This document shows positions 1-47,177 of a stretch of 47,177 nt of DNA, in pieces (the first letter of the stretch is position 1; each line of letters begins with the position of its first letter). A model generated the notes under the pieces. The model searched no databases and was not told where the DNA came from. It saw only the letters and a list, made by a program, of their open reading frames with translations. Origin of the DNA: Verrucomicrobiota bacterium (GTDB taxonomy: Bacteria > Verrucomicrobiota > Verrucomicrobiia > Verrucomicrobiales > DEV007); NCBI GenBank assembly GCA_002862135.1, contig PKCI01000021.1, positions 1 through 47,177 of the forward strand. The letters are read 5' to 3'. The translations under genes were made by a program, and so were the position numbers.

Positions 1-3000
1 GTTCAAGTCGTATTCGGAATGCAGACAGCCCCTCCCGGAGAGGCCGTTTGGGGGGACAAGTTAACCGTAGCGCCCTGTCCTCAGAAAGTGGAAACAGTTC
101 GTTTCGATCTGGAATTTCATGCCTGGCCGGTTCCGGAAGCAGAGGGTGAAGCCTTGCACTGTTTCTGGATATTCAGTCGCGATCTTTGGAAGTCCGAAAC
201 GATGGGACGCTGGACCCAAAACTTCAAAACGCTACTCGAGGGACTGATCGCCGAGCCATCGCTTCCAATCAGGGAGGTTCCCTGGATCAATTTGGAAGAG
301 GAACAGCAGTTGTTGGAGTTTGGCCAACGAAGATCACACCGTCCCCACAAAACCATCAGCGAATTGTTTGCTTCTACCGTTGCGGAGCATCTCCACCAGC
401 CTGCCCTATGTTTCGGCGATGACTCCTGGTCCTATGAGGTATTGTCCAATCGTTCCGCGCAAATCGCATCTCGCCTTACAGAGTTGGGAGTGAGGAAAGG
501 TTCTGTTGTGGCTTTTTACCTCCCGCGGGGATTTGAAGCTATTGCCACTATTTTTGGTATTCTCCAGATCGGTGGCGTCTACTTGCCACTAGACCGACGA
601 TTGCCTAATCGGCGTCTTTCTCAGATGCTGGAAAGCGCCGGAGTAGAGATTATCGTGACCCTAACAGATTGGGCCGGGCAACTTCTGGTCGAAGATCGGA
701 ACAATAGACATCTTTTCATCGATGATGATGATTCTTTGGCCCAGGAAGCCGAAGACCGACTCGAAAGCACTGCCAATGGGCCGGTTGGTTTAAATATTGA
801 ACAAGAGGACCCCGCCTACATCATGTTCACCTCCGGCTCAACCGGGATTCCCAAGGCTGTCGTGGTTCCACACGAGGCCGTTATCCGCCTCGCATTTGGG
901 CTCGAAGACTTTGTTTCACTGGGACCGGATACACGAATGCTCCATCTTTCGAACCTCGGGTTCGATGCAGCCACGTTCGAAATCTTTGGGGCCCTGCTTC
1001 ATGGTGGTAAAGTAGTCATTGTCGGGGAAGATCCTCCCTCCTTAAGCGAATTGTCGCGAAATGTATGTGAAAACGGGGAAATTACGACCTTCCTGACCTC
1101 GGCCCTATTCGACGAAGTTGTCGATCGTAGCCCCGAGATATTGGCTGCTTGCCGCGAAGTTCTTGTAGGTGGGGAACAGGTTTCAGTGGATCATATGAAG
1201 CGGGCCATGAAACTTGCCCCCGGGACGCGCCTTATCAACGTGTATGGACCAACCGAAACAACAACTTTTGCCACGGCTCATACAGTCACAGAGGCTTCTT
1301 TCGAAATGTGTGCAAGCGTCCCGATCGGTAAACCGATTGGAAATACATCGACCTTTGTTCTGGATGAAAATATGCGCCACGTGCCGATGGGCATTCCCGG
1401 TGAGCTCTATATTGGGGGAAGCGGGTTGGCTCTCGGGTATTCCAATGACGATGAGTTAACTCGCCAACGCTTCGTCTCTGCCAACCTCGGTGTGGGAAAT
1501 CGTATCCGACTTTATCAGACAGGTGACTGGGTTCGATGGCTCCCAGACGGATCGCTGCAGTTCCTTGGCAGGAAGGACAAACAAATTAAGTTGCGGGGGT
1601 TTCGAATCGAACTGGGAGAGATCGAAGAAGCTTTGCGGGGACACGAGCAAGTCCGGGACTGTGCCGTCCGAGCTTGGGGTAATGGGAGCGAAAAAAGAAT
1701 CGTGGCCTACGTCGAAGAGCGGCCCGATTTTAGGGAAAGCGATGGGAATCAAACCGAGCACGTCAGTCATTGGAAAACCATTTTTGATGAAGAAGTCTAC
1801 GGAGATTTGAATAAAGGTGGTGAAAACCCGGGCTTTAATATTAGCGGCTGGCGCAGTGCGATCGATGGAACCAATTTTTCGACCGCTGAGATGCGGGAAT
1901 GGCTGGATGACACGATTTCAGCCGTGAAACACCATAACCCCTCGCGTATTCTCGAGATAGGCTGCGGCACTGGCATGATCTTGTTTGAGATTGCTCCCAC
2001 CTGCGAACGCTACTGGGCTACCGATTATTCCAGCGCGGTAATAGAATATGTGGAAAAACACCAAAATCGTCTCGATGGACATTGCCCGGACTTCCGACTG
2101 CTAAAACGGGAAGCGATCGATTTCAGCGGCATGGAAAAAGGGGCCTTTGATATGGTGATCCTGAATTCCATCGTTCAATACTTTCCCGACGTCGACTATC
2201 TCGGGCAGGTTCTTAAAGGAGCTCTGAGAGTTTTGCGACCGGGGGGCTGCCTTTTCCTCGGCGATATAAGGAGTCACTCCCTGCTTGAGACCTTCCATGT
2301 CGCGGCTGAGTTGCTGAGGCGAAACGATAGCGGAGAAGAAAACCTCTCACAATTTGAGAAATCCGTCCGAAAAAACATGGCGGCCGAAACCGAACTAATG
2401 GTTGCTCCCGAGTTTTTCAGCTCGTTTGCCAGGCAGACTGAAGGGATCGAAGAGTGCCGAATTTTTCCAAAAAGAGGCCAGTTCACCAATGAACTGAATC
2501 AGTTCCGGTATCAGGTTGTCCTAACGACAAGGAAGGTTGATACAAGAACCGTCGCAAACTGGCAGAATTGGAAACAGGACAATTACTCGTTGGAAAAACT
2601 CCGCCTCCAGTTGGAATCAGAAAGCTGCGAGATGATCGCTCTTGAGGATGTTCCGAACGCGCGCATCGCAGATGCGGTGGGTTCACTCGCAATGGGTGAA
2701 CAGTTGGAATGGAGCGGTAACGAGATGGTTTCCAGCCTCGAAAGCAGGCAAGATCAGGTGGAACATCGAAACGAGATTTCACTCTCTCAACTCGAGGATT
2801 TGGCCGGGGAATTCGGTTGGCGACTCAACGTGAGTTGGGCGAGGCACGAAAAGGACGGAGCATTGGATGTGGTCTTTTCCCGTCATGAAATGCCCATCGA
2901 ATTTCGATCCAAAGATTCCGAAGGTAGACCGCTTACGGAGATGGCCAATCAACCCTCCCGGTCCAGCAGGACGTCCCTACATCCAGAGGAGCTTTCGAGC

Positions 3001-4170
3001 TTTCTTAGCGACGAGCTTCCCGAATACATGATTCCTTCGACGTTCACTCTGCTCGAGTCACTACCCCTTACCATAAATGGCAAGGTGAACAGGGACGCAC
3101 TTCCCTCTCCGGAGAAAATCGAGCAGCAAAAACGAGACGACATTGTTTTGCCGAGCAACGAACTGGAGCAAAGACTGGCCGAGATCTGGATGGAGATTTT
3201 GAATCTTCGTCAGCTCGGAGTTCACGATAGTTTCTTCGAGATTGGAGGGCATTCCCTCTTAGCCGTGAAACTGATTTCGGTGCTGGAAGAGGAATTTGAT
3301 AGAGAGATTCCCGTGCGAGTTCTCTTCAAACGTCCAACAATTGCAAAACTGGCAGAGCTCTTGGAAGAAAGCGCCGGCGATCTTTTTCCGGAAAAACGAG
3401 GCGAGGATTTTTTTGATCAGCTTCGGGAAAGTTTCCCTCAGCCTATCTGGATGAAAGAAACTGATGACGAAAGCTCTGCCCTCTGTCTCAAAGAGGGAAC
3501 GTCGGATCGGCCCCTCTTTTTGTTCCCGGGCGGTTTTGCCGGTGAAAACGAACTGCTCGTTTTTGCTGCTCTGGTTCCTCATATCAACATCGACCAAACA
3601 GTCATCGGATTTCGAGCTCCCCTGGAAAAGTGGAGTCAACAGAGAGGAAACGTAACGGTCAGAGGAATCGCCCGTGAATACATCAGTCAAATCAAAATGA
3701 TCCAGCCCTCGGGTCCATACTTGATTGGTGGAGAGTGCATTGCTGGAGTCGTAGCTTACGAGATTGCCCGACAGTTGGTCCGGAAGAAGGAAGAGGTGAC
3801 TCGGCTCATTCTACTTGATTCAGTATGCCCCAACCGGAAGCGGTTTAAACGCAGTAACTTTCCCGTCAACGACTGGATTGAGGCCTCCCACGGGGAAGAG
3901 TGGGCAAAGCTCGTGACACCTTACTATAAGTCTCTTTTTTCCTACGAACCTAAGCGGTATAACGGAGACGTAGACCTGATTGTTTCGGACGCCTCAGACG
4001 AAGCACTGAGTATGAAACTGGGTTGGAAACGCCATATTCGCGGGAGATGTCGCGTAGTCAGCGTGGCAGGTGATCACGATACATACATTCGTAATTTTGC
4101 CCGAGAAACTGGGAAGACCCTTGGCGGGTTGCTAGAAGACGCAAACCGGGCGATCGATCTTAAGCGTTAA
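1..4170 (+). CDS. Nonribosomal peptide synthetase, C(partial)-A-nMT-PCP-TE termination module (5' end outside window)
   Basis: The frame is open to base 1, so the first ATG (base 19) is internal and the gene is cut by the window edge. Numbering from that ATG: residues 1-100 match the C-terminal end of a condensation domain. Residues 110-570 are an adenylation domain, with the A3 loop TSGSTGIPK, A5 YGPTET, A7 YQTGD and A8 KLRGFRIELGEIEE. About 575-960 is an N-methyltransferase insert with the SAM motif LEIGCGTG. A10 (INGKV, Lys1022) follows. A carrier protein has GGHSLL with phosphopantetheine Ser1079. The end is an alpha/beta-hydrolase thioesterase with Cys1240 where Ser is usual and a catalytic-type His1353 in GDHD. 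My hand-read specificity code is D-A-F-F-L-G-V-T-F-K, resembling codes for branched aliphatic residues such as Ile (tentative). It should add and N-methylate the last residue and release the peptide. It converges on the oxygenase gene 17 bp away. Confidence 0.95.
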   Translation, partial: VQVVFGMQTAPPGEAVWGDKLTVAPCPQKVETVRFDLEFHAWPVPEAEGEALHCFWIFSRDLWKSETMGRWTQNFKTLLEGLIAEPSLPIREVPWINLEEEQQLLEFGQRRSHRPHKTISELFASTVAEHLHQPALCFGDDSWSYEVLSNRSAQIASRLTELGVRKGSVVAFYLPRGFEAIATIFGILQIGGVYLPLDRRLPNRRLSQMLESAGVEIIVTLTDWAGQLLVEDRNNRHLFIDDDDSLAQEAEDRLESTANGPVGLNIEQEDPAYIMFTSGSTGIPKAVVVPHEAVIRLAFGLEDFVSLGPDTRMLHLSNLGFDAATFEIFGALLHGGKVVIVGEDPPSLSELSRNVCENGEITTFLTSALFDEVVDRSPEILAACREVLVGGEQVSVDHMKRAMKLAPGTRLINVYGPTETTTFATAHTVTEASFEMCASVPIGKPIGNTSTFVLDENMRHVPMGIPGELYIGGSGLALGYSNDDELTRQRFVSANLGVGNRIRLYQTGDWVRWLPDGSLQFLGRKDKQIKLRGFRIELGEIEEALRGHEQVRDCAVRAWGNGSEKRIVAYVEERPDFRESDGNQTEHVSHWKTIFDEEVYGDLNKGGENPGFNISGWRSAIDGTNFSTAEMREWLDDTISAVKHHNPSRILEIGCGTGMILFEIAPTCERYWATDYSSAVIEYVEKHQNRLDGHCPDFRLLKREAIDFSGMEKGAFDMVILNSIVQYFPDVDYLGQVLKGALRVLRPGGCLFLGDIRSHSLLETFHVAAELLRRNDSGEENLSQFEKSVRKNMAAETELMVAPEFFSSFARQTEGIEECRIFPKRGQFTNELNQFRYQVVLTTRKVDTRTVANWQNWKQDNYSLEKLRLQLESESCEMIALEDVPNARIADAVGSLAMGEQLEWSGNEMVSSLESRQDQVEHRNEISLSQLEDLAGEFGWRLNVSWARHEKDGALDVVFSRHEMPIEFRSKDSEGRPLTEMANQPSRSSRTSLHPEELSSFLSDELPEYMIPSTFTLLESLPLTINGKVNRDALPSPEKIEQQKRDDIVLPSNELEQRLAEIWMEILNLRQLGVHDSFFEIGGHSLLAVKLISVLEEEFDREIPVRVLFKRPTIAKLAELLEESAGDLFPEKRGEDFFDQLRESFPQPIWMKETDDESSALCLKEGTSDRPLFLFPGGFAGENELLVFAALVPHINIDQTVIGFRAPLEKWSQQRGNVTVRGIAREYISQIKMIQPSGPYLIGGECIAGVVAYEIARQLVRKKEEVTRLILLDSVCPNRKRFKRSNFPVNDWIEASHGEEWAKLVTPYYKSLFSYEPKRYNGDVDLIVSDASDEALSMKLGWKRHIRGRCRVVSVAGDHDTYIRNFARETGKTLGGLLEDANRAIDLKR

Positions 4171-4187
4171 TGACTCTGATTTCCCGG

Positions 4188-5225
4188 TCAGGAACTCCGA
4201 TGGCCCCGTAATCTGACAATGAGGCGCATCAGTTTGAGCATACCACTAACAAAGAGAGATACGATGGACGGAAAAGCCGCCAGAAGCCTGTGAAAAAGAT
4301 GCGTCTGGCTTTCGGGAAATTGTCGGTAGAGGGAGGAATGAAAATCGATCATAGTGAGCGGAGTTTGAACTCCGGCCACAAAATCAAGGTATCCTTCCAG
4401 CGATGAAAAACTGCGATACCGAAGCACCGTGGCGAGACTGGTATCATGGTATTTGAAAGCATGCCAATTCATGCTGGGCATGAAGAGCACGTCTCCCGGT
4501 TCGAGGTCAGCATGCCAGGCTGGCATTCCATCCAGTTGGGGCAACTGTCGCAGCAAAGAGTCTGGCAACGTCTCCAACATGTCGTCATAGTGAATTTTCA
4601 TTAAGGGAAGCTCGATACCTTTGACCCGTTCGTAGTCGATCATCTTGACGCTTTTCTTACCAAAGACACACCAATGAAATGTGTGGCTCGTATCGGGATC
4701 ATAGTGTGGCAACGCACTCAAACCTGCTCCGCCGATAAAGATATTCGGGGAGTAAGGTGGGATGATAGGATAGGCATCCCAGTCCGTTGCCCCCCTTCCA
4801 AGAAACTTATTCCGAGGCATGATCCTTTCGATCGTCCCGAGTTCAATCTGATCGAGGAGGCCGGATTTGTAATTCAGAATATCAGTCGCGGGATGAGACC
4901 GAGAAAAATGGAGGCGATTCCCTCCTCGATCCAACTCTTCGATGAAGTGCCCGAGGCCCATCCAGTTTTTGGGATCAGATAGCCCCTTGAGGCAATGTTC
5001 ATTACCCACCTCATTGGTATAGATCATCGTTTCCCGGTGTTGCGTCAGGAAATAGTCTTTCGTCCACAACGAGTAGGCAGGCCAACTTTCGATCAGGTTA
5101 TCGATGAAGCACGGAATGCGAGGCTCAACGTATTCCTTCTCGAATTCCTTTGCCGTGATCTCTTTAGCATCAACTCGTGCAACATAGTTGAAGACGAAAC
5201 CTTTGGTCGAGGAAACCGCAGTCAT
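4188..5225 (-). CDS. Cupin-8 / JmjC-type Fe(II)/2-oxoglutarate-dependent oxygenase
   Basis: This 345-residue protein has the core of the cupin_8/JmjC family. An HxD pair lies in the segment LPHYDPD, about 70 residues later comes PGDVLFMP, and the distal His lies in WHAFKY; together these form the 2-His-1-carboxylate iron site. Family members hydroxylate amino-acid side chains in proteins or carrier-bound residues, using O2 and 2-oxoglutarate. The N-terminal half (IPCFIDNLIESWPA) matches the usual family opening. No signal peptide is visible, so it should be cytoplasmic. It is convergent with the NRPS and ends 17 bp from it, so a tailoring role on the peptide is possible but unproven, since the two cannot share a transcript. 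ATG start; no clear Shine-Dalgarno. Confidence 0.85.
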   Translation of the reverse strand: MTAVSSTKGFVFNYVARVDAKEITAKEFEKEYVEPRIPCFIDNLIESWPAYSLWTKDYFLTQHRETMIYTNEVGNEHCLKGLSDPKNWMGLGHFIEELDRGGNRLHFSRSHPATDILNYKSGLLDQIELGTIERIMPRNKFLGRGATDWDAYPIIPPYSPNIFIGGAGLSALPHYDPDTSHTFHWCVFGKKSVKMIDYERVKGIELPLMKIHYDDMLETLPDSLLRQLPQLDGMPAWHADLEPGDVLFMPSMNWHAFKYHDTSLATVLRYRSFSSLEGYLDFVAGVQTPLTMIDFHSSLYRQFPESQTHLFHRLLAAFPSIVSLFVSGMLKLMRLIVRLRGHRSS

Positions 5226-5488
5226 AGGAATATTCTAAGAAACAGGAAGATTATTTTTTTAGAATCATGTCGAACCATCCGGATGGGTCACCATTCTAAG
5301 TGTCAATGAAATGGCCTCGTAATCAAGCCGAGTTCACTAAAATAAGATTCACCCACCTACCTGCAGAGGCCGAACCGAGAATCCAAAGGAAATTGACACA
5401 GCGAAACACGCCACCTAAAACGAAAACTCAACTTCCAACGTTCGCCAACCAGACAGAGCCCATTCCCCCTGAAACTGGGGATGCCCTC

Positions 5489-6628
5489 ATGAAAATTTCC
5501 GCCACGCTGCTTCTGCTCTTTTCCTCCCTCACGCTTGCGCTCCGCGCAGAAAGCGATGTTCGCTTGTTGCCAGATGGTATCGAAGTTTCGTGCGCCCCCC
5601 GCAGCTTGACCAACCTCACGAGCTGTTTCCTCAAAGCAAACCGGATATTTCCATCGCCCGGGGCTACCAAGAGAAAGGCATCCAGTAAAGATACACCCGC
5701 CGTGGCCGCCCACCCCACGAAGCCTGATGCCCTTTCTGGCACCACTTACGGCGATGAAAAGGGCTTCGCCCTTAAAGTCACCAATTCAATCGTAAAAATC
5801 ACCCTCCGCTCTCAGCTCATTGCCTCATACCATTACCGCCATGCGGCAATCCGCCGCCCATTTTTCGCTAATTTCAAGACTCCTGACGGAATCCAAGTCA
5901 CGCGGAACTTTCCTCCGCGGAGCGGTGACCCTCGCGACCACTGGGACATGCACCCCGGTCTCTCCCTTGGCTTCGCTCTCGTCAATGACGTCAATTTCTG
6001 GCACAACAAAGAAGGCTCAGTCGTGCACGAAGGACTTGAGAAGATTGAAGCCAAGGGCGGCGAAGCCTTGTTCACCGCTACCAATCGCTACCTTGACGAC
6101 ACAGGCCTCGAGCTTGCAAGGGAGGTCACGACCTACACCTTCAGCGAAAATTCCGACGGCTACCTCCTCTCGCTCGACATTCGGCTCACTGCCTCCAAAT
6201 CCCTCGAATTCGGCATTAAAGAGGAAATGGGGCTCGCACTTCGAGCAGCCACCCCAATTACGGTGAAACATGGCAAGGGCTCCATTCTTAGCGCTGCGGG
6301 CGGAATCGATGAAGAGGGCACCTGGGGCAAAGTCGATCGTTGGTGGGATTATTTCGGACCCATTGGAGGTCGCAACGCCGGCGTCCAGCTCATGTCCGCT
6401 CCAGACAATCCAGCCGTTTGGTCCCACAGCCGCGATTACGGTGTCCTAGTCGCCAACCCTTTTCCCGTCGATAACAAGGCGAACCGGGGTAAGAAGGTCA
6501 ACCTTGCAAGAGGCGAGACCCTCCGCCTCCGCTTCGGTGTCCAGGTCCACGACCAAGGCACCCGCAGCATCTACGACCCCACGGCGGCTTATAAGCGTTA
6601 CATCAATACCCTCCCTGAATCCAATTGA
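5489..6628 (+). CDS. Exported PmoA-like protein (DUF6807 family)
   Basis: I place the start at base 5489, not at the first ATG (5300), because only this start gives a signal peptide (MKISATLLLLFSSLTLALRA, cut near AES), leaving about 379 residues. The body matches the family called 'methane oxygenase PmoA', now DUF6807: the segment RPFFANFKTPDGIQVTRNFP, then DHWDMHPGLSLGF, DVNFWHNK and VVHEGL. The name is historical. The family has nothing to do with particulate methane monooxygenase, and in PVC bacteria it sits among glycan-degradation genes. Expected to be periplasmic or secreted; biochemical function unknown. It heads a co-directional block with DUF1080, sulfatase, PSD1 and DUF1501 genes. 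A CCCC/GGGG inverted repeat lies directly before the start codon. Confidence 0.8.
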   Translation: MKISATLLLLFSSLTLALRAESDVRLLPDGIEVSCAPRSLTNLTSCFLKANRIFPSPGATKRKASSKDTPAVAAHPTKPDALSGTTYGDEKGFALKVTNSIVKITLRSQLIASYHYRHAAIRRPFFANFKTPDGIQVTRNFPPRSGDPRDHWDMHPGLSLGFALVNDVNFWHNKEGSVVHEGLEKIEAKGGEALFTATNRYLDDTGLELAREVTTYTFSENSDGYLLSLDIRLTASKSLEFGIKEEMGLALRAATPITVKHGKGSILSAAGGIDEEGTWGKVDRWWDYFGPIGGRNAGVQLMSAPDNPAVWSHSRDYGVLVANPFPVDNKANRGKKVNLARGETLRLRFGVQVHDQGTRSIYDPTAAYKRYINTLPESN

Positions 6629-6778
6629 AGGCCTTCACCACAGGAAACCATGAGCCAGCGACCCGCCAGTTGAAGCCATCGAAAACTGGCGCCGAAAGTG
6701 CGAATTCTAAAAGCCCCGCAAATGATCGCCATCGCATCATTGCCATGCAGTAAACATCCGCGTCAACTGCCACCACAC

Positions 6779-7573
6779 ATGAAATTTGCCACTGTGCTCT
6801 CTCTCATTACCTTCGTCGCTTCATCTTTCGCTCGTAGCGACGACGGATTCATTTCTCTCTTCAACGGCAAAGACCTGACTGGTTGGGAAGGCGCCCCCGG
6901 ACTCTGGAAAGTCGAGGACGGCATTGTCATCGGCACTTGCAAGGGACCCGATCATTTTGAGCACAACACCTTCCTAATCTGGACCGGCGGGACCGTGCGC
7001 GACTTCGAACTCATCGCCACTGTCAAGATGGTGGGTGACAACAACTCCGGTATCCAGTATCGCAGTAAGAAAATTCCCGAGTTCGGCCCCTTCGCCATTT
7101 CAGGCTACCAGTGCGATGTGCACCCGGCCCTCGAACACACCGGAATGACCTATGAGGAAAAAGGGCGCGGTATCTTCGGCCTCAACGGAAAAGATGTCGC
7201 GCTCGACAACGATACCAACCGCTGGCTGCTCTCAGAACATGAACCTGTCGAAGCCGACTTGAGCGAGTGGACTGAATTCCGCATCCTCGTTCGCGGTAAT
7301 CACCACATTCACCAGGTCAACGGAAAGACCTCGTCAGAGTTGATCGACTACGACGAGGACGGCCGCACCCTCGAAGGGCTCATCGCGATCCAACTTCACC
7401 GGGGCAACGCCAACCAGATTTTGATCAAGGAAATGAAGCTCAAGCATCTCGATCTCATTGATCCCAAGCCCTTTGGACCCAAAGCCCTGGAGGGTGCCAT
7501 TCGGATTGAAAAGCCCCGGACGACCCGGCCCGAGGGCACAGGCCCAGCCAGCAAACGCAGAGCAAAGCAATGA
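6779..7573 (+). CDS. Exported DUF1080 protein (3-keto-disaccharide hydrolase-like, concanavalin fold)
   Basis: The start at 6779 gives a signal peptide (MKFATVLSLITFVASSFA), while the longer frame from 6698 would add 27 unlikely residues. The mature part opens with the DUF1080 signature FISLFNGKDLTGWEG and continues with WKVEDGIVIG, the NSGIQYRS motif and a closing LIAIQLHRGN segment. The family has a beta-jelly-roll fold and is annotated as 3-keto-disaccharide hydrolase; several members cleave 3-keto-glycosides or bind sugars. Length (264 residues) is normal for a single-domain member. The stop overlaps the next gene's ATG by 4 nt (ATGA), so it is translationally coupled to the sulfatase, supporting a joint role on a sulfated glycan. 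Confidence 0.85.
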   Translation: MKFATVLSLITFVASSFARSDDGFISLFNGKDLTGWEGAPGLWKVEDGIVIGTCKGPDHFEHNTFLIWTGGTVRDFELIATVKMVGDNNSGIQYRSKKIPEFGPFAISGYQCDVHPALEHTGMTYEEKGRGIFGLNGKDVALDNDTNRWLLSEHEPVEADLSEWTEFRILVRGNHHIHQVNGKTSSELIDYDEDGRTLEGLIAIQLHRGNANQILIKEMKLKHLDLIDPKPFGPKALEGAIRIEKPRTTRPEGTGPASKRRAKQ

Positions 7574-9111
7574 TCAGGGCCTCAAAAACCCTCCTACTTG
7601 CGTTTTCCGCACTGCTTCTGCTCGCCAACGGGCTCAGCTCGGACAAACCTAACATAGTCTTAATCTACGCCGACGACCTTGGTTATGGTGACGTCGGTTG
7701 CTACAACCCGGAATCCAAGGTGCCTACTCCGCACCTCGACAGCTTTGCTGCAGAGGGAATGCGCTTCACCGACGCCCACAGCCCGTCGACTGTCTGCACT
7801 CCTTCGCGTTACAGTGTCATGACGGGACGCATGGCTTTTCGCCTCAACTACTCCGGTGTCTTCACTGGAGTTGAAGGCCCCTGTCTTATTACCAGCGACC
7901 GACTTACCCTGCCCGAAATGCTGCAGGACAGTGGCTACCGCACCGCTCTGTTTGGCAAGTGGCATATCGGCATGACCTTTCTTGACCGAGACGGCAAACC
8001 CGTTTACGAAACCAGTGATGCCCGGGGTGTCGAACTGGTCAAACACGCCGACCTGACTCACCCCATTGCCGACGGTCCACTCGACCACGGTTTTGACGAG
8101 TTCTTCGGCACCGTCTGCTGCCCCACGACCGACTGGCTCTACGCCTACATCGATGGTGACCGAATCCCGGTGCTTCCCACCATCCTGCGCGATCGCTCCA
8201 AGCTGCCCGATCATCCCTATTCCAAGGACTGCCGTGAAGGCCTGCTCGCGCCAGATTTTGACCTCGAAGAAGTCGATCTGGTTTTTCTCGAGAAGAGCCA
8301 GGCCTTTCTCAGAGATCACGTCGCCAATAATCCGGACCAACCCTTCTTCCTTTTTCACTCCGCCCAGGCCGTTCACCTTCCCTCTTTTCCCGGTGACGCC
8401 TTCAAGGGCAAAACCGACGCCGGCCCCCATGGTGATTTCATCTTTGAATTCGATTACATCGTTGGCGAACTCATGAAAACGCTGAAGGATCTCGGCATCG
8501 ATGAGAACACTCTCGTGGTCATCAGCAGCGATAACGGCCCCGAGGTTCCTACCATCGTGGCAATGCGCCGCGACCACGATCATGACGGCGCCCATCCCTG
8601 GCGCGGCCTCAAACGCGACCAGTGGGAAGGCGGCCACCGAGTCCCGTTTCTGATCCGCTGGCCCGGAACCGTTCCCGCCGGAAGGGTTAGGAGTGACACC
8701 ATTTGCCAGACAGATCTCATGGCGACGTTTGCTTCGATTGTCGGCACCCAACTCCCGGAAGATGCAGCCGAAGACAGCTTCAGTTTTCTGCCCATTTTCC
8801 AAGGCGCAGAAACCTTTGCCCCGATTCGTCCCTACACTCTGCACCAAACCATCAGCCTGGCCCTTGCCATCCGGCGCGGCCCCTGGAAATACCTCGATCA
8901 TCAGGGCTCGGGTGGAAACAACTACGAAAAGCGCGACAGCCTGAAGCCATACGCCCTGCCCAACAACGCACCCAATGCGCCGGGACAGCTCTATCACCTT
9001 GGCAAGGATCCCAGCGAGACCACTAATCTCTACTACGAGCACCCCGAGATAGTAGAAGAACTCAAAGCCCTCCTTGAAGAGAGCAAGGCTTCAGGCCGAA
9101 GCCGTCCGTGA
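7570..9111 (+). CDS. Type I sulfatase, exported (C-T-P-S-R active site)
   Basis: A 513-residue formylglycine-dependent sulfatase of the alkaline-phosphatase superfamily. The N-terminus is a signal peptide (about 1-23). The first metal ligands lie in YADDLGYGD (about residues 33-41), and the Cys that becomes formylglycine is Cys76 in CTPSR, the canonical C-x-P-x-R. GKWHIG supplies the catalytic Lys and His, SSDNGPE the second Asp-Asn metal pair, and a Lys-containing C-terminal subdomain follows. It should hydrolyse sulfate esters of a carbohydrate in the periplasm or outside the cell; the exact substrate cannot be read from the motifs. Translation is coupled to the DUF1080 gene through an ATGA overlap. 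Confidence 0.95.
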   Translation: MIRASKTLLLAFSALLLLANGLSSDKPNIVLIYADDLGYGDVGCYNPESKVPTPHLDSFAAEGMRFTDAHSPSTVCTPSRYSVMTGRMAFRLNYSGVFTGVEGPCLITSDRLTLPEMLQDSGYRTALFGKWHIGMTFLDRDGKPVYETSDARGVELVKHADLTHPIADGPLDHGFDEFFGTVCCPTTDWLYAYIDGDRIPVLPTILRDRSKLPDHPYSKDCREGLLAPDFDLEEVDLVFLEKSQAFLRDHVANNPDQPFFLFHSAQAVHLPSFPGDAFKGKTDAGPHGDFIFEFDYIVGELMKTLKDLGIDENTLVVISSDNGPEVPTIVAMRRDHDHDGAHPWRGLKRDQWEGGHRVPFLIRWPGTVPAGRVRSDTICQTDLMATFASIVGTQLPEDAAEDSFSFLPIFQGAETFAPIRPYTLHQTISLALAIRRGPWKYLDHQGSGGNNYEKRDSLKPYALPNNAPNAPGQLYHLGKDPSETTNLYYEHPEIVEELKALLEESKASGRSRP

Positions 9112-9226
9112 AGTCGAGCGAATAGGTCAGGTGAGTAACATTACCTTATTGAAATCCCGATTACGGCGTCCCTTCATCCCCTGATAGAGGGATGGGCGGA
9201 CACGTGCATTCCCGAGTCGGATGTGA

Positions 9227-12200
9227 TTGAATGACTCGGTGAATTTCTATGCCACAACGGCGCTGACTGCGGCCTTCATACTCGTCACGCCCTCAGCCTC
9301 TGATGCGGGGGATGCTCCGCCCCCGATTGCCGAGTGGACCTTCGACTCTAGGAAAGCGCCTCAACACTGGACCGGATCCGGCGGCAAATTCGACGAACCC
9401 GGCCCGCAGCCACCGCTCTATACCAACCAGGCAAGGGACAACCTGGCCGTTCAGTTCGCCGGGAAGAACGGACACATTGTCATCCGCGATCAGGACAATG
9501 GAGGACCCACCAACCTGAAGTTCAAAGACGGCGAGACACTTGCCGTCGAAGCCTGGATTCAAATCGATTTCCTGGGCAAGGATCACATGGCCTATTTGAT
9601 AGGCAAAGGACGTCATGCCAGGGACAAGAAGACGCTCGGCGACGAGAATCAAAACTACGCTATCCGCGTCAAGGGAACCGGCAATGGAGCTAGGCTAGGC
9701 CTCCTCTTCAGCAGCGAAGATCCTGAAACGGGTAATCGGGGATGGCACCGCTGGTGGAGCAACAACCTGATAAACGCGTCGGGCTGGCATCACGTTTCGT
9801 TGGCTTTCACTTTTGGAAGAGGAGACAGCCTTTTTGCTACGATCGACGGCAAGCCAACCAAGGGGACCTGGGACTTAGGAGGCAAAACCAATCTCCCTCC
9901 GGTGACAGATCACGCCGATCTCGTCATCGGCACCGGCTACAGCCAGAGGACCAGCGAATCGTTTCATGGGAAGATGGCCCACCTCGCCATCTATCGCGAA
10001 AAACTCGCCCCTGAATTGCTCGCTTCGCGCTATCAATTCACTCCGCCACCGCCACCAGTGACCCGCAACACGCTCAAGCAAGCGAAACTCTTGGTTCAAA
10101 TCAGCGAGAAGGGCGTCCCTACGGCCAACGCCTGGCCTGATCTTCCGGAAGTCACCGAATCTTGGGAGGAAACTCACTTCGGCTTCACCGACTGGCCGCA
10201 GAAATACATCAGCACCGGCGTTCGGGCTGATCGAGCCAATCCCAGCCATTTTCGCGCTTCTGCGCTCATCACGATCCCCAAGGGTAGTCATCGCCTGCTT
10301 CTCCGCGGACGAGGGGCCACGCGCCTCTATATCGATGAAGAAAAAGTGTTGGAAAATCCATTCCCTCCCGCCACCTCGGACGCGCACCACAAGATCTCAG
10401 CCCAGGACGACTACCTCGACCTCGGACCTGATTTTCGCTTCGCCCCTCCCGGCAATCGAGAGAACTGGACCGAGTTCACCAGCGAAGGTGGAGAGCATCT
10501 CGTCATTCTCGAATCCATGATCGGCGGACTCGTCGGCAATAATCCCCGTCGTCCTGAATTCGGCGAAACGGTCGTCGCTATTTCCTTTGAAGGCACCAAC
10601 ACCTGGGAACTCCTCTCCCCCGGCAATGACCACTACGCCTACACTGACCAGGGCTGGGCCGAATATCAAAACTACCGCGACAACTGGCTCGCGGACTACG
10701 ACGCTAAGGCTCGTGAATCCCGCCGGCAAGTAAACGCGCCCTACTGGAACAAACGTCGCAAAGCCGCGAAGCAATGGATCGCTTCCACCGAAGAAGTCGA
10801 AGTCCCCGAACTTCCTGAAGGTCTTCCCGCCACAAACGCGATCGATCACTTCATCGGAGCCCGCATCGCTCAAGTCAAGAAGGAGCAACGGCTCTCTGCC
10901 GGTGGCCGTGTCGACTACTTCGAAGACATCCAGCCACTCCTGGAATCCCGCTGCTACGACTGCCATCAGGGGGGCAAGGTCAAAGGCGACCTCCGACTCG
11001 ATCAGCACGTCGCTGCTCTTGAGGGAGGCAAATACGATGGGCCGGGCATCACTCCGGGCAATCCTGACAAAAGCTCTATCATTTTCCGCATCGGGAAAGA
11101 TGCCGGCGACGACATTATGCCGCCGAAGGGCGATCCGCTGTCGAAAAATCAAATCACCTCTCTGACCCAATGGATTGAAGAGGGCGCCCACTGGCCGCAG
11201 TTCAATGTCACTTCCTTTGAACCCACTGCGCTCGCCGATGACCTCACCTTCCTGCGAAGACTTTTTCTCGACACTGTGGGCGTGCCGCCAACCGAGAAGG
11301 AAATCGAAAGCTTCCTTGCCGCCGACGCAGAATTTCGACGCGCCGAGACCATCGACCAACAGCTCGACGATCCCCGCTGGGCTGATCATTGGATGGGTTA
11401 CTGGCAAGATGTTCTCGCGGAGAACCCCAATATCATCAATCCCACGCTCAATAATACCGGGCCGTTCCGCTGGTGGATTTACGAGTCACTCATCGACAAC
11501 AAGCCCGTCGACCTTTTCGTCACCGAACTGCTCCGCATGGAAGGCAGCGAACGCTTCGGCGGCCCGGCCGGATTCGAAATCGCTTCGAATAACGATGTGC
11601 CCATGGCTGCCAAGGGCATCATCGTCGGGTCGGCCTTTCTCGGCGTGCAGTTGAGGTGTGCCCGTTGTCACGACGCACCAGCCCATGAATGGCGGCAGCA
11701 GGATCTTTTCGAACTGGCTGCCATGCTCAAGGAGGAACCTATCAAGGTCCCTGCCACCAGCAGCGTTCCGATGGATCGCTTTCACGAGACCGGGCGCAAA
11801 CCGCTCATCGATGTCACACTCGAGCCCGGAGCTGAGGTCGCCCCGGCCTGGCCTTTCGCCAAATTCTGCGACGAAGAAGTGGCCCGCTCTCTCGCCGCCA
11901 ATCCTGACAGTCCCCGCGACCGTCTTGCCGCGACCATCACGGCGCCGCACAATGAACGCTTCGCGCAGGTGATTGCCAACCGCGTCTGGCAACGGCTCAT
12001 GGGGCGCGGTATCGTCGAAACCGTCGACGACTGGGAGAAGTCCTCTCCATCTCACCCTGATCTGCTTGCCTGGCTCGGGCGGGAACTGGTCAAACGCGAC
12101 TACGACCTCAAGCATCTCGCCCGGCTCATTCTCAACTCGCATGCCTACCAGCGCACCGTCGACCCTGACCTTACCGAAGCGAGCCCGCTTTACATCGCCC

Positions 12201-12937
12201 AGGCACCCCGCCGACTCAATGCCGAGCAAATTGTCGACTCTCTCTTCTCCGCCACCGGTAAACCCTTCCGTGTCGAGGAACTCAGCCTCGACGTCGACAG
12301 CATTCGCCCGCTGCGACAATCGATTACCCTCGGTCATCCCCGTCGCGCCTGGATGCTCGCTTCCACCTCCAACGAGCGCGACCGACCCAGCCTTTCCCTG
12401 CCGCGGGTCCAGGCCGTTGCCAGTATCATGGAAACCTTTGGTTGGCGCGGTGCCCGACAGGATCCCGTCAGCATTCGCGACAACGAAACTAACGTCTTGC
12501 AACCGGCGATTCTTGCGAACGGAACGATGGGAACATGGCTGACCCGGCTCAGCGATGATCATGGCGTCACCGCTCTCGCCGGAGAGGACCAATCTATTGA
12601 AACCTTCGTCGAGCGTCTCTACCTGCGCCTCCTGACACGCCCACCAACCGCAGAAGAACTGAACCGCTACGTCGCTTACCTCTCGAAAGGATACGAGACC
12701 CGCCTTGTTGCTCCCGAGGATCGTGTTTCTCCGTCACCTGCGCCCCGCGAACTGCGTCGCTATATTTCCTGGTCAAACCACCTCGACAGCGCCGCCAACG
12801 TGCTCGCCCAGCAATACGAAGCCGAGGCTCGGCGCGGAGATCCGGCCACCCAAGCTCTTGAATTCGACTGGCGCCTGCGTCTCGAAGACGTTCTCTGGGC
12901 GTTGCTCAACGCACCTGAATGGATTTACACCCCTTGA
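9227..12937 (+). CDS. PSD1-type giant cytochrome protein: LamG - PSCyt1 - DUF1549 - DUF1553
   Basis: A 1236-residue exported protein typical of PVC bacteria. After a hydrophobic leader, residues about 30-270 resemble a LamG/concanavalin domain (IAEWTFD start, GWHHVSLAF motif). Residues about 290-540 are a poorly defined beta-rich stretch. PSCyt1 follows at 565-655 with a haem-type C-x-x-C-H at 576-580 (CYDCH) and an IMPPKG ligand-type Met. DUF1549 carries a second C-x-x-C-H at 811-815 (CARCH). DUF1553 makes up the C-terminal third. The role is unknown; electron transfer during extracellular polymer oxidation has been suggested for the family. The start is odd: an in-frame TGA lies directly upstream, so initiation must be at TTG 9227 or GTG 9239, and the leader lacks the usual positive charges. 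It is followed after 33 bp by its normal partner, a DUF1501 protein. Confidence 0.9.
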   Translation: MNDSVNFYATTALTAAFILVTPSASDAGDAPPPIAEWTFDSRKAPQHWTGSGGKFDEPGPQPPLYTNQARDNLAVQFAGKNGHIVIRDQDNGGPTNLKFKDGETLAVEAWIQIDFLGKDHMAYLIGKGRHARDKKTLGDENQNYAIRVKGTGNGARLGLLFSSEDPETGNRGWHRWWSNNLINASGWHHVSLAFTFGRGDSLFATIDGKPTKGTWDLGGKTNLPPVTDHADLVIGTGYSQRTSESFHGKMAHLAIYREKLAPELLASRYQFTPPPPPVTRNTLKQAKLLVQISEKGVPTANAWPDLPEVTESWEETHFGFTDWPQKYISTGVRADRANPSHFRASALITIPKGSHRLLLRGRGATRLYIDEEKVLENPFPPATSDAHHKISAQDDYLDLGPDFRFAPPGNRENWTEFTSEGGEHLVILESMIGGLVGNNPRRPEFGETVVAISFEGTNTWELLSPGNDHYAYTDQGWAEYQNYRDNWLADYDAKARESRRQVNAPYWNKRRKAAKQWIASTEEVEVPELPEGLPATNAIDHFIGARIAQVKKEQRLSAGGRVDYFEDIQPLLESRCYDCHQGGKVKGDLRLDQHVAALEGGKYDGPGITPGNPDKSSIIFRIGKDAGDDIMPPKGDPLSKNQITSLTQWIEEGAHWPQFNVTSFEPTALADDLTFLRRLFLDTVGVPPTEKEIESFLAADAEFRRAETIDQQLDDPRWADHWMGYWQDVLAENPNIINPTLNNTGPFRWWIYESLIDNKPVDLFVTELLRMEGSERFGGPAGFEIASNNDVPMAAKGIIVGSAFLGVQLRCARCHDAPAHEWRQQDLFELAAMLKEEPIKVPATSSVPMDRFHETGRKPLIDVTLEPGAEVAPAWPFAKFCDEEVARSLAANPDSPRDRLAATITAPHNERFAQVIANRVWQRLMGRGIVETVDDWEKSSPSHPDLLAWLGRELVKRDYDLKHLARLILNSHAYQRTVDPDLTEASPLYIAQAPRRLNAEQIVDSLFSATGKPFRVEELSLDVDSIRPLRQSITLGHPRRAWMLASTSNERDRPSLSLPRVQAVASIMETFGWRGARQDPVSIRDNETNVLQPAILANGTMGTWLTRLSDDHGVTALAGEDQSIETFVERLYLRLLTRPPTAEELNRYVAYLSKGYETRLVAPEDRVSPSPAPRELRRYISWSNHLDSAANVLAQQYEAEARRGDPATQALEFDWRLRLEDVLWALLNAPEWIYTP

Positions 12938-12970
12938 AGTTTTGGTATTCTTTCTTTTAATTCGCGCCTT

Positions 12971-14284
12971 ATGAAAACGCCCCGCCACCATTCGTCCCGC
13001 CGCGACTTTCTCAAGACCACGGCCCTGGGAGCTACCGCTCTCGCTACCTCCGACGGGATCGCCTCAGAACTAATCGCGAGCGCTGCCGCAACCAACCCTG
13101 CACTTGGCAAAGCGGAACACTGCATCTTCATCTGGCTCGGTGGCGGCATGGCTCAGATCGACACTTTCGACCCGAAGCGCAAGGGGGACTCCAGCGCTTC
13201 GCCGAAGAAGTCAGGCTCCGAATACGAATCCATTGATACCGCGACTCCCGGCGTAAAATTCTGCGAACATCTACCCAGACTCGGAGGCCTGACTGATCAT
13301 CTCACCGCAGTACGAACCATCAATCACCACGTCATTGACGAACACGCCTTTGCCACCAACATGGTTCACACCGGTCGGATGATCAGTGGCAGCATCACCT
13401 ATCCTTCGATCGGCTCGATCGTCGCCCACGCGCGCGGTGCTGCCAACCCATCTGTCCCGGCCTACATGCTGATCGGCTATCCCAACGTGAGCCGCGGCCC
13501 CGGTTTCCTCGGAGCGAAAGACAGCTTCGTTTACCTGACCGACACAGAAAACGGCCCCGCCGGTTTCTCCCGGCCCGATGATGTTTCGCCTTCCCGTGCC
13601 GAAAAGCGCCAGGCGCTGCTCGACCCACTCATGGACCGTGCTCAGGGAGATTCCTTAGTTTCCAGCTATCGCGATGCCCAGCGCGAAGCCCTTCGACTCG
13701 CGGGCCCTGATTTCATGCGTCACTTTAATCTCTCCGACGAATCTCCGGAACTCCGCAATCTCTACGGAAACGAGTTCGGCCAGCGCTGCCTGCTTTCGCG
13801 ACGCCTCGTTCAGGCCGGAGTGAGATTTATCGAAGTGTCCCACAACCTCAATTTCATGAACGGGACCGGCTGGGACACCCACAAGGGCGGCCAGAAAAAT
13901 CAGCATCTCCTCATCGAGGAGCTTGACATCGCCATGTCAGCGCTCATCACGGATCTTCGCTCCAAGAGGCTGCTCGATAAAACGCTCATCGCCTTTGGAA
14001 CCGAGTTCGGTCGACCCGCCTCCTACGATAGCGATGGCGGCCGCGGCCACCAGGGATCCTGCTTCAGTCTCGTTCTCGCCGGAGGAGGCCTCAACCACTG
14101 CGGCGCCTACGGGGTTACCGACGATCTCAGCAAAGAGATTCTCGAGAATCCAGTCAGCATTCCGGACTTTCACGCGACCATCCACGCCACCCTCGGAATC
14201 GACCCCGCCATGGAGCTGCACGACGGATCCCGCCCCGTACCCATCACAGACGGAGGAACCCCCATCAGCTCGCTGATTGCCTGA
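12971..14284 (+). CDS. DUF1501 protein with Tat signal
   Basis: A 437-residue DUF1501 protein. The N-terminus has a twin-arginine export motif (SRRDFLK) before a hydrophobic Ala-rich stretch, so it is probably exported folded, perhaps with a cofactor. The body shows the family pattern: HCIFIWLGGGMAQIDTFD, the HYV-type segment NHHVIDEHAFATNMVHTGR, WDTHKGG and GTEFGRPA. DUF1501 is structurally related to the sulfatase/alkaline-phosphatase superfamily, and in PVC genomes it nearly always follows a PSCyt1/DUF1549/DUF1553 gene, as here (33-bp gap). Function unproven. It ends the co-directional block that starts with the DUF6807 gene; no strong terminator follows. Confidence 0.9.
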   Translation: MKTPRHHSSRRDFLKTTALGATALATSDGIASELIASAAATNPALGKAEHCIFIWLGGGMAQIDTFDPKRKGDSSASPKKSGSEYESIDTATPGVKFCEHLPRLGGLTDHLTAVRTINHHVIDEHAFATNMVHTGRMISGSITYPSIGSIVAHARGAANPSVPAYMLIGYPNVSRGPGFLGAKDSFVYLTDTENGPAGFSRPDDVSPSRAEKRQALLDPLMDRAQGDSLVSSYRDAQREALRLAGPDFMRHFNLSDESPELRNLYGNEFGQRCLLSRRLVQAGVRFIEVSHNLNFMNGTGWDTHKGGQKNQHLLIEELDIAMSALITDLRSKRLLDKTLIAFGTEFGRPASYDSDGGRGHQGSCFSLVLAGGGLNHCGAYGVTDDLSKEILENPVSIPDFHATIHATLGIDPAMELHDGSRPVPITDGGTPISSLIA

Positions 14285-14681
14285 ACCCCTCGTGATAAGC
14301 AACCCGATTCTTTTTCCATCATTTTTAGACGAAGTGGTCAGGCTCCGACACTTCCGACGAGCCATTGCATCAAAGGGCCGTTCTTAGAACACCTTCCAAC
14401 TGGTGACGAGTATCCGAGGACCTTCCCCCCTTGGAAAGGAGTTTCCAAACGCGATTGATTCATGGAGCACTGCTTGCGTGGTGGCCGCTAATCTCCGAAT
14501 TTGCCCATTAGTAATTTTCCGCCTACGGCCTTTTAAAAAGGCTGCCAAATTTGTTATGGACGTGAGGGGGGCGCTCCATAGAACTTAGAATTCCTATGCC
14601 TCCTGCCTGCTGATTCTGCCTTACGTATCGAGGAAAAATTTGGTAAGGCCCTACCCAGAAATCAGTTCTAGAGATCCACCA
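14285..14681. other. Intergenic region, 397 bp, no gene recognised
   Basis: Only a short frame of about 60 codons (14403-14588) occurs here and it has no family features. A near-perfect palindrome, GCCTTTTAAAAAGGC, lies around 14528-14542. The region probably carries the promoter of the downstream sulfatase, but I cannot assign -35/-10 boxes with confidence. Confidence 0.5.
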
Positions 14682-16529
14682 ATGAAGTTATTTGCTGCTG
14701 TTGCCACCTTTTCACTCAGTATTCTCTGCTCACTGAACGCGTCTCAACGCCCGAATATCCTGTTTATCCTGGCGGACGATCTTGGCTGGGCCGACACCAC
14801 CCTGTATGGCCACACAGATCTCTTCGAAACTCCCAACCTGGAGCAACTCGCCAGTCGAGGAATGCTCCTGACGCGACATTACACATCCAGTCCTCTCTGC
14901 TCACCCACTCGCTCTGCTGTCTTGACCGGGCTGCATCCCGCGCGAACCGGCTTTACCACACCAGGGGGCCACACCGCAAAGGTGGTGCTGCAAGCCGCCG
15001 CCGCAGAGTCCGGCAAAACCGATCAAAAACTGACGCGTCTCCAACCGGTCACACGACTGAACACCACTTACGAAACAATTTCTCGACGCCTTAAAGCTGA
15101 AGGCTACGCAACAGCGCATTTTGGTAAATGGCATCTTGGCACGGAACCCTACTCACCACTCGAACACGGATTTGATATCGATATACCTCACCACCCGGGA
15201 CCCGGGCCAGCTGGCAGCTACGTGGCTCCATGGAACTTTAAACACATAAAGGAGGCTTATCCCGGCGAACACATCGAAGACCGGATGGGCGATGAAATTG
15301 TCGCCTATCTTGAGAAGGAGAGAGACCAGCCGTTTTTCATCAACTACTGGCAATTCTCCGTTCACGGGCCCTTTAATGCCAAAGAGTCGTATGTCGAGGA
15401 CTACCGATCCAAAATCGATCCCAACAGTTCTCAAAACAGCCCCACCTACGCAGCAATGGTGAAGACTCTCGACGAAAACATTGGCAAGGTGTTGGAAGCC
15501 CTCGATCGCCTCGACCTTGCCAAGAATACCATCATCATTTTTTCATCCGACAACGGAGGCAACATGCACAGCAATGTCAACGGTAGCTACCCAACCTCAA
15601 ATGCCCCCTTACGGGGAGGCAAAGGGGCTAACTGGGACGGCGGAACGAGGGTTCCAGGCATTGTTGTCTGGCCGGGGCAGGTCGAAGCCGGGTCGACGAG
15701 CGATGAATTCGTTACGAGCACCGACTTCTTCCCCACCCTATTGGAAATGCTGAGTTTAAAGCCTTCTCCAAACCAGATATTCGACGGCGCTAGCGCTCTA
15801 CCGATTTTCAAAGGAGAGAGCATAGGCAACCGCCCTATCTTCACTTTTTTCCCTCACTCCACTGGAGTTCCAGACACCCTCCCTCCAAGCGTTGCGATCT
15901 ACGAGGAGGATTGGAAACTGTTTCGCTTCTTTCATGATGCGCCGGGAGGAGACCATCGCCATGTGCTCTACAATCTTACCGACGATATTGGCGAAACCAC
16001 TGACATCGCTTCTGCTCATCCCGAGCGGGTTGAGCAAATGATAGCCAGGCTTGATGCATTCCTTGAGAATACCGGAGCGGTTTTGCCGAACTACAATCCG
16101 AACTATCAGCCCACCAATCCCAAATTGAATGAGCTCGGACTCGTTCCAGGAAAGAATGCCGTCCTGTCTATCGAGGATGGCAAGTTCGTGGTTGAGGCAA
16201 CCGACACCCAGGCAAACTTCGAACTGGAAACATCAGCGAATCCCGGAAGCCTCAGTCTGAGCGTTCACTTTATCTCGACCGCGAGTGGCCGCATTGACTT
16301 GAGATGGGCTGAAGAAGGCGTTAAACCGGAATACTACAGGAGCAGACTCACTCGCTCCGACCACTACCCGGAAAGTGAAGAGACCATGGTTGAGCTTCCC
16401 TTCGAGGCTGGCGCAACCGTGACCTCCTTTCGAATCGACTTCATGCAACCTGCTGGCACCATTCGGGTAGAAAAGATCGAAATTAAACGCAATGGCACAG
16501 TGGAAAAAGCGTGGGTGTTCACTGACTAA
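14682..16529 (+). CDS. Type I sulfatase with C-terminal beta-rich extension (C-S-P-T-R)
   Basis: The start at 14682 is preferred over 14640 because it begins a good signal peptide (MKLFAAVATFSLSILCSLNA), giving about 615 residues. Motifs: LADDLGWAD with the first metal Asp pair; Cys73 in CSPTR, the formylglycine site; FGKWHLG; and FSSDNGGN. The catalytic domain ends near residue 480. A further roughly 120 residues (VLSIEDGKFVVEATD to the end) look like a beta-sandwich accessory module, possibly for carbohydrate binding, that most sulfatases in this window lack; the one at 45114 has a comparable but different tail. Expected location periplasm or outside. The next gene, 42 bp downstream, encodes a double DUF1080 protein. 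Confidence 0.93.
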   Translation: MKLFAAVATFSLSILCSLNASQRPNILFILADDLGWADTTLYGHTDLFETPNLEQLASRGMLLTRHYTSSPLCSPTRSAVLTGLHPARTGFTTPGGHTAKVVLQAAAAESGKTDQKLTRLQPVTRLNTTYETISRRLKAEGYATAHFGKWHLGTEPYSPLEHGFDIDIPHHPGPGPAGSYVAPWNFKHIKEAYPGEHIEDRMGDEIVAYLEKERDQPFFINYWQFSVHGPFNAKESYVEDYRSKIDPNSSQNSPTYAAMVKTLDENIGKVLEALDRLDLAKNTIIIFSSDNGGNMHSNVNGSYPTSNAPLRGGKGANWDGGTRVPGIVVWPGQVEAGSTSDEFVTSTDFFPTLLEMLSLKPSPNQIFDGASALPIFKGESIGNRPIFTFFPHSTGVPDTLPPSVAIYEEDWKLFRFFHDAPGGDHRHVLYNLTDDIGETTDIASAHPERVEQMIARLDAFLENTGAVLPNYNPNYQPTNPKLNELGLVPGKNAVLSIEDGKFVVEATDTQANFELETSANPGSLSLSVHFISTASGRIDLRWAEEGVKPEYYRSRLTRSDHYPESEETMVELPFEAGATVTSFRIDFMQPAGTIRVEKIEIKRNGTVEKAWVFTD

Positions 16530-16571
16530 ACTCCCGATTTCATCTTCAACTTTTTTTGGCCAACCGGTTTC

Positions 16572-17813
16572 ATGAAACTCCCCATAACACTACTTACCCT
16601 CGCTGCCCTCTCCTTTCACTCACTGGCACAGGAAGAGTCACTCACCCCAATTTTCAATGGCCGAAACCTTGATGGCTGGAACACAGATGACGCTCTCGTC
16701 GCTTCCCACTGGCTGATTTCAGACGGACAGATTATCGGAGACAATCCAGATAAGAAGGGTTCCGTGCTCTGGACCAAGGCCAACTACAATAACTACGAAC
16801 TGAACCTCTATTTTCAGACAGACTCCCCCGACTATGACTCTGGAGTCTTCGTCCGCGGACCTAGCCACCAGGTTCAGATCGGCGTTTCCCGATCGCTGAA
16901 GATTGACCTCACGGGCTGCATATACTGTCCCAAAGATCTTCAGGGGAAATACCCGATTCAATCCGACAAGGTCAAAACGACGCACAAGCTGGGTGAATGG
17001 AACGCACTGAAAATCCGTGTGATCAACAACCGTATCGTCACCCACCTCAACGGCGAACTCATCAACGACTACATGACCGCGGCCATGCCGAAAGAAGGCC
17101 CGATCGGTCTGCAGGTCCATGCCGGAGTACACCAGAAGATGCGCTTCAAAAACCTTGAAATCCAGCCGACCCGCTATGACGAACCCGGAGTCGTCGAACC
17201 GCAATACGATGGTATTCCAGTTCCCGTCCCCAACGGAGCGACTGTTCTCTTTGATGGCAAAGACCTCAGCCTCTGGAGAGGTATGCCTCGCAAGGGAGTT
17301 GAAAACCCCGCTGGAGAAGTCCGCTGGAAAGTTGAAAGCGGCTTCATGCAGGTCACGCCCCGTCAGGGAGGCATTACTCTCAAAGAACCTCTGCTCACCA
17401 GTGGACATCTCCATATCGAGTGGGCCACCCCCGCTGAGGTTACCGGTCAGGGCCAGGGTCGTGGAAACAGTGGTGTCTTTATTCAGGGCTTCCCTGAAGT
17501 ACAAGTCCTCGATTCCTTCAACAACAAGACCTACCATGACGGACAGGCCTCGGCCCTTTACAAGCACGCCCCACCTCTCGTCAATGCTTCACGTGGCCCC
17601 GGCAAGTGGCAGAAATATGATATCCATTTTTCCCGCGCCGAAGTCGAAAACGGCAAAGTTACCAAGCCAGCTTACCTGACCGTTTATCACAACGGCATTC
17701 TTACCCAGGACAAGATCCCCTTCCTCAACAAGGCTCAGAATGGAGGCCTCAGTCTCCAGGACCACAACAACCCCGTCCGCTTCCGAAACATCTGGTTTCT
17801 ACCCACGGAGTGA
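16572..17813 (+). CDS. Exported double-DUF1080 protein
   Basis: A 413-residue protein with a signal peptide (MKLPITLLTLAALSFHSLAQ) and two DUF1080 domains in tandem. The first, about residues 25-205, opens with LTPIFNGRNLDGWN; the second, about 220-413, opens with ATVLFDGKDLSLWRG. Both keep the SGVF-type motif (YDSGVFVRG in the first, RGNSGVFIQG in the second) and the closing segment of the family (LQVHAG; LSLQDHNNPVRFRNIWF). This looks like an internal duplication or fusion: single-domain members are usually about 200-260 residues. Likely role: hydrolysis of oxidised (3-keto) glycosides or sugar binding in the periplasm, working with the sulfatase 42 bp upstream. The two halves are clearly divergent from each other. 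Confidence 0.88.
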   Translation: MKLPITLLTLAALSFHSLAQEESLTPIFNGRNLDGWNTDDALVASHWLISDGQIIGDNPDKKGSVLWTKANYNNYELNLYFQTDSPDYDSGVFVRGPSHQVQIGVSRSLKIDLTGCIYCPKDLQGKYPIQSDKVKTTHKLGEWNALKIRVINNRIVTHLNGELINDYMTAAMPKEGPIGLQVHAGVHQKMRFKNLEIQPTRYDEPGVVEPQYDGIPVPVPNGATVLFDGKDLSLWRGMPRKGVENPAGEVRWKVESGFMQVTPRQGGITLKEPLLTSGHLHIEWATPAEVTGQGQGRGNSGVFIQGFPEVQVLDSFNNKTYHDGQASALYKHAPPLVNASRGPGKWQKYDIHFSRAEVENGKVTKPAYLTVYHNGILTQDKIPFLNKAQNGGLSLQDHNNPVRFRNIWFLPTE

Positions 17814-17837
17814 TGATCGGTTCGGCTGTTTCCGAGG

Positions 17838-17857
17838 CCTGCTTTGGCAGGGCTTTT
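17838..17857 (+). terminator. Possible terminator after the double DUF1080 gene
   Basis: A 5-bp stem, CCTGC and GCAGG with a TTTG loop, is followed by GC and four T, 24 bp past the stop codon. The stem is short, so this is a weak call. Confidence 0.3.
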
Positions 17858-17968
17858 CCCCGACTGAGCGGGGTAAGCAAATGCGACGTCACTGATTAAC
17901 GGAGTGATATCGCTACTTTGCTCGCGGTTACACAGGTACTTGCCAGAGTGTTAAGCCGATGAGGAGAT

Positions 17969-18004
17969 CTGCGAGGCCGTCATACCACCTCGACGGCCCC
18001 GCAG
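17969..18004. repeat. Strong inverted repeat with 13-bp arms
   Basis: Left arm CTGCGAGGCCGTC (17969-17981) and right arm GACGGCCCCGCAG (17992-18004) pair over 13 positions with a single A-C mismatch, around a 10-nt loop. It lies midway between two convergent genes and has no T tract on either side, so it is not a simple Rho-independent terminator. Confidence 0.6.
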
Positions 18005-18268
18005 ACAAGCACTTGTATAATCGGGCGGGAACCAAAACCACCAAGACTGATTCCAACCCTAATTGTTTTACAAGATAGCTGAGCGCGGAGGCTAGACGGC
18101 CTTGGCTTGAGCGACAACCCCCCCAAGTGAGGAGGATTGCTGTAGCGCTAAGATGACAGTCCAAACTGTCTCTCGAGGCCCCGCCCGGCGGCTAAGAGCA
18201 ACGGCAGTGCCCCCATACCCATAAGTTGATGGGATGAGCCCGACACCGCTCCGTTTACGGTGCCGCTA

Positions 18269-21200
18269 TCAAGCGCTTGAATCTCGAAGCTTTTCAAGTT
18301 TTCGAAGCTCGCTGCGCAAGTGTCGTTTGGCCCGACGAAAACTCGACGAAAACTCAGGTAAAAACGACAGCAGACCTCCCTTATCACCTTCCTCTAAAAG
18401 CCTTTCCAATTCAGCACAATTATGTGCGAACTGATTCAGCCCAAATATCGTCGCACTGCCCTTTAGCGAGTGAGCGATACGACGAAGCTTTTCCTCGCCA
18501 CGCCCAACCTCAAATTGATCCAATTCCTCGATTCGCTTCGGAACTTCGATAAGCCACGTATCTATCAATTTCGAAACGGCCTCGGCGTCGAGATCCGAAA
18601 CCAATTGGACAATGGAATCATCTAAGGTTTCCAGTTGCGTGGCTGAGGATGCTTCATCAGCGCGACCGCCTCGCTCACTGTCGTTGATTGAGACGATTAC
18701 CTCCAACAATTCCGCAATCCTGATAGGCTTTGCGATATATTCATCCATTCCGGCTGCGAGACACCTTTCGCGCTCTCCTGAAGCAACATCGGCCGTCATC
18801 GCGATAATACGGACAGGCGGATGACTCCACGAAGCTTCCGATTCGGTCCTTCTAATTTGTTTGGCAACCTCATACCCATCCATCACCGGCATGTGGCAAT
18901 CCAATAAAATACAATTATAGCTACCAGTCTGAAAAGCCTCGATAGCAGCAGCTCCGTTATCCACGTGATCCCGAACCACCCCAAGCTTTTCGAGATACAT
19001 AATCGCAACTTGGGCGTTGACCTCATCATCCTCCACAACCAGCGCACTGATTGTCCCGCCATAGCTCTCCACCAAACCACCAAACTTCTTACCTGAGATT
19101 TGACGTCCACCTGTTTCTCCTTTTAGGGCACTTCTCAAATAAGTTCGACGCAGGGGTCTGAAAATGAGCGAATCGATCACGTCGCCAGTGCCATTTGATG
19201 GGTCTGGATCTGTGAGATCTCCGAGAAGAACCACGCCTGGACGCTCTTTACCTCCGTCCATAACCTTAAGTCGCTTCCGAATTCGAGCACTAAACAGAGC
19301 ACTTGATATTAACAGGCAGTCCCAACCAACCCCGCCCTTTGAAAGTTGATGGAGAACCTCTTCTTCACTGGCAACTATCATGGGGGCATCATTAAGCCCG
19401 CCAAGAAGAGTGCCAGCAACTCGGCGCGAACTCCCTATTTCATCAGCGTAAAGAATGCGAAGTTTCTTAAATTCATTGAAAAAGCCATCATACTTCTGGC
19501 TTTCTTTTATACCGACGGGCACCGTCAGGTAAAAGGTTGATCCCTGACCTACCGAACTCCGCAGCGATATCCCGCCACCCATCAACTCAGCGATGCGCTG
19601 TGAAATAGAGAGGCCCAATCCAACACCTCCATGTTGCCTCCTGGTTGAACTGTCAACTTGAGAGAAGGGAAGAAAAAGACCTCGCTGATCGTCCTCGCCT
19701 ATTCCGACTCCAGTGTCCTCTATGGCAATCTCAAGCATCCAATGTTCATCATCAGCGCCTTCGCCCCGGTTGACAGAAAGATTCACCTCCCCCTCATCGG
19801 TGAACTTAATCGCGTTACCGAGGAGATTGAGCAGAATCTGCCTAAATTTTCCTGCGTCGCCCACGATGCTCTCGGGTATATCAGCGCCAATCGCAACGGT
19901 CATTTCCAACCCCTTTTCCCTGGCTATCTGATAAACCGAATCCACTACCCCATTAATGACCCCATCCAACGAGAAAGGTTTATGCTCAATTTCCAGACCG
20001 CTTGCTTCGATTTTTGAAAACACAAGAATGTCGTCAATGATTGATCTCAACGCCTCACCACTCGACAAAATCGAACCCGTCATCTCGAGCTTTGCCCTGT
20101 TGTCCTCCCGGTCAAGAAGCATTGAGGCCATGCCAATAATTCCGCTCACTGGCGTCCGGATTTCATGGCTGATCGTCGCAAAGAATTCTGTCTTGATGCG
20201 GTTAGCTTCCTCCGCTTTCTCCTTGGCCAGCAAAACGTCATTCTCGATCTTCTTCCTCGTAAAAAAATGACTAACATGATCGCAAACATCCGAGACAAGA
20301 TGATCTATCACTCCATTGAGTGAGTCTGCCAACCCTCCTCCCTGCCAGAGAAATTCAAAAATATAATTAACCTCCCCACCGATATCGACCGGGAAGGCAA
20401 GACTGTGTTCAAGACCGAATTGCCTGGCCTCGCGAACCCATTCCGCATCGGCAAGAGGTTCATGTGTCTCCAACCAAAACGATCCGTCATTGGTTAAAAC
20501 TTCAGCAGCGGACGGGCTAAATTTTACCTCTTTACCCACAACACGCTCCGCCAATTTTTCGATTTCCGGTTCATCGTGTTGCCCATAGCTGCTTGTGACG
20601 CTCATGTCGCCACTACTGGAATCTGATACTTCCCAGGTAAGCCCTATGCTCCACCCCATCCTTTCCACGACTGCCTTGAGCACCTCGGTAATGGCCTTTG
20701 TTTCATCCAAGTTTTTATTCAAAGCTTGGGAAATATCCAATTGGAGGTTGCGTCGCAATTCATCCAGTCGTCGGCGAGTCGTGTCAGAGGCAATGACCAA
20801 ATAATTGGAAATCTCCCCCTCAGGCCCCCTCACGGGCTGAATTTCAATTGAAACCCACAATGCATGGCCGGCTTTGTGATAAGCCCAAATCTCGCCAACT
20901 ACACTCCTGCCTTCCTCCAATTCGCATTGCATTGAGGGAACGTTTTCAAGTTCTGTATCCTGGGATCCAAGGAAGCAGTCTGGCTTTTTCCCAACAGCCT
21001 CTTCGTTTGTCCAGCCGGTCAAGCGGGAGAAACTTTCATTCACCCATTCAATCTCGCCTTTGCAATTCGCTACGATAACTGCGCTTTCGGTCCTCGATGC
21101 AACGAGTGCGAGTTTACGGGCTTCCATCTCACTCGCCCTGAGAATCGAACGCTGCCGCGAAAGCTTATCCGCCTGACGTTTAAGCTCCTGATTCGCGACT

Positions 21201-21634
21201 TGCTGTGTTTGGAGCAGTTGGATCATGTCCAGGGATGGATCATGATTTGGGAAGTCAGCAATGGTGATCTCAAGATTCTCTAATTCTTCAAGGTTTTGAA
21301 GCCAGGGGCTACATAGCATCACGTGTTCATCATCCTCTTGGCCCCCAATCACCTGCCCCCGAAACAGAGTCTCCGTCTTTCGGTGCCTAAAAAGGTAAAG
21401 AATCGCTTTTGTCTCTTCAGCCGAAAAATCTCCCAATTCGCCTTCTGGCTGAATTAATTCAAACGCTGTAGATACAGCTTCACCGAGCTTTAAGTCGTGG
21501 CAAATTTTCGCCATAGACGGTCCCCAGCGGGTAATGTGACATCTCTTATCCCATGAAAAATAAAACGGGAAGACGCGTAGGAAGTCATCTGGGGAGATGC
21601 CCGGGGCTTGTATTCCTGAATCAGGTGCACTCAC
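18269..21634 (-). CDS. H-NOX-associated hybrid histidine kinase (HNOBA-PAS-GAF-like-HisKA-HATPase-pseudoREC-REC-HPt)
   Basis: A 1121-residue cytoplasmic kinase with no membrane segments. Residues about 18-135 match the H-NOX-associated domain found in guanylate cyclases (FPFYFSWD near the start, LFRGQVI, MLCSPWLQNLEEL, DFPNHDPSLDMIQL), followed by a coiled-coil linker to about 175. A PAS domain spans 175-290 and a GAF-like domain about 300-460. HisKA has phospho-accepting His490 in ATISHEIRTP. The ATPase has N, G1 and G2 boxes (NAIKF, DTGVGIG, GGVGLGLSI). A first receiver-like domain (725-835) lacks the phospho-Asp, a second (862-985) has Asp912 (LLDCHMP), and an HPt domain has His1055 (AHSLKGSA). 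Its GTG start overlaps the H-NOX stop (GTGA), so the sensor and kinase are co-translated. Likely role: NO-responsive phosphorelay. Confidence 0.93.
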   Translation of the reverse strand: MSAPDSGIQAPGISPDDFLRVFPFYFSWDKRCHITRWGPSMAKICHDLKLGEAVSTAFELIQPEGELGDFSAEETKAILYLFRHRKTETLFRGQVIGGQEDDEHVMLCSPWLQNLEELENLEITIADFPNHDPSLDMIQLLQTQQVANQELKRQADKLSRQRSILRASEMEARKLALVASRTESAVIVANCKGEIEWVNESFSRLTGWTNEEAVGKKPDCFLGSQDTELENVPSMQCELEEGRSVVGEIWAYHKAGHALWVSIEIQPVRGPEGEISNYLVIASDTTRRRLDELRRNLQLDISQALNKNLDETKAITEVLKAVVERMGWSIGLTWEVSDSSSGDMSVTSSYGQHDEPEIEKLAERVVGKEVKFSPSAAEVLTNDGSFWLETHEPLADAEWVREARQFGLEHSLAFPVDIGGEVNYIFEFLWQGGGLADSLNGVIDHLVSDVCDHVSHFFTRKKIENDVLLAKEKAEEANRIKTEFFATISHEIRTPVSGIIGMASMLLDREDNRAKLEMTGSILSSGEALRSIIDDILVFSKIEASGLEIEHKPFSLDGVINGVVDSVYQIAREKGLEMTVAIGADIPESIVGDAGKFRQILLNLLGNAIKFTDEGEVNLSVNRGEGADDEHWMLEIAIEDTGVGIGEDDQRGLFLPFSQVDSSTRRQHGGVGLGLSISQRIAELMGGGISLRSSVGQGSTFYLTVPVGIKESQKYDGFFNEFKKLRILYADEIGSSRRVAGTLLGGLNDAPMIVASEEEVLHQLSKGGVGWDCLLISSALFSARIRKRLKVMDGGKERPGVVLLGDLTDPDPSNGTGDVIDSLIFRPLRRTYLRSALKGETGGRQISGKKFGGLVESYGGTISALVVEDDEVNAQVAIMYLEKLGVVRDHVDNGAAAIEAFQTGSYNCILLDCHMPVMDGYEVAKQIRRTESEASWSHPPVRIIAMTADVASGERERCLAAGMDEYIAKPIRIAELLEVIVSINDSERGGRADEASSATQLETLDDSIVQLVSDLDAEAVSKLIDTWLIEVPKRIEELDQFEVGRGEEKLRRIAHSLKGSATIFGLNQFAHNCAELERLLEEGDKGGLLSFLPEFSSSFRRAKRHLRSELRKLEKLRDSSA

Positions 21635-22185
21635 GACACATCAGCCCAACGGACCTCGAAAACATCACACTCCCCATTTTCATCCTTTGTGTCCTCCAGT
21701 TCACAAACGGCAAAAGTGTCATCATACTTTCCTAACCCCTGAACGAGTCCGACAACGCAGTTGGTAAGACCAGATCGGTGCGTGTGGTAGCGCAATTTGA
21801 GAGAATTCTCCGCCACATCGCGGCACTCAAAACCCGTAGGCTTAAGGTCCGGGTAAATCATGGAAACCCGTGTGTGTAAATGAGGCAGACTGACGAGGAA
21901 TTCTCGCAACGATGCACCGGCTGCTACCATCATCGGCCCATAACTCTCCTCCGCAGTCTTCAAAAACCAGTGTTCCCCGAAGGATATCAAAATCTCGCTT
22001 ATCGGCAACTCAGGAACTTCAGTTGCTGCAGCGACAAGATTGAAGGTGGCTTCATCCGGATAGCTCTGATTGCTAAGGAAGACTTCTTCTTCAACGCCGG
22101 CTTTCACTTTCACAACTTCCCCCGTTTCCTCACCAAGACCAGAAGTAACCAGCGCCTCCACCGCTTTATCAACAAGTCCATACAT
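21631..22185 (-). CDS. H-NOX haem-based gas sensor protein
   Basis: This 184-residue protein matches the stand-alone bacterial H-NOX domain along its whole length: MYGLVDKAVEALVTSGLGEE at the start, YPDEATF, the SFGEHWF helix, and the proximal haem ligand His104 in LPHLHTRV. The porphyrin-propionate motif normally written Y-x-S-x-R is here Y133-H-T135-H-R137, a conservative Ser to Thr change. H-NOX proteins bind NO very tightly through ferrous haem and regulate a partner kinase or cyclase. The partner is encoded next, overlapping by 4 nt, and carries the matching HNOBA domain. I cannot tell from sequence alone whether O2 is excluded, which depends on a distal-pocket Tyr. ATG start without a clear ribosome-binding site. 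Confidence 0.95.
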   Translation of the reverse strand: MYGLVDKAVEALVTSGLGEETGEVVKVKAGVEEEVFLSNQSYPDEATFNLVAAATEVPELPISEILISFGEHWFLKTAEESYGPMMVAAGASLREFLVSLPHLHTRVSMIYPDLKPTGFECRDVAENSLKLRYHTHRSGLTNCVVGLVQGLGKYDDTFAVCELEDTKDENGECDVFEVRWADVS

Positions 22186-22687
22186 AGTCTATACGGAAAA
22201 TAATACCATAAAATATTAAACACAACATATCGATTCATTGGAATTCAAAAACTCCCAAAAGCGTGGAGATCCCCTAGAACTGCGCCTCTTAATGGATAGT
22301 TTTAAGAGAAAACAAATGACGGAGCGTGGGTGGTGAGAGCTTGAGATCTACGGCTTTTATCGAAATTTGTATATTTTACAATAAAATATCTAGGTCCAGG
22401 ATCCCTATCTTCAATCCCCTTGTTAAGTCAATGTTGTTGTTTCTGGTTCGTCACCTCCTGTGCTTCAGTGGACAACCTTGTATTCACCCACATTCTGAGT
22501 CGCCCCTCAAAATTTCAAACAGCCGGAACAGAGCGTTCCCAGCCTGCTGAGGTTGGGCTGTTCAAACATACTGATTCCGTCAAAGCTTCGGGCCTATGAA
22601 ATTCAAACTCGAGGGCGACTCTGGGAATGGGCGCTGAATCAAGTTATCGATATATCCCCGCATATCGCGGAAAGACGAACCGAAAAA

Positions 22688-22706
22688 GATATGGAAACAC
22701 CATATC
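22688..22706. promoter_or_regulatory. Dyad-symmetric site, possible operator
   Basis: GATATGG and CCATATC, perfect 7-bp arms around AAACA, lie 163 bp upstream of the response-regulator start and about 40 bp upstream of the promoter-like sequence. Dyads of this kind are typical targets of dimeric helix-turn-helix regulators, but no second copy was seen. Confidence 0.35.
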
Positions 22707-22745
22707 GTTCATGTTGATTTTATATTTACAATTAAGATTTCAATA

Positions 22746-22775
22746 TTGCATCGAATTAGTTTTTATTGGTATAAA
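22746..22775 (+). promoter_or_regulatory. Possible sigma-70 promoter of the response-regulator gene
   Basis: TTGCAT at 22746-22751 and TATAAA at 22770-22775 are separated by 18 bp, close to the housekeeping consensus. Transcription would start near 22782, giving a leader of about 87 nt. Read by eye only. Confidence 0.35.
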
Positions 22776-22868
22776 ATGAGTAATAGGTGGAAGTCGATGA
22801 GCTCGCTTGACTTTAAACATTAATTTTCTCGACCCAACCATTGCGCGGTAAGGAGCTGTAAAATTCAC

Positions 22869-23531
22869 ATGATGCTGGACGTAGAGTTAAGTCGAAAACG
22901 AGTGCTAAAGGTCGGGCTAATCGAAGACGACCCTGTGGTCCGAATGTTCCTGATTGAACTCATCAGGAAGCACCCGAATGAATTCGATCTTATTGGGGCT
23001 TGGGAGTCAGCAGAGGCAGCTGTGAAGCCCTCCCTGCGCGAGAATCCTGATGTGGTGCTCGTCGACCTTGAATTGCCGGGCGCTTCCGGCGTCGAATGGA
23101 TTTCGGAAGTTTCACCGCATCTTTCGAGCACCTCTTTTGTCGTGGTGACGGTTCATAGCGATCCGGAGAGAGTCTTCTCAGCCCTCCGCGCCGGCGCAAG
23201 CGGGTATCTTCTCAAAAGCACACATCCTCCCGAAATTACCAACGGAATCATCGAAGCAGCCAATGGAGGAGCTCCCCTAAGCAAGGAAGTCGCACGCCTT
23301 GTCATCAAAACGTTCCAAGAGCCTGTCCAGAACCGGAGAAAGGAAATCCCAGGCCTGACGCCAAGAGAAAGTCAAATCCTTCATCTGCTCGCCGAAGGCA
23401 TGGTCCCCAAAGAAGTTGGCGACGACTTAGGTATCAGCTACGAGACCGTAAGGGAACATTTGAAATCGGTTTATCGAAAGCTCCAAGTTAAGTCCAGGAC
23501 CGAAGCTGTCATCAAGTATCTGCGTCACTAG
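22869..23531 (+). CDS. NarL/LuxR-family response regulator
   Basis: A 220-residue two-domain regulator. The receiver (about residues 13-135) has the acidic pocket Glu19-Asp20-Asp21, the phospho-acceptor Asp66 in VLVDLELPG, and the conserved Lys116 in YLLKSTHP. The output domain (about 155-216) is a LuxR-type helix-turn-helix: LTPRESQILHLLAEG, then ISYETVREHLKSVYRKL. An AGGAG at 22851-22855 lies 13 nt before the ATG. It is divergent from the H-NOX/hybrid kinase operon and no other kinase gene is nearby, so the HPt domain of that kinase is the obvious phosphodonor (inference). Its targets cannot be read here, though the symmetric site upstream hints at self-regulation. Confidence 0.95.
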   Translation: MMLDVELSRKRVLKVGLIEDDPVVRMFLIELIRKHPNEFDLIGAWESAEAAVKPSLRENPDVVLVDLELPGASGVEWISEVSPHLSSTSFVVVTVHSDPERVFSALRAGASGYLLKSTHPPEITNGIIEAANGGAPLSKEVARLVIKTFQEPVQNRRKEIPGLTPRESQILHLLAEGMVPKEVGDDLGISYETVREHLKSVYRKLQVKSRTEAVIKYLRH

Positions 23532-23838
23532 ACCTCTCTCTTTACTCTGTTTTATGGTCTAAGCCTCTTGGTCTTTTCCATTGAGATTTTCGAAATAAAG
23601 CGACGCAACCACAGAGGTCGATCGCAGGCTGCGATCACCAATTCAGGCATGCTTTTCGTGGCCCCTTCCTCGCGTGAGAAGAACAGACATTAGTGATCTG
23701 CCGGAAGCGAACCGATTCAACGCCCACCTATTGATACACTGAAGTTTCATCATACCTCTTCCGACCCAAAACCGGCGAGATTGGAGATAGCTTCCTAGGC
23801 CTGATGAACGAAGTCCCATCCGTCACCACCATGGCGCC
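23532..23838. other. Intergenic region, 307 bp, no gene recognised
   Basis: Non-coding by eye. A small stem GATCGC/GCGATC with loop AGGCT lies near 23620-23636, without a T tract. Nothing else is assignable. Confidence 0.4.
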
Positions 23839-24038
23839 ATGAGCAAAGAAATAAAATTCCTGACCCGGAAGTGGATCGAGTCGAAGGATCTCAACTCCAA
23901 CGGCAGTCTCTTCGGCGGCAGCCTACTCAGATGGATCGACGAAGAAGCCGCCATTTTCACGATCGCTCTGCTGAACAGCCCTTACGTTGTCACGAAGGCC
24001 ATGTCAGCCATCAACTTTGTCAGCTCAGCGCGATCCGG

Positions 24039-24048
24039 CGACACGACA
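24039..24048 (+). repeat. 5-bp tandem duplication (CGACA x2) that breaks the thioesterase frame
   Basis: The two copies are exactly adjacent. Deleting one returns the coding sequence to the family consensus, so this is the inactivating mutation or a slippage site. Confidence 0.8.
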
Positions 24049-24188
24049 TTATCGAGATGGGCATGAAAGTCATCAAAATGGAGCGCACTTCAGTGCCCCT
24101 GCGATGCGAAGTATGATGACCCATCACGCCATTCTTGTGATTGAGGAAATCACTTTTGTGAATCTCGATTACTCCTGGCTTCCGGCTC

Positions 24189-24216
24189 CTCATGGGGTCT
24201 CATGGGGTCTCATGGG
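24189..24216 (+). repeat. 10-bp tandem repeat, 2.8 copies of CTCATGGGGT
   Basis: Two full copies and a partial third lie inside the thioesterase remnant, right after the PAPHG segment. It is too short and lacks spacers for CRISPR; replication slippage is the simplest cause. Confidence 0.85.
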
Positions 24217-24289
24217 AAGGCGTTTCGGCTTACTTCGACATCTTAGCAACCAAACAGCCGGCAGCATCGGTATCTTCTGGAGAGAGTGA

Positions 24290-24505
24290 GATCAGAAAGA
24301 CTTTCCCCAAGACCAAAGGGTGCTTCTTGCCGTTGCTGCAGCTCCAAACGGCCAGAACACTAAATTCACCCTTCCCATCAAGAGTGCTACCAACCACTTT
24401 TGCCTTCACCTCCCCCGCAGAGGCGCCACCCTGCAAAAGCTGATTTTCCAGTCCGAAGAGGGCATTCAGACTTGGGACTTCAAGCCCGGCATTCCTGCCA
24501 AATGA
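24290..24505 (+). pseudogene. Possible C-terminal gene remnant of unknown family
   Basis: An open stretch directly after a stop codon translates to about 71 residues with protein-like composition and alternating beta-strand character (VLLAVAAAPNGQNTKFTLPI, then LQKLIFQSEEGIQTWDF), ending in its own stop. It has no suitable start; the only ATG-like start lies at 24320 without a ribosome-binding site. It reads like the tail of a secreted beta-rich protein whose front has been lost. I do not recognise the family. Confidence 0.3.
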
Positions 24506-24741
24506 TCGGTGCAGAAGACTACCTCAAGCCATCAGTTTTCGGATTTTCGGGAAAGCGATTCACCGAAGATCCCGTTTCTACTGCTCTTTTGGGGCGTAAT
24601 TCCGCCATTTCTTGAGGAAATTCGCGCTTTGCTCATGCCAAATGCCCCTTCAATCTTTCCGAGAGACCACGAAGCCTCGTAGTGTCTTTGGTCCGCCAAC
24701 ACAAATAACAAACCGTCACTGTCCCCTGAAACCCATTCTTT

Positions 24742-26133
24742 ATGAGCGAAAAAAATAGTAAAGCTACAGAAGGTGGCGCCTCGCGCCGCAAATTCCTCGC
24801 CGGCGGTACCGCAATCGCCGCTGCCACCGCACTCCCCGTCGAACTGTCCGCGCAGGTTGCCGGAAGCGACGAGATCAAGGTCGGCATGATCGGCATGGGC
24901 GGCCGCAATAGCGGTGCTATTGTGCAGAGCCTCAACGCCAACGATGGTGCTCGCCTCACCGCTGTGGCTGAAGCTTTCGCCGATAAGATCGACGGAACCG
25001 GTTTCCGCGGTTCCGGTCTGCCCGCGATCCAGAAGCAACTTGAGAAGATGGGCAAGTCTGCCCAGATCGATGTCCCGAAAAGCCGGCAATTCGTGGGCTT
25101 TGATGCCTACAAAGCCGTGGTCGATCAGGTTGATCTTGTTTGTATCGCCACACCTCCTGGTTTCCGGCCCATGCATTTTGAATATGCAGTGGCCCAGGGG
25201 AAACACGTTTTCATGGAGAAACCCGTCTGTGTTGACGCTCACGGTTTCAATAAAGTCATCAATGCGGCCAAGGAAGCCGACCAGAAAAAGTTGAAAGTCG
25301 TCGTCGGACTGCAGCGCCACTGCCAGGATGAATACCTGCAGTCTTTCCAAAAATACCAGGAAGGAGCGATCGGCGAAATGATCGGTGCCTCCGCTTACTG
25401 GGTCGGCAACCGCCCTTGGACTGCTCCCCGTCAGCCCGGCTACACCGAAATGGAATTCCAAATGCGTAACTGGCAGCAGTTCGACTGGCTTTCCGGCGAC
25501 CACATCTGCGAGCAGCACGTCCACAATCTAGACGTCATTAACTGGTTCGCCAGCGGCGACCCTGTCATGGGTACTCACCCGGTCTCAGCACAGGGACAAG
25601 GCGCCCGTACTAACGAGTCTGCCAAGATAGGAGAAATCTACAACCAGCACTTCATCGAGTATCGCTACGGCCCCGAAGCAAACAGCATGGCAATGTATAG
25701 CCAGTGCCGCCAGATTCCGGGCTGCTGGCGTCGCATCGACGAAGAAATCCACGGCACTGAAGGCATTATGATTCCGGGCAAAGGAACCATCACCGACCTT
25801 CAGGGCACAGTGCTCTGGCAATATCGTAAGCCACGTTCTGGTTACAAGAATCCTAAAGACGCAGAGCATGAGAAACTCTGGGATGCCATTATCAACGATA
25901 AGCCTCAAAACGATGCTTACTTCGGCGCGAAAAGTTCACTAACTGCCGCCCTCGGTCGTGTCGCTACCTGGAGCGGCCAACTGGTCGACTTCGAAGAAGC
26001 GATCAACTCGGACTTCAATATCATGCCGGAGGAACTTTCCTTCGATGCAGATCCTCCCCGCATGCCCGATGAGAACATGGAATACCCCGCCGCCATCCCG
26101 GGCGAATGGCCGCTTCCGTGGAAAGAACAATAA
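24742..26133 (+). CDS. Gfo/Idh/MocA family oxidoreductase with Tat signal
   Basis: A 463-residue NAD(P)-dependent oxidoreductase. The N-terminus has a twin-arginine motif (SRRKFLAGG) followed by an Ala-rich hydrophobic stretch, so it is probably exported folded with its nucleotide. The Rossmann fold follows (IKVGMIGMGGRNSG). The family motif with the catalytic Lys is in HVFMEKPVCVD, and the C-terminal domain carries HICEQHVHNLDVINW. Such exported members in PVC bacteria oxidise or hydrolyse glycosides through a keto-sugar intermediate, which fits with DUF1080 proteins elsewhere in the window. Length is normal. A strong Rho-independent terminator follows 24 bp after the stop, so it is probably a single-gene transcript. 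Confidence 0.93.
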   Translation: MSEKNSKATEGGASRRKFLAGGTAIAAATALPVELSAQVAGSDEIKVGMIGMGGRNSGAIVQSLNANDGARLTAVAEAFADKIDGTGFRGSGLPAIQKQLEKMGKSAQIDVPKSRQFVGFDAYKAVVDQVDLVCIATPPGFRPMHFEYAVAQGKHVFMEKPVCVDAHGFNKVINAAKEADQKKLKVVVGLQRHCQDEYLQSFQKYQEGAIGEMIGASAYWVGNRPWTAPRQPGYTEMEFQMRNWQQFDWLSGDHICEQHVHNLDVINWFASGDPVMGTHPVSAQGQGARTNESAKIGEIYNQHFIEYRYGPEANSMAMYSQCRQIPGCWRRIDEEIHGTEGIMIPGKGTITDLQGTVLWQYRKPRSGYKNPKDAEHEKLWDAIINDKPQNDAYFGAKSSLTAALGRVATWSGQLVDFEEAINSDFNIMPEELSFDADPPRMPDENMEYPAAIPGEWPLPWKEQ

Positions 26134-26482
26134 CCCCTTACCGAGGATTAGAATATCAAACGGGCCCACAGCTACAGGCGGTGCGGCCCGTTTTCTTTTT
26201 TGCCGCGCAGCGAGTTCCTTGCGAGTATCCGACGCTTTTTGCGGTTCCGCCGAAGCCACTGATGGAGTAACGTTTCACTTTCTATTCAACACGACAGCGA
26301 AGGGCATGTAATTCGTGCAGTCGATGATTGTCATCGCTGCCCTACTGCATGAATTCAAAGATCCCGCTCCCCCTGGGTTATCGACGTCCCGGCCTTGAGT
26401 GAACCTGTCAAGCCCGTCATTCGATACCGGCAACCTGGACTTTTTTGATAGGTCCTGCCGTCATACCTTAGCCAATCCCATC
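26134..26482. other. Intergenic region, 349 bp, terminator plus a hairpin
   Basis: It holds the terminator at 26158-26201 and, at 26317-26340, a hairpin GCAG-T-CGATGA / TCATCG-CTGC with a 3-nt loop. A GTG at 26399 opens an in-frame 28-codon extension of the folA gene, judged non-coding. No other gene is visible. Confidence 0.5.
26158..26201 (+). terminator. Rho-independent terminator
   Basis: Nine-bp arms AAACGGGCC (26158-26166) and GGCCCGTTT (26185-26193) enclose an 18-nt loop, and the right arm runs into a T-rich tract broken by one C. It lies directly downstream of the oxidoreductase stop codon. This is the clearest terminator in the window. Confidence 0.9.
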
Positions 26483-27028
26483 ATGAAGGTATCGATGATT
26501 TCAGCCATAGCACACGGGCGTGTTATCGGTACCGGCCATGGCGGGATCCCCTGGCACCTTCCGCGCGATGTAAAACACTTCCGCAACTACACCCGGGGTA
26601 AATTCCTCTTGATCGGCCGCCACACCTTCGAAGAAATGCAGGGTTGGTTCAGCGATCATTATCCCATCATACTGACCCGTCAGACCGATTACACCGCTGA
26701 ACTCGGCTCTGTCGCTAATACGATGGAGGGAGCCATGGATCTAGCAAAGGCATCTGGAGCCGGTGAACTCGTCGTCTGTGGAGGGGCCGGTCTCTACCAT
26801 TCTGCCCTACCCTATGCTGACGAACTGATCCTGACACTGATCGACGCTGGGATCGAGGGAACCGCACTCTTCCCCGACTACGAAAATGCCGCCAAATGGG
26901 AAACTCTTTCCGATGAAGCGTTCTCTGCTGACAAGGATAACAACCATGCAATGCGTATTGTTCATCTACGGCGACTCCACCCCACCGCGCTTGGCGCAAA
27001 AGAGGTGCTTGATGGCGAGACAAGGTGA
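26483..27028 (+). CDS. folA: Dihydrofolate reductase
   Basis: Reduces 7,8-dihydrofolate to tetrahydrofolate with NADPH, feeding thymidylate and purine synthesis. I set the start at ATG 26483 (MKVSMISAIAHGRVIG), because the family begins at exactly this strand; the longer frame from GTG 26399 adds 28 residues without family match. The 181 residues show GGIPWHLPRDVKHFRNYT (substrate pocket, with Asp in place of the usual loop acid), the cofactor motif LIGRHTFEEM, ILTRQ, and GELVVCGGAGLY before the closing strands. Cytoplasmic housekeeping enzyme of normal length, with no thymidylate synthase gene beside it. Confidence 0.9.
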   Translation: MKVSMISAIAHGRVIGTGHGGIPWHLPRDVKHFRNYTRGKFLLIGRHTFEEMQGWFSDHYPIILTRQTDYTAELGSVANTMEGAMDLAKASGAGELVVCGGAGLYHSALPYADELILTLIDAGIEGTALFPDYENAAKWETLSDEAFSADKDNNHAMRIVHLRRLHPTALGAKEVLDGETR

Positions 27029-27268
27029 ACGGAATACTGAAGCGATTCAGAGCCGGACCTGTTCCACCCCCAAGGAGCCTCTGCTCAACTGCGCTCGAAC
27101 TGCTGACGTAACCTGCATCAATTTGCGAAACTAAGAAGATGTAAGAGGCAGCAGTACGATCGGATGCTGGACTGGCTGCTCGTAACCCTCTCGATTTGCG
27201 CAAAGATAGCTCCGGCATTCCGCCCTTCCCACGAGGCTTATCCATGGCGATGATGCAAGGGTATGCTT

Positions 27269-28675
27269 ATGAAATCCCTTTTATCTCTCCTCACCCTTGC
27301 GCTGGGGCTGACACAACTCGTTGCTGACGAGCATCCCAACGTTCTTCTCATCTGCGTTGACGACCTCCGTCCGGAACTGAATTGTTTCGGTAAGGACTAC
27401 ATTGTCTCGCCTCACATTGATGCACTGGCTTCGAAAGGGCGAATCTTCCAGAATCACTATGTGAATGCCCCCACCTGCGGCGCCTCTCGCTACACCCTTC
27501 TCACCGGAACCTACGGATCCAGCAGCAACGGTGCGCTCTTCTCCAGGGCCAAAGAACTTGGAAAAGATCCCAAAGCATTTCCACCGTCAATGCCGGCCTG
27601 GTTCAAAGAGAACGGTTACACGACTGTCTCTGTTGGAAAAGTTTCACACCATCCAGGTGGTCGCGGCGGTGCAGATTGGAACAATGGCGACGAACCCGAG
27701 ATGCCGCTCTCATGGGACCGCCACCTGCTCCCGGCAGGCGACTGGCAACATCCCCGCGGGTGGATGCACGGCCTGGCTAAAGGGGAAATTCGCAAGAATG
27801 CCAAGGACATGGATGTCTACCAGGCCCTTGAGGGTGAAGACGACATCTACCCGGACGGCATTTCTACCAACGAAGCGCTCAAGCAGATGAAGGAGCTGGC
27901 CACAGACGACAAACCGTTCTTCCTCGCGGTAGGCATTCTCCGCCCCCACCTTCCCTTCGGTGCTCCAGCGAAGTATCTCGAACCCTACGAGGGAAAGAAG
28001 CTTCCTCCGGTTCCTCACCCGGAACAACCCGATTGGAGAACTACCTGGCACAAATCAGGAGAGTTCATGAAATACAATCGCTGGGGGCGCAACCCTAACG
28101 AAGACGCCGAATTCTCTGAAGAGGTTCGTCGCCACTATGCCGCCTGCGTCACCTATGCTGACGCTCAGGTTGGGCGGCTCATAGATCAATTGGAGGCCAG
28201 CGGAGAAGCTGACAACACGATTGTGGTGTTATGGGGAGATCACGGTTGGCATCTGGGTGAGCACGCCATCTGGGGCAAGCATTGCCTTTTCGAAGAAGCG
28301 CTCCGTTCTCCCCTCATTATTTCCTACCCCGGCATCAAGGAAGCCGGATTGGCTACCTCATCCACTGTTGAGACGCTCGATATCTTCCCCACCATTTGCG
28401 AAGTCTCAGGGCTTCCCATTCCTGATTTCGTTACTGGCCAGTCTCTCAAGCCTCAACTGGATTCCTCGGCAGCCGAGGGGCATCCGGCCTTCGCCTACTC
28501 GAAAAGTAGCCGCACCGTACGCACTACAACCCACCGCCTAATTCTACACAGGGATGGCTATGCCGAACTCTACGATCATACTAGCGAAGTTGGTGAAACG
28601 AAGAATGTTGCCGAGGCCAACCCTGAGAAGGTCGAAGAACTCACCGCTCTAATCGAATCACGGCTGGCAGATTAG
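27269..28675 (+). CDS. Iduronate-2-sulfatase-like sulfatase (C-G-A-S-R)
   Basis: A roughly 468-residue sulfatase. The ATG at 27269 is preferred to the one at 27263 because AAGGG (27257-27261) is then correctly spaced (7 nt) and the signal peptide [14 protein letters not shown] follows. The metal Asp pair is in [13 protein letters not shown], typical of the iduronate-2-sulfatase branch. The formylglycine site is C-G-A-S-R (Cys codon 27476-27478), where the usual Pro is Ala, a variant accepted in bacterial sulfatases. Other branch features are [10 protein letters not shown], a long loop ([14 protein letters not shown]), and [10 protein letters not shown] in place of SDNG. Likely exported and acting on uronic-acid or other sugar sulfates. 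The 234-bp gap before it holds nothing recognisable. Confidence 0.93.
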
Positions 28676-28802
28676 ACATAGAAGGCAAAGATTTTGAGGC
28701 CTCTGGATCGATAGCTTCCGAACTTGGCGGAAGACCTGTCTTGGACACACCCACCCTAATCTTGCGCGTCATTGTCTGCTCCGGGGACCGTCGAGAAATT
28801 GA

Positions 28803-30038
28803 TCACCCACCAGTCAATTTGCCGTAAACCTTCACAGCGGTCAGGCAGGCCAGACCGCATGACACAAGAAAGCCCAGTCCGGCGATCCCGATGATTGGAG
28901 CCGGAACCTTTCGCTCCCCTTTGAGGTCCTTCCTTGTCCCTAGATACACAAGGGCTGCAGCCAGCGCAGGGATACCCAGAACCGTCATTGCCTGCGCGAT
29001 CGTGATGAGAACAACCGTGCTTCCTTCCCTGGCGAAAAACATCATGGCAACTCCCATCCCGATGACCAGCGCGAGCGCTGTTAGGTGAACAGGCCCGGAA
29101 TCCGAGAGCCTTGCTCCTTTCCCCAGCGAATCCGACATCACCGTTCCCCCGATAAGGCAGTTCACGAGAAATGAGCTCAGCGCTCCGGCGAGAATCCCTG
29201 AGGCAAACACCACGCGCGCCCACGGACCAAAAAGTGGTTCAAGTTGCAGGGCCACCTCACCGACCGATGATAGAACCACCGACTCCTCGTGACCGTAAAA
29301 GACCCGGTAGGAAGTCAGCAGGATAGCCATTGTCATGATTCCCAACACAGAAATGCTGACCACGGAATCGGTCAGCCCCTTGCGAAGATCACCCAGTCCC
29401 CATCCTTTCTCCTTGACCAGGTAAGCCTGGTAAAAGGCGCCTCCCACCGAAAAGGTGGTCCCGATCATCCCAAGAAGCGGAAGCAGATTCGGGGTTTCGC
29501 TCGGTTCAACAGGGACATAGCCACGGGGACGAGAATAAGCCACGACCAGATTAACGAGGAAAGCGAGGCTCATCAGACCGATGAGGAACTTCATCAATTT
29601 CTCGACGGAGGAATATAAATTTCGCAATAAATAGAGAGAGGCGACGATCAGCCCGTTGAAGACCAAAAGTATGCCCAGTCGCATACCCAACGACCACTCG
29701 GACTCGCCAAAGAGCGCCTCCAGTCCGCCGATGAGAGCGATGTTGTTCGATGACTGAAACAACGCCACGAGACCAAATAGAATCAAACCGATCACAATCG
29801 TCACGCCGCTCCCCAATCGCTCTCGCAATTCCGTGCAAAGACTACCCTCATAGACAGCCCCCAGCCGCGCTGACAACGCTACCATTCCGATCATCAGCAC
29901 AGCCGCACAGACCACCACCGGCAGCCCGAGCACTCCAAATGTCGCACCGACTTTAGAACTTGTCAGGATCGAGCCTGGTCCGAGCACAACAGCCGCCACA
30001 ATAATGGCCGGCCCAATAGATTTCAAAAGTCCTCTCAT
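28803..30038 (-). CDS. Divergent Nramp-fold transporter in the nag operon
   Basis: A 411-residue integral membrane protein with about 11 hydrophobic segments. It resembles the Nramp (SLC11) fold: it begins LKSIGPAIIVAAVVLGPGSI, as Nramp helix 1 does. The canonical metal-site motif DPGN in helix 1 is absent, the site reading VLGPGSILTSS. The helix-6 motif MPH is also absent, with VGGAFYQAYLVKEKG at the matching place. Known Nramps bind Mn2+ or Fe2+ through these residues, so the substrate here is probably different (inference). It is the last gene of a tightly coupled operon with nagA, nagB and an isomerase, its ATG overlapping the nagA stop (ATGA). That makes uptake of an amino sugar or related ligand, or of a cofactor metal for NagA, the main hypotheses. 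Confidence 0.8.
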   Translation of the reverse strand: MRGLLKSIGPAIIVAAVVLGPGSILTSSKVGATFGVLGLPVVVCAAVLMIGMVALSARLGAVYEGSLCTELRERLGSGVTIVIGLILFGLVALFQSSNNIALIGGLEALFGESEWSLGMRLGILLVFNGLIVASLYLLRNLYSSVEKLMKFLIGLMSLAFLVNLVVAYSRPRGYVPVEPSETPNLLPLLGMIGTTFSVGGAFYQAYLVKEKGWGLGDLRKGLTDSVVSISVLGIMTMAILLTSYRVFYGHEESVVLSSVGEVALQLEPLFGPWARVVFASGILAGALSSFLVNCLIGGTVMSDSLGKGARLSDSGPVHLTALALVIGMGVAMMFFAREGSTVVLITIAQAMTVLGIPALAAALVYLGTRKDLKGERKVPAPIIGIAGLGFLVSCGLACLTAVKVYGKLTGG

Positions 30039-30949
30039 ATGTTTTCTCCGACGGCTTTTCCGGGATTGAGCGCAACGACTTGCTCGATTTCAGCATCACT
30101 CATCCCGAGGTAGCGACTCAAATTTTCCCGCATCTGTTGAATGGTCAGGGTTGAGCCGGAAAGATTTGGCGACCCCGGTCGACGTGCCACTCCGGAAGAA
30201 TCAACCGCCACCGGCTCACCCGAAAGCTCGTAAGTGCCCGCCCCAAGGCCCGAGGCTGAAATCGCATCAGTTACCATGATTGCCCGGTCCAGTCCGACCA
30301 GATCAAGATAATTCTTCAGGGCAAAAAAGTCGATGTGATGACCGTCCGGGATAAAACCGATCCAGAGAGATTTTCGCAGACTCAATACCCGCTGGATGAT
30401 GTTGTCATGGCGCGGCAAATCGACGGGACATCCGTTACCAAGGTGCGTCACCATACTCAAACCCTGGTCTATCACGATGCGCAGCTGATCCCGACTCGCA
30501 TTGGTATGGCCTGCTGAAACAACAACATCACGGTCTGCGAAGTAACGCGTGACTCTCCCGCCGGCATCGACCTCAGGCGCCAGGGTCACTACCTTCGTCA
30601 ATCCTGCCGCCGCATTCAAAAGGCGCTGGGCATCTTCGATGTTGGCGTTCTTGGTCAGGTTAGCCGGGTGAGCACCGATATATCCAGGCTCGGCACTGAG
30701 AAAAGGGCCCTCAATGTGGAAACCGGCAATCACCTCGCCGACGAGATCATCCTGTTCCCTAAGATCGACGAGATTACGAAGTTTACTCTCCAGGTTTTCG
30801 ACGGAGTCCGTAATCAACGTGGCGAGGATTCGGTCTCCTCCATCCCGGCGGACTGCCTCACAGGCCTCGTGCAATTGTGACCCTTTCAGTTCGAAAGAAT
30901 TGAAATCCACACCGGCATAGCCGTTGACCTGAAGATCGAACGGTTTCAC
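30035..30949 (-). CDS. nagA: N-acetylglucosamine-6-phosphate deacetylase (short form)
   Basis: Removes acetate from GlcNAc-6-phosphate to give glucosamine-6-phosphate. I choose the GTG at 30949, which overlaps the nagB stop (GTGA), over a TTG at 30988 that would add 13 residues. Visible motifs: FDLQVNGYAGVDFN at the front, metal ligand Glu in FHIEGPFLS, His in SAGHTN and THLGNG, IPDGHHID, and the catalytic Asp in VTDAISASG. At about 304 residues it is shorter than the common form of about 380 and starts straight at the TIM-barrel entry strand, so it lacks most of the small N-terminal beta-sandwich part. All catalytic positions are nonetheless present, so it should be active. Cytoplasmic. Confidence 0.93.
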   Translation of the reverse strand: MKPFDLQVNGYAGVDFNSFELKGSQLHEACEAVRRDGGDRILATLITDSVENLESKLRNLVDLREQDDLVGEVIAGFHIEGPFLSAEPGYIGAHPANLTKNANIEDAQRLLNAAAGLTKVVTLAPEVDAGGRVTRYFADRDVVVSAGHTNASRDQLRIVIDQGLSMVTHLGNGCPVDLPRHDNIIQRVLSLRKSLWIGFIPDGHHIDFFALKNYLDLVGLDRAIMVTDAISASGLGAGTYELSGEPVAVDSSGVARRPGSPNLSGSTLTIQQMRENLSRYLGMSDAEIEQVVALNPGKAVGENI

Positions 30950-31677
30950 AACAGCGAAGCAGCTTCCTGGTCGAAAAAGAAATGACAATCCGGATGAGTC
31001 TGCAAAATAGACGCCGGCACTGCCGGGGTAACTTCCCCCTTCAGGGAATTCTTTACCGCCTCAGACTTTCTCGTATCGGGCACTGTGCAGATGATAGTCT
31101 TGCTCGCCATGATCTGGCGGATCGACATAGAAATCGCCTGATTAGGGACGGAATCAAAATTTGGAAACCAACCTTCTCCCAACTGTTGCTGACGGCAGGC
31201 TTCGTCAAGGTCAACGACGAGGTAGGGTTCGTTCGTTTCAAAGTCTGCCGGAGGATCGTTAAAAGCGAGGTGTCCGTTCTCACCAATGCCTACGAAAGCC
31301 ACGTCAATGCTTTGCCGTTCGATCAGTGCCCCCACCCTGCTGCATTCGAATCCGGCGTCACCTTCGCCATCGAGAAAATGGAACTCTTTCAAAGGCAGAG
31401 GCAATTGGCTGACAAAACGCTGCCACAAATACTTTCTAAACGAAGCGTCATGCGAAATCGGAAGCCCGATATATTCATCCAGGTGAAACCCCGTGATCTG
31501 CGGCCAGGGCAAATCACGTTGCCTAAGGCTTTCAAGCATTTCAAACTGCGAAGCCCCGGTGGCTACAATGATCGCAGCACTCCCGTTGGCAGTCAAAGCA
31601 TCCTGCAAGCGGCTCGATCCCAGTTCGGAAGCAGCACTTCCCATCTCCGTTTTCGAGCCAAAAATGTTCACGTTCAT
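30946..31677 (-). CDS. nagB: Glucosamine-6-phosphate deaminase
   Basis: Converts glucosamine-6-phosphate to fructose-6-phosphate and ammonia, linking amino-sugar breakdown to glycolysis. The 243-residue protein has the phosphate-binding segment IIVATGASQFEML, the catalytic-type FHLDEYIGL (Asp-Glu of the active site), SFRKYLW, and the signature FVGIGENGHLAFNDPP with the Asp-His relay region. Length is slightly under the E. coli enzyme (266); the C-terminal allosteric tail is reduced, so GlcNAc-6-phosphate activation may be absent (inference). The ATG overlaps the stop of the upstream isomerase gene by 4 nt and its own stop overlaps the nagA GTG. Cytoplasmic. Confidence 0.95.
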   Translation of the reverse strand: MNVNIFGSKTEMGSAASELGSSRLQDALTANGSAAIIVATGASQFEMLESLRQRDLPWPQITGFHLDEYIGLPISHDASFRKYLWQRFVSQLPLPLKEFHFLDGEGDAGFECSRVGALIERQSIDVAFVGIGENGHLAFNDPPADFETNEPYLVVDLDEACRQQQLGEGWFPNFDSVPNQAISMSIRQIMASKTIICTVPDTRKSEAVKNSLKGEVTPAVPASILQTHPDCHFFFDQEAASLL

Positions 31678-32534
31678 GAGGCTGAGGTTGCTGCTACGAG
31701 TTTTTCCAATCGCCCGGCATAGTCGACCCAGACTTTCCGGGCGTGCCCGGTATCATCGATATCCTGCCCGGCATGAATCGCGGCGGCGAGATGGGGCTCG
31801 ATCGAAAGCCACCCCTCATAACCGTTTGACTGGAGGTCTTTCAGGATTCTTTCTTGGACCGGATCTTCGTCCACGAAACAAGTCGCAAACTCTCCATCGT
31901 CACCCGGTATCGCTGCCTTAATGTGGACATGCACAATTTCACTACGACAGGCATCGTAGTAGTCCCAGGTCGCTTCACCGCTTTTTTCGTGGAGAGTGTT
32001 ATTTCCGGTATCGAAGATCAGTTTGAATGAGGGGTGATCCACCTCCTCGACCAACTCTAGAAACCCTTCCCTCGCACCACCGTAACCGCTGCAATTCTCG
32101 TGCCCGAGGATAACTCCTTCTCCCTCGGCGATTTCCGCTAGCTCACGAATTCGTCTCACTACCTCATGTCGCCAATCTGAATCCTCCAGAGGAGCTTCAG
32201 TGGAATTGGGATATGACATGATCCTGAGAAACTGACAACCGCACTCTCTCATTCGCGGTGCGACTCTCACCAGTTCGTCTTCGTCGATCTGAAAATCAGT
32301 ATCGACTGGGCGCGCCCAGTTCCCGATTTGCCCTCCAAATCCAACCACCGCGATACCTTCTGATTGCAGGTAATCCCACGATTGCTTCCACTCATCATCG
32401 GTCTGATCGCAGACGTTCTTTCCGTCGATCAATCGGAGTTCGATGGCAGACCATCCCACTTGTTTGAGAACGGACACCTGATCAGCCAGGGATTTTTCGG
32501 CTTCATCAGCAAATCCAGTGTATTGAATCGGCAT
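31674..32534 (-). CDS. Sugar phosphate isomerase/epimerase family protein (AP-endonuclease-2 TIM barrel)
   Basis: A 286-residue xylose-isomerase-like TIM barrel. It begins IQYTGFADEAEKSLADQV and shows the family's metal-ligand strands: GHENCSGYGG (Glu), LIFDTGNN (Asp), VHVHIKA (His) and WLSIEPHL (Glu). No signal peptide. The family includes isomerases and epimerases of free or phosphorylated sugars; which one applies cannot be read here. It is the first gene of a four-gene operon with nagB, nagA and the Nramp-like transporter, so its substrate is probably an amino sugar or a sugar derived from one (inference). Such proteins are also often encoded near Gfo/Idh/MocA oxidoreductases, and one lies 5.5 kb away. 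Confidence 0.88.
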   Translation of the reverse strand: MPIQYTGFADEAEKSLADQVSVLKQVGWSAIELRLIDGKNVCDQTDDEWKQSWDYLQSEGIAVVGFGGQIGNWARPVDTDFQIDEDELVRVAPRMRECGCQFLRIMSYPNSTEAPLEDSDWRHEVVRRIRELAEIAEGEGVILGHENCSGYGGAREGFLELVEEVDHPSFKLIFDTGNNTLHEKSGEATWDYYDACRSEIVHVHIKAAIPGDDGEFATCFVDEDPVQERILKDLQSNGYEGWLSIEPHLAAAIHAGQDIDDTGHARKVWVDYAGRLEKLVAATSAS

Positions 32535-32605
32535 GCAGTGGGCTTAACGAAATTACCTTGTCCGATCAACCGCAATCCCCCCGCAACCCCGTCCCAAGCG
32601 CCTTT

Positions 32606-32622
32606 CGGGTAAATTTTACCCG
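32606..32622. promoter_or_regulatory. Perfect 17-bp palindrome, candidate operator of the nag operon
   Basis: CGGGTAAA and TTTACCCG are exact inverted repeats around a single T. The site lies 72 bp upstream of the operon's first start codon and 178 bp upstream of the divergent VWA gene. Size and symmetry fit a GntR- or LacI-type repressor site. No regulator gene is adjacent. Confidence 0.55.
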
Positions 32623-32799
32623 GATTTCTGTCACAAACAGGGCGTTTCCGGACTATTCTCTGTGCATGGCGCGATGAAAACAGATCGGCGCGATGGTGAC
32701 GCTATATTTTTATCGTCAAACACCTCGGAATATTCGTACGCTTCGCGCCCTGAATTGTAATCCCTCCCAACTATAGGTCTCCATTTTTGAAATACACCC

Positions 32800-34485
32800 A
32801 TGAGTAGCGTAGAAAACCTCCTTAGGGAAGGCCTTGAAAAAGATCCTTCCAACTGGGACTTGAGAATCGAGCTCGCCCAAAAACTGGTCGAAACCGGCGA
32901 TGCCGACGGGGCCGCCAATACCATTGCCTCAGGCGAAGGCAATTTGGCCGACGACGCCCAACTCCACCAGGCTCTTGAGCTTGCCAGTGGTCACACCGAC
33001 GCAGGCAACTGGGACTCCATCCTCAAGTCTTTTGTCGAAGCCAACCCAGCCAGTGGATACGGCCATCGTATCCTGGCTTCGCACCTGCTTGTCCTCAATC
33101 AATCCGACCAGGCCCGCAAGCACTACGACGCTGCAATCGCAATTGAACCTTCCTACGCTGATGCTGAATTCGAAGCTTCCATCGATGCCCACCCCTCCGG
33201 CACTAAAGAGGAAGTTGAGAAAGTCCCCGAGGCTGCATCGACAGGATCTGAACCGGTCGCTCCCAAAACCCTCCATCCCCCGGGAGAAGAAGGTATCGAA
33301 GAGCACGAGACACACGAAGAACCCCCTGTTCCTAAAATTCACGAAATCCATTCCGAAGATGTGCCTCACGACTACGACGCAGGTGAGGACGAGAAAGGCC
33401 ACGAGCGCTATCTTGTCACCCAAGAAGGTGAAGCGATTCATGCGGCAGAACAGGAGTCGACCCGAAACAGCAAGATTTCAGCAATCCTCGTCGCTGTTGC
33501 CGTTCACCTCGTCATCGCTGCGCTCTTGATCCTAGCCAAGGTGGCGCTTCCTCCGAATAAGCCGCCCCAGATCATCGGCACCGCTGCTCCTAATGAGAAT
33601 GCGGACGACCTGGAGAACGTTAAGATGGAGAAGCAGCAGGTGCAGCCGACCGCTCAGAGTGCCTCCACTCAGATGCAGGTGACGACAGCATTTTCCACCT
33701 CATCCTTTGCTGTTCCGGAGTTTGACTCCACCACTATGACTTTTGAGCCGCTCGGCATGGGCGATTCATTTGGTCCCTCTATGAGCTTTGAAGGTGATGA
33801 CAGCGGCAGCATGGTTTCGTTCTTTGGATCAAAGACGAGTGCAACCAAGGTGGTTTTCGTGGTGGATGCTTCGGCTTCCATGAAAGCGACTGGTAAGACT
33901 GGCAAGACGAAATTCTCCCTCATGCAGGAGGAGTTAAAGCGCACGGTTAAGTCGCTACCTCCCGGCGTGGAATTCCAAATTCTTTTCTTCTCCGGCCCTT
34001 CCTGGTGGGTTGGAGAATACGACAAGAAGAAGTTCAAGGAAGACTGGACCCAACACGCCAGCGGAAAGAACTTCTGGGAATTCCAAGGTGGTGACCCCGA
34101 CGATTGGCCCGAGGTTAAGTATATCAAAGCCACGCCGAGTAAACTCCGCAAGGTAGCTGAGGAAATTGACAATACTAAAATGGAGTTCGGAACGGACTGG
34201 CGTGACCCGCTCAAAATGGCCATGAACATGGAGCCGGATGTGATTTACTTCATGACTGACGGTGCTGTTGGCAAACACCCTGACAAAAAGCCGGTTGTTG
34301 ATGACGTCCTCGATTTCAATCGCACCAAGAGCCGGGCAAAAATCAACTCGATTTGCTTCATGGTTCTGAAAGCCTACGAGAATCTCAAGGAGCTGGCTGA
34401 CAAGACTCGCGGCGAATTTACTCTCGTGACCGAGGAAGGTGAAATCCTCCGGGGCAGAGACGTCGAGAAGCTGGCGAACAAATAG
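32800..34485 (+). CDS. TPR - transmembrane - von Willebrand A domain protein
   Basis: A 561-residue protein of three parts. Residues about 1-130 are TPR-like helical repeats (LREGLEKDPSNWDLRIELAQ; AAIAIEPSYADAEFEA). Residues 131-225 are an acidic, Pro/Glu/His-rich linker. A single membrane helix covers 226-248 (SAILVAVAVHLVIAALLILA). A low-complexity Ser/Met/Phe-rich stretch leads to a VWA domain from about 348, with the metal-dependent adhesion site D356-A-S-A-S360 in FVVDASASMK. With no signal peptide, the TPR part should be cytoplasmic and the VWA part periplasmic. Role unknown; such proteins often act as scaffolds for envelope complexes or secretion. It is divergent from the nag operon. 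Its stop codon lies in the loop of a terminator hairpin. Confidence 0.88.
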   Translation: MSSVENLLREGLEKDPSNWDLRIELAQKLVETGDADGAANTIASGEGNLADDAQLHQALELASGHTDAGNWDSILKSFVEANPASGYGHRILASHLLVLNQSDQARKHYDAAIAIEPSYADAEFEASIDAHPSGTKEEVEKVPEAASTGSEPVAPKTLHPPGEEGIEEHETHEEPPVPKIHEIHSEDVPHDYDAGEDEKGHERYLVTQEGEAIHAAEQESTRNSKISAILVAVAVHLVIAALLILAKVALPPNKPPQIIGTAAPNENADDLENVKMEKQQVQPTAQSASTQMQVTTAFSTSSFAVPEFDSTTMTFEPLGMGDSFGPSMSFEGDDSGSMVSFFGSKTSATKVVFVVDASASMKATGKTGKTKFSLMQEELKRTVKSLPPGVEFQILFFSGPSWWVGEYDKKKFKEDWTQHASGKNFWEFQGGDPDDWPEVKYIKATPSKLRKVAEEIDNTKMEFGTDWRDPLKMAMNMEPDVIYFMTDGAVGKHPDKKPVVDDVLDFNRTKSRAKINSICFMVLKAYENLKELADKTRGEFTLVTEEGEILRGRDVEKLANK

Positions 34486-34499
34486 TCGCCAGCTTCTTT
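34467..34499 (+). terminator. Terminator hairpin spanning the stop codon of the VWA gene
   Basis: Eleven-bp perfect arms, GAAGCTGGCGA (34467-34477) and TCGCCAGCTTC (34486-34496), enclose an 8-nt loop that contains the TAG stop codon, followed by a short T run. Confidence 0.75.
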
Positions 34500-34684
34500 G
34501 GTCCGAAAAGAACCACTATTTCCCGGGCTCTTTTGCTGTGATCTATGGCAACGCAGCGAAACCGGTTGCTGAGTCGCTTCGGCACCGCCGGCAATTTCAA
34601 CCAGAGGCACACTGACAGCTGTGGCTGCTCACGGCAGCGACAAGGCTAAATTCGCTTCATCGTAGCGAGACGACGGAAGTTTGA

Positions 34685-34978
34685 CTAACGATTCGACTCC
34701 GTCGGACGAAAGGTTAGCACCACCCGACAACGATGCTTGAAAGGCTGGTGCTCCAACCAGGGTTCCTGAAAAAGATAGTAGCCGCGAGACTCATGAAACA
34801 AAATCTGCTGGAGAATGAGACTTTCCACCTCCGAAAACTCAATATTCTCATCCATCCAGTCGAGTCGCTTCTCAACACGACGTTTGACCGAGCAGAATCG
34901 GTTGATGGTCTGATCTTCGAGATCCTGAATTTTGGCAAGCGCTTCGTTCCGGGACATTGTTTGTTTTACGCCTGCCAT
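34685..34978 (-). CDS. Small hypothetical protein
   Basis: I do not recognise this about 97-residue frame. From the Met at 34978 (or the one at 34957) it reads as a charged, helical protein (MSRNEALAKIQDLEDQTINR, then VEKRLDWMDENIEFSEVESL) ending in FRPTESNR. The composition looks like a real soluble protein, and no competing gene covers this 790-bp gap on either strand. No clear ribosome-binding site; the frame can be extended to 35056. Might be a leftover of a larger gene. Confidence 0.45.
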   Translation of the reverse strand: MAGVKQTMSRNEALAKIQDLEDQTINRFCSVKRRVEKRLDWMDENIEFSEVESLILQQILFHESRGYYLFQEPWLEHQPFKHRCRVVLTFRPTESNR

Positions 34979-35189
34979 CCTAGCTCGAAACGGTGAAAAC
35001 AGTGTTTTGGAGCCCAAATGACCGATTATGAGCTCGAAAACGTGGTTTGGCTCCACAATAAAGCGACAGACTGTCCTTCCCTAAGGTTAACGCTCCCAAT
35101 TTCTCATATTGCGTGATTTGTGTAGTGTGGCAAACGAGGTCCCACAGTCGCTGAAACATTATTCACCGTTTCGATGATCGGTATTCTTT

Positions 35190-35207
35190 CCACCCTCCTC
35201 AGGGTGG
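35190..35207. repeat. Inverted repeat upstream of the SUKH gene
   Basis: CCACCCT and AGGGTGG, 7-bp perfect arms with a CCTC loop, lie 67 bp before the SUKH start codon. Possible operator or small attenuator stem; no T tract. Confidence 0.4.
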
Positions 35208-35273
35208 GGTCGGCTCTGGCTCGCAAATCGCCGCGACAACTCCTGAAAACTGGGTAACCTCCTGCGAACATTC

Positions 35274-35690
35274 ATGTATTGGAAACCGCATATTATCAGG
35301 CTCACCGAAGGACCCTCCGCGCGCGCCGGGAAGATTGATGCGCTCTTCTATCCACCGCTCGCTGAGGAGACAATCGCGGCCTGGGAATCGGAAAAAGGTC
35401 ACAGACTACCTGAAGAAATTCGTTCCTACCTGCTCCAATCAAACGGGCTTGAAGCGCAGTGCGGCACGATCTGGCCCGTCCTCCCTTTTGAGCAATGGGA
35501 GTTCATTTACGACGAATGCACCGCTCCACACCCGTGGCTCCGGTTCGGTGAAACCAAAGACTTCCGCTACCTGCTCTCCCTCGGCCATAGCCCCTCCGTC
35601 TACCGTCACGCCATCTTTGGGTCAGACGAAGAATTCTTCGCCGGAAACTTCGGTGACTATCTTGAGAAAGTATTCCGAAACGAAGCCTAG
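35274..35690 (+). CDS. SMI1/KNR4 (SUKH) family protein
   Basis: This 138-residue protein has the SUKH pattern: PPLAEETIAAWESEKGHRLPEEIRSYLL, then SNGLE, WPVLPFEQWEF and a late DEEFFAGNFGDYLEKV. SUKH proteins are best known as immunity proteins against nuclease and other toxins of polymorphic systems, though many are orphan or regulatory. No toxin gene with the usual Rhs, PAAR or LXG features lies nearby, so it could be an orphan immunity gene or have another binding role. No signal peptide. Its last 4 bases overlap the end of the convergent sulfatase gene. An inverted repeat lies 67 bp upstream. Confidence 0.8.
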   Translation: MYWKPHIIRLTEGPSARAGKIDALFYPPLAEETIAAWESEKGHRLPEEIRSYLLQSNGLEAQCGTIWPVLPFEQWEFIYDECTAPHPWLRFGETKDFRYLLSLGHSPSVYRHAIFGSDEEFFAGNFGDYLEKVFRNEA

Positions 35691-37099
35691 TCTCCCGCAC
35701 TAGGCCCTATCACTTCAGCCATTTCGAAACGAAGTCTGTCCACCACTTCGCCCATCTCTTCAAAAAGATTGTTTTCTTCACCAGGATCTTTGGCCAGATT
35801 ATAAAGCTGCCCCTCCGGTTCCTCTCTATACGCTTCGGCCGACACCTTGGTGAAGCCACCGGAACCTTTGCCCTCAATCAGTTTCCAGTCACCGGAACGG
35901 ATGGTCATCAGTTTACGACCCGACTGCATTACCACTGGCGGGCGCTCGCGGGAGCTCTTCCCTCTCAAAGTCGACAGAAAGCTATGACTGTCCGGCCCGC
36001 CGTTCGCGGCCAACTCACCACCAGTCAACTCGGCCAGCGTCGCGAGAAGGTCGGTAAACGAGATTGTCTTATCCGCCACCGAGCCCGCCTCCACCGCCTC
36101 CGGCCAGCGAATAATGAAAGGCATGCGATGCCCAGCCTCCCAGGCGTCGGCCTTCATCCCCCGAAAACCGCCGGAAGAATCATGGTTCAATCGCTCGACA
36201 TCCTCTTCATACCAAACCGGCCCGTTGTCGGAAGTAAACAAAAGTAGGGTATCCTCAGTCATACCCGCCTCTTCCAGAGCGGACAAAACCTTTCCAATCT
36301 CGTCGTCGACCATGGTCATGAAGTCACCATACATTCCAGCTTTGCTAGTCTCTTTGAATTCCTCTGAAGGCAGCCACGGTGTGTGAGGTGCCGGATAGGC
36401 CAGGTAAAGCATAAGAGGTTTTTCCTCATCACGGTTTTTGATCACCTCGATCGCTTCAGCGGTGAGGCGCGGCAGGACTCTGTCGAGTTTCAAGTCAGGG
36501 GAGATGCCACCGGCGCGCCAGAATTCACCTTGAATCGGTGACCAACCGTCAGTCGCATTGTCTCCAATTTCGTCTGTAGGAGGCATCACCGCTTTGTCTC
36601 CCCGAATGTAGAAATACGGAGGAATGTCTGTGGACGCTCGTATCCCGAAATAAGATTGAAAACCCTGGTCAACCGGTCCACCGGGAAGCGGATTATCGTA
36701 ACCGGTTTCACGAAAACCGAGGTGCCATTTCCCAACCATTGCGGTTTGATAACCCTGACGTAACAATAATTTCGCTATAGTGTCTTCCTTTTCTTGGATT
36801 ACCGGTTTGGTCGGCCACACCGAAATATCTGTTCGAAAAGGATAGGTCCCGGTCATCAATCCATATCGCGAGAGGTGACAAAGAGGGCCCGGAGCGTGGG
36901 CATCCGTGAATCGCATTCCCGCGGCAGCGAGTTCATTAATATTCGGCGTTTTAATCTGTGATTCCGGATTGTAGCACGCGGCATCGCCGTAGCCCATGTC
37001 GTCGACGAGAATCACCACCACATGAGGATTCTTACCGTAGACAACGGAAGAAGCTGCGACAATTCCAGCCGCGAGGGCAAGCGTTTGAAGAAATCTCAT
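35687..37099 (-). CDS. Sulfatase with variant active-site motif C-H-L-S-R
   Basis: A 470-residue exported sulfatase: signal peptide about 1-22, metal site VDDMGYGDA, GKWHLGF, TSDNGPVW, and a normal C-terminal subdomain. The core motif is Cys74-His-Leu-Ser-Arg78, where the family needs C-x-P-x-R (or C-x-A-x-R). The Leu is a CTC codon at 36872-36874, one base from a Pro codon. The Pro helps the formylglycine-generating enzyme recognise the site, so maturation may be poor or rely on another maturase (inference). All other catalytic residues look intact, and the gene shows no frameshift. It is monocistronic by position and convergent with the SUKH gene. Confidence 0.93.
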   Translation of the reverse strand: MRFLQTLALAAGIVAASSVVYGKNPHVVVILVDDMGYGDAACYNPESQIKTPNINELAAAGMRFTDAHAPGPLCHLSRYGLMTGTYPFRTDISVWPTKPVIQEKEDTIAKLLLRQGYQTAMVGKWHLGFRETGYDNPLPGGPVDQGFQSYFGIRASTDIPPYFYIRGDKAVMPPTDEIGDNATDGWSPIQGEFWRAGGISPDLKLDRVLPRLTAEAIEVIKNRDEEKPLMLYLAYPAPHTPWLPSEEFKETSKAGMYGDFMTMVDDEIGKVLSALEEAGMTEDTLLLFTSDNGPVWYEEDVERLNHDSSGGFRGMKADAWEAGHRMPFIIRWPEAVEAGSVADKTISFTDLLATLAELTGGELAANGGPDSHSFLSTLRGKSSRERPPVVMQSGRKLMTIRSGDWKLIEGKGSGGFTKVSAEAYREEPEGQLYNLAKDPGEENNLFEEMGEVVDRLRFEMAEVIGPSAGD

Positions 37100-37641
37100 G
37101 AGCCAACCTCAACCCTTGAAACTCTCCCTGTCAATTCGCCGGTCGGAACTCGCGGCCCCTGATCATGGTGGTTTCCTATCTTAACCGGACTCGACCACGT
37201 CCAAAAATTCGCTTTCAACGCTCTGCCGGTTATGAACCAACATCATCTGACTCAACTGGAGCAGGTAGCTTCTGCAAGAGGTCTGCATCGTGAATTCGAT
37301 GCTGTATATTAAAAAGCCGGCCATCTACCTGAAATCCTCTCTATAGCCTCTCCCGCCGGGCTATCAGCAGCCTTCAATTCCATTCTTCTTGCTATCGAAA
37401 AAGAGGATAAAGAACGAAAGATACACTTTCGTATCCCCACTTTCCCGCGTCGAAAATCTTAAATATCGGTCTGGTTTCTGCAGAAACCCGATCGAAAAAG
37501 GCAGAATGAGCCATTTCGTCCACTTTTTCTCTCTTTTTGGACAATATTACTGAATCAAGTCGCTCCTTCATCGTCTCTTTACTACTATTCGGTAATCTCC
37601 TCCGCCGAGTTTTGTTCACACACAAACCCTGAAATCGCCCT
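37100..37641. other. Intergenic region, 542 bp, no convincing gene
   Basis: This divergent gap separates the CHLSR sulfatase and the GAF gene. A minus-strand frame (37392-37781) runs into the GAF gene and has no family features. A hairpin ACGAAAG / CTTTCGT with a 5-nt loop lies at 37414-37432, overlapped by an alternative GATAC/GTATC pairing. Promoters for both flanking genes should be here but cannot be assigned by eye. Confidence 0.45.
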
Positions 37642-38214
37642 GTGATAACGTCTGACCCTATTGTATCGGAGTACGCTTCGCACATCGAAAGAAGCCTGGC
37701 TAGAGCCGCTGGAGAACTGGGACCCGAGGAGTTCAAAGGAGTCATTGGAGACCCCGGCTTGTCCGTCTTACGGACGGCCATGGACTACATCAATGCTGAC
37801 TTCATCTCCATCTGGTTTGCCAATCAGGATCAAAAAAAACTCGTCGTCACCCACAGCGAACCTGACCCCTCATTCATCGGCTGGGAGCAATCCATTTCCG
37901 AAGGCCTCATATCGCTGGCCTACGCTTCCGAGCAATCGCTTTGCGAAAACCAGGTCTACCTGAACGCTCAGCACTCGAAACGCATCGATGAAGCTCTCAA
38001 TCAGGTTACCTGCGCAATGATCGTGACGCCTTTCTACATGTGCGGGACGCTCCGCGGTGTGATCAGCACCGTCCAGATCAAGGACTCCGAGGATGCCCCA
38101 GATCCCCCCGGCTTCTCCGCCAGTAATCTTAATCGGATGCGTCGTCTTTCCACCGTCCTCGAAAGACTGGTCAACTATCGCCTTCTTACGAGACTACTTG
38201 ACCTCGAACTATGA
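37642..38214 (+). CDS. GAF-domain protein, first gene of the GAF/subtilase/L,D-transpeptidase trio
   Basis: A 190-residue soluble protein. Residues about 45-175 have the GAF pattern: TAMDYINADFISIWFANQD, then LVVTHSEPD, the ISEGLISLAY segment, and an IVTPFYMCGTLRGVISTVQI core strand pair. GAF domains bind small molecules such as cyclic nucleotides, haem or chromophores, or serve as dimer modules. There is no enzymatic output domain, so this is a stand-alone sensor or adaptor. GTG start. Its stop overlaps the ATG of the subtilase gene by 4 nt (ATGA), so the two are made together. Ligand unknown. Confidence 0.75.
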   Translation: MITSDPIVSEYASHIERSLARAAGELGPEEFKGVIGDPGLSVLRTAMDYINADFISIWFANQDQKKLVVTHSEPDPSFIGWEQSISEGLISLAYASEQSLCENQVYLNAQHSKRIDEALNQVTCAMIVTPFYMCGTLRGVISTVQIKDSEDAPDPPGFSASNLNRMRRLSTVLERLVNYRLLTRLLDLEL

Positions 38215-39011
38215 TTGACCATGCCATCGCCGACGCCTCCTGGCCCAGCCTTGAAGAAGTGCGCTCCGCTGCGAAGTCAGGCAGTGGTGCTGGGGTCAAG
38301 GTGGCTGTAATCGATTCGGGAATTGAAGCGGATCATCCGCGCCTCAAGGGGCTCAAGTTGACCGACTCAATCGCGTTTGAAGAACAGAATGGCCGTATTG
38401 AAACGCTCGAAGGGCTAGGCAGCGATGCCTATGGTCACGGCACTGCCATCGCCGACATCGTCCACCAGTTTGCCCCGGACGCCGAGGTAGGAAGCTTCCG
38501 GGTGATTGACGCTCGCAGCTTTTCCAAGACACATCTTATCTGCGCCGGTGTGAAGGAAGCGATCAAGCGCGGCTACCAGATCCTGAACTGCAGTTTTGGC
38601 TGCCGGGGTCTGGCCAAATTTATTCTGCCTCATAAAGAGTGGGCTGACGATGCCTGGCTCAAGGGAGCCCATGTCGTTGCCGCAGCCAGCAACGCCGACA
38701 GCACAGAGGCTGAATGGCCGGCTCATTTCGCATCTGTCATTGGCGTTGATCTTGCGGACACCGACACTAACGACGTCTTTTATCGCCCCAATCACCTTGT
38801 CAGTTTCTCCGCAAAGGGCGAAAACGTCGAGGTCGCCTGGCTGGGCGGAGGGATTCAGATGCAGACCGGGACGAGCTTTGCGGCGCCGCGGGTTACCGCT
38901 CTGATTGCCAGAATTCTTTCCGTTTATCCTGCAATTTCTACTTCGATGATGCACACTCTCTTGTCATCTGTCAGTGAGCCTTGGCATACCGAGCTCAGTT
39001 CCGACTGGTGA
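38211..39011 (+). CDS. Cytoplasmic subtilisin-like (S8) serine peptidase
   Basis: A 266-residue S8 peptidase with the full triad: Asp35 in VAVIDSGIEADHP, His76 in DAYGHGTAIADI, and Ser222 in GTSFAAPRV, plus an oxyanion-type Asn in AAASNAD. It is a minimal catalytic domain: no signal peptide, no propeptide and no C-terminal domain, so it should work inside the cell without self-chaperoned folding. Compact S8 enzymes without export signals occur as peptide-maturation or regulatory proteases. Its translation is coupled to the upstream GAF protein (ATGA overlap), and the following gene (33 bp gap) encodes a two-part protein with a cytosolic domain that could be its substrate (inference). Confidence 0.92.
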   Translation: MIDHAIADASWPSLEEVRSAAKSGSGAGVKVAVIDSGIEADHPRLKGLKLTDSIAFEEQNGRIETLEGLGSDAYGHGTAIADIVHQFAPDAEVGSFRVIDARSFSKTHLICAGVKEAIKRGYQILNCSFGCRGLAKFILPHKEWADDAWLKGAHVVAAASNADSTEAEWPAHFASVIGVDLADTDTNDVFYRPNHLVSFSAKGENVEVAWLGGGIQMQTGTSFAAPRVTALIARILSVYPAISTSMMHTLLSSVSEPWHTELSSDW

Positions 39012-39044
39012 TATTGACACCAAACCTAAAACCAGCTTACTACC

Positions 39045-40259
39045 ATGAAAGATGCTGCTACCTTCCTAGGGCCCGTCAATGAACTCCCCTCTGAGGGCGC
39101 CGATCTGGAACCATCCAGAAACTCCGAAGTCGAATTCGTCGCTTCGATATTCGCCGGCTCCGAGCTGACCTTTGATGTCTCGCGGGACGGAGTTTTCCTC
39201 CAATCCAATCCACAGGAAACCGACCTCTTCCAGGAATTCGTAGTCGATCTCGATGCCAGCGAAGAGGAACCCTACCTGCTGTGGAAAGACAACGCCTTTG
39301 ATCTGCATCTCCAAGGCCTCTTCTGCGACACGAGGCCGTTTGAAGCACTCTCCGATGCTTCTGACCCGGAAGACTATGTCCGACGTTTTCTCGAAGTTCT
39401 TTCCACCTCACTTGACGATCCGGCGATCAAGCGAGACGGGGCGACTTTGCCCCTGATTCGCTGGCAGGCTGGCGACGACGGTGAGTCTGCCCGAATCCAA
39501 CTGCTCGGGCTGCTGCTAACCAACAACGACCAGTTCAAGGAGTTTTGCGAAAACCAGGACGGCGATATCGGACTTATTTTCGAAGATCCAGAGGTGGAAG
39601 CCCATGGCGTTCGCGAAGTCGTAACCGCTGTTGCCTTGCTCGGGGTCACCATGAGCACCACGACCAGTGCCCAAGCGGGTCTCTTTAACTTCAAGGCCAA
39701 AAAAAAAGCCAAGGAAATGCGCGTTGCCCAGCTCAATGCGATCCAGGAAGCCCAGAGAGCTCCAATCCAGAACGCTCAGCGCACGGGCTACCTCGACGTC
39801 CACAACGACGCCTACATCGACTATCAGCTTCTTGAAACCGGCAAAAATGCTGAGAAGAAAGTCATTGTAGATATCGGACGTCAGCGCGCTTACCTGCTGG
39901 TCGGCAAACAGGTCGCTATTGATACGGCGGTTTCCACGGCACGTTCTGACAAACACACACCGCGCGGGACTTTCAAGGTCACTGAACGCATTGCTCACGG
40001 CAAGGTGTCCACTATCTACAATGTCGAAATGCCTTATTGGCAACGCCTCGATTCCACCGCCATCGGCATGCACATTGGCGATCTGCCCGGTTACCCCGCC
40101 TCAGCAGGCTGCATTCGCCTGCCTTACAGCGTGGCACCGGTGCTGTTTGCTAATATGGACAGCGGTATGACGGTCGAGGTTGTCGAGCTTTGGGATGCTG
40201 AGGGGCTGCAACAGCACCAACCAATGCGAATCGCCCAGGTTTCCCACTACAGCCGCTGA
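39045..40259 (+). CDS. L,D-transpeptidase (YkuD) with about 190-residue cytosolic-type N-terminal domain and internal export signal
   Basis: A 404-residue protein in two parts. Residues 1-185 are an acidic domain I do not recognise (contains FVASIFAGSELTFDVSRDGV and RIQLLGLLLTNNDQFKEF). Residues 187-211 look just like a signal peptide, a hydrophobic run ending SAQA, but placed internally. Then follow a Lys/Ala/Gln-rich helical stretch (215-245) and a YkuD L,D-transpeptidase domain (about 265-395), with His343 in MHIG and the catalytic Cys356 in ASAGCIRLP. YkuD enzymes crosslink peptidoglycan or attach proteins to it. The N-terminal domain would stay in the cytoplasm unless cleaved off. It follows the subtilase gene by 33 bp. 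Confidence 0.88.
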   Translation: MKDAATFLGPVNELPSEGADLEPSRNSEVEFVASIFAGSELTFDVSRDGVFLQSNPQETDLFQEFVVDLDASEEEPYLLWKDNAFDLHLQGLFCDTRPFEALSDASDPEDYVRRFLEVLSTSLDDPAIKRDGATLPLIRWQAGDDGESARIQLLGLLLTNNDQFKEFCENQDGDIGLIFEDPEVEAHGVREVVTAVALLGVTMSTTTSAQAGLFNFKAKKKAKEMRVAQLNAIQEAQRAPIQNAQRTGYLDVHNDAYIDYQLLETGKNAEKKVIVDIGRQRAYLLVGKQVAIDTAVSTARSDKHTPRGTFKVTERIAHGKVSTIYNVEMPYWQRLDSTAIGMHIGDLPGYPASAGCIRLPYSVAPVLFANMDSGMTVEVVELWDAEGLQQHQPMRIAQVSHYSR

Positions 40260-40508
40260 TCTGCAGTATTGGCAATGGCTTTCAGGAATCCAGCAGGTCT
40301 CTTGCAAGGCGCGCCGGTCTTTGTGCATGAGTCCGAAATGAGTTGCTATATTAATTTTGCATGACTGGAGGGGCAAGCCCCCGCTTGACCGCAAAACAAA
40401 TCAACTATTCCATCCCGCCACGACACCCGAACGTCGTTCGCGGTCGAGGCGAAACTCAACTCTTCCGATGCCTTTTGATATCCGGCATTTCTTGCGAACG
40501 CCGGGCGA

Positions 40509-42041
40509 TTATCGACTGCGACCGTCGGCGATAATCTTGTCGAGGCGGGCCTTCATTTCTTCTGCCTTCTTTGCGTTGGATTCAGCCAAGTCGTTTTTCT
40601 CGACCGGATCATCAGCCAGGTTAAACAACTGGATCTTGGGTACTGCAGTCGTTTCCAGTAATTTCTCAACCACGACGTTGCGAGCCTTACCCTGAGCGTG
40701 GACCTGGAGTTTCCAGTCGCCCTGTCGGAAGCCGAAGTTTCCACGGCTACCGTTATCCTGCTGGACCAACTCGCTGCGTCCTTTAGCACCTTCTTTACCG
40801 AGCAGTGCCCCCATCACGTCGATGCTGTCACGAGCGGCATCCTCTTCGACGGCAGTGCCAGTGAGACTCGCAAAGCTAGAGTATAGGTCGATCGTGCAGA
40901 CCATCTCATCAGAAACGCCGGGCTCAATCGTGCCCTTCCAACGGGTGATGAACGGGGTGCGAGTGCCGCCCTCGTAGACGCTGTATTTACCTCCGGTAAA
41001 TACACCACCTGCTTTGTGATCACCCAGCTTTTCGAGAGCTTCGTCGGCGTAGCCGTCATCCATCACCGGACCGTTGTCCGAGCAGAAAACAATCATCGTG
41101 TTTTCAGCGAGACCAAGATCATCGAGGCCCTTCATGATTTCGCCGACACACCAATCGAGTTGGACGATTACATCAGCGCGGTAACCAAGATCAGTTTTTC
41201 CCTGGAAACGCTCATGTGGAATCCGTGGCACGTGAAGATCGTGAGAAGCAAAGAAAAGGAAAAACGGGCCGTCCTTGTTTTCCTCCATGAACTCGAGGGA
41301 CTGCTCCACCCACTTGTCAGCAAGATCCTCATCGCGGAAGCGCGCCTTGTGGCCACCAGTGTAGAATCCAATCCGGCTGATACCGTTGTGAATTGTCGCG
41401 TTGTGACCATGGGTCCAGTCCATCTTCAACGTTTCTCGCTGGTTGATACCGGTGGGGTGTTCTGGACTCGGAGCCTTGCTACCGACCCAAATAGGATCGG
41501 AGGGATCGAGATTTAGGACGTGGTGGTCTTTCACGTAGACCTGAGGTACGCGGTCATTAGTGGTCGGCAGGAGGAAGCAGGTATCGAAACCAATCTCGAG
41601 CGGCCCGGGCTTCAGCTCGCCGTTCCAGTCCGGACCATCTTCGCCACCGAGACCCAGGTGCCACTTCCCGATGATCGCGGTGGAATACCCGGCCGTCTTG
41701 AACATGTCACCGATGCAGGTGATTTCGTGGTTCACCCGAAGAGGAGAACTCGGAGCCGCAATTCCCGTGTTCTTCTCACGGAACGCGTAAGTGCCGGTCA
41801 GGAAAGACCAGCGTGTTGGGGTGCAGGTAGATGCGGAGCAGTAACCGCTCGTGAAACGCACTCCTTCAGTGGCCAGTTGGTCGATATATGGCGTTTCAAA
41901 GCTTTCAGTACCGTAGCAGGAAAGATCCCCGTAACCCAAATCGTCTGCCATGATGACAATTACGTTGGGTTTCTGCGGCTCCGCTGCGGCAAGGCTTAGG
42001 CCAGTGAGAATGACGAGGGTGAAAAAAAGGCTGTTTTTCAT
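40509..42041 (-). CDS. Type I sulfatase, exported (C-T-P-T-R)
   Basis: A 510-residue sulfatase of the arylsulfatase-A-like branch. The signal peptide is about 1-20 (MKNSLFFTLVILTGLSLAAA). Metal ligands are in MADDLGYGDLSCYG, the formylglycine Cys73 in CTPTR, GKWHLGLGG supplies the catalytic Lys and His, and CSDNGPVMDDG the second metal pair. A His-rich loop (HDLHVPRIPHERF) matches carbohydrate sulfatases. No extra C-terminal module. It probably acts on a sulfated glycan in the periplasm. It faces the L,D-transpeptidase gene across a 249-bp gap that contains a small GGGG/CCCC stem near 40369-40383. Confidence 0.95.
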   Translation of the reverse strand: MKNSLFFTLVILTGLSLAAAEPQKPNVIVIMADDLGYGDLSCYGTESFETPYIDQLATEGVRFTSGYCSASTCTPTRWSFLTGTYAFREKNTGIAAPSSPLRVNHEITCIGDMFKTAGYSTAIIGKWHLGLGGEDGPDWNGELKPGPLEIGFDTCFLLPTTNDRVPQVYVKDHHVLNLDPSDPIWVGSKAPSPEHPTGINQRETLKMDWTHGHNATIHNGISRIGFYTGGHKARFRDEDLADKWVEQSLEFMEENKDGPFFLFFASHDLHVPRIPHERFQGKTDLGYRADVIVQLDWCVGEIMKGLDDLGLAENTMIVFCSDNGPVMDDGYADEALEKLGDHKAGGVFTGGKYSVYEGGTRTPFITRWKGTIEPGVSDEMVCTIDLYSSFASLTGTAVEEDAARDSIDVMGALLGKEGAKGRSELVQQDNGSRGNFGFRQGDWKLQVHAQGKARNVVVEKLLETTAVPKIQLFNLADDPVEKNDLAESNAKKAEEMKARLDKIIADGRSR

Positions 42042-42364
42042 AGATAAGGGCAGCCAAGCATAACGACGCCCCTTTAAAACTCCACTACTTCTTGACGCTA
42101 AACATCTGAACCGACTTAGAATCAGACATCCGGTAGCCTGTTACTAAAGGTAACGGAAGTGACACACCGGGCGGTAAGATGAACCGCAAGGAAATGCACA
42201 ACATTCCCGTAGGTCGCCTGCAGCTTATTAGTCATCGAGATCAGGATTGCAGGACGCCACGACCACGATTGAGAATATCCGGCTCATAACAGAATTCTAG
42301 CGGCCCCCTAAACATAAATGCGCATCGAACGCGTTTTTTGGCCCCTTAAGCCACCAATCCCCGG
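42042..42364. other. Intergenic region, 323 bp, no gene recognised
   Basis: It should carry the promoter of the CTPTR sulfatase (minus strand). A small GTTAC/GTAAC stem lies around 42140-42155 and a run of T follows GCG near 42331-42341. Nothing convincing beyond that. Confidence 0.4.
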
Positions 42365-42589
42365 CTACAGTTGGAGCTTAACGGGATTCGCGGCTAGCTC
42401 CCACGCAGGAGCTTCCGACAGCTCGATCCTGCGCTTGAACACCTTCGTTCCGCAGGTGGCGTAGAACGTATTTTCAAAGAGAAATACCTTGGACGGACAG
42501 CGCTCGCCCAGTGGTTGAGGGATAATGAACTTCACTCGCCCGGGTTGGTCACAGTTCTGAACTCCCAACGAAGAGGACTCGAGAAACAT
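42365..42589 (-). pseudogene. Possible gene remnant or small hypothetical protein
   Basis: A 74-codon frame whose translation looks protein-like, with a beta-strand pattern (RVKFIIPQPLGERCPSKVFL, then TFYATCGTKVFKRRIELSEA). It resembles the tail of a beta-propeller or jelly-roll domain more than a free-standing small protein. No ribosome-binding site was seen. I do not recognise the family. It lies in the gap between the DUF1592-type cytochrome gene and the CTPTR sulfatase, on the same strand. Confidence 0.35.
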
Positions 42590-42675
42590 CAGCCGAACCG
42601 GCCAGAAGATGCATCAATGCAACCGTAAAGAGCAATCAAGTGCGTCTTGTCATGGCGGCTCTGTCTTAACCTCGA

Positions 42676-45048
42676 TTAATGCTCGGACCCAGCAGAAAAT
42701 CCGCCGTCGCCACGTCGTTTCTGAAACGGGGCACTCTCGATCACTCCATAGAGAATCCCTCGCAGTGTTCCTCCGTTAGCTTCAGCATCGCCAACAATCT
42801 TGTCGATCGTTGGCGCATCGAAGTATTCAATCCCCCGACCAATGGCATAAGTCAGCAGTTTTTCGGAAAGGGCCCGGTGAAAGTCTCCCTTCCGATCTGT
42901 AGCGAGGATATGACTGAGTTCCCTGGCATCAGAAAACCGCTCCCCGGTCATCAACTTACCGGAGGCGTCAATCGGTTGACCGTTCTCTTCATCACGCCAG
43001 AGACCTAACCGGTTGAAGTTCTCCAGTGCCAATCCGATCGGATCCATTCGCATGTGGCAGGACGCACACATCTTTTCCTCGGCATGAAGTTCGAGGAGTT
43101 CTCTCAAGGTGACGTTTCCGGGAAGTTCTTTTGCCGCCTCCTCCAGTGGAGGCACATCAGGCACTGCGGGAGGGGCTGGAGTCGCCAGGAAATTCTCCAG
43201 GACAAACAACCCACGCTTCACTGGAGATGTCCGGGTCGGGTTCGATGTCACGATTTGAAAGGTCGCCTGGTTAAGCAGGCCGCCGCGCCTCGATTCCTCC
43301 GGTAAGTGAACAAGACGCATGTTCCGTCCAGAAACTCCTTTCACGTTATACCAGTTGGCGAGTTCCTCGTTTAGGAAGGTGTAGTTCGCCGTCAGCAACT
43401 CAGTCGCGGGTTTATCGTGATCTAGAATATACTTAAAAAAGAGCTCACTCTCATGTCTCATCGACTCACGAAGGCGGCCGCTGAAGGTGCGCCGGACTCC
43501 TCCGTGGCTGCGAATATTCAAAGCGCGTTGATCGATGAAAATGGTCTGCACATCTCGAGCCTGAAGCCATTGCCCAACGAAATTCCTGTAAAACCTCTGT
43601 GTCTGAACACTCTTCAACATACGATCGACTTGAGGTCTAAGATTGTTGCGAAGCTCCCCTTTCGCTGCGAGCTCCAGCAATTCGTCGTCCGGGCAGGAAC
43701 TCCAGAGAAAGTATGAGAGCCGCGACGCCAGCGCGAATTCATCGATGGGGACAATCTTCGAAGGGTTGTCAGGCTCTGGCTGGATTTCAGCTCGCATCAG
43801 AAAGCGTGGGCTCACGAGGATGGCGGTGATTGCCTGCTGAATCCCCTGCTCGAATCCGTTACCGGGCTGCTTTTCAGTTTCCCGGGCGATCGCTACGAGA
43901 CGTTCGATCGTTTCCTGATCGACTGGCCGGCGGAACGTCATCGTAGCAACCTGTGTCAGAATTTTCCTACGATAAGCATCCCGCTTACTTTCGTCGGCGG
44001 GCGGAGCCCCTTCAGAAAATAGATACTGAACATGACGGGGATAATCCCTCTGACTTCCATGGAGCGGTCCGCGGATACGAATGGCATCGACATCGACAGC
44101 GAGGATCTTCTCGCCTTCAAGGGGAGGCTCACCCTCCTCGGTTTTGAGCCAGAGTGTTTTCTCACGACCACGCTTGAGATTGACCTTGGTTTTCAGAACC
44201 AGCTTGGCCGAGTTATCCCAACCAACGTTCCGGCTCACGAGCTCCTTGTCATCAACGCCGACTTTGAAATTCACGGTGTTCGAACTCGCGTCGGAAGATC
44301 CTTTGATCTTGAACTCGATACATATCTCATATTCACCGTCATATTCGACCGAGGGTTTCGCCTGCATTTTTCGGGGATGGTCGAACGGAATCCAGTCGAC
44401 GTGCCAGTCTGCCTTCCTCTCGTCTTTAAACTCATCCAGGTTCAACCACCACTCCAAGATCTGCGGCCCCTCCTGAGGAACCACCTCTTCGGACACCTTT
44501 GAAGCCGCCTCGAGGTATTTCTCCATCAAGAGTGGTGAGATACTCAAAACATCACCGATTGTATCGAAGCCATACCCGGTATCGTCCGGAGGCAGGATGT
44601 TTTCCACATCGAAATCGATCCGAAAAATATCTTTGATCGTGTTGCGGTACTCTTCGCGATTGAGGCGGCGAATTGTGACGCGTCCCGGATCAGGGTTTTC
44701 GTGATCAATCTTGAAAACATCGCTCTCGATGAATGCGAGAACCTCCCTCCGCTCTTCTGGTGTGAACTGCTTCTTATCAGCAGGCGGCATCAAGTTGCTG
44801 CGCACGTTCCTCCAGATCTCATACCAAACATCAAAGTCCTTGAGGTGTTCCTCCACGGAATCCCAGTCGTCCATGGCGAAGTCGCCCTTGTCCATGCCGT
44901 CACCATGACAGTCATAACACAGCGTCGTCAGGATGGGCTCCACCTTATCGTAGGCCGCGTTCTCACCTCGCACCCCGGTAGCCACAAGAGCCAACGGAAT
45001 CAACAAGCGCCAGACTGGAATGATCCTAACCATCTGTAATATCTTCAC
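42676..45048 (-). CDS. Planctomycete-type cytochrome protein: PSCyt1-like - DUF1587 - DUF1595 - DUF1592 - DUF1588 - DUF1585
   Basis: A 790-residue exported protein. After a signal peptide (about 1-28), a haem-type C-x-x-C-H lies at 44-48 (CYDCH) with NLMPPADKKQF as ligand loop. DUF1587 follows (TIRRLNREEYRNTIKDIF). The middle contains a beta-rich carbohydrate-binding-like stretch (about 200-335), then DUF1595 and DUF1592 (DEFALASRLSYFLWSSCPDDELL). DUF1588 carries a second C-x-x-C-H at 661-665 (CASCHMRMDPIGLALENF), and DUF1585 closes the protein (LLTYAIGRGIEYFD). This is the second of the two large cytochrome types of PVC bacteria; the other is at 9227. Function unproven. No DUF1552 partner follows, which is unusual for this type. 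It lies 65 bp downstream of the edge sulfatase, probably in one operon. Confidence 0.92.
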   Translation of the reverse strand: MKILQMVRIIPVWRLLIPLALVATGVRGENAAYDKVEPILTTLCYDCHGDGMDKGDFAMDDWDSVEEHLKDFDVWYEIWRNVRSNLMPPADKKQFTPEERREVLAFIESDVFKIDHENPDPGRVTIRRLNREEYRNTIKDIFRIDFDVENILPPDDTGYGFDTIGDVLSISPLLMEKYLEAASKVSEEVVPQEGPQILEWWLNLDEFKDERKADWHVDWIPFDHPRKMQAKPSVEYDGEYEICIEFKIKGSSDASSNTVNFKVGVDDKELVSRNVGWDNSAKLVLKTKVNLKRGREKTLWLKTEEGEPPLEGEKILAVDVDAIRIRGPLHGSQRDYPRHVQYLFSEGAPPADESKRDAYRRKILTQVATMTFRRPVDQETIERLVAIARETEKQPGNGFEQGIQQAITAILVSPRFLMRAEIQPEPDNPSKIVPIDEFALASRLSYFLWSSCPDDELLELAAKGELRNNLRPQVDRMLKSVQTQRFYRNFVGQWLQARDVQTIFIDQRALNIRSHGGVRRTFSGRLRESMRHESELFFKYILDHDKPATELLTANYTFLNEELANWYNVKGVSGRNMRLVHLPEESRRGGLLNQATFQIVTSNPTRTSPVKRGLFVLENFLATPAPPAVPDVPPLEEAAKELPGNVTLRELLELHAEEKMCASCHMRMDPIGLALENFNRLGLWRDEENGQPIDASGKLMTGERFSDARELSHILATDRKGDFHRALSEKLLTYAIGRGIEYFDAPTIDKIVGDAEANGGTLRGILYGVIESAPFQKRRGDGGFSAGSEH

Positions 45049-45113
45049 GCCACCCTACGCCGTTCTCCACCCGCGCAAGAACGTGTCATCCGTGACGTAA
45101 TTATGTCGGCAAA

Positions 45114-47177
45114 TTATTCGAGAGGCCTCACCGAGATCGACTTCAAGCGCCAGCGTCCCTCGGCCTCAACGCCATAATGAGGCGCACTGCTAAGGAGCAG
45201 TTTTTCGCCTTTTTTTAGCACCCCGATGTCACTGAGCACGCCTGACTGATTCTTCATATCGATCGCAGCGTCAATGCAGTAGATCGCAAGCGGGGCCTTG
45301 TCTTCCACCTGATAAAATCCCCCGCACTGACCATTTCCAGCGGCAATGGCGACATTTTGAACCACGACATCCCGGTCAAATGAGAGCGAAAGTGTCTCGC
45401 CACCCTCCACCTGTTTCAAGGTGCCGCTGGATGCCCCCATACCAAGCGGATTGAAGGAAGGCGCACCGTCCGAGAATTCGACCGAAAGCGCGACTCCATT
45501 TTCCACCGCGGAAAAAGTGCCGTTGGTGAATTCGTGTTTCATTCCCGATTTGAACTCGAAAACTCGCTCAGGACCGGTTTTCAGCTCAGCGAGTCGATGC
45601 CCGCCAATATTGCGATGCTCAAGAGCAAGCTCACTCAGATACTTTACCAAAGACTCCAACCCCGGTTCGTTGACACGATTATTCTCCTCCATTTGATCGC
45701 CGGAGAGATCATACAACTCGATAGGAACAGCTTTACCCATGCGCAGCAGCGAAGCATCAAAGAAGAGCTTCCACTGCCCCTCAATGACTTTGCCATTCAC
45801 GGTTGGGGAATCCAGTCTCAGGGCGGACACCGCCGGATCATCTTTCGCCTCCTTGTGATCATGGGCAAACATCGGAGGACGTTCAACGAGTGTTTCGCCC
45901 TTCCAAGCCTTGAGGATGCTGAAGCTGTCTTCCGCTCCCTTCTCTCCTTTGGCCGGATCCGGCAGGTCATGCCCGAGAATTTCGGCAAAGGTAGCATAAA
46001 TGTCAGTGTGTCCTACGGGTGAAGAATTGGTTTCACCCGGAGTCTCTGTATCACCGTTACCAACGCCACCTCCCGGCCACGAAACGATATAGGGAACGCG
46101 GTGACCACCTTCGTAGGTGGAACCCTTGTTGCTGCGAAACGGGCCTGATGCCTCTCGGGTATTTTTCTCCGCTCCGTTGTCGCTCGTAAAGATCACCACG
46201 GTCGTTTCGATCAGTTTCTTTCCGGGATAACGCGGATCATCGTTCGCTTCAAGCCAGTCAATAAAGCGGCCGAGGATAAGGTCGTTTTCATAAATGTAGT
46301 CGTGACGCAGGTCCATCGGCTCCCCCTTCTTCGTGCGAGAGGCGCCAGTGGCGGGTTTTCCATTGATTCCCTCGTCAGGCGTGTAGGGGCCATGATTCGA
46401 CGGGGACGGGTAGTAGAGAAAGAAGGGCTTACCTTCATTTTCGCCTCCCGCAAGATGAGTCTCGAGATATTCCACGGACATGTCGGAGAAACGACTGCCC
46501 AGCTTAGTCAGGACGTAAGCATTCTCGCCTTCCCTGAACAGGGCTTTTCCATCACCACTCGCCGCAACCGCGGTGCGTTCATGCAGGTGTCCCGGTCCGA
46601 CCGTTTGATTCGGTCCATTCTTCTTGTCGCTTCCTGCATCGGGACCGGAAGTTCCGTGCGAACGCGAAGTGTAACGAGCCAAGTCGAATCCGTGATCCAC
46701 CGGCGCATCTGAGAGTGGCTGGGTGATATCTGCATCCGCCCACGCCGCAGCCGGGGAACCGTCAGCGCGAGAGTAACGCAGGCCCACATGCCACTTCCCG
46801 GTCATAGCGGTGGTGTAGCCTTCATCCCGAAACATGGTGGCCAGGGTCGGGCGGTCTTTTTCAATCATCGGGTCCCCCTGGTTGCCGAAGAGTACCCAGT
46901 GCTTGAGGCGATTCCGCCAAGGGTAACGTCCCGTCAGCAACCCGTATCGAGTGGGCGAACAGCGGGAGGAGGGCGTATGTGCATCCGTAAAGCGAACCCC
47001 GAGACGGGCCAGCTTCTCCATTGACGGGGTATCGACCTGCACTTCATCAGCATTCCCGGTGTAGTCTTGGAACGCACTGGTGTCACCCATACCCATGTCG
47101 TCAGCCATCATTAGGATGACGTTTGGTTTGACGACATCAGCCGCACCGGCAATACCAGTCGCAGCCAGGGCAACAAA
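45114..47177 (-). CDS. Type I sulfatase with C-terminal extension (C-S-P-T-R), 5' end cut by window edge
   Basis: The frame stays open to the last base, where it reads as the end of a signal peptide followed by the metal-binding strand (VKPNVILMMADDMGMGD). The Met codon at 47111 is therefore internal and a few residues are missing. The formylglycine site is CSPTR (Cys codon 46959-46961). GKWHVGLRYS and FTSDNGAEKN follow. The catalytic part has a long insert rich in Gly/Asp (about SHGTSGPDAGSDKKNGPNQT). After about residue 500 comes a beta-rich C-terminal module of roughly 160 residues (ERVFEFKSGMKHEFTNGTFS to the end), perhaps a carbohydrate-binding or lid domain. The downstream DUF1592-type gene is 65 bp away on the same strand. 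Confidence 0.93.
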   Translation of the reverse strand, partial: FVALAATGIAGAADVVKPNVILMMADDMGMGDTSAFQDYTGNADEVQVDTPSMEKLARLGVRFTDAHTPSSRCSPTRYGLLTGRYPWRNRLKHWVLFGNQGDPMIEKDRPTLATMFRDEGYTTAMTGKWHVGLRYSRADGSPAAAWADADITQPLSDAPVDHGFDLARYTSRSHGTSGPDAGSDKKNGPNQTVGPGHLHERTAVAASGDGKALFREGENAYVLTKLGSRFSDMSVEYLETHLAGGENEGKPFFLYYPSPSNHGPYTPDEGINGKPATGASRTKKGEPMDLRHDYIYENDLILGRFIDWLEANDDPRYPGKKLIETTVVIFTSDNGAEKNTREASGPFRSNKGSTYEGGHRVPYIVSWPGGGVGNGDTETPGETNSSPVGHTDIYATFAEILGHDLPDPAKGEKGAEDSFSILKAWKGETLVERPPMFAHDHKEAKDDPAVSALRLDSPTVNGKVIEGQWKLFFDASLLRMGKAVPIELYDLSGDQMEENNRVNEPGLESLVKYLSELALEHRNIGGHRLAELKTGPERVFEFKSGMKHEFTNGTFSAVENGVALSVEFSDGAPSFNPLGMGASSGTLKQVEGGETLSLSFDRDVVVQNVAIAAGNGQCGGFYQVEDKAPLAIYCIDAAIDMKNQSGVLSDIGVLKKGEKLLLSSAPHYGVEAEGRWRLKSISVRPLE

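Follow-up and report, generated by a model that had tools for sequence, protein, structure and literature searches.

Bacterial signal peptides normally stand at the start of the polypeptide chain, where they are read at once. Judged by analogy, the nearest known protease in kind to the subtilisin-like (S8) protease described here is QhpE, a cytosolic enzyme that is encoded with its substrate and trims the N-terminal part of that substrate before periplasmic translocation (PMC7876137). QhpE takes a 28-residue leader off QhpC, which exits via an ABC transporter, whereas the substrate proposed here carries a folded domain some 170 residues long before a Sec-type signal, and a GAF protein is encoded as well. 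Two further systems are analogies in parts. In Providencia stuartii, the membrane protein TatA stays inactive until a protease takes off an N-terminal extension (PMC3712462), but that protease is the rhomboid AarA, the extension has eight residues and the substrate is part of a translocase. In Myxococcus xanthus, the signal-less subtilase PopC is restrained by its partner protein PopD (PMC6434023); PopC differs in being itself secreted and in cutting a surface protein, and the passages on the two do not describe PopD as a GAF protein. The third gene product considered here shares the catalytic fold and the Cys and His residues of YkuD L,D-transpeptidases, and adds to them an N-terminal domain ahead of an internal signal. 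A literature search covering open-access publications found nothing on this combination of genes.

The locus lies in a 47,177-nucleotide stretch of a Verrucomicrobiota contig (PKCI01000021.1), here called the window. Open reading frames in the window give three genes in a row on the forward strand, encoding a GAF protein (37642–38214 (+), 190 aa, GTG start), a minimal, signal-less S8 subtilase (38211–39011 (+), 266 aa) and a YkuD L,D-transpeptidase pre-protein (39045–40259 (+), 404 aa). The GAF and S8 reading frames overlap by ATGA, and 33 bp separate the S8 gene from the YkuD gene. A preliminary description of this DNA had given the gene layout, the overlap, the gap, the protease triad and the SAQA end at residues 208–211 of the transpeptidase, all of which were exact to the base. 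Genes read as sulfatases flank the trio at 35687–37099 (-) and 40509–42041 (-), and because both neighbors lie on the opposite strand, the trio is taken as an isolated operon in the window. Assignment to a defense system was considered and dropped; PADLOC matched the S8 protein with generic subtilase and IetS models only, and the other two proteins had no match.

By its profile match (Pfam YkuD, PF03734, above cut-off, E = 4.6e-13) and its catalytic residues, the 404-aa protein is identified as a YkuD L,D-transpeptidase and a predicted wall crosslinker. The catalytic domain spans about residues 270–379 (39852–40181 (+)), with His343 and Cys356 invariant. The active-site motif (window 40098–40115) reads SAGC in the family of the window and SHGC in orthologues from another family of the order (f4). 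The unrecognized acidic N-terminal domain noted earlier was borne out, as residues 1–185 have a net charge of -30 and a pI of 4.05, lack a Pfam match of weight in the window protein, and reach the Pfam cut-off of no family in any of 24 members. Its proposed length of 185 residues needs adjustment; the AlphaFold model contains an ordered N-domain at residues 1–171 (39045–39557 (+)) and a YkuD domain, and residues 172–221, which contain a conserved junction motif, have pLDDT <50 and are predicted to be disordered. A structure search with the whole model returned a match list filled by YkuD. In the PDB, the N-domain sequence gave a weak match to a ryanodine receptor chimera (E = 0.0018), which was deemed chance. 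The N-domain is under purifying selection, with a dN/dS of 0.13.

The same genome encodes a transpeptidase paralogue that lacks the N-domain. Its N-terminus is an arginine-rich signal peptide whose last residues, SEAGLF, align with SAQAGLF (residues 208–214) of the trio enzyme. Because the buried segment (residues 188–211, 39606–39677 (+), with its AQA end followed by Gly212) aligns to this N-terminal signal peptide, it is read, by homology, as a former signal peptide itself. The signal-peptide-like segment that had been noticed within the protein is thus homologous to a genuine N-terminal signal peptide. From Gly188 to the A-x-A end there are 23 residues, indel-free in the family, and 22–23 in distant members, a few of which have an imperfect A-x-A (L122, L128, L129). 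The segment is only moderately hydrophobic. In the uncut protein its flanks have a mean charge of -4.2 on the N side and +3.1 on the C side; a cut after the conserved Gly would leave a new N-terminus of about +1, as would a cut one residue earlier. The features of a Sec/signal peptidase I substrate (positive n-region, hydrophobic core and A-x-A) would reach the N-terminus only through a cut near residues 187/188.

The window protease matched Pfam Peptidase_S8 (PF00082, E = 1.5e-24) and has a complete Asp35/His76/Ser222 triad and the oxyanion Asn161. It has no signal peptide and no propeptide, being too short for one, and its sequence agrees with the earlier reading of a minimal S8 enzyme with a full triad and no export signal. 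The best NCBIfam match was QhpE (NF049966) at 88 bits, below the curated cut-off of 165 bits; the protease resembles QhpE in its presumed working and is not a member of the family. No qhp-like genes were seen among the neighbors of the trio or of related GAF-S8 pairs when gene neighborhoods were read. PMC3378952 gives S4 and S1 as the main pockets, with S4 non-polar and S3 facing the solvent. In a profile alignment, Glu168 of the window S8 aligns with Gly166 of subtilisin BPN', on the floor of the S1 pocket. This position is Glu in 97 of 98 S8 proteins of the module, and Gly or Ala in three other S8 proteins from related genomes. According to PMC3378952, citing Wells 1987, replacement of Gly166 by Asp shifts BPN' toward Lys at P1; the acidic residue on the pocket floor predicts a basic P1 for the module S8.

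The GAF protein of the window had zero Pfam matches. A GAF-type paralogue and orthologues exceed the Pfam GAF cut-offs, and the model of the window protein (pLDDT 88.8) has GAF domains as its top PDB matches. From these relatives and the confident model, the 190-aa protein is assigned as a stand-alone GAF domain protein, as the preliminary description had called it. Cys101-Glu-Asn, His111-Ser and Asp116 are invariant, and a paralogue at locus L131 keeps the Cys, Glu, Asn, His and Asp of this set; these residues suggest a ligand or redox site. The adjacency and overlap of the two genes are our basis for thinking that the GAF protein probably controls the S8 protease.

The N-domain transpeptidase was found in 35 of 337 Verrucomicrobiales genomes, and in 30 of these its gene immediately follows those for the GAF and S8 proteins. 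Searched for together across genomes, as had been proposed, the three genes are co-inherited, with the contiguous, same-order trio at 24 loci of the family and at six loci of other families in the order. Two of the remaining loci are interrupted by contig ends (L025, L028), and three genomes (G092, G059 and G151) keep the GAF-S8 pair elsewhere. N-domain enzymes without an adjacent protease, named at the outset as evidence against regulated cleavage, therefore do occur in these three, but the pair is retained in the same genome. In the S8 tree, the trio clade (95/95) includes the unlinked proteases of G092 and G059, and that of G151 lies beside the second trio group. S8 proteins scoring at least 379 bits against the trio profile occurred in 26 genomes, all 26 with an N-domain enzyme, and 13 of 34 same-genus genomes lacked both the N-domain and the trio-type S8; these genomes are kin, and the counts describe a pattern rather than independent events. 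As judged from gene content and order, the trio is no chance grouping. Among 388 genomes sampled from the phylum, none outside Verrucomicrobiales had the N-domain, and no plasmid record encodes it. In family f4 the trio sits between the chromosome condensation genes scpA and scpB (L124 5420–10367, L125), with inserted genes in L123, L126 and L127.

The same genome contains a second GAF-S8 pair (G000:C84, L131 4578–6179), whose GAF protein is 32% identical, and this second pair recurs in most genomes of that genus and in many across the family. A gene for a protein of 73–76 aa, unrelated to the transpeptidase, adjoins most of the paralogous pairs (for example at L131, L183, L181 and L185). An ECF-type sigma gene, with Pfam sigma scores at cut-off, lies just upstream of the small gene in several genomes; this arrangement suggests a protease-controlled sigma regulator. 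Paralogous pairs also adjoin a gene for a membrane protein and, in another family, genes for TPR-S (PF20308) proteins (L251 6010–9170, L240), where the small motif protein was not found; TPR-S modules stand beside some GAF-S8 pairs of the order and the trio has no such partner. In the genus, the second pair is followed downstream by a gene whose product has one hydrophobic segment (L131 3601–4476, L137 6300–7205, L186, L191), an N-terminal part that looks PqqD/RRE-like by eye and a tail that looks like a coiled coil; this product reached the Pfam cut-off of no family. Rather than being dedicated to wall enzymes, the GAF-S8 pair is, on the evidence of these ECF sigma, TPR-S and membrane protein neighbors, a reusable module. 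None of the 41 trio or N-domain loci checked contains the small gene, nor does the window, and the small protein and the transpeptidase, as presumed targets, therefore substitute for each other beside the pair.

These two unrelated proteins share a short motif. The small protein carries P[ED][VI]x[GA][HR], and all 35 transpeptidases carry [ED][VIA]x[GA][HR]G directly before the signal segment. Written more fully, the junction motif of the transpeptidase is [ED][VIA]x[GA][HR]Gx[RKH]; in the window it reads PEVEAHG (residues 182–188, 39588–39608 (+)), a candidate S8 site. The motif was spotted by eye first, and the later scan covered all windows, about 27,000 profile window pairs of the small protein against the whole transpeptidase. 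The motif pair ranked first at all widths from 5 to 10, and its score was reached by 2, 0 and 0 of 5000 column permutations at widths 5, 6 and 7. At the candidate P1 position, 56 of 57 small proteins and all 35 transpeptidases have His or Arg. Given the non-polar S4 pocket, the exposed S3 and the acidic S1 floor, [VI]-x-[GA]-[HR] reads as P4–P1; the agreement of the motif with this subtilase footprint is a fit, not proof. The occurrence of one motif in both the small protein and the junction, which was unexpected, lends support to the earlier idea of cleavage. Of the region between residues 185 and 211 that had been put forward for the cut, the junction is favored, and the conserved motif and the S1-pocket Glu narrow the predicted cut to His187 (39603–39605 (+)) and Gly188 (39606–39608 (+)). 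In three loci of genus g24 of family f4 (L237, L238, L239) the gene for the small motif protein lies near the pair, on the other strand, and the motif reads PDVEGH or LDVEGH, which the PDVEGHG of the L128 transpeptidase nearly equals. The motif was not conserved in the TPR-S neighbors or in the membrane protein downstream of the second pair, and some pairs of the order, linked to TPR-S, had neither a small protein nor the motif in the neighbors checked, which speaks against the cleavage reading. A junction-only profile run against nine genomes gave good E-values for the transpeptidase alone and no further cargo.

Read most economically, these comparisons outline a possible route for the enzyme. 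The transpeptidase would be made as a cytosolic pre-protein under the control of the GAF-S8 module, its acidic N-domain masking the formerly ordinary Sec signal peptide behind it. On a cue, the GAF protein would hold or release the protease, which would recognize [ED][VIA]x[GA][HR] within the probably flexible junction, predicted to be disordered, and would cut after the basic residue, between His187 and Gly188. The cut would expose a 24-residue N-terminus with G-x-[RK]-E, a hydrophobic core and A-x-A, acting as a Sec signal, and signal peptidase would then cut at AQA|G and free the wall crosslinker outside the membrane. The comparisons show which genes form the set, that these are inherited together, the homology of the segment to a signal peptide, the motif in common and the conserved Glu of the S1 pocket; we infer that the motif marks where the protease cuts, which bond is broken, that the signal is thereby unmasked and that the GAF protein is in control. 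That the S8 protease recognizes the junction seems to us quite likely and that it cuts there somewhat less so, though still probable; whether such a cut enables export is evenly balanced. The whole mechanism, in which the GAF-S8 module unmasks the export signal, we hold to have about an even chance of being right.

The buried segment could instead be a membrane anchor. The protein would then be bitopic, with the segment as signal-anchor and the N-domain in the cytosol; signal peptidase would free the YkuD domain, and the S8 protease would trim the leftover or act elsewhere. The homology of the segment to a signal peptide and the conserved A-x-A|G would suit this arrangement, as would the N-domain enzymes encoded apart from the pair. 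However, the net negative N flank and net positive C flank run contrary to the positive-inside rule, and the arrangement leaves unexplained why the motif recurs in the small protein and keeps a fixed place where the signal begins, so that we regard it as unlikely, though the most serious of the alternatives. The motif could also be a docking site rather than a cut site; both proteins that carry it would then be ligands or inhibitors of GAF-S8, and the protease would cut another target. A motif common to two unrelated proteins tied to the pair would accord with this, and a precedent for restraint of a signal-less subtilase by a partner is PopD with PopC (PMC6434023). Yet a hydrophobic P4, free P3, small P2 and basic P1, with Glu on the S1 floor, make up the footprint of a substrate, and docking is the less likely of these two readings.

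A cut at the junction could equally remove a targeting or chaperone domain, and the protease might then serve negative control, inactivating the precursor in the cytosol and reducing crosslinking. Selection for destruction would have no need of a cut that leaves a complete signal peptide of 24 residues, conserved in its spacing, and we consider this reading improbable. The least credible alternative is that the genes are merely co-transcribed and that the exported form arises from an internal translation start behind the N-domain. The window has an in-frame GTG at residue 184, but start codons are not kept at any fixed position (10 of 32 in the best case) and ribosome-binding sites occur only sporadically; an internal start for the exported enzyme was rejected for the lack of conserved start codons, and we give it very little credence.

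For unmasking by the GAF-S8 module, the comparison predicts which bond is cut (His187|Gly188), what the protease prefers at P1 and, as a second substrate of the same enzyme family, the 73–76 aa protein. A signal uncovered by a protease would, if true, switch export on after translation, the exported protein here being a wall crosslinker. More broadly, and more tentatively, these bacteria may possess a reusable GAF-subtilase module that reads a dedicated short cleavage code, [VI]x[GA][HR], on a small protein in one branch, with an ECF sigma gene close by in several genomes, and in another branch on a wall crosslinker, whose buried Sec signal the cut would uncover, so that a sensor in the cytosol would time export.
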